Origin: Capitulum mitella
Taxonomy: Eukaryota > Arthropoda > Thecostraca > Pollicipedomorpha > Pollicipedidae
Length of the DNA: 64,000 nt
Direction of reading: 5' to 3'
Assembly (NCBI GenBank): GCA_030062745.1
Contig: CP099848.1
Coordinates: 14,545,568 to 14,609,567, forward strand
Shown here one piece after another: positions 1 through 64,000 of the stretch. The notes under the pieces are model-generated. The model searched no databases. It was not told the DNA's origin and saw only the letters and a list, made by a program, of their open reading frames with translations. Position 1 is the stretch's first letter; the number at the start of each line of letters is the position of its first letter. Both the position numbers and the translations under genes were made by a program.

Positions 1-1140
1 GCTCAAATGAAAGGTGAACGCTTTCACGAGCACCCGTGACATGAAGGCTCTTCTTGCTACGCAAGGCGGCGGCCCGGACATGCCTAGATCTGTCACGTGA
101 TTTGTTTTCTCAAGAGTCACCGGTGCGTTCATATTACTCTGTTCCGGACTACCCAGGAATGAGAAATCTTCACCATGTCTGTGATTTAAGAAGAACGGCA
201 GATTCGATATCTCACGGCAAATACCTCTTGAATTTCAAGAGAACGTGGCCTTGCTCACTACTCTAATGGTACAATTCTGTCTTACAAATTGAGCGGCTGG
301 ATATGTATCAAAGCCGTTCTATCATTATCGATGGCGATCTTCGTCTCCGCCAAGGACAATGTGATTTTTCTGGAAACCTTCTTCTGAAATCGTCCCCATG
401 TTCCACTGCAGAGGCTGCGTTTAGAAAGCATGTTCAAATGCGTAGTGATGAGCTATGACGTCGGCGTATTGTGGACGTCAAATTCCGCGTCTCTATTTTC
501 CGGGGTGTTTTTATGATAATGGTTTCACGTTGATGAAACTATGCACATAGTTATTTCGGTTTAACTCTCGCGGGACCAGCCTCCAAATCCACCTTCGCCG
601 GGCCGGGCGGGAGGTCATGAAACCCCCAAGATCTCGAGAGCCTTGAGTACCAAAGAAAAAGTAAAAACACCTTTGGGAAACCCCTGCCGAAACTTAAAGA
701 AATCACCTAGTTTTACAAACAAGATAAATATTTATGTCACCTGAGATCACTGACGTTTTCGGCAAGCCATGATAACCAAAGCTTCTACTTGGATCAAAAG
801 GGGTTTTACAGTACAAATAAGGCATGAGATACCTGTCTAGGGCGAAATAAGGTACTGGAGGCCAGATCTGACTACTAACTCAAGAAACGCGGAAAATGGA
901 TGAACAATTGTCTTTTTGTAAGGGCAAGAGCCTCGTTTTTCTCTGAATGTGTATATAGTCTTGGTTGGAATACACCGCAGATGTGCCTGACATGCATATG
1001 AGTCATGACTGTAACTGTCTGTAATGTCTGACACGCATCTGACTGTCTGCAGCTAGTGATGATTATCGCAATCCGAATTCCGACTTTTCCGAGGGTCAAC
1101 AATAAAATTTCGGTGGTTGTGTGATGCTTGAAATGCACTG
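1..1140. other. Non-coding DNA, nothing recognised
   Basis: Mixed-composition sequence with no conserved protein block in any frame, no RNA gene and no obvious repeat. Short open frames here look like chance. Confidence 0.6.
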
Positions 1141-1143
1141 TTG

Positions 1144-1166
1144 ATATCTACTACCGTAGTAGATAT
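1144..1166. repeat. Perfect short palindrome (11-bp arms)
   Basis: ATATCTACTAC is followed, after one central base, by its exact reverse complement. A second smaller inverted repeat (TACCATG / CATGGTA) lies about 40 bases downstream. It may be a relic of a transposon end or a template-switch event. No function is assigned. Confidence 0.7.
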
Positions 1167-1224
1167 ATATAACATTGCATTTCATAGTAATTACCATTAC
1201 CATGCATTCATGGTAGTTACCATT

Positions 1225-1735
1225 TCAGCCGAAAAAAGTTAAAAAGTACATTAATTCCCCCAAAAAGAAATTATGTCCTAGCTCCTACGCCAGCCGCCAG
1301 ACACTCGCTTAGAGATTTTTGATGTTTCTGCGTTAAATGGCTTGTTTACATGATAGCTCGACGCTGATTGGTCGTCTGTCTGACCCAGGGTCTGATCAAG
1401 AGAAATAAAAAACGTTTGGAAACAACTAATGTGTCATATAAGTTAACTCTGAAGAAAATGTTCATTATAATGTTGTATATTATAATAAAAATATTCAAAG
1501 GTGAAAATTTGTTCTCAAGGAAACATATAAAAATACAGTTATTAAAAATTGGTTAAATAAAATACTTGGAAAAGGAACCTGGATACAAAATTGGGAGAAA
1601 TTAACAAAAGAAATGGAACAACAAACAAAAAATTACCTAATCAAAAAACAACCTGGCTTAACGTAACTTAACGTAACGTAGCGTAACGTAACCTAAACTA
1701 ACTTAATATAACCTAACATAACCTCTTTGTCGGAC
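1225..1735. repeat. Diverged dispersed repeat, copy A (partner near 22.4 kb)
   Basis: This stretch shares ordered blocks with 22420-22785. Shared blocks include a run like AAAAA(G/A)TACATTA, a segment around GCTGATTGG or ACTGATTGG next to GGTCGTC or GGCTGTT, an AACTAATGTGT-like block, and a tail of TAACCTAACATAACCT. The two copies are strongly diverged and have no coding potential. This looks like an old interspersed element whose tail includes telomere-like pentamers. Confidence 0.5.
1658..1723. repeat. Degenerate TAACGTAAC/AACCTAAC array
   Basis: Short repeats of the type TTAACGTAAC grade into AACCTAACATAACCT. They resemble decayed arthropod telomere units (CCTAA). It is too diverged to call a true interstitial telomere. 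Confidence 0.5.
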
Positions 1736-1925
1736 CGAGCCAAGTCCGATCGTGCCCTCTATCGGCCCACGGCCTCTACCATCTCATACCGCGCCCTTGG
1801 CGCAAACTCCAAGACAAAGGCGCGGTATGCGTGGAGCATACAATAACATAATGTAATAATATTAACATGAGATACCCTAACGATGACATAATGCAAGTTT
1901 AAGTTACTTTGTGGGGACAGAATGT

Positions 1926-1956
1926 CATATATATATCTATATATATATATATATAT
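1926..1956. repeat. (TA)n microsatellite
   Basis: Nearly pure alternating TA with one C interruption. Confidence 0.85.
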
Positions 1957-1959
1957 GAC

Positions 1960-4900
1960 GACGTCACTTCAATATCTATGCCGGTTCAATATCTATGCAG
2001 GGCCTTCACAGATCCCAAGCGTGAATAGCCTTAACCTTGGTGGTACTACATGAACGGTTCATTATGCTGGGTGAAATTCCATACCAATGATTTATTTTAG
2101 TATTGAGAGCTCTCTTCCAAACGTATACAGCGTCGCATCCCTGGTTTTTATCAATATATACATCTCTCTGCATTTTTTTTAGAACTCAGTAAATTCGCCA
2201 AATTTATGGACACGTCCGGTTCAAATCTCCATGGTCCTTTTTCACTCTAATCCTTCTTTCCAAAAAACATGCATCCGCTTCTGATCGGAACTTACATAGG
2301 GCTCTGTCAATGATGCAACGTCTTGCATCGTTGACCAGGGACAAAGCATGCGATTCGTAAGGCGGACAAGAGTCGTTTTGGCTCTCGATCACCCGAGCGG
2401 GAAGTTTCGCACTTTATATCAGTCGTTTGATTGTCCTTGACCTTACCCAATTGATCACATTTTCACAGTCCTCATCGATGCTTGGTCCCATCCTTAGTGT
2501 CCTCAATAACTAGCATTTAGGTCATGCAACAATGAGACGCCCTCGTTGCTCGACAGCATTGACAGAAGTGATCAATGCTATCAGCGCGATCAGCCTGTCC
2601 TTGATAGCTGAAGTACCCTTGGGCAGGATGAATATCGCTATATCTTAGAAACCTTCGTCTGGAATGTTATCTTATCAGCCTTTTTCAGAAGCAATGATTG
2701 CCTTTCCCAGAGGCGGATACAGGGCAATTTACAAAATGGACTGCGTCCTAACCAAATGAAAGGGATTCACCTCCTGCGTTGAGTCTTATTGCAAAGGGGA
2801 AACGTTGCAGCCATTTCGCTTGATCCCTCCATGTAGATCATTGTCTCGAGCAAATTGGCTTGGTTCGTACTGATCTGACGGCCGCGGAGGCGGGTAATGT
2901 GGAGCTGGGCAGTGATCTCGCCCGGCGGGTCAGTCTATACGCCGGCGTTGCGGAGGCCTCTGACGACCAATCGTCGAATGCCTGTGTTTACCTTGCGCCT
3001 CGTCAGTTTACCGTTCCGCAGCGTCGGTGTCGTTGAGCGCCGGACGCCGCGCAGACGATTCTCGACCCTGGCGTGCGGCCGCGGCGCGTCGCGCAGGCGA
3101 AGTTGGCGTGCGCCCGGCCGATGGGCGGAATGCTGGTTTATCTGGTGCCAAACAGTGCGCAGGTACGGCCGACGTTCCCGCCAGATTATGGCTTCCTCCA
3201 GCGCGGTCGGTCCAACTTAGGGCGCCGGAACAGACCTCCATTCACAGCTGCCAGTGTCTGAGAAATGCGGCAGGTCTAATGGCCGCGCCAAACGTGTTGT
3301 GGAAAACATCAGTCAGGGCTGATGACGGCCCTGTTGTCACTGCCGTCACACCTTCGAACGTAAGGCCGACTTTATGGGCATTATTAGCGCCATCGGTTAC
3401 TACTAGCCTTGAAATTGACATGTTAACTGCGTTTCTAATACGTTATGGGTGTCTGATTAAGATATGTTTATTTCGCCCAGTCTTAGTTTAAAAATACCAA
3501 TGCGATTTTGGCGTTTCGCAGTCCATGTTGCAAGTCGTTCGCGATTATTTGCGGTATTCAGTTACCAAAAATGGCTCAAGATAGACTGAATAGTATTGTT
3601 TAATATTTTCGCAGTCCCATACTCTGGCTGCCGGACTTCAACTTAGGTGTCATTTATTCACGTTAAGAACTATACTAAAGAGGAGCGAGGCACAACAATG
3701 GCTGTTTCTTAACAGATCACTCGCTATTTGCGTCTCACCAGTCCAAGGCTTGACGGACGAATGGCCTTTCGGCGACATTTCTGCGGCATCAAACATCCGC
3801 AAGGCCGTGCGTCCACCTGTCAAACCCAGCCTGACGCCCGAGATGGCGTCAGGGCCCATCACCTCGGGTGGCAATTTGTCCGGCCACGCACCAAGTCCTC
3901 GGCCGACCTCCGCCGTCAGGGACGGAGCAGGTCGGGGTCGCGGCGGGCCGGCGCTGGTGTCGGTCGCCCCGCGAGAGGCGTCAGCCGTCAGTGCGAATGA
4001 GCCGCCGGCCGTCGGCCGTCCATCCGTCTGTCCGGCCTGACAAATACCGCCCCTGAGCGACAATGAGCGGACACGGCCGGCGACGGCGCGACCGAAATAG
4101 ATGACCCATTACTGCTCGGCCGGCGGCGGCGGCGGCGGAACCGGCTGGTAGGCACGCCGCGGGTCCGCCGAACATCTCGCGCCGCTGTTTTGCTTTTCGC
4201 TATCAAAACAACCAAGACTTGGGCATTTGCGCCAGAAAACAGGATATGACGGCGGATTTCACAGCGGTGTTCCTCACGACACGGGAGCTACATGGACGGC
4301 ATAAACATTTATGAAACGTCGTTCGGCGCAGTTTTCTTGTTGCTGATGACAGCAGAAGCCATGCGTATGCCCAGTTACCATAATTATCATGACTGGATGA
4401 GTGCCATGTTTGCATTGCTTTAGCCAGCGACTGGAAATAGCTTGAGCGAAATTTGTGACAGACTTAATAGCTTGGGGACCGGATTACCTTCCGTTTGTAG
4501 CGCTGGAATTCCGACAGATTATTCTAGATGATTTCAAAGGAGCTGAAGGTACTCAGCATGCTATGGGTGAATGTGTGAATGTAAGGTGATTGAAAAAAAA
4601 CAACTTGCTTAAATTATATACGCACGATATTTTGCCACGCATGGGATTCCCTATGTGTTATGGGCACTGGCAAAAAAGGTCAGCACTCAGAAATATAGCT
4701 TGGCTTTGGATTATTTCTAAAAACTATGACGTGGTGTAGAACCGTTTTTGGTTCGTCTTAACAAGGAGCAGCATTCTGAGGCTATTTAGTAAAGTTTTAA
4801 TTGTACGTTTTGGTTAACACTCTACATATAAGAACACGTGGTGAGACAGACATCGGGTGCCAGAAAAATAATTATTGAAAGCCCATGCATTACCTATCTC

Positions 4901-6050
4901 TGATCTTCTGTTTTTACATTGAACAGAATTAAACATCGGGCGATTCACATTTCGCGCAACGGGTGTGTGTTCGTTGGCAGGACTCAATAAAACATTCCAG
5001 TGCCCAGTATCAAGGGTCACGCCCCTTTCTCCGTCATGTCTCCCCGGCCGAATCACCCCACGCCGCCATCCTCCCGAATATGAAAACCACAACGTTCGGA
5101 CACTGTCCTCAGAACCGAGAGCTGCTGCGATTTGGGCCTCGCCGCGGAGTGCTCTGACCGTCATTCTGAGCTAGAGTAATGAACCGAGTCGCTAAAAGCG
5201 TCGAAAAAACAACCCGCGCTGGCATTTGGCAACGCCATACTGCACTTCGCAGACGTAATTCAAACCGCAGCTGGCCGCAGTTTGAATTAGCCGACCGCGC
5301 CGATTAAGTTCGCAACATTGAGACCAGTGACGTGAATAACGCATCAGCTGTGAGGCCGATGTGAGGGGAATGCAGGCTGGAACTGCCAGTTCGCAGTTCG
5401 TGCTGAGACGCGATTCAGACGCAATTCGTGCAGCAGCTTTGGGCCGCATGGTCAAGTAGTTGCCAAGTTTCAAATTGACTGAATGCAACATGCGTTGTTG
5501 AGCAGGCTTCGTGTACAGGGACATAGGGATTTTAAGCCACTGGCCGAGAAAAATTGCTCCTAGAACCAATGCGCTAAAACGCATCTCCAGTGCACACAGT
5601 TCGTCGAAGAAGTGTCGTGGTCTCGTGATGTTGACGCAACCTCATTAAGGCATCCAGGTTTTCGGGACCACTCTATTAATTTCGCGTCTCCGTGACATCG
5701 TGGACAACGTGCCGGTCTTTTGCATATTAAGCGGGACTGAGATATTAATTTTTAAAGTTTGTTTTGCGTCACTGGCATCAGTTTCTTGGCGGAGCATGCA
5801 AAATGGGAGTGGTGTAAACATTAATAATGATAAAAGATTAGGAATCCAAATAACCTAAAGCAGCCAACACAGGGTGCACTGCTGACGATGCCGTGAAGAG
5901 CTGGATGCGGGTTATTTCACGTGCTGCAGATGCTAGAATCTTGGTTTGGGGACATAGTCTGCTTGCATGTCGTACGAAAAGCCATCAGAATAGGATGACA
6001 CTGGTAACTGCTGCAATAATCACTGAGACGCTGTTGTACACCGGTGCCGA
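1960..6050. other. Non-coding DNA with two GC-rich patches
   Basis: No conserved protein is recognised. The sequence is of average composition except for CpG-rich patches around 2880-3330 and 3860-4190; the second ends in a run of GGC triplets. A 130-residue open frame on the minus strand at 5192-5584 has no family signature and is not called as a gene. Confidence 0.55.
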
Positions 6051-6069
6051 AATGGAACTATAAAGCCAC

Positions 6070-6570
6070 GGCCTGGAGCCAGAGCTGGAACTGGGGCCGG
6101 AGGATTAACCTGAGCAGGAGCCGGAGCGGGAGTCGTAGCAAGAGCGTGGGCAGGAGCCGGAGCAGGATCCGGAGCGAGACTGAGAGCTGCAGCTGGGGCT
6201 GGAGCAGGAATCGGAGGGGGGGGGGGCAGGATCCAGAGCAGGCGCCGAAATCGGAGTAGGGACCTTCGCCGGAGCTGCGTTCTATGAACTCTGGCAGGGC
6301 CAGAGCTAGAGCTTGGGCTCCAGCTCCTCAACTCCTCGGTCGGAGCCAGTATCGGGGCTTGAACGGAGCCGGATTTCGAACAGGGACTGCAGCCCTTGCA
6401 CACTGCCCGGGACCTGAGCAGGAGCTAGAGCCCCAGCACCTCAACTACGGCCGGAACTGGAATCCTAACAGGGCTTCTTGCATCCCCTAGACTTTGAACG
6501 AAGCCAGGGCTCGAGGTAGAGCTGCAGCCCTGAACTCTGGAAGGAGCCGGAGCTGGTGGAGCCGGGCCAA
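6070..6570. repeat. GGAGCN-type minisatellite
   Basis: The stretch is built from degenerate hexamer-like units (GGAGCC, GGAGCA, GGAGCT) with interruptions and one poly-G run near 6215. Because the unit is a multiple of three, it leaves open frames on both strands (Ala/Pro-rich or Arg/Ser-rich). These are repeat artefacts, not genes. Confidence 0.75.
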
Positions 6571-7189
6571 GGCCTTCCCGGAATGTAGCCGGAGACACTG
6601 GCACTGGCCACTTCGCAGCTAAATCCAAGTGCAGGGGCCACCAGAGGAGCGACCTTAGTTGGCTGGGGGACGCGATCTGCTGTTCCAGTCAAAACAGACC
6701 AAGAGCGAGACTTCGTCAACGTCACGTGGCCAGACCAGATGCGATCGCTCTCCGACGGCGTCTGTTTGTTCGGTGAATTCACACCAGCCGCGAGGAAGCG
6801 TTTCAGTTTTAAACACATCAATCGTCCTCCGCTCAACGAACAGCCGGATGACCCGTTCACTCATGCTGCAGTCACTGAACAAAATATGGGATCCCCTTCT
6901 AATGAACCCGGCAACAAAATTCATGACACCCGAAACTAAGTCATCTGTTGGAGCAATCACAGCACCAGTTAAATACTCATGAACGTCATGAGCATGCTCC
7001 CTCAGCATACATCAACGTACAAAACTGGGCCCGGGAGGCTATGGATTCCAGCCAGGCACTCCCGACAGCCCATGGCCGAGTTGCAGCGACAGCCTGACAC
7101 ACCGAGCTGGGCCGCGGACACTTACTGCAAGAGGCCTTCCTGCCGTACAACATGTAGGAGGTAGTGCGGCGATAGGGCCGGCTGGCGCC

Positions 7190-7730
7190 GCTCATGGCTG
7201 CAGCTCAGCAGCTGGGTCACGTCACCACCGGGTGCAAGTTGTCTCGGCGGCGTTCCATTCCGCCGGCGGCCACACACCGCGCTCGCTCTGTTCCGAGCGG
7301 CGGCCACACGTGGCGGCCGCGCTGCCGCGCTGCCCGGCCGCCGGCGTCGGCCCGGCACACTGCCGCCCTGTCACCGCCGCCCGGTAGCCGGCGGCCAAAA
7401 TAACGGCCGCTTCGACCGCCCCGCCACCCCCCCCCCCCCCCCCCTTCGGCGGTGGTCGCGTCCGGTGCCGCGACAACACGCCGTGTCGATACGGCCGGCG
7501 GCCGCACGCGAGGCCGCGGCCCGGACGGCCCGGTCACACGGTCGGGTCACGAAGCTGGACCACGAGCCGGCTGCCGGCCTACGGGGACGTCGCACCGGGA
7601 CGCTGACCGCAGCGCTGGGCAGGCCGGCGCCGGCGCCGCCGCTGGCCGCCGGCCAGCCCGCTGTTCTGGCCAGCGCGGCGCGAGCGGCGCACGGGACGGC
7701 GAGTGCGGCCATGAACAAGACGCCACATCG
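7190..7730. other. CpG-rich island
   Basis: Very GC-rich sequence dense in CG, GGCCG and CCGGC, with a 16-17 base poly-C run near 7430. Overlapping open frames on both strands follow from the lack of AT-rich stop codons. A promoter-type island is possible, but no TATA box or initiator is convincing and no gene is visible beside it. Confidence 0.5.
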
Positions 7731-7739
7731 ATCTGACGA

Positions 7740-8870
7740 CCTGTCAGCAGCTTCCGGAAAGTCCGCCGCTCACTGCACACCAGACGATCGGACCCGCGGC
7801 AGCAAATCAATATTGTGCTGACAGTGATAAGGCGCGTACGCAAGCACACCAAATGTCAACATGGAGATACGGTCGCGTAGAGGGCATAGCACCGTGGTTA
7901 AAGGTAGTGATGCTTTGATGTCTCGGATGGGAGCGATGAAATAAAACTCCACCGATCCGCCTTGTTAACTCGGCAGTCGGCGACCCCGGCAAGACCAAAA
8001 AATCGGCATTTATGACAACCAGGAAGACACTGATAACTACCGCATAGCGTCTTGCAATGCATCGAGCATGCCCTACGATGCCTTTCAATGCATCGTAGCT
8101 CATGCTCTGAAGATATTCACTTAAGAATCAGTAGAATGCGTTTCGTTGCATGGAAACGCCCCAAAAATTAGCCATGACCTCCATCTCTTTTTCGGTTCTT
8201 TTGCTCATGTTCATTCCGATTCGCTATTGCGCTCGTACTCATCACTCCCGAAATACTTCGAGCGAACTACTAAAAAAAGAAAACCGCGCAGCTAGGACCC
8301 ATTCTCACAACAATATGGGACGGTAGGACTTTTTCAGGGGATGGTTACTTTGCGCTTTAATTCGTTCCATAGACTATACTACTATGAGCAAACGTAATGT
8401 TGAACCCCTAAAAGGTCTTTGACATACGTGCTCTCATTCACAGTCTCAAGCGAACCATGAAGATCACGATCTAGGGCTTCGTCACGGACAGGTGCGGATC
8501 CAAAGGGGGACGATGGGGCGATCGCCTCCTCCCGAGGCCTGAGAAGGGTCTCGGGGACCTTTCCAGAGAGCCCTCGGGGGCTCTTCCAGTCTGAGAGAGG
8601 CCCGAAAAGCCCCTCTCAGACCAGGGACGTAGCTAAAGGGCGCCACGGGATCACGGCCCCCTGAGCCAAGCGGTCTGCATTAGATATATGGTGATTTCGC
8701 ACGAATACGGAAAAGTTATCATATATATGTTGCAAAAACAAACATTATGTGTTTTCCGCGCGTTAAATATGAGGTAAATTACGTAAAATTGCTGCTTTTC
8801 CTATAAATTTTGTCATATGCCAGTGGCATGTCATGTTTGATATTTGACCCTCCCCTGAGGAAAATCCTGG
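7740..8870. other. Non-coding DNA, nothing recognised
   Basis: There are no conserved coding blocks. At 8480-8660 a G/C-rich stretch contains GGCCTGAGA and GAGAGGCCC motifs that foreshadow the array that follows. Confidence 0.5.
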
Positions 8871-8879
8871 CTACGTGCC

Positions 8880-10490
8880 TGTCTCATATTCAAAAGAGGC
8901 CCCAAAGGTGCCCCGTATAAGCTTCATGGGGTCTTTGTGAAAACGGAACGTGTTCTTGATGCAGCCAGGGACCTCTGGGAGAGTTAGGTGACCCCTGAGA
9001 CGAACTGAAGGGCCCCTAAAGTCCTCAAAGGGCCCCTGAGACCACAATAGGACCTCAACACGTCGGATTGCCCCTGGAACCGCCAGAAGAGTCACAGGGC
9101 CCCTGAGACGGCTAAGATGAGGACTGAGTCACTGGGATGGCATAGGGACTCTTGCAATGTCATAGGGCCCCGAATGGGTTTTACAGACCTGTGTGAAAAG
9201 TAGAAGATTCCTGATGCAGTCAGAGGCCCGCCACCAGAGTCAGTGAGACCACGAGACGTTAAGAGGGTCCATAAAATAGATAGATTATGTTGAAGGGACC
9301 TGAAACTCTCCAAGGGTCTCTGGAACATCAAGAGGTGTCCCAGGATGGTAAAAAGTCCATGAGATCGCTAAAAGTGCAAAGAGGACCCTGAAACTGTAAG
9401 AACTTAAGAGGGTGCCTAGTGCGGCATGAGTTGACCCTGGCCAGCCAGAGGGGCCTCCTAAACAGGGATTGATCCGTGACCTTCTCAACCTCAAGAAGGG
9501 TCCCAGTGGGCTACACTGGGCTTTTTGAAAACCTGAGGGGTTCCTGATGCAGTCAGGGGGTCCCGGAAAGATAAGGTGGGTTGTGAGACGGCAAGGTGGG
9601 CCCCTGCACGTCAAACACATGGCCCCTCAGACCACCAAAAAGGTCGGAGGACCCCCTGCGAGGCAAAGACGATAAGAGAACCTCCGGGGCGGTATGGGGG
9701 CCTTGCACGGACAAAGGGACCCCAAATGGGCTAAGCGGGCTTCTGTCGCAGAGGTCTTCCTGGGACTGTCAGTGAGGCCTCTGACGTGCCAACAAAGGCC
9801 CCTGATACGGCTAAAGGGGCCTAAAGTTGCCACACGTACCCCATGCAAGGGAGGAAGATCTCTGATACAGCCATGGAGATCACCGGAGACTTTCAGAGCG
9901 CCCAGGACACTGCACAGGGGCCCTGAAATCGCCAAAAGATCTTTTGTAACTGCCAGAGGGCCCCTGAGACGGCAAACAAGTTGCCCAGAATCGACAAGAA
10001 GGGCACCTAAGACGACATGGGATCCACTGAGACTGTCAGAAGGCCTTTGAGGCCGCCAACTAACAATCTCTAGCAACAGGGACTCCTGATACGACCAGAG
10101 GGACCCCTGAAACTACTTAACATTGAAACTTCCAGACAGCTCCTGAAACGGCCGACGGACCTAAAATATTGCAAGAGGCGCTTCTGTCACCACAGAGAGA
10201 AAGTTACAAGAGGCCATTGTTACTGTCTGAGCGGATCCTTACACGTAAAAATTCTCCGGGGACGACAAGACGAAACCCGAGCCGGTTTAAGCGTCCTTGA
10301 AATTGCCAGATGCGTCCATGACATACTCCGGGATGCCCCTGAAAGAGTCAAGAGAGTGCCTGAGACGTCCCGAGGGACACGTGAAACTGTAAATGGAACC
10401 TGAGACCACTAAAAGTGGTCTCAGGCCGGCCGGCCTTCACACGGCAGGAGGCCTGAGACAACCAAAAGTGCCCCTGAAAATCAAAGAGGA
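8880..10490. repeat. Degenerate short-period tandem array (GGGCCCCTGAGAC type)
   Basis: A core of AGGGCCCCTGAGAC followed by GGCAA or GCCAA-like bases recurs roughly every 30-35 bases for about 1.6 kb, for example near 8990, 9020, 9090, 9590, 9955 and 10075. Copies are heavily diverged. Relatives of the motif also appear at 15.0-16.0, 16.9-17.3 and 19.9-20.1 kb. It has no coding capacity. Confidence 0.65.
10399..10425. repeat. Perfect hairpin, 12-bp stem, 3-nt loop
   Basis: CCTGAGACCACT, loop AAA, then AGTGGTCTCAGG, which is the exact reverse complement. It is followed directly by a GGCCGGCCGGCC palindrome. Confidence 0.85.
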
Positions 10491-10498
10491 AACCTAAC

Positions 10499-11727
10499 TT
10501 AACCCGCGCACGACCGTCGGTCCGTTTCGAACATCGGCGACGGGGGGGGGACAGTTGGCCGTCCTCCCTCTAACTCACGAATGGTTGGTCGCACGATAAA
10601 AATAAGCAAACCGTTGGAAAGCTTGTGACGAGTAGAGCTCGAAACTGGTCTCATTTTTAGTTCTAGATAATATGTAAGCAATTTATGGCCTAAATATGTT
10701 TTCTCATAGCCGACTGCATGAGACCGAAAAATGGCCTGAATCTCAAGGGCTGTGACTAAAAACTCATAGGTAAAGGCACCAGCGCACAAGTAAAGGTCCG
10801 CAGATGCCGATACACGTGTAATTTCCACAGATTTGTTCAATATGTACGCCGAAACATAAAGACATAAAGGCATAAAGACACCGTAATTCTCCCGCCAGTT
10901 GTGGGTGTGCACCGCTGCCGTATGCGGTACCAAATTGACGGGAACTAATTTTGGCGTTCCTTTATTTTCGCGAAAAAGCCCATCTATGCACATTTTCTTG
11001 ATCTTAGTGATTCTTGTAATGGTTTCCATGCTTAAATTTTAGAAAAATCATTTAGTTACCAATCTACACAAATGGCGGAGCTTTATTCACGAGATCCTGT
11101 TTGTTTCCAAAATATGCTACTTTTCAAACTTTTTGAGGTTCCTGGTATTAACTACGTCTGTGCAAGCCAGTTCTGCCATTTTCTAACCAATGTGAGTAAT
11201 TCATCGTCGATTTTGACGGTGGTACATTTTGGCTCACGACAGTTGTTCGTGACCTGACCTCAGGTCAATGGCTGGAAGTCACTGATACTTTACCCAATGA
11301 CGGTAACTAGATGTCTGCTTCACTCCACACTAAAATGTTATGGAATATTCCGTCAATTTCCAAAAAAACGGCGATATGTCTTAAAAATGGGCTTGACCTT
11401 AGGCCAGTGACCCGAAAAATTCCGAAAAATCTGAGATATCAGATATGTTGCATCTATCACGATCACTAATCCCTGAAAGTATTATTGAGATATCTTGTTT
11501 TGCGAAAAAGTTAGAGGGCGCTAAACTTTTTGGACATAGCTCTATTTGACCTGACCTAGGTCAGGCACTTGACCTGACGTGAGGTCAAAACTTTGACACG
11601 AGATGTATAATTGATGAAGCAAAATGTACACAAAGTTTCGTGACTCTGTGTTTGTTGGTTCTCTCGCAATGCCAGAAAAATCTCAGGGGGGGGGGCAGTT
11701 AACTGCCCCCCAGTCGTGGACGGGTTA
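10499..11727 (-). mobile_element. Nonautonomous TTAA-flanked element (piggyBac-like MITE), copy 1
   Basis: A 1.23 kb unit that matches 40579-41814 in reverse complement along its whole length. Its left edge reads TTAACCCGCG. The right edge reads CGGGTTAC, a decayed partner of CGGGTTAA. Just inside both ends are short G/C runs with CAGTTGGC or CAGTTAACTG. A TTAA target followed by CCC is the hallmark of the piggyBac superfamily. A 176-residue open frame on the minus strand (10499-11029) resembles a shorter frame in the other copy, but it shows no transposase motif and stays unassigned. The interior carries several TGACCT/AGGTCA motifs. Confidence 0.75.
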
Positions 11728-12141
11728 CGCTAGCAAAAAGGCATTCATAAACTACGATGTGGAAGAGGGGCTCTTGGATCAGATACAGACACCAGATTTT
11801 AACTAAGAGGAACGTAGCCTCCTTAAATCCCGCCGTTATCATATTTCGATCACTTGGTAGGGGAGCAAAATGCAAACGTTTCTCAAATAAGGTGACGCTT
11901 CCAGAGATGTCCGGCTGTATTCTTTTGAGAGGGCGCTGGCTCACCCAATATTCATTTGGGCTCACCCAATGTTGGTTTGCCCCCTCCCCCATGTTTTCTG
12001 ACGGTTTTAAGAGAAAAAGAGTAATAATAGCGAAAAGAACGGCCGCAATAGATAAAGCTCGGCAGAAAGTAAAAAATATAGTGTAAAGCGACGGATCTGT
12101 CTATCTTGCTATCTTCTATATATATATATTTATATATCTAT

Positions 12142-12216
<75 letters not shown>

Positions 12217-13760
12217 GGGATAAATTCAATTTATTTTAGTTGAAAAAAGTTACCAAGAGAGCTTATAAATTTCCGTTAGTTAAAACAAAGCGGGCTAAAT
12301 CCGTTGAGAAACTGACATTTATGGGGGAGGTTAGGTCGTCCGGCCCTCGGCTCGGCCCGCAGTCATTTACAGAAATCGACATCCCTGGAAGCGCTTGATT
12401 TTTTCAGTTACTTTGTATGGCACAAAAAGCAAAATTACATTAATTATTTTCCTTAAACGCAAGCAGACCAACGCTCTTTCATACCTGAAGAGCAAAAAAA
12501 TTGGGTGGCCCAGCCGAGAGTGGGGCCCCTCGCTCACCGTTAGCCCCCCTGGCGAAATCCTGGATCCGTCCCTGGTCACGGATCCAAATTTTGAAGGGGG
12601 AATTTAAGTTTAAGTGTTGTTTAAGCGGCTCCGTATAACTTTACCGACTATTAAAACATTTCGTCACCACTTGGTTGGTCATGAATACTTTCTGCTGCAT
12701 CTTGCATTTTTCTTCGCGTAACGTTGCAGGTTTAGGCTTCTATTGTACCACTAGGATAACATGCCACTAGGATAATATAATATGTGTTCAGCAGCGGAGG
12801 AACCTCTGTGGAGATTGGGGGAGGGGACGAACCTGATTTTCATCTTTCTTCTTTCCATGCACCGCGATTTGGTAGGAGTCTTTGGGCGACGCTAGCGCAA
12901 CTTGTGGACAATGTGAGAAACATCACCCACACTAGCCAGATCCTGTTGTCGCTTATGCCGCCCTTGCGCCACATTTTCGTCACTTAACAATTCGCAAGGC
13001 CGTGAACGAACGTCGCGGATATTTTAGGGCCTTGAGTTGCAATCAAGGACATCTGTGAAGGGTTGTGTGGGCTCGTCTTGTGAGAAAATTTTGGAATTAA
13101 GTGTGTCAGCGGCTCCTGTTTACTTTACCCTCTCGCTGCAAAGATTGATAACATTCTCAGGTAAGTTAATGGGGCAGAATCTGCTATTTTATTAGTTTGT
13201 ATTTTGTGGTGTGAAACTGCCTGTTTCTAATGGGTCTTGTATGTTGCAAAACATTGGAGATCTGCAGGAGGGTGTAGGCTGCAGTGTATGTTTTGACAGC
13301 CTGTCATAGAGCTTGTAAAGTTAACCTAAAGGCCCTTAAGGTTGATGTCAATAAGAGTGGAAATGTGTTAAGTAATGTGATAATACCCACAAAGGTCATG
13401 GTCAGGTGGTCAGGTATCTTTTAAACATAGTAGCTATTCATTTACATCTTCAAGGCCTTTCACAGCACCTGCACCATGGTTTATTATCCACACTGAAATG
13501 TCTAAGTGCAAATGGCCCATGAGCCGGTAGTGTAGCAAAGGGGGTCCCAGCGGGCCTGGGACCAGTGTTGGAAACCTGGTTTTTCTTCCTGGTGTTGGAG
13601 TACAAATTCTGTTTTGGGGTATAAAATGTCATGTGTTTATGTGAGAAACATGGACTAACTGGATGTTTTGCAAGCATATGTGGCCAGCAGGGTATACCCA
13701 GCAGGTCCATTTGTGGGCGGAGGCAAACCAGTTTCCTGGGTCTACATGGTAGGTCAGCTG
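11728..13760. other. Non-coding DNA with dispersed repeats
   Basis: No gene is recognised. It contains a (TA)n/(CA)n microsatellite and a dispersed-repeat copy (listed separately). A CTGGATCCGTCCCTGG-like segment near 12558 resembles worn transposon ends. Confidence 0.5.
12113..12390. repeat. Dispersed repeat copy with (TA)n start (partner at 21660-21880)
   Basis: A TA/CA microsatellite (12117-12212) is followed by blocks shared in order with 21660-21880. Shared blocks include TTAAAACAAAG or TCAAAACAAAC, CTAAATCCGTT, AGAAACT(G/C)ACATTT, a GG(T)TAGGT block and a closing GACATCCCTGG or GACGTCCCTGG. Same family, two diverged copies. Confidence 0.6.
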
Positions 13761-13763
13761 GGT

Positions 13764-14125
13764 AATCCTTTAGAAGCGTGCGCCATAAACCAAGCACACT
13801 GGATGACACATATACGGCGCGCGTGGCAAAAGGAGACGTCAGCTGTTGCAAGTAACGACAACATTATGCACTGGAGCTCCAGGGTCGTGGATCACCTACT
13901 ATTCGCTAACCTAACCTAACCTAACCTAACCTAACCTAACCTAACCTGGCCTAACCTAACCTAACCTACTGTGTAAAACAAGAGCGAATAGTAGGTGATC
14001 TACGACCCTGGAGCTCCAGTGCATAATGTTGTTTCTTGCAACAGCTGATGTCTCCTTTTGCCACGCGCGCCGTATATGTGTCATCCAGTGTGCTTGGTTT
14101 ATGGCGTGCGCTTCTAAAGGATTGC
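13764..14125. repeat. Long palindrome (about 143-bp arms) around a telomere-like core
   Basis: 13764-13906 and 13984-14125 are near-identical reverse complements with only a few substitutions and small indels. Between them lies a (CCTAA)n tract. Both arms translate, outward to inward, to the same 50-residue string containing INQAHWMTHIRRAWQKE and MHWSSRVVDHLLF, as expected from a duplicated inverted segment. I do not recognise this string as a known protein. It could be a foldback transposon or an inverted duplication formed at a telomere-like insertion. Confidence 0.85.
13907..13969. repeat. Interstitial telomere-like (CCTAA)n
   Basis: About twelve CCTAA units (TTAGG on the minus strand) with a single CCTGG variant. 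TTAGG is the usual arthropod telomere repeat. Here it is internal and lies at the centre of a palindrome. Confidence 0.9.
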
Positions 14126-14336
14126 CGGTCAGCTGAGTGGAGGAGTCATTGACTGGGGGTGGCAGGTGGCTGGCTGTGGGTTTAGAGTGTCCTTCAGCAG
14201 CCAAGTGTGGATGGTAAATCATCAATCACAGGGGAGAGGATGCTGGGCAACTTCAAACTCTAGTTGAGTAGGAATGGCCATGTCTCTTGGGGGGGGGGCA
14301 AAAGATCCTTGACACCAGAAAATGAAAGTTTTTCCA

Positions 14337-14905
14337 ACACTGCCTGGGATCCCCCAACATTTTTCGATGGGCCCTCTGGCATTGGCCTAAAGCGGCCCCT
14401 TGGTCGGGAAAGACAAATTCGCTCATCTGCAAAGGGTCCCCAGACAAAGACCCCTCTGGCAAGTAGTGGGGTGCCTTCTGAAAGGTGTCCCTGGGAAAGG
14501 TAAGTGGGTTCCCCAGCATGTGCCTTCCAAAGACATATGCAGGGACAGGAAAGGGTGCTCTGCAAAGGAGTGGCCAACTAGCAGAGGTCCTCCTGCCATG
14601 GATGGTGTTGGTGTGTCAGGCAGGGCCCATGAAGGACCCCCTGGCATTTGCCTAAAGGGCCCCTGTAGTTGGGAAAGACATATCCACTCCACCACAAAGG
14701 GCCCCAGATCCCAGGCAAAGATCCCTCTGGCAAGTAGTGGGTTGCCCCCTGAAAGGTGTCCCTGAGGAAGGTAAGTGGGCCCCCTGACATAGACCTGCCA
14801 AAAGGCATATGCGACGACAGGAAAGGATGCTCTGCAAAGGAGCCACCAACCAGCAGAAGTCCTCCAACCATGAATGGTGCAGGTGTGTCAGGAAGAGAGC
14901 CCCAG
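14337..14905. repeat. 271-bp tandem duplication
   Basis: Two direct copies offset by about 271 bases share blocks such as GGCAAGTAGTGGG, CTGAAAGGTGTCCCTG, GGAAAGGTAAGTGGG, AGGAAAGG(G/A)TGCTCTGC and GGTGTGTCAGG. No protein is recognised. The unit contains GGTAAGTGG, a consensus-like 5' splice site, in each copy. Confidence 0.8.
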
Positions 14906-14999
14906 TGATGTAACATCAGCAAAATGACCTGGGGTTCTAGTCATCCCGTCTCTAGAAATTCTTGGAAGAGGAATGGAATCCCCTGGGCCGGACCACTAA

Positions 15000-16060
15000 A
15001 GGGCCCCTAGGCACGTCCTAAAGGGCCTCAATGTCCAATGACCTGGAAAGGTCAGAGGCAAGGGTGGTGGAAGTGGGGGTAGGGGGACAGCTGCCCCCCC
15101 CCAATTTTGATTGGTCTGGGGCAAGACTGTGTTTCTCCCACCCCCATTTATTGTCTTGTGGGCCTCGTAAGAAACTGAACAGAAAAGAAAGTCGGAATAG
15201 AAGCAACGAACACACTAAAACCAAAAAAAGGAAGGAAAATGCAACTAAGCAGGCAAGGAAGTAGGCACATGGTGTGCGTGCTCTTTGAAGTCTGTTAGGG
15301 GCCTCTGCTTTCTTCCAGTAGGGGCCTCGAACGGGTTGGATCCAAAACTGGCCAGAGACCGCGAACTTACAATTTTTAAGGGGCCTCGCGGAATGGACCC
15401 GGCTGACCTACCCTGACACACAGTTCGGACCGTGCTAGGGGACCCGGCTTCCATCCAATGGAGGCCCTTTTGTTGATTACACTCGAAGGCGGGCCAGGGA
15501 TCAGGACTAATAATTTCCCGGGGCCTTAGAATTAATGGACCGCGTGGGTGGCCTGAGGTGGCCTGCGCTGTATCGGGGTTCGAACTCTTAGGTGGCCCGG
15601 CTTGGGCCCGAGAGAGGGCCTCATATTGTGAGGTCGATTAGGTCGATTACACTCAAAGGTGGTGCAGCGACCAGGGCCTCATAGTTTTCAGGGGGCCCCA
15701 CCGAATTCATCGACAGGGCTGGCCTGCGCTGGACCAGGGTTCGAACCCTGCTAGGGGGCCCGGCTAAGGTCCGAAATGTACCGATTATTATCCAAAGCAA
15801 AGCAGGGCCCGGAAACCTACAGTTTTTCGAGAGGCCTCATAGAATGAACCCAAGGGACCTCGCTGAACCAGTCCGGGTCTCGTTGGGGGGGGGGGGGCAG
15901 CATCCGTCCGTAAGAGGGCCTTGCGCGAATTACGCGCGGTAGTGACCCAGAGATAAGAGAATTTACAGATTTTAAGAGGGCTCGTGGAATGGACCCGCAG
16001 GCCTCTGACAGAGTTCGGATCGTGTTAGGGTCCAAACAATGACCCTTAGGGCCCATTCAG
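15000..16060. repeat. Degenerate repeats with GGGTTCGAACCC motifs
   Basis: Several blocks recur, including AGGGGGCCCGG, GAATGGACC or GAATGAACC, GGCCTGCGCTGGA, and TTCGGACCGTGCTAGGG with its relative TTCGAACCCTGCTAGGG. The GGTTCGAACCC word at 15726-15737 resembles a tRNA B box, but no A box or cloverleaf accompanies it. There is a poly-G run near 15887. It is probably an ancient repeat family related to the 8.9-10.5 kb array. Confidence 0.5.
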
Positions 16061-16079
16061 TACAATGCTATATAAAACA

Positions 16080-17680
16080 CATCATTGTGTTATGTGCCGC
16101 TATATACTAACGCAAGAACATTGCGTTATTTGCTCAGTTGATGTAAGGGTATTCTTGATTTTTGTATCAGATCATAAGATAATTAGATTTGAATTCGGTT
16201 GCCACCGCGCCAGTTGTCTTGGCTTCCGACCAGCTGTTTGGCTATTGACGTCAGGAGTTGACGGTGGGACCAAGCTGTGCCGCACCTGCCTAGTTTAGCG
16301 GTTCATTGTCAGAGTTCGCACAACGTACGACTGGATCGTGGACTTACCCCGTCCGGTCGGGCGAAATACGACTCTCTTGAAGTGAAACATGGACTTTTTG
16401 GGGATGAGGGCCCGTCGTAGGAAAGGGGGCCTCTCAAGATCAAGGGGCCTTGAAATTTGGATTGTCCCCCATGATCAAATACGATCCGCCGCCACTGGTC
16501 ATTGGACATTGGAGCCTTTCCAAGATATCTTTCCTGCCGGGCAGCTCCTGGCAGGAAAGGTATCTCTGCCCTGGAATGGCTGCCGGATGCCAGAGCCGGG
16601 CATCGTAGCGGCGTAACTAGGCGATCATCAAAGCATTTCAATGGAAATGTAGGCAGGTTGGCGCCCGACAGGCTGCCTGGCCATTTAGATCCAGTAAAAG
16701 CTCTACCATGAATGGGACCCGAGTGGCCAGAACAGTAAATGGAGATAGTCTAGGCCAGTTTTCTCAATAGAAAGCCTGGTCATTATGGGAAAGAAAACAA
16801 GTTTTTATCAGTGTTTAGTGTTCTAACCATGGACAGGGACTTCATTTTAAATCCTTTAGAGGGGCGTGCACACCTCTCAGTGCTCATTTCAGCCCCTCCC
16901 CATCTTGAAATGGGGCCCGCAATGGTATGCCGGGACCCGTGATTGAAATGACGTTTAAATTTGATGAAATATTCAGCAACTTTTTCAAACGGCGTTACTA
17001 GTCAGTAGCCGAATCCAAGTTACAGAAAAATTTCCTCGTCTGGTTAAGGGAATCTTCTCTTGGAAGTTTAGGGGTTGTCTAAAAATAGTGGGGACCCCCT
17101 CAAAACCTCGAGAGCTCAACAGCATACTCCATGGATGTTTTCAGAGCTACCTCATATATTCTGGAAAGGGTGAATTGGACGATTAAATGTTTCATGGGCC
17201 CTCTGAAAATATGAAGGGCATCCCTAAAACGTTTAGAGACCCACAAAAATCTCCAATTGACACTTCATATAAATTCAGGGAGAGGCACACGCGAAAGTCT
17301 ATTTGAATTCATCCAGAGGACTCTCTGAAATGTTTGTGGACCTCTTAACACGCGCACTGGAAGGGGTCTTTTTGTGCCCCCTCCCCCGCCTGTTTTTCTT
17401 GAATATCTCGAGAACGGATCGGAACTGGTTGCTGCTTTTTTGTGGCTTTTATGTCAGCTGAATAAATCGTCGATTGATGCAGAAAAACCGGAAATCGGAC
17501 GGCAATTTTTTCAAGGTTCTAGCATTTAAAGTCAGGTAAACATATCGAAAACGACGGTTGTTGCTGACAAATGGGAACTTTGTGAAAGAACCAGTGTTCT
17601 ACCTAAGATGACCATTTGAACACAATCACGTGACATCATTCGGGCATAAGTGATGGATGTACCAAGACCAAAGCCAGGGT
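16080..17680. other. Non-coding DNA, one hairpin
   Basis: No conserved coding block. It includes the hairpin listed next and scattered GGGCCC(T)CTGAAA-type motifs at 16.9-17.3 kb related to the upstream array. Confidence 0.5.
16523..16565. repeat. Hairpin, about 16-bp stem with one mismatch, 11-nt loop
   Basis: AGATATCTTTCCTGCC on the left pairs with GGCAGGAAAGGTATCT on the right. It is too short for a confident microRNA precursor. Confidence 0.7.
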
Positions 17681-17689
17681 CAAAAGGAG

Positions 17690-18125
17690 TCAAGGTCATC
17701 AAAGGTCAAGATCAACCAGCTTCTGACATGATCCAGATTTGCTTTGCAACATGTCCGTTTGTATGAAATATGCATTCAAGGACCCTGATAAAAACACATG
17801 TGCACACACTGATACGCTTACATATACCAGGTTCAGTGAAGATCAAAGTCATTAAATGTCAAGATTAAATATCTTGTGACCTGGCCCAGATTTGTTTTGC
17901 GACTTGCCGATTTGTATGAAATACGCATTCAAAGACCCTAATAAAAACACGCGTGTGCGCATGGATACACTTGTATATACCAGGGTCATTTCAGATCAAG
18001 GCCATCAGAAGTCAGGGGGTACTATTCTGTGACCTGGTCCAGATTTGCTTTGGACTATTGCGATTTGTGTGAAATATGCATTCAAAGACCTTACTGAAAA
18101 CACATTCGGCACACTGATACTCGCA

Positions 18126-18140
<15 letters not shown>
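17690..18140. repeat. 153-bp tandem repeat, three copies
   Basis: Three head-to-tail copies with a spacing of 153 bases, measured at the shared CCAGATTTG word (17733, 17886, 18039). Each has GATTTGTATGAAATA or GATTTGTGTGAAATA, GCATTCAA, a block like GACCCTGATAAAAACACA, and a TGATAC or TGGATAC segment. AGGTCA-like half-sites lie at the unit starts, with TCAAGGTCA at 17690-17698. The length and arrangement suggest satellite monomers. Confidence 0.85.
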
Positions 18141-18161
<21 letters not shown>

Positions 18162-18162
18162 C
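18126..18162. repeat. (TG)n(TA)n microsatellite
   Basis: Alternating TG turns into alternating TA at the end of the third 153-bp unit. Confidence 0.9.
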
Positions 18163-18199
18163 ATACATGCATAAATATAAACCCTGCAAGTGATCAAGT

Positions 18200-20320
18200 G
18201 TACCGATGTTGGTTACCTTCACTGAAAATACGCCAAAAATAGGTGTAGCTCCCTTATTTACATTCAAGCTATTCCGTGTTGCTCGAAGTCTGATCTGCAA
18301 AATATAAAAAATGACGTCGTAGGTTAATGACCTGACATGACCTCGACTCGAAGTCATCAGTCCAGATGCCAGAGAAGTGGAAATTATCTTATTCCACGTT
18401 TTAACGCCCAGACAAACACCCTTCTCCCGTTTCGTTGGAAACGTCGTACGGAATGGCCTGAACGGACCGAGAAAGTTGACCTTTTCGACCCCGTTTGACC
18501 TTGAAAATACTGACCTAGGGTCTTGAACATTGCATACAATGTAAATCGTTATGGTCCCAGCTTGTCCATGAAATTCGATATCTCTAGCTGTTTCCTTTTC
18601 CGAGATCGGAGGGGGCACTTTTGTGCCCGTTAGTGCGAATCCCCTTCCACTGCGCGGGTTTACCCTATTCCCGGCAGGGGGGACTGAATCCGCCCCCTCA
18701 GGTTTTTTACTTGCCAATTCCAGGGTTTTTGGCGCAGTTTCACAAAACTTGGTGACTTTTCCTAGCTATTCGTTCTACTTACTGTAACATAATTTTGTAA
18801 TTTTATTTTGCTCAGGGGTGGAGCCAGGCAACGTTTTTGGAAGGCACCTCAGGCCATTTTTGGCCGTGTTGAGAGTAAGAGGAAAATGTCTGCCAAAAAC
18901 AGCTTTTTTAAGATAGAACTTCAAACTTTATATGGATGTATAGGTAAATAGTTGGGCAGTATACAAATGCGATTTTGTGGATCTGAAGTGACTTAACAAG
19001 GTCAGGTCAAGGTCAGAAGGCAAAATTTGGTTTTATAGCAGTAATTTTTGCACTGCTTTTTTCCAAATGCCAAACTCGGAATATGTATGACGTGGAAAGG
19101 ATGCCCTCTGCTTGTGTACCAAGTCTCAGCTTGATATCAAGTCGGGTCACGGAGCTATGACCTAAAATGCCAATGAGCGTACCCTGTATCACAACAGCCG
19201 TAAAATGGAATTTTAGAAATAAAGTGAATTAAAATGATTGAAAACCCTTTCAAATAATGTTAAATGCACACAAGATCATTCCAAGTGACTCGCAAGTCAT
19301 TAGAAGTCATTTAAGGTCAAAGGTCGTAGGTTGATCTGAAGAGCATGTGACCATGACATTTCCCCCTTTTTCATGTCCCTGGCACTGCCTATGCCGACAC
19401 ACAAATATTGTAATACGATTTGTGCTTCTTCAGCATAACATGACTAGCAAAAGCTAAGAAAGTGTTTTTAGCTTTTTTGTTAATTCAGTTTTCGAAAAAC
19501 TAATCCTCCCATTTTTGAAGCCCTGTTTTCCTATGAATTTTGACAAAGTTCGCAGGGAATGCCTATGAATTTTCTCAAAATTTGAAGTGTTTGGACCCAT
19601 TGTAAAAGTACCATTCACAATCTCTCGATTCATGCCAGCTTCATCAAAGTGGGTCCATAAAGAACAGAGTTATAACAAGTCCAGAAATATTCCCCATTTT
19701 GCTTTTTCACCCCCCCCCCCGTATCCGCCCCTTTCAAAATTTTGAAAACTTTTTTATAAAAATGTAGTTTACGTCATGGCAAATTGATTGTCGTTTGTTA
19801 CGATGAAATCGGGTGTGTAGTTTTCGAGATCTCAGGGGGGGGCCGAATCCCCCCCCGCCGGGAATCGGCCATACCGACTAGCCCTCCGGGAATAGGGTTA
19901 AACTTTGAGAGGATCTTTGATACCCTCAGGGGGCCCACATTCAGGAATGTAGTTTTAAGCGGGACAACGAAGTGTTTGTGGGCCCCCTAAAGGTACCAAA
20001 TGCCCTCTCAAAAAGCTTGAGGGTTCCACAAAAAACCACAATGAGCCCTCGAGATGAATTCAGCGAGAACTCTTATGGCCAAGGGAAAGGCCTCGTCTTG
20101 GATTTATCTAGAGAGCCCATTGGAGTTTTTGTGGACCTTTAACTCTCTGAGTGGGCCCTTTATCATCGTATTTTCAGAGTAATTCCCCATAATACCCCAG
20201 CGTGGTTTAACAATTTTTCTTTACTGTTTTAGGGGTTTTCTGGAAACATTACGGGTCCTCTCCTTGATGGCACGACAACAACTCTAATTAGGTTTTGGAT
20301 AAATGTGATATATATAAATA
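18200..20320. other. Non-coding DNA with AGGTCA-type motifs
   Basis: No gene is recognised. Several AGGTCA half-site words occur, including AAGGTCAGGTCAAGGTCA at about 18998-19015. A GGAGCCAGG segment near 18820 and GTATCCGCCCC near 19720 look like worn transposon ends. A CCGGGAATAGGGTTAAAC-like block (near 19885) is related in inverted form to one near 18650. Confidence 0.5.
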
Positions 20321-20322
20321 AC

Positions 20323-20328
<6 letters not shown>

Positions 20329-20376
<48 letters not shown>
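20329..20376. repeat. (TA)n microsatellite
   Basis: Pure TA repeat directly adjoining the mariner terminal sequence. Mariner elements insert at TA. Confidence 0.9.
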
Positions 20377-21082
<706 letters not shown>

Positions 21083-21089
21083 CCAGCCC

Positions 21090-22410
21090 AGCATGAACGC
21101 TTTACTCGTCGCACCATCACCTCGGATATAAAAGATCCAGGCGAACGTAACGGGTAAACGGCGCCTAACGCCTTTCCAAGCCATATTCATTCGGGATATG
21201 GACCCACTAATTAAATGTCAAGTTAACGCGCGTGGGACCTTGCAGTTATCTGAAGGGCCGCCACGAGGGCCAAGGCTATGAATATATCAATAGGTGCTGT
21301 ACTGATCTTTCGCGTGTTTTTTTCAGCACTGCTTGTCCATGCTTAATTATGTGTGCGAACCAGAAGATCTATGTGTTTACTTACCGCGTGCTTCATTTTT
21401 CAAGTTTAAACCAATTGTCGTTGGTCCCATACTTATGTCTGAAGATGTCTGATATGTAGGCAAAACGTTAGATCCATAATGAAATATGATATTTTGCTTG
21501 TCCCTTTTATTATAATGAACATTGGCAGCGTTCTTAATGACCTTTCATTAGGAACGAAACGACTTGTACGAACAATGTAAGCCACATCAAAAGAACACCA
21601 TCAGTACCAAGTCCGCTGTAGTTTTTGACATTGTATACGTAACGATCTGCCTTCTAGCTATACTAATATATATATATATATACGTATATATATATATATA
21701 TATTTGTACACACACATGAACAAAAACAAAATCTTGTATAAATATTTTTTCTTAAATCAAGTTCCGTCGATCAAAACAAACTGCCCTAAATCCGTTCAGA
21801 AACTCACATTTGAGGCAGGCTAGGTTGTGAGGCCCCTCGATTTCCTCCCTCTCCAAAATCATTGACACAAAACGACGTCCCTGGCCATGGGCCCCCACAG
21901 TGTTCAAGGGGCCCGCTCAGTCTTGGGGGCCCCTTCATCCTCTAGGACCCCCAAAAATCCTGGCTGCACCACTGCCGTGGGTCACTTACATGTATCCATT
22001 GCCTGGTATTTGTGGCTAATCAAGACAAGCTGTGTATGCTTAGTGGCCAGAGATGTTGTGTTTGTATGTATTCTGCCCAGAAATAAGTGCGGCATTCAGT
22101 TCTTTTGTTCTTGGAAGAATAATATAACACTTCCAGAAGAGAGCTCAGTTTGGCAGTATTGACATGCACCAAACTACTGTTCATCCGGATTAAAGCTGCA
22201 ATAGATCAACAGTGCATGTGAATGCATAATGTGCCACTTTGATAAGTATGTCTTTGGTTATTTTCACAGCCACTGTGGGTAGAGTTCTAGTCTTCCCACC
22301 TTGGCAAGCCGGGGGCCAACAGTTGGATTATGACCCAGCACTTACATTGAAGGAAAACATGTAGTGATTGTATGATGCTTAACATGCAGTGTCATTGTGT
22401 ACTGCTTATG
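21090..22410. other. Non-coding DNA with repeat fragments
   Basis: No gene is recognised. It contains a hammerhead-like word at 21439-21468 and the second copy of the (TA)n-led dispersed repeat. The sequence AATCCTGGCTGCACCACTGCC near 21960, together with CCCCTTCATCC, looks like a worn transposon edge. Confidence 0.5.
21660..21880. repeat. Dispersed repeat copy (partner at 12113-12390)
   Basis: A TA microsatellite is followed by the same ordered blocks as 12113-12390, ending in GACGTCCCTGG. Confidence 0.6.
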
Positions 22411-22419
22411 ATTTGATAG

Positions 22420-22785
22420 CTGAGAAAGCTAAAAAATACATTATTTCTCCATGAAAAGGAGTTGTTTCACCGCTAATGTACCAGATACCAGCTGCTTGCA
22501 TAGAAATCTTTGACATTTTTGTGTTAAATGTTTGCTTTTGTGTTTGCTTTGATAAATGTTTGCTTATGCTTATGCTTATTTAATAATCGTGACACTGATT
22601 GGCTGTTGGTGAGACCAAGAGGGGTTGAAAAGTTTTGGCAGTGAATAATGTGTTATTGGAGTTTGTTTTGAAATACATTTGAATGAAAAATTGAAAGAAA
22701 AATTAATCAAGTGAAACAATGTATAAAAAGTAAATGTAATCCGACCTACAATAATAACCTAACATGACCTAACTTAACCCTTACC
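22420..22785. repeat. Diverged dispersed repeat, copy B (partner 1225-1735)
   Basis: It shares ordered blocks with copy A, from AAAAAATACATTA through CTGATTGGC to the terminal TAACCTAACATGACCTAAC. Confidence 0.5.
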
Positions 22786-22789
22786 GCAA

Positions 22790-23345
22790 ACCAGTCACTA
22801 CATGTATGGCAAACAACTATGACTTCAGCAAACTGACTACTGTGCCTATAGCAAACTAAGAACTGTGCCTATGGAAAACTGATAATGTTGGCTATGACAA
22901 ACTGATGACTATGTCTAACACAAAATGAGCACTGTGCCTACGGGCAAATGGGTTACTGTGCCTGCAGCAACATGATAACCATACCTATGGCATACACACT
23001 ACTATGCCTACAGCAAACTGGTTATTATGCATACAGAAAACTCATTATTATGCCTATGGCAAATTGATTATTAAGCCTACTGCAAACCCATTACTGTGCG
23101 TAGGGTAAACCAGTTACTATGTCTACTGCAAATCAGTTACATTGCCTACAGGGGATCAGTTATTAGGCATATGCCAAACCAATTACTATGCCTATTGCAA
23201 ACTGATCACTATGTCTATGGCAAGCCAATTGCCATGCCAGTGGCAAACTAATTACTATGCCTATAGAAAACTGATGACTATGCTTATGGCAAACCAATTA
23301 CTATGCGTACAGCATACCAATTATAATCCTATACTTAACAGATTA
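22790..23345. repeat. About 28-bp minisatellite (CTATGCCTATGGCAAAC type)
   Basis: About twenty units containing ACTATG(T/C)CTA(T/C) and GCAAAC with variable linkers. AT-rich and moderately diverged. The open frame at 23142-23372 is repeat-derived. Confidence 0.85.
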
Positions 23346-24125
23346 CTTGCCGCACCCTCGGCACCACGTTAAATTTCTGCCACAAAATGAGCCGTCACCC
23401 GGAATCGTTCGTTCTGGTGTAGAGGTCGGAGTCAGTGCAAAAACTATGCCTAGATCGAGTTCTGATTCCTGACATCACCCCAGCAGACATTAGGATCAGA
23501 TTCATAAAGGTGAATTTGGAGAATGAATGTGTCTAAACCTCGATGTGTGTCGTTTTTACGTTCGGAAGATCCTTATTACTGTATGCGCCGTTTATTAGAC
23601 ACTTCATGCACTTTGTATATGCTATTGTTTGGCCGTAGGTCATTTGTGTTCTGCTTAATGTTCCAGTTCTTCCAGTTTGGTATTGAACACTGTTTGGTCA
23701 TGTTGTCATGGGAGGGCAGTCATGTTTAGCCCTTAAGTCATAGGGAGGCTTTTGAAAATGAAAAAATGAAGTAGTGAGCCAGGGGTTCCCTGAATTCTGA
23801 ACTGAAATCCTACCTCAAATTTGTTCTCACATTTTTTTTCTTGCAGTACACGACATTGGTAGACGATGCTTAACGGTGCATTGAGGTGCTGCCAAATCCA
23901 AATGACAGCCAAGAAATTTAACCTTATATTCATCTGTGGGTAAAAGCGGGATGCTTATGGCATTGTGCTTGACATATGTTTCTTGAGCACCCCTTTCGGT
24001 TGACCTGTCAGTGGGCTGATTACAGACACTGAACAGTATTCATACCATGGACGTTCCTAGCTGTCTTGGGATTCCAAATCCTTGAGTGTCACAGCAGTCG
24101 CTTTGATCCAGATTGTGCTTTCAGA
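23346..24125 (+). other. Region upstream of the mib start codon; candidate 5' UTR exon
   Basis: A strong 3' splice-site-like sequence, ATTTTTTTTCTTGCAG, ends at 23846. If used, a 5' UTR plus first coding exon would run from 23847 through 24239. Several ATGs with short frames lie in this stretch, which weakens the idea. No TATA box or clear initiator is seen. The true promoter may lie far upstream. Confidence 0.3.
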
Positions 24126-24239
24126 ATGGACGGCGTGTCCAGTCGTAATTCGGCCGTGGCCAGCCGCACGGCGCGCATCATGATGGAGGGTGTCGGGGCG
24201 CGCGTGATGCGTGGACCCGACTGGAAATGGTGCAAACAG
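24126..24239 (+). CDS. mib1: mib exon 1 (initiator Met, start of MIB/HERC2-1)
   Basis: It encodes 38 residues from an ATG, including [19 protein letters not shown], and ends at CAG|GTGAGC (phase 0). This ATG gives a short divergent leader before the conserved VEGVGARV block, as in other MIB1 proteins. An upstream in-frame extension has no ATG. The residue before KQ is Cys, where vertebrate MIB1 has Gly. Confidence 0.9.
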
Positions 24240-27200
24240 GTGAGCGCGCGCGCTGGCGTGACAGAGAGAGCCGTCCCGGGCGCCGCTGCCGCAGTTCGCC
24301 ACGCTGGATCGGTCATTTGGCTGGAGAGGATTTGTGGGTCCAGCAAATAGCGATCCTCCGCGGCGATATTGTGATTCGTTGCGTGACATGGAGGTAAGGA
24401 TTTTTATTTGCTAATTGTGACAGGATGATCTGTGCGATGGTTCGAGCTTATCAGATCTTTTATGACTGAATATTTAAAGTGATACGAATAGTTAGCTCTT
24501 CACCAGTGCAAAAGACTCCTACGATGAAGAAAATCTGGCTGGTTAACAGAAGCATGTCGTGATTTATTTCCTTGTTGATATTTGTTTTTTCTCGTTTCAA
24601 TGGCATTGCTGCTTTGCCATGAAGAGTTCCAGTCGTGCAGCGAGGCATTGTACGTGCAGTTCGCCGTTCTTGAGCATTGTCTTGCCATCCCGCAGGACGG
24701 CGGTGAAGGCCATGTCGGCACGGTGCGCAACTTCGAGTCGTCCGAGGAGGTTGTGGTGGTCTGGGACAACGGCACGGCGGCCAACTACCGCTGCGCCGGC
24801 GCCTACGACCTGCGCGTCATCGACAGCGCCCCGACCGGTGCGTAGCAGGCAGCTCCCGTCTAAGGGACTCGCGAAATCGTATGTGGCAGACAACACCCCC
24901 TCTCCACAGGGGCGTCACGGGCCAGTATCACCCCTGATAGGGACGTCTCAGATTGACGGGTGACCAGCAGAGGCTGGCGCACGGATGCCAGTTGTATACG
25001 GCTGACCATACGCCACGCAGGGGTGCAGCCAGTATAAGTGTTGCTGGCCATGGAGGCCTGGCTTCCCAGCGAGAACTTCCCGAACGGTGTGCGAGGTTGT
25101 AACGGTCTATGACATGTTGCATCGGCGTGTTCAACAAATTTGGTAACAGCATGGCAAAAAGAAATTAGGTGTTCGAGTGTTTCTGTGAGCCATTCTCTAC
25201 AATGATGGAAATGAAGCAACCACGATGCCTGAGTTCGATCTGTGGTCTTGGTTCAGTGCTGTTGTGGGCCCTGCCACCGGCTTGTATGGAACCTATACGA
25301 CTGTCATCCGCCGAGTCACGTCTTGAGATCGTCCAGCTGAATCACGGCGCAGTTCACGTTCTCGGCGGTTCATCTCCGACACGTCCTTTGACGTCCATGG
25401 CTGACCGCAGGCACCAAGCACGAGGGCACCATCTGCGACATGTGCCAGCAACAGCCCATTTTCGGCATCCGCTGGAAATGCGCCGACTGTTCCAACTTCG
25501 ACCTCTGCTCCGTCTGCTACCACGGCGACAAACACCACCTGCGGCACCGCTTCTACCGCATTACGGCGCCTGGCTCCGACAGGTCAGTATTCCCGGCTCC
25601 GACAGATGAGTTATCCCGGCTCCGACAGGTCAGTATTCCCGGCTCCGACAGGTCATTTCTCCCGGCTCCCACGGGTCAGTATTCCCGGCTCCGACAGGTC
25701 AGTTCTCCCGGCTCCGACAGGTCAGTATTCCCGGCTCCGACAGATGAGTTCTCCCGGCTCCGACAGGTCAGTTCTCCCGGCTCCGACAGGTCAGTATTCC
25801 CGGCTCCGACAGATGAGTTCTCCCGGCTCCGACAGGTCAGTATTCCCGGCTCCGACAGGTCAGTTCTCTCGGCTCCGAGAGATTATTCCCGGCTCCGACA
25901 GGTCCGTCCTCCCGGCTCCGACGGGCCAGTATTCCCGGCTCCGTCAGCTCAGTTCTCCCGGCTCCGACGGGTCAGTATTCCCGGCTCCGACAGGTCAGTA
26001 TTCCCGGCTCCGACATGTCAGTTCTCCCGGCTCCGACTGGCCAGTATTCCCGGCTCCGACAGGTCAGTTCTCCCGGCTCCGACAGGTCAGTAATCCCGGC
26101 TCCGACAGGTCCGTCCTCCCGGCTCCGACGGGTCAGTATTCCCGGCTCCGACAGGTCAGTTCTCTCGGCTCCGACAGGTGAGTATTCCCGGCTGCGACAA
26201 CCCAGTTGACCCGGCTCCGACAGGTCAGTAATGCCAGCTCCGACAGCCCAGTTTTCCTGGCTTCGACAGGTCAGTAATGCCAGCTCCGACAGGTCAGTAC
26301 CGCCGACTCCGATAGGTCAGTGCGGGGGGTGTGGGGCTTGTGCTGATCTTGGAATTCGTTGCCGTCTTGGGATGCATGCCTTCTAAATTGTTTTTCCAGT
26401 CCCATTCCTGGCAGAGGAAGGACCGTATGGCTTAGCATCGTCATTCTGTTTTATTTCGGGAGTGCTATTCTGTCATCGACAAGATAGGCGGCAAATTTGT
26501 TACACGGAATGCCGATAAATATTAGGTTTGATACCTTAGCAGTTGAATTGTGCTTTTAGGTGTACAGGTTTAAAATCCGTACCTATCATACCGGGATGCA
26601 AGAGAAAATGATATTGCTCAATTTTACGGTACATTTGTTGAACTTGGAACCTTGCTCTCTGTCCCCGGCCTGTTCGCGCCACTACTTTAAATTGTCATAA
26701 GCTCGTAGGCGATGTCAGACTTGTAATATATGTTTCGAGTCAGATTTGTTTCAGACATGCGTCGTGGCAGAATGCTCTTCCCGAGCCCGGACCCATTGCT
26801 CACCGTGACTGCGGCTTTGCAGGGTGCTGGTGGAACCGCGTCGCAAGAGCAAGAAGACGTCTGTGCGCGGCATCTTCCCCGGAGCCCGGGTGGTGCGCGG
26901 CGTTGACTGGCAGTGGGAGGACCAGGCGAGTGGGCCGTGTCCGATGCGCGCTGTGGAGCGACCGCACAACGCCCCCGGGGGGCAGCAGTGTGCTCTGGTC
27001 TCTCCTGATTGGCCGCACGGCGTCGCTGGCGTCAGGGTGCTGGTTAGCTGTTGACCTTTGGGAAGCCGACATTCTCCGCATACAGCAGCCTTAGCCTTGT
27101 GTGAGCAAGGTCGGGAACCCATAATGCTTCTAAACTCAGTCTGTTTGAAGCCAGCGGATGTGGTGCAATTTGGCTTGAGTAGATCAGTGCACGCGCTGAG

Positions 27201-30200
27201 TTGCTATTCAGCATGTGGCAGCGGATCTTACGAACGAACGGTCGGAGACATCCTCTGAGTAATTCTGAGAAACTCGGGTAGTTCCGACCAAGAAGGGTGA
27301 CGGTTCCATAAACGCCATGGCCTGCTTCTAACCAGATTTTCCAGGAGCCCCGGAGGCGTTTACTTTGAGACATGATCGAAGCGGCAGGCAGAGCCATTCT
27401 TTCGAGTAGGAAATCGGGAGCGTAAGCTGTTTCAGAGTCGGAACTATGTTGTTTCCAATTTTAGTTCTGTTGTTTTTCGCGTATGGCCTAGTGTGTTTGC
27501 TAGTGTCATGACAGTGTGCTCCTGCGCTGATAGTTTCGGACTCAAAAGATCCACGTTGGGTCTGACGTCTTCAGCTTCACATATTCATATCTCATTGCAT
27601 TAGTTGCATTTTGATTAGCTCATACTGTGCTGTGATTGGCAGGATGGTGGCAACGGTAGGCGGGGCAAGGTGACTGAGATCCAGGATTGGTCGGCCGCCA
27701 GTCCCCGGTCGGCTGCATACGTCATGTGGGATAATGGCCAGAAAAACCTGTATAGGGTCGGCTTTGAAGGCATGGTAAGCCCGATCGCCCGAGGCAAATC
27801 CGTTTGAAACCTCTAAACGGGGAGACTTGTGAAGAAACCCTACTAGGGTCTAGTCATCCGCATGAATAGCTTGATGTGTGTCGTAATGACGCGTGTATCC
27901 CTATACGACCACGTGGTTAGATCCATATTGGCTGGATGAAATTCCGAGCCGCACACCAACGTTTCATTCGTTTTGTCCCACATCGTCTTAGTGCCGTTAT
28001 TGCCATTGCCTGGCCGTTCAAAATTTCTTTTGCGATTCTCAATCGGCCGTACCGGTAGTCCTTTCGTTGCGAACGGCCCAGAGGGCGCCGCCTTCGCGCG
28101 CAGTCACCGAATGCTCGTTCTTCCCCGGGTCACAGGCGGACCTGAAGGTGGTGAACGACGCCAAGGGCGGCACCGTGTACCGAGACCACCTGCCGCTGCT
28201 GGGGGAACAGGGGCCCGGCCGCAGCGCCGGCCACGGCTGGAGCATCGGCGACCAGGTGGGCGGCCGACGGAGCGGGCCGTGGGCTGCGCTGGCCGGTCCC
28301 AGGGCCGGGGGCTGCACTGGCCGGTCCCAGGGCCGGCGCGGCGGCTGCCGTAGCCGAGGCAGGGCGAGGGATTGGCCGGAGGGCGAAAGACGCCAGAGCT
28401 TTCGATGGCAGGAGACCAAAGGGACTGACGACAGAGCAGTGGTAATGACAGGTCAAAGTGGTGGGCAGGCGAAGGTATGGGTCTGGTGGTGTAATTTGTT
28501 GATGCGCAGGGAATCTCCACGTCCTCTGCGATGAATGGCGTTTATCGATCTGCGTGCGGTGGACTGAAAGCTCGGTCGTGGTAATAGCCATAAATATGTG
28601 TTAGATCAGCTAATTTCGGCTTCAGCTGATCTCGCGCATGTTGTTCTATCCCCCGCTGGCTGTGTCCTGCGCCGTCTGCGTTTTCCTACATGTTTATTGC
28701 AGTAAAGCTATAAGAAGTTCTCGTGCAGGAAACTTGGCATGAGGTTTTCCAGCATGCCTTGGACTGGACGATTTGCGTTCACTTTGGATTCCTGCTCCCT
28801 GGGGAGCTGTGCTGTTGGCACTCTGACCCGGGACTGCCGCCCGCTCCGTCAGGTGAACGTCGACCTGGACCTGGACATCGTGCAGTCGCTGCAGTACGGC
28901 CACGGCGGCTGGACCGACGGAATGTTTGAGTGCCTCGGCACGGCCGGCACTGTCGTCGGTATCGACGAAGACCATGACATCGTCGTCTCCTACGCCAGCG
29001 GCAACAGGTTCGGCACGGCGTCGCACGCTGGAGGCGGCGTCTGGTTGACACCGGGACGATATTGTTTTTGCACCTGTTGAAAGCTTTGCAATTTGGGGTT
29101 TGCCTGGTGGACTGGCCGTGAGAGACGCCTTTATTTTTAACCATTTTTAAATTTACCTCGAATGTGGTGAAATGGGTGGCTTTTGGGGTCAGAGTTTATG
29201 GTAGGCTAAGCTTGTTGCCGGCCGTCCTCCCGCCACTGAAGTGTTCCCAAATATGAAGTAATCTTGTCCCAGGCGCCGAACCTGATGGCGCTGGAGGGTC
29301 CTTACCTGGAGCTGGAGGATCTTTTTACGGTGCCGTGCAACTCGACGACGCGGCCGCCCCGTGATCGGTTTCAGGCTTGTTGGCACCAGGACCCAGGTTT
29401 TGTTAGAGGACTAATTATGCTGGAGTTGTGTTCTTGTCGGGATGTTTTACACACGTTGACTCGCCGTCCGGCATCTTTCCTTGTTTCGAACCCTGTCTGA
29501 AAACCTGTCAGTCGCCTTCGCCCTTTGCCTGTCCGCTCCGCCTGAAAAGACGTGGCTCATTGGAATTTGTCGTATTGCTCCGTGAAACACCGCAAAGAAC
29601 AAACGTTTCGTGTGGTTCGCTTTCAAGGTCAGTCCCCTAAAATGAAGTGTCGTTCGTGGCGCACACGCGTCAGTTTTTCGGTGTGCTGACTGACGCCGAG
29701 TAGAATTGCTCGTGGTACGCCCTCCATCCATCACGCCTCGTTTTCGCCTGTCGACGGCCGCCACTGTTCCCTTTGCGAATCGTTACAGCCGATGGCGGCC
29801 GGTAGTGGTGCACCATTCAGTCTGCTCGCATTCATCGCCGTATGCCGGCGCGATTATCCTCCAGCCATTAGGCGGCGGGCACCGCCCGGCGCCGACCTCA
29901 CGGGCATTGGCTGTCCGGTGGCGGCGGAGGTGGGCGTTATGGCCGCACCTCACGTCCTGGCCGGCTGGGCGGGTCTGACGCCGAGCGTGGGCGGGCTGGT
30001 GCCGGTGGTGAGACCCGTGCGGTCCGGCCGGCCGGGGGCTGCGCTGCACAGCTGCTGCCGCCCTGTCACCACACAAAGAAGCCGGCAGGTGTAGGCGCCG
30101 TGCCGTTTCCAGAATGAGCGCTCGTGTTTACCTCTGGGATACGAAAAGTTTCGATCGCGTCATTGAGTTGTGCGTCACGATAAAGAGACGGTAATGACAT

Positions 30201-33200
30201 CGGCTGGGCGCTGAAGGCAGCGTTACTGGGTATTTGTGGTAGTCTTTGGGGGACTGGGTGATGGGGCCCGAGTCCTGACAATGAGCTGAGTTTGGTAGAG
30301 GTCTAATATGAACGCCCCTGCTTAACCTACCAGAACCAAAGTTCCGTATATGTGCACATAAAATGGTGGCCCCCGCGTCCAAGGTGGGCCCGCCACGGCA
30401 CTTGTCCCCTTCTGTGGCTCTGCCCGGGGATGCATATTGGCCACGCGTTCGTCCCGTTCTGTTGGACCCAGATGCCCCCCCCCCCACCGTGGCCTCGTGG
30501 TGGCAGTTGAACATACCGTCAAATAGTCGAGACCGGCGCCGTCGACTCCGTTGACCCGAAGGGCGGCTCGCCCCAGGCGGCACGCGGTAAACTGCCGCCG
30601 CTCTGTGGCTGATGAGCGCGGGGCAGGGTACCGCGTATGTTGAGTGTATCTTGTAGTGCTCCTGTTAGGTGGCGGCTCGATCTGCGCACGTTGCTGGTGT
30701 CCGTGTTTGTGCCGACCGACCTGTCTTATCTCGATGGATGTGAACCCGTGCGCGCTCAGCACTGTACGCCTGTGGGCAGTGATCTGACCCCCTCCCCCAG
30801 TCATCAATTCCACATGGGTTTGCGAACCCAGCGAGGCATTCTCTTCGACCTAATCCCAGTTCTCTGTCCCATCTGAGGTGGACTTTAGCCGTGCGCGGGG
30901 CAGGGCGTCTGCTTTGACCTGACGCCGACTGGCTGTCCATGTGGACGCTTAACCCGTGCGCCGGACAGGACAGTACCGTGACCTGAGCCCGACTTTCCAT
31001 CGCAGGTGGACGTTTAACCCGTGCGCTCTGAACAAAGTCTCCAGCGCCAGCGCCAGCGGCGGCGAGGCGGGCGCCAGCCAGTTCGCCGTCGGCGACCTGG
31101 TGCAGATCCACAGCGACCTGGAGCGCATAAAGGTGCTGCAGCGCGGCCACGGCGAGTGGGCCGAGGCCATGATGCCGGTGAGTGGACTGGGAACGGCGCT
31201 GTGCGGTCCACGCCTCCGCCCGCACCCGACGGGACCGAAACCGGCCACCACGGGGTAACGAACTGACGCCTCCATCACGGATCCATCGGGCGCATTTTAA
31301 TGGTAAAACCGCGTCACGTATTCTTATCAAGAGACTCTCTCTGTGCTTGTAATAGCGCTGCCTAAGACTGGAAACATTGCGGCGAGTGATGGCGCTACTA
31401 CGTCATTTAGAACTTACAGCTTTGATGGTCGCATTGGCATCTGAAAACGCTTTCCATGATATATTTCGTCCCGCCGTCCCCCCGGCGTAGTCTTCCCCAC
31501 CTTCTCAGCACTGAGCACCGTACCTGTGTGTGAGAGGCTCACGCCTGCTCACCGGACCTGGCATGCTCGCATCTGCTCACGCGTCCTCGCCTGTTCACGT
31601 CTGCTCACTCGTGGCGTCCTCCCGCTGGACAGACGCTGGGCAACATCGGCCGCGTGCAGCAGATCTACCACGACAACGACCTCAAGGTGGAGGTATGCGG
31701 CAACTCGTGGACCTACAACCCGCTGGCCGTCACCAAGGTGGCCTCGGAGGGCTCCGTGGCCACCTCCTCCAGCGGAGGTGAGTGGTCGGCCTCACCGCTG
31801 TCGGTCGCCCCCCCCCCCCTCCCCGGCGAGCGGCCGCCGGAGGTGACGTCCCGGACTGGGAGCGGCGGAGCGAGATACTTTTGGCGAGGCCGCGACATGG
31901 CTGCTGGTCGTGTTTGAGGGGGCTGGCAGTGATGGGTGCGCTTTGGTCGGCGTTTGGCGACACACGGTGAGGCGACGCACCAACAAACTGGGCACGAACA
32001 GACGATTCGTGTCCATTTTGTTGGTTATTGTATCAGTCATTCTGTGATGTGGCTGTGTTTTGCTAGGTGAATGGCTTCTGACACCACTGCGATGGTTTGC
32101 AAGTGCGTTGGAGTACGCTGTGTTTCTGGATTTGGTGTTACACATTGGATGGCTTTCGCATACTCTCAGACCATTGGAGACTTGTAACGGACCCCGTGGA
32201 GTGTCACCGGACGCTGCCAGCGTTCCCGGCGCCGCCCTGGCGTACCGGCAGTGATCCGCCCCGCTCCTCCGGTCCACCGCAGAGCGTCTGACCGCCCTGC
32301 TGAAGAAGCTTTTCGACTCGCAAGTCTCGGGCGACGTTAACGAGGAGCTGGTGAAGGCGGCCGCCAACGGGGACATCCAGAAGTGCGAGGAGATCCTGAA
32401 GCGGCCGGACGCGTCCCGTGACGGCGTGTTTGCCGGCCACACGGCGCTGCACGCCGCCTCCCAGAACGGCCACCAGGAGGTCATCAAGCTGCTGCTCATG
32501 CACAAGGTCGACACCGAGATCGAGGTATGCTGACTCTCCAGCGGGCGGAGACGGGGATGCGTCCCGAGACAGTGTGTTCGCTGGCCATATGGCACTGCAC
32601 GCCTCCTCCCAGAAGGCCTCAAGGAGGTCATCAGGCTGCTGCTCATCCACAAGGTCGACACCGAGATCGAGCACACAAGGCGGGGGGGGGGACGATGGGG
32701 AGTGAGAGAAGAGTGGCGGTTGTCCAACGCAACTGCGGTGGTTTGCGAGGGTGGTGAGGTCGTCTTGGTATCAGAAGTCGAATTACTGGTGTCACATCCC
32801 TTTCGGTCGCGTCATGAGACGTCCTGGATCATTGTCATCCGAAAAACGTAACTGTGAAAAGCTTGTTTCTTAGCCCACTATCGACCAGTGTCCTATAGAT
32901 TGGACAACTAAAAATCATTCTCTTCATGGCTCATGCAAAACTCATTAAACCTGGAGACATCGTCAGCAGGCGGCGAAAAGGTGGCGGCTCTTGCCTGAAT
33001 GTGTATAAATATAAAATAAATATAAAGAAAATATAAATATAAAAAAATCTAATGAATTCTGACTCCGCGGGATTTTCCCGGGTAAGCAGGCTTTGAACAG
33101 TATCAGACGTTTGAGAGAACCGTAGTCATGCGCTGTTGGTATTTCGTTTCATGTCTGAGCGTTAATAAAGTAAATATTCGTAATAATAAAACAAATATTC

Positions 33201-33330
33201 GTCTACATCATATAGACATCAATCCGATTACATCAGCACCCAAATTTTGTCACAGTCATTGTGTAAAATGTCTGGGAACAAGACTGGTTCGTTACAGACG
33301 TTTGTTTTATATTGGTTGCGTACGTTTATT

Positions 33331-33419
<89 letters not shown>

Positions 33420-36400
33420 TTGGTTTCTACCACCAGCTTTGAAGTCTGGAAAGCATGCGTCTTGGACACTACGTGCGTCATTCCTCTCGAGCATGACAAG
33501 AACGTTTCGTCGGGGAGAGTGATTTTTTTTATTCGGCTTCGCTATAGTCACGAGATTATTGCCGTCTGTTTCATTATCTTATTATTATTTTATTGTTTTA
33601 TTATTTTTGATTATTGCCGTCTGTTTTATTATGTGTTAGGATAATGTTCTTGAATGATGCGACTCAAGGGCCATTGCGAACAATGGAAAGATGTAATATT
33701 TCCGCTTTACATTCAGGTGTTTCATCGCTGCTGTAGTATTTCCCGATACCCGGATTTCCTGTTCAGCCGCTAATGGATAGTATATGCTGCTGAGGACGTG
33801 AAGTAAACTGGGCCCGGTTTTGGACGAAATTAAAAGCGGCCGAGTTCGGCCATGGTTTTATGCGTCGTAAATTCGTCCCCGCGCTGTTTTAGTGGCGCGA
33901 GTGGTAGATTGGGCCGTGGCGGAACAGATTGGCTCCATCGTTGGACTTTTTGCGACCGGGGATATTTAGTTTTATCAGTTTTTCGATGGGCATCCTGGAT
34001 GGGCGCTGCGAATGACTGGATAGTTATCTCGGCTTCAGGAAAGAAGCAACGGCTTCTTTTCACCGACAGCCTCGTATGTGCCGTTCATTCCAGTGATCAG
34101 TTCGTGCTTAATCCGCTGCAAGAAGCTAGGACAGCTTTGCACAGTTCGTGGGTTATGTGTTCCGGGAGTCCGTTTTCCAGCTGGACGTCCCCTCAGTTCG
34201 TTCTGGGCCGTATCTGGTCTTTCCTAGGTAAATTATCAGTTCCAGCCTGCAATTTCTTACACTACGCCGTGTGAGAGCACTTGCTAAGAGGGAAAGTCGT
34301 TATTACACAGCCTCTGCGTTATGAAGTTAATAGAGGAGTAAACTCATGTCGCCTGTATGTGTCGATCTAGACTCACGACAGGTTGTAAACCTCGGCGATG
34401 CGACCTCTCTCGATGAGCGCGCCGTCTGTGGTGTTTGCTATCCTGACCCAGGGTCTGAAAGAAAGCTGGCTTAAATCGAATTTATGTCAGCCATGCCAGC
34501 CAGCCAGTGGTGTTTATTAATTTAAGCTGGTTTAAACTGGCTTAAATTAATAAAAGCCGGCTAAAATCACTCCTCAGAAAAAAAGCTACCCCTAAAAAAA
34601 CTTCAAGCTATTTATTGGCTGATTAGGTGTTCACAGTCTGTAGGGTGTCTGAGGGGAGGCGGTTATTTAAGCATGGAACAATTTTAGTATGTACGTTGAG
34701 TCATTAGCCCTGTGAACATCCATTTCTTTCCAGTTGCGAAGTCCGCTTCAGTTTGGTAGTGGCAGCACTAAAACATAACAAATATTCCACCCTCGCGAAA
34801 AACAAGGCCTGATGGCATGAGAAATGCCTGAAACCAAAACTTTGTGTTGTGACAGGTGGTAATAGGCACAGTATTGCAGAACTCGGGTAGGTATCCACAT
34901 AGGCAGACAGGTGCATGAACTAGTAGAAAGTAGAAGTCTGGTACTGTGGAGGAGCTGCTAATCTAGCACAGTTTGCTTTTGGCTGATTGGCCTAAACTTT
35001 TCATCTCAAAGAGTCAAATGTCGCAATTCAACCTTTTGCTTTTTCGCTGTTTGTTCTAAACTTCCATCTCAGAGAGCCAAAAATGTCACAGCTCAACCCG
35101 TCCTTTGATTTGTGCTATCGGGCATCTCGCCTGCCCACCTAAGCATTCTTATTTTTAGGTCTTTCTTTTCTATCAAATACTCTGTTCCTTTTTAAAGGCA
35201 GAGGATGAATGCCAGTTCAGTGATATCATTTCTAGTCCATTCAGATTTTAGACACTGGATTTCCACCTACTGATGGGTACAGCTTGCCAGCACCCAGCAA
35301 GACCAGGACTTTAATGGATTCACTTACCTCCTGCCAAGAGTGCTATATTCCGAAGAATCATTGCATTCTCACATGCCTTTGTCTCAGCATTTCTGCTTGA
35401 CTGTGACTGGTTGTCATGGTTGCTTAACTTGAAATTGTGACCGTTGTAGTGTTAGGCCTTAGTTTTGGAAATGATGTTTGGTCTTCATCAGCTAGTTCCA
35501 AAGGCAGTGTGACACCTAACCTTAATAGCTTATTTTATTATTTTGCCGCAAGGAGCCGTAAATGGCTAGAATTGAAAAATAAGTTGTGTTGTCTGGTTTA
35601 AACCACTACGTGGCTTAAATTAATTTAGACCAGCCGGTTTAAACCGTGGTTCAAACCAGTTTAAACCAGGCGCTGGCTGAAATCTGCCAGCTGTAGTCTG
35701 ACCGGGGCCGGCGCTCGGCAGGACAAGGACGGCGACAGGGCGGTGCACCACGCGGCGCACGGCGACGAGCCAGCCGTCATGGTGCAGCTGATCCAGGCTG
35801 GCGCCGACCCGAACGCCCGCAACAAGCGCCGTCAGACGGCGCTGCACATCGCCGTCAACAAGGGCCTCTACAACCTGGTGCAGACCCTGCTGGAGAACGG
35901 CTGCCACCCCAGTCTGCAGGTGAGCGTGGCCGGCCGGCCAGAGCGGCGGGGATGCATACACTGGCAGAGAACGGGCCGGGGGCCAAGGACAGCGAGCAGG
36001 CCATGGAGGGAGGGGGAGGGGGCGTCTTAGTGGGAAAGATGGGAAATGAGGATCTGTGGTTACTTTGCAAGCATGCCGCCTGATTGTTCCGCTAACGTGG
36101 TGTTTCTGCGAAGCTACGGCTACTGAAAACATGTTTAACAGTTTTTTTCATAGCTGGCATGGGGTGCAGATTATGTAGCTTCCGCGGATCAGCGTAAGGT
36201 TTTGTGACCCTGTTTTTCCGTCTTGATAAAACGCCGCGCTGCTGTTGGCTGTGGTCCGGGCGTCCCGTGCCGAGATAAAACAGCCGCCCTCGAGCGCCAG
36301 AGGGCGTCGAGTCGCGCGCCGACCGAAGTAGTTTGATCGCAGCGAATCAAATCAGCGCGCCCGGGCGCCGACGTTCGGTCCGCACTGATTGCGGCGGCGG

Positions 36401-39400
36401 CTGGTGAGCCCGAGCAAAACCGTGCGCTGCGCCCCGCCGGCGGCAGGCGCTCGACTCAATCGCCGGCGCTCGGGGACGCCGCTTTTTGTTGGGCCGGGTC
36501 GCCGGAGTAGAGGGGAGGGTTCTCGGTGGGCGGCTGGCTGGCCGCAGAGAGAAGCGCCGGTCGACGGCGGCGACCGGGCTGATTCAGTCGCGCGCTGAGC
36601 GGGTTTAATCTCGACGCCGCTGAGATGGGGACGGTGGCGGCGCACGGACAATGTTCGAGGCGTTTTCGGAAAGATTGGATCGGAAAGTTGCGAGGATGAC
36701 CTGGAGACGTTTGTGGTGGAGGTGCATCTGTGTGTAGATGAGATGCGTAATGTCAGTTCTTTCATCGCGACAACCGGTGCGAGAAGTTGCGATGAGGATA
36801 TCGGCCGCCGCGTCTTCAAAACACAACAGGAAAGCCAGGTGTCTGGCGGTGTCCCAGTGGTGCGCCATTTTCCCCGCGTGTTCCCCGCCTCCCGCCCGCC
36901 AATAACCGGGCGGAACGGGCGGCGGCCGTCTTGTTCGGCGCGCAATCTGGGCGGCAGCTGCCGTCAAGTGGTGCCGGCCGCCGTTTGGCCGGGGCCCACA
37001 CTGGGGCCCGGCGCCGTCCGGCAGAGGCCGCCGCCGCCGGACAGCGCGACACACTGCCGGCCATTACGGCCGCATTAGGCCGGCTTCCTCCGGGCACGGC
37101 CGGCAGAGACGGAGCGCCGCCGGCGGCCGCGGCCGCGGCGGCCGGCTCTGGCGCTGGCCGGCGCGGCCCGCCTCGGGGCGGTGACGTTGATGTGCCGGGT
37201 CCTCGGCGCGGCTGCCGTGTTCTCTCCGCAGGTCGGACTGGAGGGCTGTCTCGGCCGCATGTCTGCTGGTGCGATGTGACCCTGTTTCACGTCCGGTACC
37301 CTGTTATTAACGCTGTCCGACGCCTGGTGCGCCGTTATTAACGTTGTCCGACGCTTCATCCGATGTTATTAGCGCTTTTAGCCGCCTGCTCGATTACTGT
37401 TCTTGCTGAGACGCCTGGTTTGCTGTTATTAACGCTCGTCGTTGCCTGTTCCTCTGTTATTGAAACTATCGGCCGCCTGTTTTTCTGCTACCAACACTGC
37501 CACTCGTGGTCCGCTGTTGGTTGGGCTTTCCGACGCGCCGGTTGCGCTGTTGTTGAAGACTGTTCGCTGCTGCAGCGAGTGGTGAGACGAGGCAAGAACG
37601 CCGACGTGAACCCGTTTCTGGAGCGGCCCTGTACCGGCGCGGCGGCCAGACGGAGCTCCCCGTTCCCGGCTGTCTGCCTTTTTCTGTATTTTTCTTAGCT
37701 TTTCTGTCTTTCCTTCACAATCTGTCCGTTTCTGCCTTTGTTGCAGTTCGACGCAAACAGGCTTACAACCCGCGCCACCGGCGGCGAAATCTTATCATGG
37801 TCCGAAGTCGCAAAGCCGTAAAGTGGAAATGCGATTCCAGACCCGAAAATTTCAGTCATTTCAATATCCTTGTGGTTGGAGGCCAGAAGAAGCATTTGTC
37901 AGATCGAAAATTATGCATTTTCCTGTGTTGGGTCCTTGTTTTCGGTGCAAATGGTTATAATCGCCAAAAAAATTTCTGGTGGAAAGACAGAGTTGTCCTG
38001 ATTTTATATCTGCATGACGGGGCCAAATAACGAACAAGCACGTGCATTTAAGTTTTACTTGATGTGCCCCAGATCCATTTGGCACCATGGTACTGCTGAG
38101 CACGGAGCAAAAGACAAAAGTTGTCATTTTGTACTGATCAACGAGGTCTAAGGTCTCCATGCAAAGACAGTTCATACTTCTTCAAAACCCGGTACGCCCT
38201 GAGATCTATGGTTTCCACGCAAAGGCCGTTCAGGCTTTTCTTTTAAACCCTGAGATGTGTGGTCTGCACTCAAAGGCGGTTCAGACTCATCTTCAGAACC
38301 CGACACGCCCTGAGATCTGTGGTTTCCACGCAAAAGGAAGTACAGACTTTTCTTCAAAACCCGGTATGCCCTCAGTACGAGAAAAAAAATCCCCTACAGG
38401 AGATATTTCTAAGAGACGGGTCTGCACTGAACCAAAATAAAGGACAAAGTGGGAGGTTAAGGTTCAAAAAAACATCAGAAGGTATCGCAGAAGTCAAGCC
38501 TGACATCACTTAAGACCCATTAATATTCATCCGAAAGATCGCCGTGGAAGTCGGCACTAGTCACACTACCGTACGGCAGATTCTGAAAATTACCTCATAC
38601 TATTTCCCTACAAAGTGACCATTCACCAGAAGCTGGCAGAAGCCGATAAACAGCATCGGATGACATTTGCCACCTGGCTGAAGACGAAGACTAAAGCCGA
38701 TCCCGGATTTCTGAACCGCATCTGGCTCAGCGACGAGGCCCACTTCCACCTGAATGGGACAATAAACACACAAAACTGCCGGATTCGGACCTCAGAGTTA
38801 CCAGGCACGGGGCTGGAGAGGCCGCTGCACAGCCAGAGGTGACAGCGTGGTGCACTATGAGTTCCAGCGGCCTCATGGGACCCCTCTTCCTTGTGCATAT
38901 GCATCTTCCAGTGTGCAGACGGCTCCACGGCCACGGTCAACAAGGAGCGGTACCTCGGCATGCTGGAGCGCTTGTGAAGGCAGCGGGAGCAAGACCCCGA
39001 GGGCGAAAGGGAGGACATCTGGTTCCAGCAGGACGGGGTGACTCCCGACACGTCTCTGACCTGACTGGAGGACCATTTTGGAAGGCGCATCACCAGACGA
39101 AAGACGTACAACCGGCTGGCTCACTCTTCGGATTCGACCCCCTGGATTTTGATCTGTTGGGTTTCCTGGCATCCCAGGTCTACAAGAAGAGCCCTCAGAG
39201 CCTCGGTGACCCGAAGAGGACCATCGGCCAGGTGGCGCGCTGGATTACACCTCACACGTGCGCCAGGGTTATTGGTGAGGTGGCATGGCGCACAGACCGC
39301 TGCCTCCTACGAAAAGAGAGTCACCTGGAGTACGTGCTGTAAAGGGTAGCCTGAATGATGATGAAGTGTGCACGGCGCATGACAAATCTTCATCGTTTGA

Positions 39401-42268
39401 TGAATCTTTTGCATCAGTACATTTGTCAGTGAGACTTGTCATTTCTGTGTTATGGGCAGATGAAATCCGGACAAAATTTTCTGTCCACCCGCACTTGCGC
39501 TGGCAGTTGTACTTTCCGTGCTGAAAAATACATTGGCAGTCCAGTCTGTCAGAAAAAACGCAAACTTCTTTGCCATTGGTTTTCGGGTTTATTCTTCTTA
39601 GGCGATATCCCATTAGCCGGAATACTTTGTGTTTGTTATTAGCTATTCACGTTTGCCCATTGTGAACCAGGCGATCGGAATAATGCTGATTTCAACGCGC
39701 CTTTCTTGCATGGGTGTCTTCGTTATTACCCAACTGTCCGCTTGATTGTGTTTGAACAGAGTATAATGACCAGAGTTTAATCAGTTGCTCGGCGCGTCCC
39801 ATTATGTCATATTTCAGTTGAATGCTCTTGTGACTGTCACTTTGAATTTAAATCACCTTGATAATTGTATTCGGTGATGACAAATTGATCTGTCTTCCTC
39901 GTCTCATATTCCATATTTTATATTGCCTTTTAGAAAATGAAGGATTTGTTGGGAAACAAGGTGACAATTGGCCGGCGCGAAATCTGCCAAGTGTTAAATA
40001 AAGGGTAAGGTTGTTAAAACGTGTTTCTTCGCAGCGACTTAACAAAAAGTCCCGATAGTCATCTTCCATCGAACCGTTGTTATGGTGTCCGCTAAAAAAA
40101 GCCAATAGCCAACTGTGGCTAGTTACAACTGAGCGGAGGTCCTTAGATTAATGGTGCTTATAATGCCAGATGGAAGCGCCGTCTAATGAAGTGGTGTCTT
40201 GGTGTCTTTGATGTTTGCGTATGTGCATGGATGACTCGTAAACGGGGTAAAACGTCCACGGGCTTTCCGGAACGATCCGTCTAAGACAAATGCCATTAAA
40301 AGTGCACGTCGTGACTGGAAACGTCTGGAACTAGTGTCTGCATTTTAATGAATAAAGCCGTATGATGAACGACCATTCCCTCGTCGCTGTTTTGTGTCGT
40401 TTGGCTTGATGTATATTTTTACAATGTTTTAGCACTATCTGTGACTCTGTGGCCCGGCTGATTCTCATACATTATTTATGAATTTGTGATAGCAGCATGT
40501 TGTGCTTCTGTGGACTGTCCTTGACACTTGGTTCGCTGGTGTGTGTAGTGTTTTCAGTTCATTGGTCTGTCGTTTCTATTAACCCGTCCCCGACTGGGAG
40601 GGGCAGTTGACTGCCTCCCCGAAGGTTTTTCTGGGATTGCGGGAGAAACAACAAACACAGAGTCACGAAACTTTGTGTGCCTTTTGCTTCATCAATTTTA
40701 CATCTCGTGTCAAAATTTTGACCTTAGGTCAGGTCCGGTGCCTGACCTAAGTCAGGTCAAACGCACCTATGTCCAAAAAAGTTAAGCGCCCTGAAACTTT
40801 TTCGCAAAGCAAGATATCTCAATAATACTTTCAGGGATTAGTGATCGTGATAGATGCAACAAATCTGCTATCTCAGATTTTTCGGAATTTTCCGGGTCAT
40901 TGATCTAAGGTCAAGCCCATTTTTAAGACATGTTGCCGTTTTTTCGGAAATTGGCGGAATATTTCATAACATTTTTAGTGTGGAGTGAAGCAGACATCTA
41001 GTTACCGTCATTGGGCAAAGTATCAGTGACCTCCAGCCATTGACCTGAGGTCAGGTCACGAATAACTGTAGTGAGCCAAAATGTACCACCGTCAAAATCG
41101 ACGATGAATTACTCAGAATTGGTAGAAAATGGCGGAACTAGCTTGCACCGACGTCAGTAATACCAGGAACCTCAAAAAGTGTGAAAAAGTAGCATATTTT
41201 GGAAATAAACAGGCGCTCGCGAATAAAGCTCCGCCAATTGTGTAGCTCGGTAACTAATGAATTTTTCCAAAATTTAAGCATAAGGAACCATCACAAGAAC
41301 CACAAGGATCAATAAAATTCACATAGATAGTCTTTGTTCGTGAAAATAAAGGAACGCTAAAATTAGTTCCCGTCAATTTGTTACCGCATACGGCAGCGGC
41401 GCACACCGACAGCTGGCGGGAGAAATGCCGTGTCTTTAATTCAACGTTTCGGCGTATATATTGAGCAGATCTGGGAAATTAGACGTGTATCGGCATCCGC
41501 GGACCTTTACTTGTGCGCTGGTGCCTTTACCTATGCCTTATTAGTCACAGCCCTTGAGATTCAGGCCATTTCTCGGTCTCATGCAGTCGGCTATGAGAAA
41601 ACATATATAGGGCGTAAATTGGCTTACATATTATCTAAAACTAAAAATGAGACCAGTTTCGAGCTGTACTCGTCACAAGCTTTCCAGCGGTATGCTTATT
41701 TTTATCGTGCGACCAACCGTTCGTGAGTTAGAGGGGGGCAGCCAACTGCCCCCCCCCCCCAGTCGCCCGTGTTCGAAACGGACCGACGGTCGTTCGCGGG
41801 TTAATACGGTCACGAGGTACTTTCATTTCCGCCGTTGGATGCCTGCCATATTAATCCCACGGGAACCGTACTTCTCCATTCACCTGGTGTCAAACCCGCT
41901 TTAATATTTGGTCCCGTAGGATTCACACAGCGTCAGGGATCTCCACGCACCTGATACCGGATCCTGTTGCTCTTCGTACGTCACAAATTGTCAGAGGTCT
42001 CCACTCACTACCACAGGACCCGTACAGTATCAGGGGTCTCCACTGGCCCCCCCCCCCCCCGCCGCAGGACCCGCACAGTGTCAGGGGTCTCCAATGACCC
42101 TCCGCCCCTGCTGCAGGACCTGGACGGCGACACGGCGCTTCACGACGCCATCAGCAAGAAGCGGGACGACATGGTGGCCCTGCTGCTGGAGCACAGTGCC
42201 GACATTACGCTCACCAACAACAACGGCTTCAACGCGCTCCACCACGCTGCTCTTCGCGGCAATCCCAG
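24126..42268 (+). CDS. mib1: Mind bomb E3 ubiquitin ligase (MIB1 type), 5' part in 12 exons
   Basis: Join of exons 24126-24239, 24696-24837, 25411-25582, 26823-26925, 27643-27774, 28136-28255, 28853-29007, 31006-31177, 31633-31777, 32283-32524, 35722-35919 and 42117-42268. The join gives 615 complete codons plus 2 bases without an internal stop. Domain order is that of MIB1: MIB/HERC2-1 (about residues 15-83), ZZ zinc finger (about 89-141), MIB/HERC2-2 (about 152-230), two SH3-like REP repeats (about 255-415), then ankyrin repeats (from about 430). In the family, the N-terminal domains bind the cytoplasmic tails of Delta and Serrate/Jagged, and C-terminal RING fingers ubiquitinate them to drive endocytosis and Notch signalling. 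Human MIB1 is about 1,006 residues, so later ankyrin repeats and all RINGs are missing here. MIB2 is less likely given close agreement with MIB1 throughout. All introns are GT-AG except intron 4 (GC-AG). Confidence 0.95.
24240..24695 (+). other. mib intron 1
   Basis: A 456-base intron from GTGAGC to CCATCCCGCAG. Nothing else recognised. Confidence 0.85.
24696..24837 (+). CDS. mib1: mib exon 2 (rest of MIB/HERC2-1)
   Basis: It encodes [31 protein letters not shown] and [12 protein letters not shown], near-identical to the family. Acceptor CCCGCAG, donor GTGCGT. It leaves phase 1, completed by exon 3 to Gly. Confidence 0.95.
24838..25410 (+). other. mib intron 2
   Basis: A 573-base intron, GTGCGT to CTGACCGCAG. 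No repeat or other gene recognised. Confidence 0.85.
25411..25582 (+). CDS. mib1: mib exon 3 (ZZ zinc finger)
   Basis: It encodes the ZZ finger: CDMC, CADC and CSVC pairs plus HHLRHRF. All eight zinc ligands expected of a ZZ domain (six Cys here, two His) are present. It ends in PGSD and the first two bases of Arg (AG), with donor GTCAGT. The last bases of the exon and this donor are the unit of the tandem array that follows. Confidence 0.95.
25569..26310 (+). repeat. 23-bp minisatellite built on the exon 3/intron 3 junction
   Basis: About thirty units of GGCTCCGACAG|GTCAGT plus a TATTCCC, TCTCCC or AATCCC tail. The first unit is the true exon end and donor. Later units drift at the 3' end of the array. 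Because 23 is not a multiple of three, the unit is read in all frames. The exon 3 frame stays open into the array to a stop at 26091-26093, about 170 codons past the junction. Confidence 0.95.
26311..26822 (+). other. mib intron 3, unique part
   Basis: Sequence between the array and the exon 4 acceptor (GCGGCTTTGCAG). Nothing recognised. Confidence 0.8.
26823..26925 (+). CDS. mib1: mib exon 4 (linker and start of MIB/HERC2-2)
   Basis: It encodes [20 protein letters not shown] and [14 protein letters not shown], matching the family. It ends at GACCAG followed by GCGAGT, so the intron has a GC donor. Phase 0. No GT-type donor nearby keeps the WEDQ/DGGNG junction. Confidence 0.93.
26926..27642 (+). 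other. mib intron 4 (GC-AG)
   Basis: A 717-base intron beginning GCGAGT and ending GTGATTGGCAG. The rest of the donor fits the U1 consensus well, as is usual for GC-AG introns. Confidence 0.85.
27643..27774 (+). CDS. mib1: mib exon 5 (rest of MIB/HERC2-2)
   Basis: It encodes [19 protein letters not shown] and [10 protein letters not shown]. Donor GTAAGC, phase 0. Well conserved with other MIB1 proteins. Confidence 0.95.
27775..28135 (+). other. mib intron 5
   Basis: A 361-base intron, GTAAGC to GGGTCACAG. Nothing recognised. Confidence 0.85.
28136..28255 (+). CDS. mib1: mib exon 6 (linker into REP region)
   Basis: It encodes [20 protein letters not shown] and LLGEQGPGR through IGDQ. Phase 0 on both sides, donor GTGGGC. 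GC-rich, with strong third-position G/C bias, as in the other exons. Confidence 0.93.
28256..28852 (+). other. mib intron 6
   Basis: A 597-base intron. Near its start (28275-28337) a 28-bp unit containing GGCTGC(G/A)CTGGCCGGTCC is duplicated in tandem. Confidence 0.8.
28853..29007 (+). CDS. mib1: mib exon 7 (REP/SH3-like repeat 1)
   Basis: It encodes [26 protein letters not shown] and [10 protein letters not shown] through SGN plus two bases of Arg. The acceptor is CCGTCAG. The donor GTTCGG is weak by consensus but is the only site that joins in phase to exon 8. Confidence 0.92.
29008..31005 (+). other. mib intron 7
   Basis: A 2.0 kb intron, GTTCGG to CCATCGCAG. GC-rich around 29840-30060 and with a poly-C run near 30475. 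Its last 250 bases are the tandem array described separately. No further exon is recognised. Confidence 0.8.
30748..31026 (+). repeat. About 64-bp tandem repeat ending on the exon 8 acceptor
   Basis: The exon 8 start (GTGGACGTTTAACCCGTGCG at 31006) is preceded by related words at 30941 (GTGGACGCTTAACCCGTGCG) and 30878 (GTGGACTTTAGCCGTGCG), and by more diverged relatives near 30812 and 30748. The spacing is 63-65 bases. Each unit includes a GACCTGA(C/G) and a CGACT segment. Only the last unit has the intact CATCGCAG acceptor. Confidence 0.88.
31006..31177 (+). CDS. mib1: mib exon 8 (end of REP 1, start of REP 2)
   Basis: It encodes the rest of Arg, then [34 protein letters not shown] and [14 protein letters not shown]. 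Donor GTGAGT, phase 0. Close match to the family. Confidence 0.95.
31178..31632 (+). other. mib intron 8
   Basis: A 455-base intron. Near the 3' end, CTGCTCAC-type words recur (31535-31610). Acceptor GCTGGACAG. Confidence 0.8.
31633..31777 (+). CDS. mib1: mib exon 9 (rest of REP 2)
   Basis: It encodes [37 protein letters not shown] and a Ser-rich end. Donor GTGAGT, phase 1. Confidence 0.95.
31778..32282 (+). other. mib intron 9
   Basis: A 505-base intron, GTGAGT to TCCACCGCAG, with a poly-C run near 31808. Nothing else recognised. Confidence 0.8.
32283..32524 (+). CDS. mib1: mib exon 10 (helical linker and first ankyrin repeat)
   Basis: It encodes [31 protein letters not shown] and [20 protein letters not shown] through [18 protein letters not shown] is a canonical ankyrin helix pair. 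Donor GTATGC, phase 0. Confidence 0.95.
32555..32671 (+). pseudogene. Decayed tandem copy of the 3' half of mib exon 10
   Basis: 117 bases closely match 32407-32524. The translation remnants include [19 protein letters not shown] and [12 protein letters not shown], but a one-base deletion in the SQNGH segment breaks the frame. The copy ends GAGATCGAG followed by CACACA, so the GT donor is lost. It lies 30 bases downstream of the true exon end, with a CTCTCCAG acceptor-like word just before it (32534-32541). Confidence 0.9.
33334..33417. repeat. (GA)n(TG)n microsatellite
   Basis: About 50 bases of GA then about 33 of TG. Confidence 0.95.
34450..35700. repeat. Segment bounded by GGTTTAAACC-type repeats
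   Basis: Both ends (34450-34580 and 35590-35690) are rich in CTGGTTTAAAC, GGCTTAAATTAAT and CCAGCCAG-like words, partly in inverted order. That arrangement could be the ends of a 1.2 kb nonautonomous element. The interior has no coding signal. Confidence 0.4.
35722..35919 (+). CDS. mib1: mib exon 11 (two ankyrin repeats)
   Basis: It encodes [20 protein letters not shown], then [20 protein letters not shown] and CHPSLQ. Donor GTGAGC, phase 0. Two ankyrin units, highly conserved. Confidence 0.95.
36230..37200. other. GC-rich island inside intron 11
   Basis: CpG-dense sequence with many CCGCC and GGCCG words. Open frames on both strands are composition artefacts. No conserved domain. Confidence 0.5.
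38176..38372. repeat. About 60-bp tandem repeat, three to four copies
   Basis: The unit contains CCTGAGATCT(A/G)TGGTTTCC, ACGCAAAGG, and CTTCAAAACCCGGTA or close variants. It lies directly upstream of the transposase remnant, so it may belong to that element. Confidence 0.8.
38440..39345 (+). pseudogene. Tc1/mariner-superfamily transposase, broken
   Basis: Three frames together give the layout of a Tc1/mariner transposase. The N-terminal helix-turn-helix (38526-38585) carries [20 protein letters not shown] catalytic block follows with [17 protein letters not shown] and [12 protein letters not shown] (first Asp), then FQQDGVT (second Asp, near 39025) and [11 protein letters not shown] (third acidic position, near 39140), and a C-terminal segment ending near 39342. 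A frameshift near 38600, a TGA at about 39060 and another frameshift near 39130 break it. It is inactive and sits in the sense direction of mib. Confidence 0.88.
40579..41814 (+). mobile_element. Nonautonomous TTAA-flanked element (piggyBac-like MITE), copy 2
   Basis: 1236 bases with exact TTAA at both edges: TTAACCCGTCCC on the left, GCGGGTTAA on the right. It is the reverse-complement partner of 10499-11727. Shared features are the G/C runs just inside the ends, AGGTCA/TGACCT clusters in the left half and a 98-residue frame matching part of the other copy's frame. No transposase is encoded. It lies in mib intron 11, about 300 bases before exon 12. Confidence 0.82.
41917..42120 (+). repeat. 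About 50-bp tandem repeat ending on the exon 12 acceptor
   Basis: Units begin at about 41920, 41970, 42017, 42068 and 42117. They share CAGGACC or a variant, ACAG(T/C)(A/G)TCAG and GGGGTCTCCA. The units at 42017 and 42068 each keep a CAG|GACC that mimics the true acceptor at 42115-42116. One unit has expanded a poly-C run (42046-42060). Confidence 0.88.
42117..42268 (+). CDS. mib1: mib exon 12 (ankyrin repeats), last exon in window
   Basis: It encodes [20 protein letters not shown], then [11 protein letters not shown] and [12 protein letters not shown] plus AG of the next codon. Donor GTCAGT, phase 2. In MIB1 the next residues begin the SAMRVLL and DDGYTALHLAA segments, which I do not find downstream. 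Confidence 0.95.
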
Positions 42269-42269
42269 G

Positions 42270-43350
42270 TCAGTCGGTCGGGCCGCTGAGGCGGCTGGCT
42301 GCCAGTGTGTCAGGTGGCGCCGCTCCGTAGAGCGCCGCCGCCGCCGTCCACGCCGCTGAGGGCTTCGTCTGTCGCGAAGCGCTGTCTTCGACGGACGACG
42401 GCTGTCCGCCGCCGGTCATAGCCGGCGGACGTGACGGCGGCCGCGACTGGCCAGGTGGCGGTGGATGGCGCCGGCGCGCCGCCGGCCGGCCGGCCGCCGC
42501 CGCCGGCGAGGCCGTTAATGGGGGCTTACCGGCCGGGATTGGCGACCGGAGGCACGCCGATTGGAGGCACGTCATCCTCCGACGTGCCGTTGTTTTGTGG
42601 GGCGCTATCGGACGCCGGGGCCGGATTGGAGCTCGGGAGGCGGTTGAGCGCTGAACCCGAGCTGGGCTGTTTCGGGGGCGGGCCAGGTCGGCAGCGGAAC
42701 GCTGGCTCACGGGAGCGCTGCGGCCCCCCGGCGGAGAACCGAAGAGGATGGTCGCGGAACATTGGCTCGATGCTGGGTTGAACATCGATATTTTGCTACG
42801 AAGTATTGACAACGTCTCGGCCATTCTGACCCATCGAATATCTGTCAGTAATACGCCACGCCAATCGCGAGGCATTGGCGTTTCGCCAGTGAGCGGATTC
42901 AGTGGCGGCAGCTCGAGAGGCATCTGGACGGGTCTGGAACATTTCTGCGGCGGCTGCGGCGATGGGAGCGGCCGGAGGAGGGCCGGGCAGCGTCCCCCGC
43001 GGCCGCCGGCCGCCGCCATCCTCTGACGTGCTGCTCTCGGGGAGCGGTCTCGCGGGCGGGCCGGACGATCGGGTGTCGCGTCGGGCGGGCCCGCGGGAGC
43101 GGCGGCGGCCGCTCCGGCTGTCCTGGCTGCGGTCCGCCGCCCGCCGGCCGGAGCCGAGCCGGGGCTGGGCCGGAGCTGAACTGCGCGCCGGCTACGCAGC
43201 GGCGTCAACACGTCATCACTGGAGTGTGCCGCTGTTCAAGCCCACTCGTGGTCCGCTGTTCGCGCTGGGCGTGCTCAGGGCTGAAGCTGGTGGCTCAGGA
43301 ACACTTGAAGGCGGCCCCCAAGCCGTCCGTGGGCCGGCGATATTTTGGAC
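42270..43350. other. GC-rich island directly after exon 12
   Basis: CpG-dense with GGCCGG and CCGCCG words. A 313-residue minus-strand frame and a 276-residue plus-strand frame overlap in it, both Ala/Arg/Pro/Gly-rich. They look like composition artefacts. Confidence 0.5.
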
Positions 43351-43365
43351 AGATTCACCGATGTG

Positions 43366-43366
<1 letters not shown>

Positions 43367-43435
<69 letters not shown>
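43367..43435. repeat. (TA)n(GA)n microsatellite
   Basis: About 41 bases TA followed by about 28 bases GA. Confidence 0.95.
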
Positions 43436-43549
43436 CTCATAGATTGCGCTGTCCGCTCGCGTTCTTCTTGTCCCTCTCTCAGGCATCAGTTGACTTGCCG
43501 TCCGCACAGGTCTCAGTTTGGACGTAGCCTGCTCGTGTTCTGTTCGTGT

Positions 43550-44330
43550 TCCGCCCATGGTTCACTGGTAGTCAGCCCGCAGTCCGCCCGTGCCGCGCCC
43601 GTGGTCTTCCAGCAGCCCTCCCACGATCTGCCGGCGGTCCTCCCGTGGTCTGCCGGTGGTCCGGCCGTGGTCCGCCCGTGGTCCGCTCGCGGAGTGGGCT
43701 GGCAGCCCACCGGTGGCCTCTGTCGGGAGTAATCGGCGGGCGCGCTGCTGGTCAGCGGCAGCGGGTCGCCCTCTCCGGAGGCTGCCGGCGGCGCCGCTGC
43801 CGCAGCGTCGTCCGTCACCGTCACGGCGCCGCCGGCGGCGGTCGGGACTGTGTCAGCTGGCCGCTGCCGGCCCGGGCCGGGGCGGCTGGGCTGGGGTGCC
43901 CGGCGCTCGGTGCGGATGGGGTTGGCGGGTCGGCCGGCACGGCCAGACGCGCCGGGCTGCCGCCGGTGTGTCGGGCCGCCGCTCCGCCGGCCGCCCGGCG
44001 ACGCGCATCTTGCTGACCCGGTCGTGACGTCATTGATTAGCCGGTCGGTCGGCATGGCAACGGAGCAGGTGTGCGCGCGGCCGGCGGCGATCGCGGCTCG
44101 TGATCGGCGCCGCCGGCGCGGCAATCGGCTGGGCAGGGGGGCGGTGCGGCGGGCCGGCGCCGGCCGCCCGTCAGCTGGGAGAGCGGGCCGTCGGGCGGCC
44201 GGCGCGACCGCGACCGAACGGGGGTCGATACCGTGGCGGAGCCGGGCCGGGCCAGGCCGAGTCGAATCGAGTAGAGCTGAGCCCGGCCATGGGCAAGACA
44301 TGGGCTCTGTGCGAGCCGTCCCAGCAGCTC
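43550..44330. other. GC-rich island with GTGGTC(C/T)GCC words
   Basis: 43575-43700 repeats GTGGTCCGCC, GTGGTCTGCC and relatives in degenerate form. The rest is CpG-rich. Overlapping open frames on both strands are not called as genes. Confidence 0.5.
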
Positions 44331-44641
44331 GCTCATCCCTCGTGGCCGCACTGTGTGTTCGTTTGGGCGGCATGCAGTTGTGCAGGCGTGCCGTCTGCTC
44401 GGACGGCAGATGTGGAAAATTTTGGCAGGTCTGCGCACGGCGTGAGATATGCTTTCAGTTCCCGTTGAACTGCGGGTTTCCTGTCATGCTGCTTCATTTT
44501 CGGGACACAGTGTGGGTTCCGTGAAGCACATGTCGAGACTGTAAGCCGAAGGCATGAGTCATTCCCTGGTTTTGAGAACCACTATTCCTCTGATGTCTCC
44601 ATTTCGGAGAAAGGCTGTTCCAGGGATGACTGTAAGTTCAC

Positions 44642-44681
44642 GAGCACCGTGTACTATTCAGACGGATAGTACTCGGTGCTC
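44642..44681. repeat. Hairpin, 16-bp stem with one mismatch, 8-nt loop
   Basis: GAGCACCGTGTACTAT pairs with ATAGTACTCGGTGCTC. A shorter stem (CTATC/GATAG) follows about 40 bases later. Confidence 0.85.
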
Positions 44682-45670
44682 ACACTACACGAGCCTGGTG
44701 CACCATATTTGTGAACTATCTAAGAGGATAGCTCAGTAGTGTCGCTGGACTCGTGTGATGATACAGTACACCTATGCTGCTATAGACATTTAGTGCATTT
44801 TTGCTCCGAATTTACCATTTTGGTATCGGCTGACATTTTTCGGTTCGTAGCCCACATTTATGACTTGTGTCACCGCGGAAACAATGGCGGTGGCAGACAC
44901 GGATCCCACACAAAGCTGGCTGACCGTCCTGGGGCCGATTCGCTGGCGTGCCGGTGTCGCGCGAGACGGCCGGACCGCGGCGGCGCTGTCGGAGCAGGGG
45001 ACACGCACCATGTCCGGTGGACGGGTCGCGGCCGCGGGTTGTCGTGAGATTGTTCTGCGGTCGGACTCAGCAGCGGCCGGGAGGTACGTGCCGTCCGCTG
45101 AGGGGTGGCGCTGGTCATTCGAAGTCCGTGCACGTCCGGCGGCTCTGATTTAGTGCCAGATGAGTCCTGGCGCTCGCTGTCTTACAAAACGCCCGTCGTT
45201 TGTCACATTAAAGTTTGCGCCGCCAGAGGAGCGCGCCATTCCGGGACGACTTGGTGTTTCTGTGAGGCATGCACGTGATTACTTGGTAAACTTTGACGTC
45301 GTTAGTAGGTGGAGAAGATGGTGTGGCTGCAGGATGCAGTAGTGGACCATCGCCATGGCGACGGTTACTGCCAAATACCCGTGGCATTGTTACCCAGTTT
45401 TAAATATGACGGGGGGTCACAGAGACGTAATACATTCTAAAGCGCCACAGAGAAATCACTTTGCTGGCATCCTCGCTTGTAGTGTCGTGCAAAAATACCA
45501 GAATCTCTGGCCATTTCGTAGTTGACATTCCAGGGCTGACGTTCGGGATGAGATCAGTCTAGGTGATCGGGGCCTGCAGGAGAGTTGTGGTTTCCACAGC
45601 AAAACGGCCTTTTGACGTTAGATCTCGTTAAACTTAACGTGCGGATGTCGGAGTAAGTATAAATACGACC

Positions 45671-46003
45671 GTCGTGGCGTGGTGGATAAGGAACCGGACA
45701 ACAGAGTTCGATGAGTGGTAGGTTTTAGGTTCGAGTCCCAGAACGGGCACCTGTATTTAGCCCGAGACCGAAAGGGTCAGCCGGTCACGGGGCGGCCGTG
45801 TCGTGGAGTTGCACGGCACTTAAAGGTCCTCCAGCGCATCTGATTGGACGCCTGGAGCAAAATGAGTCCACATCTGTGAACACATTTGTGGCGTGGTCAT
45901 GCTCAGTAACATGCTTAGCTTAGCACTGGATCTGATCCAAACGCCGCTCACGTCAACATGTTCGGATTTAATTTAAGAAGGAAATCAATAAAAAAGGAAG
46001 AAA
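45671..46003 (+). mobile_element. tRNA-derived SINE
   Basis: A tRNA-like head at 45671-45751 has an A-box-like TGGCGTGGTGG (45675-45685) and a perfect B box GGTTCGAGTCC (45728-45738). It is followed by an unrelated body of about 220 bases and an A-rich tail (AATCAATAAAAAAGGAAGAAA region). The head does not fold into a full cloverleaf with normal stems, so it is a SINE promoter rather than a functional tRNA gene. Confidence 0.75.
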
Positions 46004-47374
46004 TGCTGTGTACTTAGGCTCATAGGTCGAGGAGAGGCGTTTCCTGTGGTAGCAGTGGAGGGGGGGGGGGCTTTAAGGGCAGAATACAACGGCAGTAAAT
46101 GAAATTAGGTCATGATTTGCCAAGTTTTTGTAGGTGCTGTACCTACCTTTATGTGCAGAACAGTCTCGTACACTTCAGATTCGAATACAAAAAGGGCATT
46201 TGAGCATTTACAGTGCACGGAAAGTGCGTGTATTGACATCGTGATGTGACTTTCTCGGACATTTATAATAAGTGGGTATTTGCAAAGAACAAAATGGCTC
46301 CTGAAATTGCATGCCATATAGAACAGATCAGATGTAGAGCATTTTCATTGACGCCCGAATTTTCGAAACATTCCACATTTTAGATAGAACTGTAAGGGCT
46401 GTCCATAAAATGATTGCAGATCTTTTGAAACGTATGTGAAAGTCACATGTTATGCACATGTTATGCACACACGTAAGATGTATTAGGCCTCTTGCAGACG
46501 CCGTCCCTGGGATGTACCGATTTGGAGGGTTTGAGTTGGGAGGTGTTGCACCGCACTGGGTCGTTTCAACTCAATCAGTTTAGGTATGATGGTGTTATTA
46601 ATGTGGAAGTTACGGGCGATAAGACCATTTGGGCTGGGATTTTTTAATTAAAATGTACGAGAAAGGAATCATAGTTTACCTGTCAATCATTACAGTCAGA
46701 ATTGTGGAATAACACTTTGGCACCAAATTTTCAACCATTCGTGATATTCTTTCTCTAAAAGGTGTAATTAAGCGTAACCAAACCACTTCCTTTTGGTGTA
46801 ACGCACCAGATAGATACATTGATATGACATTTGATTAGCTTAATATTCAATTTACCTCAGTCTGCAAGTGATATTAGATATTTGTTCAGCATTCTTGGGG
46901 TATCTGTGTTACTTGGAAAATATTTTCTGTTTTCAAACCATCTGGGTCATATAGAACGTTTGGATCTTGCCTTGAGTCATCCATTTCTGACAGTCCGTGT
47001 GGTGGCCCATCAGTTAGCAAGCAGATAGCCCCCTTGCTTAGTTTTGACAGGCTCGCTTCAGCCAGGATTCCTGAAAAAGGCGGACAGCGGGCCCGGTCTC
47101 CCCAGTTGAAAAGGCAAATTTGTTTGTGTTATAACTAACAAGAAGATTAGTCGTTTTCGGGATCAGTTTAGTTCATTCGGAAGCCGTCATAACATGATTG
47201 CTTTGCCCGCTTTTCGTGTACCACATTCGAGGTAGTGGCACACCTGTTGCAGATTATCTGATCCATGTTTTCCCCTCGTTCGATGAACATATAGTGCCAT
47301 CGGTGGATGTGTTGGATAAAAAAAAAATGCTGGCTGACTGAATGTATGGAGCGCGATCTGCCATCCGCTGGCGG

Positions 47375-47745
47375 TGTTGGCCGGTGTTGTGTCCGTCCGG
47401 TGTTGGCCGTCCGGTGTTGTCTGGCAAGTGTTGACTAGCCGATGTTGGCCGTCCGGTATTGTCCGTCCGATGTTGTCCGGCATTGTCCGTCCGGTGTTGG
47501 CCGGCCGGTGTTGGCTAGCAGGTGTTGACTGGCCGATGTTGGCTGGCCGGTGTGTGCGCGGTCTGCCTGCCGGTGTTGGGCGTTCTGCATGAGCCGTCCG
47601 GTGTTGGCTGGCCGGTGTTGGCCGTTCTGTATGAGCCGTCTGGTGTTGGCTGGCCGGTGTTGGCCGTTCTGTATGAGCCGTCTGGTGTTGGCTGGCCGGT
47701 GTTGGCCGTTCTGTATGAGCCGTCCGGTGTTGGCCGGCCGGCCTG
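47375..47745. repeat. GGTGTTGGCC repeats with a 42-bp higher-order unit
   Basis: The first half is irregular repeats of (G/C)CGGTGTTGGCC and CCGTCCG. From about 47580 four copies of a 42-bp unit follow, with GTTCTGTATGAGCCGTC and GGCTGGCCGGTGTTGGCC. The unit is 14 codons long, giving open frames with no known protein. Confidence 0.88.
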
Positions 47746-48050
47746 CGCGGGTCCGCCTGCCGTCCTTCGGCGGAAATTGCGCGGCCGTGATCAGCCGCCT
47801 CCGGGGCGGCCGGCGGCCCGTAACGTCATTATTCCCGGCCGGCGGAGCACCCGGCCCCGGCCCCCGCCCCCGCCCCCGCCCCCCCCCGCCCTGCGCTCCG
47901 TCTGCAGACAGCGAATCTCGTTTGGAGAGGCCGGCGACGGGAGGACGCAGGACCTGGAGTGGGAGGAGGAGCGGGACGCAGGATTAGCATCCTTCTTTTG
48001 GATGCCTCAGCTCTCCGCCCCGGCCTGTTAAGTGTGAATGACATGGCTGA
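47746..48050. other. GC-rich stretch with CCCGCC run
   Basis: It contains a CCCGCC hexamer run and poly-C near 47855-47886. No gene recognised. Confidence 0.5.
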
Positions 48051-50254
48051 ACCGTTGGTGTGCTACATTTAATGTGGTTCTCCTCGCAGTGTGTCGTGCA
48101 GAAAACGGGACCTACACGTTCCTGGGAGTTGCTTCAAAACACGCTACGGAACACAAAAGGTTATACACATGTGGAAGATGATGACGTAGGACGGTTTAAA
48201 GAAAATGCTCCGAATTTTTGGGCTGAATGCTATCGTATTTACCAAACTGTATTTTGCCACTGTGGGACTTAACTACAATTGATACCCAAGGAAAATTTTC
48301 GATGAGTTTTGGGGACATCTTCTCATGTACTCTTGATCTTTCCGATGAGACAAGTTCTGTTCATTATGTTTTGTTTTGGCGTTTGGGGCGTGTACTGAAC
48401 CTCACATACCACAAATTTCCCCGAATTTTATATCACAAACGCCGAAGCTCATGCCTTTTTACGTCAACAGATAAGCAGCCTTGACCGTTTACATTTGGTT
48501 TCCAAGGATAAGTGTTATCAGGGTAACCGAAGAGCCAGCTAGCGTCCTCTCCGGCATCGTTTAAGTCGTGGTGGTTGTTTGACATCGACAGTGGAGCTAA
48601 TATTGGTTTTGTCGAAGATTTTATATTTATTTCATGTTGCAGCAGAAAAGTAACCCTCATTTCAGACTATACCCCAAATTAGAGGGGAAACCGGTGTAAC
48701 GTTTTTACTTTCCGTCCTGGATTTCGCCACTGTCGTCGAAATCTCGTCGGACAGAATGACCAACCATCAAAAGTTGGACCTTTCAATGTGCGATTCAGCG
48801 ACGCAGTCAAGAAGAGAAAACATGGTCCCATGTTTTGAAGCCCGGTAAAATCACTTAAAAAATTTCAAGTGGCCTGGAAAGCTTTGTGAAACGGATCTTT
48901 ACCCTGTTCACTGCAGTCCCGAAAGTGCTCAAAACATGCCATGATTACGTTATAGGTTCGCGGTGCAGTATCGTTACTGGTGGCCCCTGCTTAAGAATTT
49001 GTTGCCGTTTTGTGAACAAAGCCAAAGAGTTGGGGAAAAAATGCCGGTTAGTACAGCGGTGCGATTTTTTTGTGATTTTACACAGGTTTCCGAATTTTTG
49101 CCTCTAAGTCATATAAAACCGCAGTCTTATTCTTTGTTAAATCATGGTGTGTCATGAGTTAAGTTTAGAAATTATGACAATGGTAGCATGCTATCACAAA
49201 TGACAAGTATAATGTGACTAGCATACTATTGACTCTACTCTCTATAAACCTGTCTATGAAGATAGGGCACATGGGCACTGATCTTAAACTAATGTCGTAG
49301 ATACGTTGGTTTCGACTGGTGATGCAAACGTCAAGTCATATCAGAGTGCATTTGATGATAGTGCACTGTTGAAGAGTGATGGAATAAAGTCGATGGACAG
49401 TACGCGCCATATATTGGACTCATATTGGATTGACCCGATGTGATTATCATGAACAGAGGTTTACATACTAGCCCCTTTCATGTAAAATACCTTGATTCCA
49501 GGAAAGAGTTGAAATTTGGCAATCTGTGGCTCGACATGATTTGACATTGATAAATTTATTGAATATCCACGCATGGGGGTGGTTTTACCTTGATTCACTC
49601 CACATAGAAGCGACATGCATCATCTCGTGCAATAGTTTTGTTGAAATGCAAACGCGTATGGAAATGTTTTGTTTTCTTTTATTTTTCTTGAATGCATTGC
49701 ATAGCGATAGAGGTAGCATTATTCAGCTGATTTGTTAAATAGCAAAATGAAATTTGCCGCAGACCTATTTTTGTGATATTGACATACATTGCGGAAGGTT
49801 ATGCCCGATGCGCTCTTTTTTATTCCGACATTTCTGTTGAAGTAAAATGGAAGTAAAGCTTCCATTGTGATTTGCTGATCCTCATTTATTCCACATGTTT
49901 GAAAGTCACGACGTGAATTTGCTAGACGTCAAAATGCTTGTCAGGTGGTTGCAAGGGTGATCGTTCCTCTGAACATGACTATTTTTCGACTGGTGTCACT
50001 TTCATTTTCGTGGCTACGTTCGTTACCTAGACATCTCCCTTACGTCGAAAGATCTCCGTCCCGGTGGAGCGGGGGTTAATGCGTTTGTATGGAGTGCGTT
50101 TGTTGGCCTCGTGCGACCGATCGACTCCATAATGACCTCGTTTTGGAAGGGCTTAAGCCCGTGTCATCATCGCGGAGCCACGCGCCGCAATTGGGCCCGG
50201 TAACGATTGTGTGGCGTTGGGCTTTGGAGCTTCCCCGGCCGAAAACACTGAATA

Positions 50255-50800
50255 ATACATGGGGCTGGCGTGAGGCGGTCGGTCGGGTCGGGCCGGGCCG
50301 GCTCCGGTCGGCGCCGCGTGCCGTCCGTCCTTCCCCGGCCGCCGGGCCGACCCTGCCGGCATCGATTGGCCGGCGCTTGTAGGCGGCGCCGCGGCCGGCC
50401 GCGGCGACTCCTGTTCGAGGAGCGGTGGCGATTACCTCAGGGGACCTGTGGCGGCCGCCGGGTGAGATGGTCGGGATGTGTATCGCGGACCAGGCGGCCG
50501 CCGGCTCGGACGCAGGCGGCGCCGCGCGTTTGCGGCGCCCTCAGCTGGCGGCCGCCGGTCGGGACGTGCCGCGGTGCGGTGCGGTGCGGTGCCTGCGGAC
50601 CGGCGCCGTTTGGCGGGCGGCCGCGGCCGTCCCTCCGTCGGCCGGGCCGTCCGCGGAGGTCGCGCCGGCCGGACCACGCGCCGCTGACGCTGCCGCGCGG
50701 CCGCCGGCTTCGACGGCTCTATCGGGCCGCGTCGGCGGCGCCATCGATCGGCGCGGAGGCGGCGGACGCGGCCCGCCGCTGAAAAGACAATGGCTGAGCC
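50255..50800. other. GC-rich island
   Basis: CpG-dense, including GTGCGGTGCGGTGCGG near 50575. Overlapping frames on both strands, no conserved domain. Confidence 0.5.
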
Positions 50801-51359
50801 GTGAGGCGTTGGCGGTGCCGTGCTTCTGTCAGCGCGGCCTGCCGGAGCATGGTCGGAAACGACCGTCGTGGGAACGGAAAGCCGGTCGGGAAACGCTTCG
50901 TGAAATATAGCTGGACAACGTTTTGCGTTGTCCTGCCGGAAGTCAGCTGTTTTTAAACGATGCGATAGAAAAACGAAATGCCAACACCTGAACACAAGAC
51001 AGATCTGAATTGTTAGCACAGGTTAGCCATCCACTTCGAAGGTGCAGGACGTCTTTTCAGCGCGGGAGCTGAAGCTTTTAGGCGCGGACGTCCGGCTGTG
51101 TGCAAATTCTTGCAACCTGCAGTCTTCCTGGATCCTGCCGGGATTCTCTGGTGTCCCATTAAGTAAGTGGAACTCGTGCCGGGGAAGCTTAACGCCACTT
51201 TCTCCCCCGCCGAGGTTTGTCCTCCAGTGCCAGGTCGGCGGGAAATGAGTCGCTGGGGAGCAGGCGGCGAGCTTCCTGCCGTGTGCTCCGCCTGACCGCG
51301 CCCATTTAAGCATGGTCCGACAACTTCCACGTGCCTTCATCCTGGCCCCATTGAGCCAT

Positions 51360-51840
51360 CTGTCTCGTGCCGCGCGTCCCTGCCGCCCCCCCCCCCCCGT
51401 TTCGGCGCCGGGGGCGATGGACCGGTACTCGAAGCTGTCGCTGCGCTGCGGCACCGCTCGTAATTGGAGTCGGCTGTAATTGGGAGTGGCCCGAGCGGCG
51501 GCCGCTGCGCCGCGCCGCCGGCTGCCAGCTCGGCTCGCGCCGTTGGCTGGAGCCGCCGGCCGCTGTGGTTTGTCCGTCGGTCGCCGCCGCCCGCGGACGG
51601 TGGTGGAGGGGAGGGGGGGGGGGCAGGCGAGGCGCGCCGGCGGCCACTTTGGCGGTTGCCCGCCGCGCCCAGGTGTTTGTGTTGGCCGCCATTGGGCCCG
51701 GCATCGACCGGCAACACGCCGCTCTGCGCCGCACTGGCCCGTCCTGCGGACTCCTGCCACCAGAGCCGGGCTGATTCGGACCAGTCTGACCGGCCGGGCA
51801 GTCTGGTCAGACTGGCCCATCCTGATTCCAGCGGCCCGTG
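51360..51840. other. GC-rich island with poly-C and poly-G runs
   Basis: It has a poly-C run near 51387 and a poly-G run near 51612. CpG-dense. No conserved coding block. Confidence 0.5.
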
Positions 51841-51851
51841 GAGGCCTTGCT

Positions 51852-51891
51852 CTCCGAACTTATTCAGCCTTTGGGCTGAATAAGTTCGGAG
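51852..51891. repeat. Perfect hairpin, 18-bp stem, 4-nt loop
   Basis: CTCCGAACTTATTCAGCC, loop TTTG, then GGCTGAATAAGTTCGGAG, which is the exact reverse complement. Confidence 0.95.
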
Positions 51892-51899
51892 CGTCTGCT

Positions 51900-54530
51900 G
51901 GTGCCTGGGACCTGCTGCTCCCCCTCCACCCCCACCGCCCACATAGGGTCATTTCGTCAGGTTGATTAGCTCGGTTGGTCATGGTGCCGTAGGCGACCTT
52001 TTCCTCATGCTGGCTGGTATTGCACCTCTGTTCCCGGCGTTGACATCTGGGCGCCTTTGGCGTGCGTTTCGTTGACCCCTGGCACGGCGCTTGCATTCCT
52101 GCCACGTGCGATGATAAGCCGCAGATTCGACGCGTGATGGCAGCCGTAAATTACCCTTAGTTCCGAGGAACACGGGAGAGCAGGCGCTTCCGGCATCGCA
52201 AATCAGCCTGGAATCAGTGCAGCCAGATATTTGATTCGCCAGATGGCATTTACTGCTTCCTGGTGCGCGCTTTTGCCGTACGTAGTAGAACAGTAGATTA
52301 ATCGGCTGAAAGGACCCCTCCCCCCACTCTAACGCGGGATGGCAATCATTCGCGACTTTGACGCTCCTGGTATGCGCGGTGACGTCCGTTGATTTCGCGT
52401 AATGGATAGTCCAAAGATGACCTGAAAAGATTACGCAGACGTCGGTACGCATTCGGAAGCTTTGATGCGTGGACGATTCGTCTCCACTCTCCGTTTGGAT
52501 GCCATCAGATGGCCTCTTAGCTACGGCCCATCTAGTGCGATGCACGCGGTTCACCAGACAGCTACTCGGCGGATGCAGAGCCATCTCATCCGTTTCCCGG
52601 CCCGGATCGGTCTCTAATTCCCGAACGGATCGGCGCTGTCTTCCCTGGGCCTGCCAGCAGAACGAATGGCGGCGCGGCGGAGACGGAGGGCCGAGCGCCG
52701 CTCCAAATAAATCTGCTCATACCGCCAGCGCGGCGGGTGGACAGAGTGCATGAAGCGCGGCCTCACTCGGCCATGTCAGCTGCCGGCGGCTAGACGGACC
52801 GGGAAGTCAGAGGACGTGTGCAGAAGAGGTCGGCAGTGACAGGGCGGTGGCTCGGACTGTGTGTGGGTCGCAGGGGGAGGGGGACGCGACGGTCTGTTCC
52901 GGTGTGACGATGACGGTGACGACTGGTCGCTGCGCCGGACCGGTCGCCGCCGCGCGGCTCCGCTCTTGGGAGACGGGCCCGCTGCCCGGCTGCTCCCCGC
53001 CGGCCACAGCTGGTTGAAGGGGACCAATAGACGAACTGAACTATTCGGCCCGACCTCAGCCAGCTCCCGGCGGGCGGGTTCGCGGGGCGCGGGTTCGCTT
53101 GTTGAGGTTCACCGCTGCGGGTTCTCGAGGTGCAGCTTTACAGAGCGCGAGTTCACGCAGCACGGGCTCATCCAGCGCGGGTCGACGGGCCGCCGCTCGC
53201 GGTTGCCGGAAGTCGAGCGGCAGACAGGTGTCCTTCACGAGCTCCACGTCTGGAGACTTGTCCCGCCGAGAGTCGGTCTTTGAACCCGGCGGCACGACCT
53301 CGGATTTCACTCGCCCGGTTCCAGAGCGAAAACAGCCGCATTCCGACCGTGCGGGAACGCGTGGCCGGACGGGGAAAGACTGGCGTGGTCTTTATTGGCA
53401 CAGGCGTGGTCAGTTCGAAGAATACCATCGTGCGCTGATCGAACGACGTTGCTGGTGTGTTCCCCGGCTGCCTTCACTGGCTCACGGAAGCCTCGCGCGT
53501 CAGCAGACAGCCGTCACCAGGCCCGGACGTCGTCGTCGACGCCTGTCTTCCGTGACCTTAAGGCCAACAGTGGGCCCCAATCCGCTAATGCCGAGCCGAG
53601 TGCCGCATGGCCACTTTGAATGACGCTCGTTCAGTGAACTCAGGTGCGTCACAAGATGCCGATTCCCCGCTCTCGTCGCAGGGGGGGGGGGCCAAACCGA
53701 TGAACCTCGGCGGCCTGGTTGGTGCTTAAAGTTTTCACTCCTGATGCTGGAATCAAACTGAGTTGGGTGGGTGCTCATGTAAGAAGATGCACTGCATTCA
53801 GCCACAGCAGAAGCCCTCATAGAGATCAAGATACCGAATGTACATCAAAAGACGACTTTTGATCTTCTTAAGGTTTATTTTTGCGCTGACGAGCCGCAGT
53901 ATCGATCGATGACGTGCTTCTGTGCACTTAGCGCCATCGCCCTCCAGGACAGCTACTTTTTACGGTATATAGCATTCCATTGGGCGTAATTAGCCGGGGA
54001 GGCCGGGCGTGCGGTGCCCGCAGGTCAGAGAGTTCGTCTCTGAGGTGTCATGTGACCGCTGACCTGCCGACTCGCCGGCCCCGGTTGGCGCACGGCAAAG
54101 GTCGAGCTGCCGGCCGGGGCGAACATTAGGGCCGTGTTGGATAGCGCATCATGGGTTCAGAGAGGATCCTGCCTGACGGTATTAGTGGCGTATGCAATGT
54201 TGCACTGCATGAAAGACATGGCGAGACTTTGTTTTGGTGTAGAATTAATAACGCCGACCCTCACATGGGCACAAGTGTTTGGGGTATTATGAATAATGAA
54301 GAGTCTAATGCTTCGCTGGCAGCAGATCTTTTCGATTACCCTGAGCAAGTACGGACCGCGGCTCCGTAATACGCTAAACACTGCGTCGAAATTAGCGTAA
54401 ATATTTGATGAACGTTATCAGATAACGAGCGGCTGCTGTTTGTTCCCGCTGCCGGCTGGCCCGGTCCCACGTTTGACGGTGCCGGCCACAGACGCTCGCG
54501 CGGAGCTTTGCCCGCCGCCACGCGCGGACG
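51900..54530. other. Non-coding DNA, GC-rich in parts
   Basis: CpG-rich around 52640-53330, with a poly-G run near 53682. A 72-residue ATG-initiated frame at 54151-54369 shows no family signature. Nothing is called. Confidence 0.5.
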
Positions 54531-54533
54531 GCG

Positions 54534-55275
54534 GTCAGGTCACTGGGTGAGTCCCCGGGCCGGTCAGGTCACTGGGTGAGTCCCCGGGCCGGTCAGGTCA
54601 CTGGGTGAATCCCCGGGCCGGTCAGATCACTGGGTGATTCCCCGGGCCGGTCAGATCACTGGGTGAGTCCCCGGGCCGGTCAGGTCACTGGGTGAGTCCC
54701 CGGGCCGGTCAGATCACTGGGTGAGTCCCCGGGCCGGTCAGATCACTGGGTTAGTCCCCGGGCCGGTCAGGTCACTGGGTGAGTCCCCGGGCCGGTCAGA
54801 TCACTGGGTGAGTCCCCGGTCCGGTCAGATCACTGGGTGAGTCCCCGGGCCGGTCAGATCACTGGGTGAGTCCCCGGGCCGGTCAGGTCTCTGGGAGAGA
54901 CGGTCACCAGGCCAGTCAGGTCACTGCGAGAGACAGTCACCGGACCAGTTAGGTCACTGGGAGAGACAGTCCGTGGGCCGGTCAGGCCACTCTGGGTCGG
55001 TCTCAGGTCACCGGGGGAGACAGTCTCCGGGCCAGTCAGGTCATTGGGAAAGACAGTCACTAGGCCGGTCAGGTCACTGAAAGAGACAGTCCCCGGCCGG
55101 TCAGGTCAGTGGGAGAGACAGTCCCCGGCGGGTCAGGTCATTGGGAGAGTCAGTCTCCGGGCCAGTCAGATCACTGGGTGAGTCCCCGGGCCGGTCAGGT
55201 CACCGGGAGAGACGGTCCCCGGCAGGTCAGGTTGCCGGAGCAGGCATTCCCTGGACCGGTCAGGGCCGTGTCCCG
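54534..55275. repeat. 29-bp minisatellite
   Basis: Twelve or so nearly identical units of GGTCAGGTCACTGGG plus TGAGTCCCCGGGCC to about 54893. About a dozen diverged units in which GAGAGACAGTC replaces TGAGTC follow to 55275. Each unit carries AGGTCA or AGATCA, and most carry GTGAGT. Confidence 0.95.
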
Positions 55276-55739
55276 GCTCGGTGCCGGTTGGACCCGGCCG
55301 GCCGCCGGCCGCCGCTGGGAGCACGTTCGCCAGGGTCGATGGCGTGCCGGGCGCGGCGCGCTGGAGCCGCGTCCCAGGCACAGGGGCGGCGCCGGAAACG
55401 AGACGCCCGGCCCGGACGTTTGGTCGATTCGTATTTCCATGGCGGCGGCGAGACGGCCGGCTCGGAAAGAAGGACGTAAAGTTCTGGAACTGATGGGAAT
55501 CTGGGACTTATAGGTTCTTCGCACGATGGTGGGTCGAGTTGGAAGTTTGTGAACGCTCCTCGGTTGCGACTACTTCGATCGCGTTAAGTCAGCGCATTGA
55601 CATGCAGTGGTACTTGTTATAACAAGCTTTGGTGAAAGGCAGCGAGGAGGCATTCAGCTTCGTCTTATCACTGACATGACTGGCATCGAGCGTGGCAGCG
55701 TGTTTGAATATGTAGCGAGAGCTCGATCCACGCGGTAGC

Positions 55740-57040
55740 GGATCATCGCTGCAGCATGCCGGCCGGCCGTGCGTCAGAGCCGTCCGAGAGGCTTCAGTGC
55801 CGGTCCGATTCGGGGCGGCCCGGCCGCCGGCCGCGGCGTGCCGACAAACGGCCGGGTCGAGGCCGCGGCGCAGTTCGGGCGCCGGCGGACCGAGCCGGCC
55901 GCGGCCGAGTGGGCGGGGGCGGGACGGGGGCTCGCCGCGCCGCCCGCCGTCCACCGTACGATTTATACCCGCCGTCGGGGTTTTGTTTTGTAACGGTTGG
56001 GTTGCAGATGGACGTCCATTGCAGACCATAGCTGGTTGTGGAGGAAGCCAGTTGGCGGAATGACATGGGAGACAAAAATATACTCTTCAGCAGACGATGC
56101 GTTTCATCAGTCACGAAACCTGCTAGAGTTTCAGGTTGCAGTTCTTAGCCGTGTCGTCAGTATTTACCGTGAGACCCGATTACCATGTCTCGAACCAGGG
56201 GCGTAAACGTGACCCGAACAAATCGTTCAATGCTGACCCAGCTCCCATCCTCCGACTGGTCGGCAACCGCTCCGCCTCGCCTTTCGACCACGCTACGCCG
56301 CCGGCCGGCTCTGTTCGGCGGGCCGGTCTAGCCTGCCAGGCCGGGCCGGTCGGCGCCGGTCGGCGGCGTGCGTGACCGCGTGTTACGCAGTCGCCGCCGC
56401 CGGCTAAAATCAATGCGGCCGCCGCCGCAGGGCGCCGCCCCGGCGGCTGCCGGCTCGCGGCCGCCGCCGCCGCCGGAGAGCGTTCGCTGGCGGCGGCGGC
56501 GGCCGAGGACGGGCTGCCGTCAATACCGGCGGCCGCGCCGTGCCATATCGGCGCCAGCGGCGATAGCGGACCGCGCTCACCTGGCTGCCCTGTGCCGCGG
56601 GCGGGACCGGCCGGCAGTCGGGTGGAGCCGACGGACGAGCCGTCCCGGCGACCGACGAGCTGCTGTTGCCGGCCCTGGTCGGACGATCGGCCGCTGGGAG
56701 GGTCACGCCTTCATCCCGCCGTCTGACGCTCCGTCGTCCGCGGCCACTCCTGGATCAGTATCCGCCGTCCGCCGCTGTCGACCGTCGCATTACACGTCAC
56801 TGTCAACCGCCGGCTGCGATGAGGCCGTCTCCACCCGTCGGGCGGTGGTTGGGTCCGGCCTGACCCGTCGGCCGCCGCCGCCGCCGCCGGCCGGCCGGCG
56901 CCTCCGCGGCCGTGTGCGGTCGACGCTCCGTCGGCGGCGACGCGAAGGCGGGTGGCGTCGGCGCCGACGGGGCGGCGCACCGGCGCCCGAGCTGCGGCCG
57001 CCGAGCCGAGGAGCGACCTTGCAGCAACCCAGGGCCGTAC
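55740..57040. other. GC-rich islands (two lobes)
   Basis: Lobes at 55740-55980 and 56260-57010, both dense in CCGCCG and GGCCGG. Long overlapping frames on both strands are composition artefacts. Confidence 0.5.
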
Positions 57041-57834
57041 GTGACATGGCGCTGCCAGTAGGGAAAGGAGATGTCGCGTGCTCGGTAAATGCTCGGTAAA
57101 GAAAAAGAGCCTCGTCGGATCACCACATATCTGAGCAAGCTGTAAATTGACCTGGAGAATCTGAATGGCAGATTCTCTGAATCTCGATGGAAGGAAGGTT
57201 ATCTCCGTGTCGCATGCAGCCTCTCGTTGACTTGGACGGGTCATTGCGTCATCTCGGAAGGGTCGTGACCCTCCGGAGCCAAGTGGTGCCCAGGTGACGC
57301 AACACTCACCCTGGTCAGCTTAGAAACCGACGCAAAACGAGGTCAACCTGCATTCCATCTGGATCCCGACACGTGTCTGCTGACTGGCATGGCGTCCTTC
57401 GGGACCGTACAGGTGACATCAGTTCGCTCAGGTGTTCAGAGGAATTTGGTTTGACCTGGTGCTGATGCTACCAGCATCTGCTAATGTTGTTGCCCAATGC
57501 AGTATGCCATCCAGCTGGATCGGGGATGGGGGAGGGGGACGTGAATTTGGGAGGCTGGGGACCTGTCCTTTCTGTGTGTAGTTAAACTGGACGGGTGGAC
57601 GGAAACTTGGCGCAGGCCGATAGTATAAGGGGTGGGGCTATAGTGGTGCCAGCTGCCAAGTAAAAGCCGTATCGCGCAGACGCTCCAAATGCATGCATTG
57701 AAAAACTTGGCAGGGATGGCGCACCAGCTCTCATTTATGTTCCCATTTTGAGGAACGTTCTGTTGCGTTTGTCGTCCCGGTCCTGTTCAAATGTCTGTTC
57801 TGACAAAAGCACGTAGACGAGCTGGGCTCGGCGT

Positions 57835-58250
57835 TAGTGAGCGGCGCGGGAAATGCGTGCAGTTGGCGCTCGGCACGCCGGCGGCGGCGGCGGCGGCGCG
57901 TTTGCGGAGGCCGCGGCGCGCGGCGCGCGCCGATCCGTGAAACGCGGCGCGGCCGGACGTCTATCGACGCGTCATCGGCCGCTTTCATTCGTCGCACTGC
58001 GGCGGCGTACGCGCGGCTTATCGGATTCCCGCCGAGCGTCGATTAATGAGCGGCCCGGGCGCGTGGCCGGCGGTCCGGGCGGAGGCCCCGGGGCGTGGTC
58101 GCTGCAGCCGCCGGCAGCGGCGACGCGATGGACCCCGGCACGGCAGCTCGCCCTGCTGGTGCCGGTCACGGCCGTGACCGACGGCGGCCGTCTGACGGGA
58201 TCTGTTGCCAGTGGGTTCCCGTGATATTCCCGTCAGACGTTCCCGTGATA
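57835..58250. other. GC-rich island
   Basis: CpG-dense, with a GGCGGCGGC run at about 57880. It is followed by a 10-bp inverted repeat (GTCTGACGGG ... CCCGTCAGAC) at 58189-58237. Confidence 0.5.
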
Positions 58251-59249
58251 GCGTCCGCTGTCCGAGGGTTCTCTCCCGCCGGTGAGATCGGTCTGCAGAA
58301 CGTCGTGTTGTTCTGGTGTGGCCTGTCGTCAGAGGGTGCTGTCCTTGCGGATTGACAGGTGCTGTTGCTGGTAAATGTAAATCATGGGCTCCTGCTCGCA
58401 TGAAGGGAATGTTCGACCTTGGTCAGGTTCATAATTAGGCTTGGATGATCTGGAAAAAGTACTGGTTGCTTTTTCAACACCATTTCCAGGTCAATGTCTT
58501 TAAGCCAATGTGACCCATTGCCGGCCAGTGAGTGCACGCTTTCTGCAAACGCGCACACTGGCTTGTGTCCGTTCGAGATGTCGCGCAACAGCTGTATGAA
58601 GGACACGGTTGAACAGGACACAGGAAAAAATGTGGGAAACTTGATTAAACCTCGTTAACCGTGGAGTTTTCAGACATAACGCACATTACAGATTGTCCTG
58701 AATTGTCAGATTCAGGACAGATTACAGATTGTACTGAATTGTCCGGTGAGACTACGGGCCACAACTTGCAAATCTCACCTCAGAGCACTTGTTAAAGGCG
58801 GAACAGTGTCTTTCATGGGGTCGTCTCCGGACTATGGCGCTCTGTCTGGCAACATTTTTGGGAACGTGTTGGTCGAAATGCGATGGTCGGAACGTTCAGG
58901 CCGTTTGGCATTATCGCCCCAGCGGCGAAATGAGCCGCCTGAAATTGGAGAACGATATTTGGAGGTTTCTGGGACTCGATTTGGATTTCCTCGTGACGTA
59001 TAATTTATGCTGTCCGTCAGATGCCGCAGCAGAGAGACTTAAAAGAAAAGTGGTCTGTGTTGTGAGACGTTGGACGAATCCGAGGCGAAATATATGTTAG
59101 TGGCAAGAAATCACCAAAAATAGCGTACAGAAACACTGAAATCGTTTCGCTTCATTCATTTCCGGTCTATCATGACATTCTTCCCACTTTGATCGCAGAA
59201 CAATCGGCGGGGAACCCGGCGGAACAGACCGACGGCTGCAATGGCTCTG

Positions 59250-59660
59250 GCGCGCAGTGATTGGTCGTTGGGTGTCTGTCCGCCCCCCCCGCCCCGGTAG
59301 GGTTTCCCAGCGAGCCAGCGCCCGGCGCCCGTGGACGGTCGGCCCCCGTGTGACCGCACCGCGTGGTGATCGCGGGGCGCGGATTGTCTCGGCTCTGATG
59401 ATCACGGCTCTGCCCTCCGCTGCCGGCCGTGTGCGCGGCTGGCACTCCCGCCGTGGCCCGAACCGGCCTCCGAGCTGTCCGACCGCCAGCTGTCTGGTCG
59501 CCAGCTGTCTGGATGGCGCCGGGAGGCCTGTGGAGCGGCGGGTTTCGTGTCTGAGTCGCTCGGCCGCTGCGCCGCCGCCCGCCGCCTGAGCCGTGGTGGT
59601 AATGGCCGACAGCGGAGGAATCCGTCCTGGTGCCGCCGCAATCCCCATTCACAGGTGTCC
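59250..59660. other. GC-rich island
   Basis: CpG-dense, with small repeats of CTGTCTGGTCGCCAG and CTGTCTGGATGGCG near 59490. No gene. Confidence 0.45.
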
Positions 59661-60486
59661 GAGCATTTGACGTCCAGCTAGCTGCTCACCCATCCATGCT
59701 GGTGATGCCGGCATGCCACGGTGTTAGCCGGCTCAGGGATGTTCGTGAATTTTATGGAATATTATCGCTCAAAGTGACGCGCTGCGCATTTTTGTGTGAT
59801 GTAGATAGGTCTCAGCGACTTATCCCAGCCTTTTGGGTCTTGTAGCTCTATGGCGCCCGAAAGCACATGTTATGCATGGTGTTTGAAAGCCGTCATGTGT
59901 GAGGAAGACTGGAGACCATAGCATGAGGTTCGAGCTTTCGCCTCAGTACTCGCTGGGTCCGTCTTGCGACGCTGTCGCCACCTACATCGTACGTTTTGAT
60001 AGTTAAGCGCCAGATCGCTAGGTGGCGGGCCAATTCCGTCGCGGCTTCATTCGCAGAAGACTCACAGGAGACTGCTGGTCGTGATGCTTAATGTAAACAT
60101 TTCAAAACTCCGAGAACCGCTTGCGTTCGATTTTCGGCGACTTTTGTACGCCTAGTTATCCATCGTTCGGTAAAACCACATCGGTCTTGCCCCTTCCCCT
60201 ACCCATGCTGCTCTCTGGCCGGTTCTGGCATATGCTGTTTGCAGGATATCATGATCTGCGTTCTTGCGTTTGCAGCGCTTTGCATGTTTCCTGCTGCTTA
60301 TCACTTTTTTGCATGTTTCTGTTTCTTTTTCGTTTACGCTAAGGAAAATACGTCTCCGGTTGATAGCGCGTGCATTCGAAGTTCCGTCGAACAGTACGCA
60401 CGAGCAAGAACCTACTTCACTTCGGGATGAGAGCGGCATGTCGCACCATGCAATTCGGTGGTCGCTTGTGCGCGGTGGGCGACAGA

Positions 60487-60836
60487 ATGTGTGGTGCCAG
60501 AGGCCGCACCGAGGCTGGGCAATGTGTGGTGGCAGAGGCCGCACCGAGGCTCGGCAATGCATGGTGGCAGAGGCCGCACCGAGGCTCGGCAATGTATGGT
60601 GGCAGAGGCTGCACCGAGGCTTGGCAATGTGTGGTGGCAGAGGCCGCGCCGAGGCTCGGCAATGTGTGGTGGCAGAGGCCGCACCGAGGCTCGGCAATGT
60701 ATGGTGGCAGAGGCCGCACCGAAGCTCGGCAATGTATGGTGGCAGAGGCCGCACCGAGGCTCGGCAATGTATGGTGGTAGAGGCCGCACCGAGGCTCGGC
60801 AATGTATGGTGGCAGAGGCCGCACCGGGGCTGGGGA
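60487..60836. repeat. 35-bp minisatellite
   Basis: Ten units containing AATGTATGGTGGCAGAGG and CCGCACCGAGGCTCGGC. The unit is not a multiple of three yet has no stop in several frames on either strand, which explains the long overlapping open frames here. Confidence 0.95.
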
Positions 60837-61399
60837 ACGGTGGTAACAGGTCCTGTTACCGGCCGCCCGTAGGGCGGAAGCTGTTCCCACACAGCTGGTG
60901 GCCGTTCCGTGGGTTGGAATATCGTTGCAGTTCACATTACGTTGCCTGACATTTTACGTTGACCGACATGTTACGTTCTGGTGTGATCTGCTGACGTGTG
61001 GTGTGCGTTCCATCGGAGGAAGCCGTTTTCCCTCGTACTGGTGAATTTGTCCAGAATGTATGCCTGCGTTGCGACACGCCTGTTCGTGGCCGCAACTTAA
61101 TCTCAAGATTGCAGTGTCTACATAGAAGTTCTTTATTTAGTATGCGCCAGCATGAAGTAAACGAACAGCTTCCGCGTTTACATTTTACGTTGTCCTGCAC
61201 AGAGGGATGCGACAGGCCCTTTACCACAAGGCCCAGGGCCCGTATTTACATCCATTTTGTGCGCCGCTTTTCTGAGCGCGGTATTTTTCACCGTTGGGCG
61301 CGACTGCGGGCACTGCATTCTTGTCTTTGAATACCGTCGTCGCTGTCGTCTGACAGTGGATGATCTCCGATTTACCGATGGCGCGAGTAGCGTCTGACG

Positions 61400-61730
61400 C
61401 TGACGGCGGACGGCGGACGATGTACGCCGCAGGCCGGCAGATGGCGGGCCGATCGCCGCCGCGGGCTCTGCCGTCCGGCGGACCTGCTGGCTGAGAGGGC
61501 GCTGCGATCGCCCGGCCGACTGCGCCGGGCGGGTGCGGCCTGACCGTGCGCATCTCGGCCTGCAACAGCTGCTGCCGGCTCGTCATCGGGCGGGGCGCGG
61601 GGCTGCGGCGGAGCAGGGCGCGGCACGTGGACCGGGGGCGGTGTCGGGTGTCGCCCAGCTGGCCTGCGGCCGACACCAGCGCCTGGTCCCGTGGTCTGGA
61701 CGGACCACGGGACCAGCGCAGGGGGACGAG
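61400..61730. other. GC-rich island ending in a perfect hairpin
   Basis: CpG-dense. At 61683-61716, CTGGTCCCGTGGTC pairs perfectly with GACCACGGGACCAG around a 6-base loop. Confidence 0.7.
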
Positions 61731-62399
61731 CAAAACAACTGCAGAAACTGTCCGTTCTTTCTGGGTTCTGCTCGCTTCACGTGGGGCAATGGATTGACCA
61801 CACGTATCTGAGGCTGATCTCGGATAAAATGGAGCATCTTAGCTGGTTCTCTGGGCTGCAAATGACTGCATTCGTCTTTTGGCTTCAGTGTGAAGATAAG
61901 AGCATGATGATGCTGATACTTTCAAGCTACGTAAATGCTAAAATAATGTATATCCAGCATTTTGCACTGCTGCCAGGCCGAATTTCTACCGGAGACGCTT
62001 TGGTCTCGAGGCTGTCGAAAGGGACTGAAGAAAATGCAGTTCCTCCTTTGCATTGGGCTTTATTCACAACGAATAAGGGTGTCACACACTTGTGGATATC
62101 CGAAGGCATAATGATTATCCCGACCGTGCTAGGGGGCAAGGCTAAAATCGCATGATTTGTTTCCACATTCAGTGGGACGGAAATTGCTATGTTGATCGCT
62201 GTCAAGGTTTGCCCCTAGACTGGTCAATGGCGCAACAAATTATTGACTCCCAGGGTTCAGACAAGCGAATACTACTCGCAGTAAACGTTCGGTTTTGCGT
62301 ACAGTCATGGCATGCCGGTCTGCCTGCCGCTTTTCAAAGAGGCGATGTTACCAGCAGGACGTGGCTCTCACCCTGCTTTGCGTGCACAAGCCGCGGCTA

Positions 62400-63240
62400 C
62401 TCCGGAAACCGGCGCACTGTCTCTGCCTCGCTCGCCGCCCGTCTGCGGCGAACTGTTTGGCCCGTACTCACCCGGACACGGCGGACTGTTCGGGCGTGCC
62501 GCCCTCTGGGTGGGCCTCAGAGCCGCCTGCCGAGCTGCTGGCCCGCCGCCCGTCTCCGGGTCGTGCTGCCCGCCACGCCGCTGGCCGCGCCTCTCGCTGG
62601 GCCGGCCCGTCGCTCCTCCATACTTCTAAACATTCCATACCGTCAATATCATACAGGATGTATAGAAGAATGGGAATTCGACGGGCGCGTGGCTGTGGCG
62701 GCGGCGGCGGCTGCCGCTGCTGCAGCTGCGCTGTCGGCGGCGGCCGGTGCGATGCGTGCAGCCCCGCCGAGCCGACGGACACCACTGGCGGCCGGCGGCG
62801 CGCCTCTCTCGCCGGCGGCGGGCGCCGCGCCGAAATAAGACGGCCGCCAGCGCCTCTTCATTGGCCGGCGGCCAGCGCGACCCCAAAATAAGCTGGCGTG
62901 TCCCGTCTCCGCCGCCGGCCGCCGGCCGACCCCTCGCCGGCACCCTCCGGGGCGCGAGCGGATCTGACTCGGCCCTCCCTCCCATTCGCTTCCGGCGCCC
63001 GGCGCTGCGGGCGTGAACGAACCTTGTCGCGGCGGGTCCGCCGACAAGAGCGAACGAGCCCGATGCTGGCCGCCTGGAGGGAGAGGGGCGGATCGCGTCC
63101 CTCGGCAGCCGGGGGGAGGACGCCGAGTCCGACCGGCGGTCCGTCGAAACCTCGGCCGCCGACCTGGAGCCCGCGGCTGCGGCTGACCGGCGACTTTCGG
63201 CGCCGTCCGGCTGCGCCCATCTGCCGGACCCCCTACCTGA
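62400..63240. other. GC-rich island
   Basis: CpG-dense, with a GGCGGC/GCTGC triplet run at about 62696-62750. Overlapping frames on both strands, none with a recognisable domain. Confidence 0.5.
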
Positions 63241-63342
63241 CGTGAAGCGTCCCGCTGGACTGCCGTTTGTCTGGGAGTGTCGCTGGCCAAAGTCGCCTGT
63301 CGGGGTGTGTCCCGCCGGATTGTCGCTTATTTGGAAGCGTCC

Positions 63343-63780
63343 TGTAAGACTATCGCGTGCCTGGGCGTGTCCCGCTGGGTGGTTTCGTGTCTGGGCGTGT
63401 CTCGCTGGGTGGTTATGTGTCTGGGCGTGTCCCGCTGGATGGTAACGTGTCTGGGCGTGTCACGTTGGATGGTTACGTGTCTGGACGTGTCCCGCTGGAT
63501 GGTAATGTGTCTGGGCGTGTCCCGCTGGATGGTTACGTGTCTGGACGTGTCCCGTTGGATGGTTTCGTGTCTGGGCGTGTCTCGCTGGATGGTGACGTGC
63601 CTGGACGTGTCCCGCTGGATGGTTACGTGTCTGGGCGTGTCCCGTTGGATGGTTACGTGTCTGGACGTGTCCCGTTGGATGGTTACGTGTCTGGGCGTGT
63701 CCCGCTGGATGGTTACGTGTCTGGACGTGTCCCGTTGGATGGTTACGTGTCTGGACGTGTCCCGTGGGAGTTCCGCGCGC
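63343..63780. repeat. 30-bp minisatellite
   Basis: About fourteen units of GTGTCTGG(G/A)CGTGTCCCG plus (C/T)TGGATGGTTAC. Thirty bases is ten codons, so both strands read as decapeptide repeats (for example GHVQTRNHPT on the minus strand). No start context or known family supports a protein. Confidence 0.95.
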
Positions 63781-64000
63781 CTGGGAGTGTCCCACGTGAC
63801 CCGGCCTGGTCGCTGGCCGCCTGCGCCACCCGGTCTGGTCCTCGAGGCGGGTCCCGTTGTCTCTGGGGGTGCGCCGCTAGTTCCCGCCCCGCCGGCCTTG
63901 TCCGCGCGGAGCGTCGGGTCACGAACGCTTCGTTGCTGTGTGTGTGTGCGCGCCGTCTACATCGACGAGATCAGAGTGGCGACTTGCCACGAAGACCGGG

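Follow-up and report, generated by a model that had tools for sequence, protein, structure and literature searches.

How does the end of an exon, together with its 5' splice site, come to stand in tandem at the head of an intron, and what do the extra donors do there? The locus that raises this question lies in a stretch of 64,000 nucleotides from the arthropod Capitulum mitella, analysed as a whole and called the window here, the + strand of which carries the first part of the mind bomb (mib) gene, a Notch regulator. An earlier note on this DNA had proposed that the unit of a tandem array is the end of mib exon 3 plus its donor and that the array starts at the true junction. Unit cutting and alignment to MIB1 show that it is so, and the assignment of the gene to mib holds as well, with exons 3-5 matching human MIB1.

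The third junction of the mib gene

All features described for the gene and its array lie on the + strand. The coding part of exon 1 (24180..24239), read from MMEGVGARV with an assumed start codon, ends at the donor CAG|GTGAGC, and its translation presumably corresponds to the MIB1 N-terminus; translation and donor were read directly, as were translation and splice signals of exon 2 (24696..24837), which ends at CCG|GTGCGT. Exon 3 (25411..25582) encodes the ZZ zinc finger (Pfam ZZ, E=1.2e-12; human MIB1, PDB 4xi6, E=4.7e-32) and ends with GGCTCCGACAG. The first bases of intron 3 are GTCAGTATTCCC, which places the exon 3/intron 3 junction at 25582|25583. This intron (25583..26822) spans 1240 nt, 745 nt of them belonging to the array, and closes with the acceptor TTTGCAG|GGTGCTGG. 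The second MIB/HERC2 domain begins in exon 4 (26823..26925) and continues in exon 5 (27643..27774; Pfam MIB_HERC2, E=3.9e-20). Exon 4 is followed at 26926 by a GC donor, CAG|GCGAGT, which is backed by human MIB1, since the spliced product aligns to it at this point with no gap.

When exons 3, 4 and 5 are joined at the donor of the first unit, 136 of 136 query residues align without a gap to human MIB1 (PDB 4xi6; whole-sequence E=1.2e-90). The human counterpart across the exon 3/4 junction is PGSERVLLESRRKSKK, and PGS(D/E)RVL is common to both proteins. Because splicing at unit 1 gives this gapless alignment, the ancestral junction is that of unit 1, from which the other units were copied; moreover, its 11 exonic bases encode a stretch shared with human MIB1 and so predate the array, which makes unit 1 the founder. 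Protein conservation thus points to the use of this donor. Farther downstream, Pfam and a tblastn search with a MIB1 C-terminus query recognised no more mib exons on the + strand of the last 21.7 kb of the window (42269-64000), which may therefore be one long mib intron, with the RING part beyond the window.

Architecture and history of the array

Tandem Repeats Finder places the 23-bp array at 25572-26321, starting 11 bases within exon 3, with 32.7 copies, 80% matches and a score of 954, the highest of its 50 rows for the window. With additional cutting by hand, the array comprises 33 units (25572..26327), namely 32 of 23 bp and a single one of 20 bp, unit 14, which is 3 bases short. An earlier description as a tandem array was correct, whereas its count of about thirty units ending at 26310 becomes 33 units, the last recognisable one ending at 26327. 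Minisatellites consist of head-to-tail units of ~10-100 bp, and the 33 copies of a 23-bp unit place the array among them. The founder unit (25572..25594) contains 11 exonic and 12 intronic bases with the true donor CAG|GTCAGT at 25583, and it has 0 mismatches to the consensus GGCTCCGACAGGTCAGTATTCCC, which is matched exactly by six units (1, 3, 7, 10, 12 and 19).

The order of the units retains traces of how they were copied. Two kinds alternate, ending in ..ATTCCC and ..TTCTCCC, and the identity of units at lag 2 amounts to 0.873, compared with 0.832 (sd 0.009) after 500 shuffles of the units (z 4.7); the value for lag 9 is 0.882 (z 4.2). A copy of three units is seen in the longest stretch repeated exactly within the array, which measures 90 bp and is offset by 69 bp. 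Units 28-33 differ from the consensus by 2 to 8 mismatches and form a worn distal end, compared with 0 to 5 in units 1-27. Ordinary minisatellite slippage or unequal exchange would account for growth of this kind.

Other junctions and repeats in the window

Among 18 mib junctions probed with 24-mers, only exon 3/intron 3 has a local family (29 matches with at most 7 mismatches), the probes for the exon 9 and exon 13 donors being set 2 and 1 bases off the true junction. General junction amplification in mib was therefore rejected, as the other 17 tested junctions have no such family. The acceptor of the exon starting at 42117 has a single 18/24 match 49 bp upstream (42067-42116), and a worn 28-bp repeat (31537-31620) lies directly upstream of the acceptor of the exon starting at 31633. 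An introner-like element would recur at several intron sites; at the same limit of 7 mismatches and on the + strand of this window, the junction 24-mer has no copy more than 2 kb away. In a new intron gained by tandem duplication both splice sites would derive from the duplicated segment; the acceptor 24-mer at 26822 has no match to the array at that limit.

A second minisatellite at 54532-55232, with a unit of ~29-32 bp (...CACTGGGTGAGTCCCCGGG...), contains 21 donor-like sites on the mib strand that match at 7 or more of nine positions, of which a single one reaches at least 8; the sequence at its edge gave no recognisable exon. More than one donor-like site at this lower threshold (>=7/9) was found solely in this minisatellite and in the mib array when 14 arrays picked from the Tandem Repeats Finder list were compared. 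Rfam returned nothing at gathering scores within the window. Elsewhere, an interstitial array of CTAAC, which we take to be the arthropod-type telomere repeat, extends over 12.6 copies at 13906-13968, and two frames with FFPLPKLKG... text (20434-20661 on the - strand and 20689-20916 on the + strand) presumably resemble the end of a mariner-type transposase.

Donor quality of the units

The earlier note had called nearly every unit a potential donor, which is too strong: the donor position holds GT in 24 of 33 units, GC in two (16 and 21) and neither in seven (2, 8, 11, 14, 17, 28 and 30), and no more than 16 units, unit 1 counted, reach or exceed the 4.6 bits of unit 1 on a generic matrix for 5' splice sites. 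On this scale unit 1 is mid-range among nine GT donors scored in mib, which span 0.1 to 7.5 bits, the lowest value belonging to an exon 7 donor that was placed by eye and is possibly misplaced. The nearest copy, unit 2, is dead as a donor, and the nearest in-frame one, unit 4, is weak (0.5 bits). The strongest donor of the array, CAG|GTGAGT in unit 27 (26167..26189), scores 8.5 bits but is out of frame and lies past the first in-frame stop. Duplex energies with U1, which take in two bases beyond the nine, lie between -1.4 and -14.1 kcal/mol when the 32 full-length units are compared, with -9.9 for unit 1 and -14.1 for unit 27.

If a strong donor-like site is defined as GT with at least eight of nine bases complementary to U1, G at +3 being taken as a match, the 756-bp array contains 16 of them (21 per kb), whereas the remainder of the window has 12 on the mib strand (0.19 per kb) and 8 on the opposite one. 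Dinucleotide shuffling of the array 300 times yields a mean of 0.11 such sites and a maximum of 2.

Reading frame and signs of selection

Exon 3 read on into the array stays open for 169 codons from the junction to a TAA at 26091..26093, the first in-frame stop. The figure of about 170 codons given earlier was thus nearly exact, whereas its value as functional evidence is lost, since repeated 23-mers are commonly open: 3915 of 9140 23-mers sampled from the window (43%) cycle without a stop, and holding the exonic 11-mer constant raises this to 6013 of 9142. The 169 open codons therefore need no selection, and the open frame was rejected as evidence for a coding role, a stop-free unit of this length staying open unaided.

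Reading unit by unit confirms the earlier statement that, with 23 bases per unit, the frame is kept only at each third donor. Six downstream donors with GT are in frame and lie ahead of the stop, namely those of units 4, 7, 10, 13, 19 and 22; their use would lengthen the protein by 23, 46, 69, 92, 137 and 160 residues, respectively, and unit 16, with GC, would likewise stay in frame. Unit 7 (25710..25732; +138 nt, +46 residues) is the nearest of the downstream in-frame donors that equals unit 1. Splicing from units 3, 6, 9, 12, 15, 18 and 21 leads to a stop in exon 4; for unit 5, the only member of its register whose frame was followed onwards, the stop comes in exon 5. Units 24-33 lie past the stop within the array.

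Selection for donor function should keep the donor bases better than the remaining positions, and this is not what the units display. Bases other than the commonest occupy 10 of 64 cells at the GT positions vs 34 of 608 elsewhere (Fisher p 0.006), in a comparison of the 32 full-length units that excludes unit 14 and the block-type positions 18-19 and whose cells are not independent. Within units 2-22 (25595-25959), all five units that lack both GT and GC (2, 8, 11, 14 and 17) fall into one reading register. For a range that was picked post hoc, the probability of this clustering is 0.003 if the units are independent and an estimated ~0.1 if units 2, 8 and 11, which have one variant in common, represent one event. 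Beyond this range, the dead units 28 and 30 sit in the two other registers. The pattern could hint at selection against one frame, or it may have arisen by chance through block copying.

Explaining the array

Taken together, we regard the array as probably a junction-seeded minisatellite that is mainly a neutral by-product, with unit 1 used mostly and later units rarely; judged from the sequence, neutrality would be the default reading. The seed would have been a tandem duplication of the 23-bp segment across the mib exon 3/intron 3 junction, and the units are arranged for the most part in alternating two-unit blocks, with block copies added later. The array would be tolerated because the copies sit downstream of a complete donor. 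Units 2-33 would lie inside the intron and be spliced out along with it. In exon definition the donor closest to the exon is favoured, and exon 3 would owe its definition chiefly to its own acceptor and to unit 1 as the closest donor, which would make the normal protein the main product. On this principle and the IFI6 precedent discussed below, unit 1 should dominate, with later units minor. Some transcripts may nevertheless be spliced via later units, most of them frameshifted and degraded, and a few may carry an insert between the ZZ finger and the second MIB/HERC2 domain that lengthens by 23 residues with every three units. It is not certain that unit 1 dominates, since 15 other units score at least as high and unit 27 much higher (8.5 vs 4.6 bits). 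According to the part of a study on U1 that was available (PMC5389562), several U1 particles on competing 5' sites affect the choice of site and not the efficiency, unless they are near enough to clash, and a spacing of 23 nt may be close enough.

If the array were instead a working splicing device, several units would be used, giving isoforms in steps of 23 residues and a degraded frameshifted pool that sets the dose of Mind bomb, with allele length as the dial. The 24 GT units, the 16 at or above the strength of unit 1, the six open in-frame GT donors downstream and the precedent of IFI6 all argue for it. So does the folding of the RNA, as the sites are likely to be open: the array with its 10 preceding bases reaches -232.3 kcal/mol vs a mean of -279.9 in 20 dinucleotide shuffles, worse than 20 of 20 (z +6.0), and three short pieces give z values of +1.1, +1.6 and +2.7. 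The predicted folding therefore gives no indication of masked donors, and the idea that RNA structure hides them was rejected, although periodicity alone can explain such poor folding. We nonetheless consider a device of this kind unlikely in view of donor GTs that vary more than other positions, two thirds of units that shift the frame, a dead nearest copy and a weak nearest in-frame one. It appears very unlikely to us that the array is a length-tunable splicing rheostat, in which allele-specific numbers of donors in the three registers would set normal against frameshifted, degraded mRNA and against the 23-residue-step isoforms; if it were, a minisatellite would tune Notch signalling via mib. 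A further reading sees a landing platform for U1, raising its local occupancy so that a donor with a poor +3 base is strengthened and the nearby gene is shielded from premature polyadenylation, the copies themselves staying uncut. The density of strong U1 matches, 21 per kb vs 0.19 outside the array on that strand, would suit it, and so would the C at +3 of the true donor, whose 4.6 bits compare with 7.2-7.5 for the three best of the nine mib donors, as well as an influence of U1 on polyadenylation that reaches up to 1 kb in the part of PMC5389562 available. The same part suggests, however, that neighbours at 23 nt may clash; the donor bases are not conserved, the exon 13 donor with the identical nine bases (CAGGTCAGT) has no array, and neither do the donors of exons 2, 7 and 11, all of which score lower (that of exon 7 being placed by eye and uncertain), so that we hold a platform to be quite improbable.

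The two remaining readings concern the DNA itself. That 33 units are an artefact of assembly is a natural suspicion for arrays known to be error-prone, and yet it is highly improbable for an array of 750 bp, short relative to long reads, whose units come in many distinct sequences, follow a two-unit order and are worn at the distal end. A role at the DNA level, such as an intronic enhancer with AGGTCA, which we take to be the nuclear-receptor half-site, could be read from the 17 occurrences of this motif in 756 bp, compared with 45 elsewhere on the mib strand of the window. We judge it extremely unlikely: AGGTCA is part of the copied junction, and its count follows from the duplication. The junction-seeded minisatellite, as a mainly neutral by-product, hence remains the reading that we prefer, and on this reading a coding junction seems able to give rise to a minisatellite while the reading frame stays unharmed. 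Two dozen GT donors, 16 of them at least as strong as the true one (itself included), at a spacing of 23 nt offer a natural experiment on how the spliceosome chooses among near-equal 5' sites, and since many units differ, transcripts could reveal which of several are used.

Comparison with known systems

In human, the minisatellite of IFI6 (6-16, G1P3) has a 12-bp unit, which would keep the frame at every copy, whereas the 23-bp unit of mib does so at each third; the 130-residue form of IFI6 is the shortest. The layout of the IFI6 array is found again in mib: the first unit spans the real exon/intron junction and later units repeat the donor. IFI6 is an interferon-induced human gene and mib an invertebrate gene of the Notch pathway; use of the donors has been reported for the former and would be a prediction for the latter. 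The IFI6 minisatellite was described by Turri, Cuin and Porter in 1995. As summarised in another paper (PMC4526556), three mRNAs arise through two downstream repeat donors, with the 130-residue form predominant; in both arrays, units beyond the first provide further splice donors, two of which are reported as used in IFI6.

Intron gain by tandem genomic duplication also involves the tandem copying of a segment that bears splice signals, but in the part of that work available (PMC4974935) the duplication is tied to a gained intron, whereas in mib a junction already present was duplicated into the intron that it borders. CeRep25B of C. elegans is likewise an intronic minisatellite linked to splicing; as far as the accessible part of its description goes (PMC4039745), two short intronic motifs within a repeat family are over-represented near many alternative splicing regions, in contrast to mib, where the unit is the donor and a single junction is concerned. 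Minisatellites of earthworm and abalone, in the portions of their reports available, are unlike the mib array. No second donor-supplying minisatellite besides IFI6 appeared among the literature matches listed. A minisatellite that supplies donors is therefore already known, and the mib array, as read from its letters, would be the invertebrate counterpart of the reported human case, from which it differs in gene, animal group and unit size and in the two thirds of its units that would break the frame.
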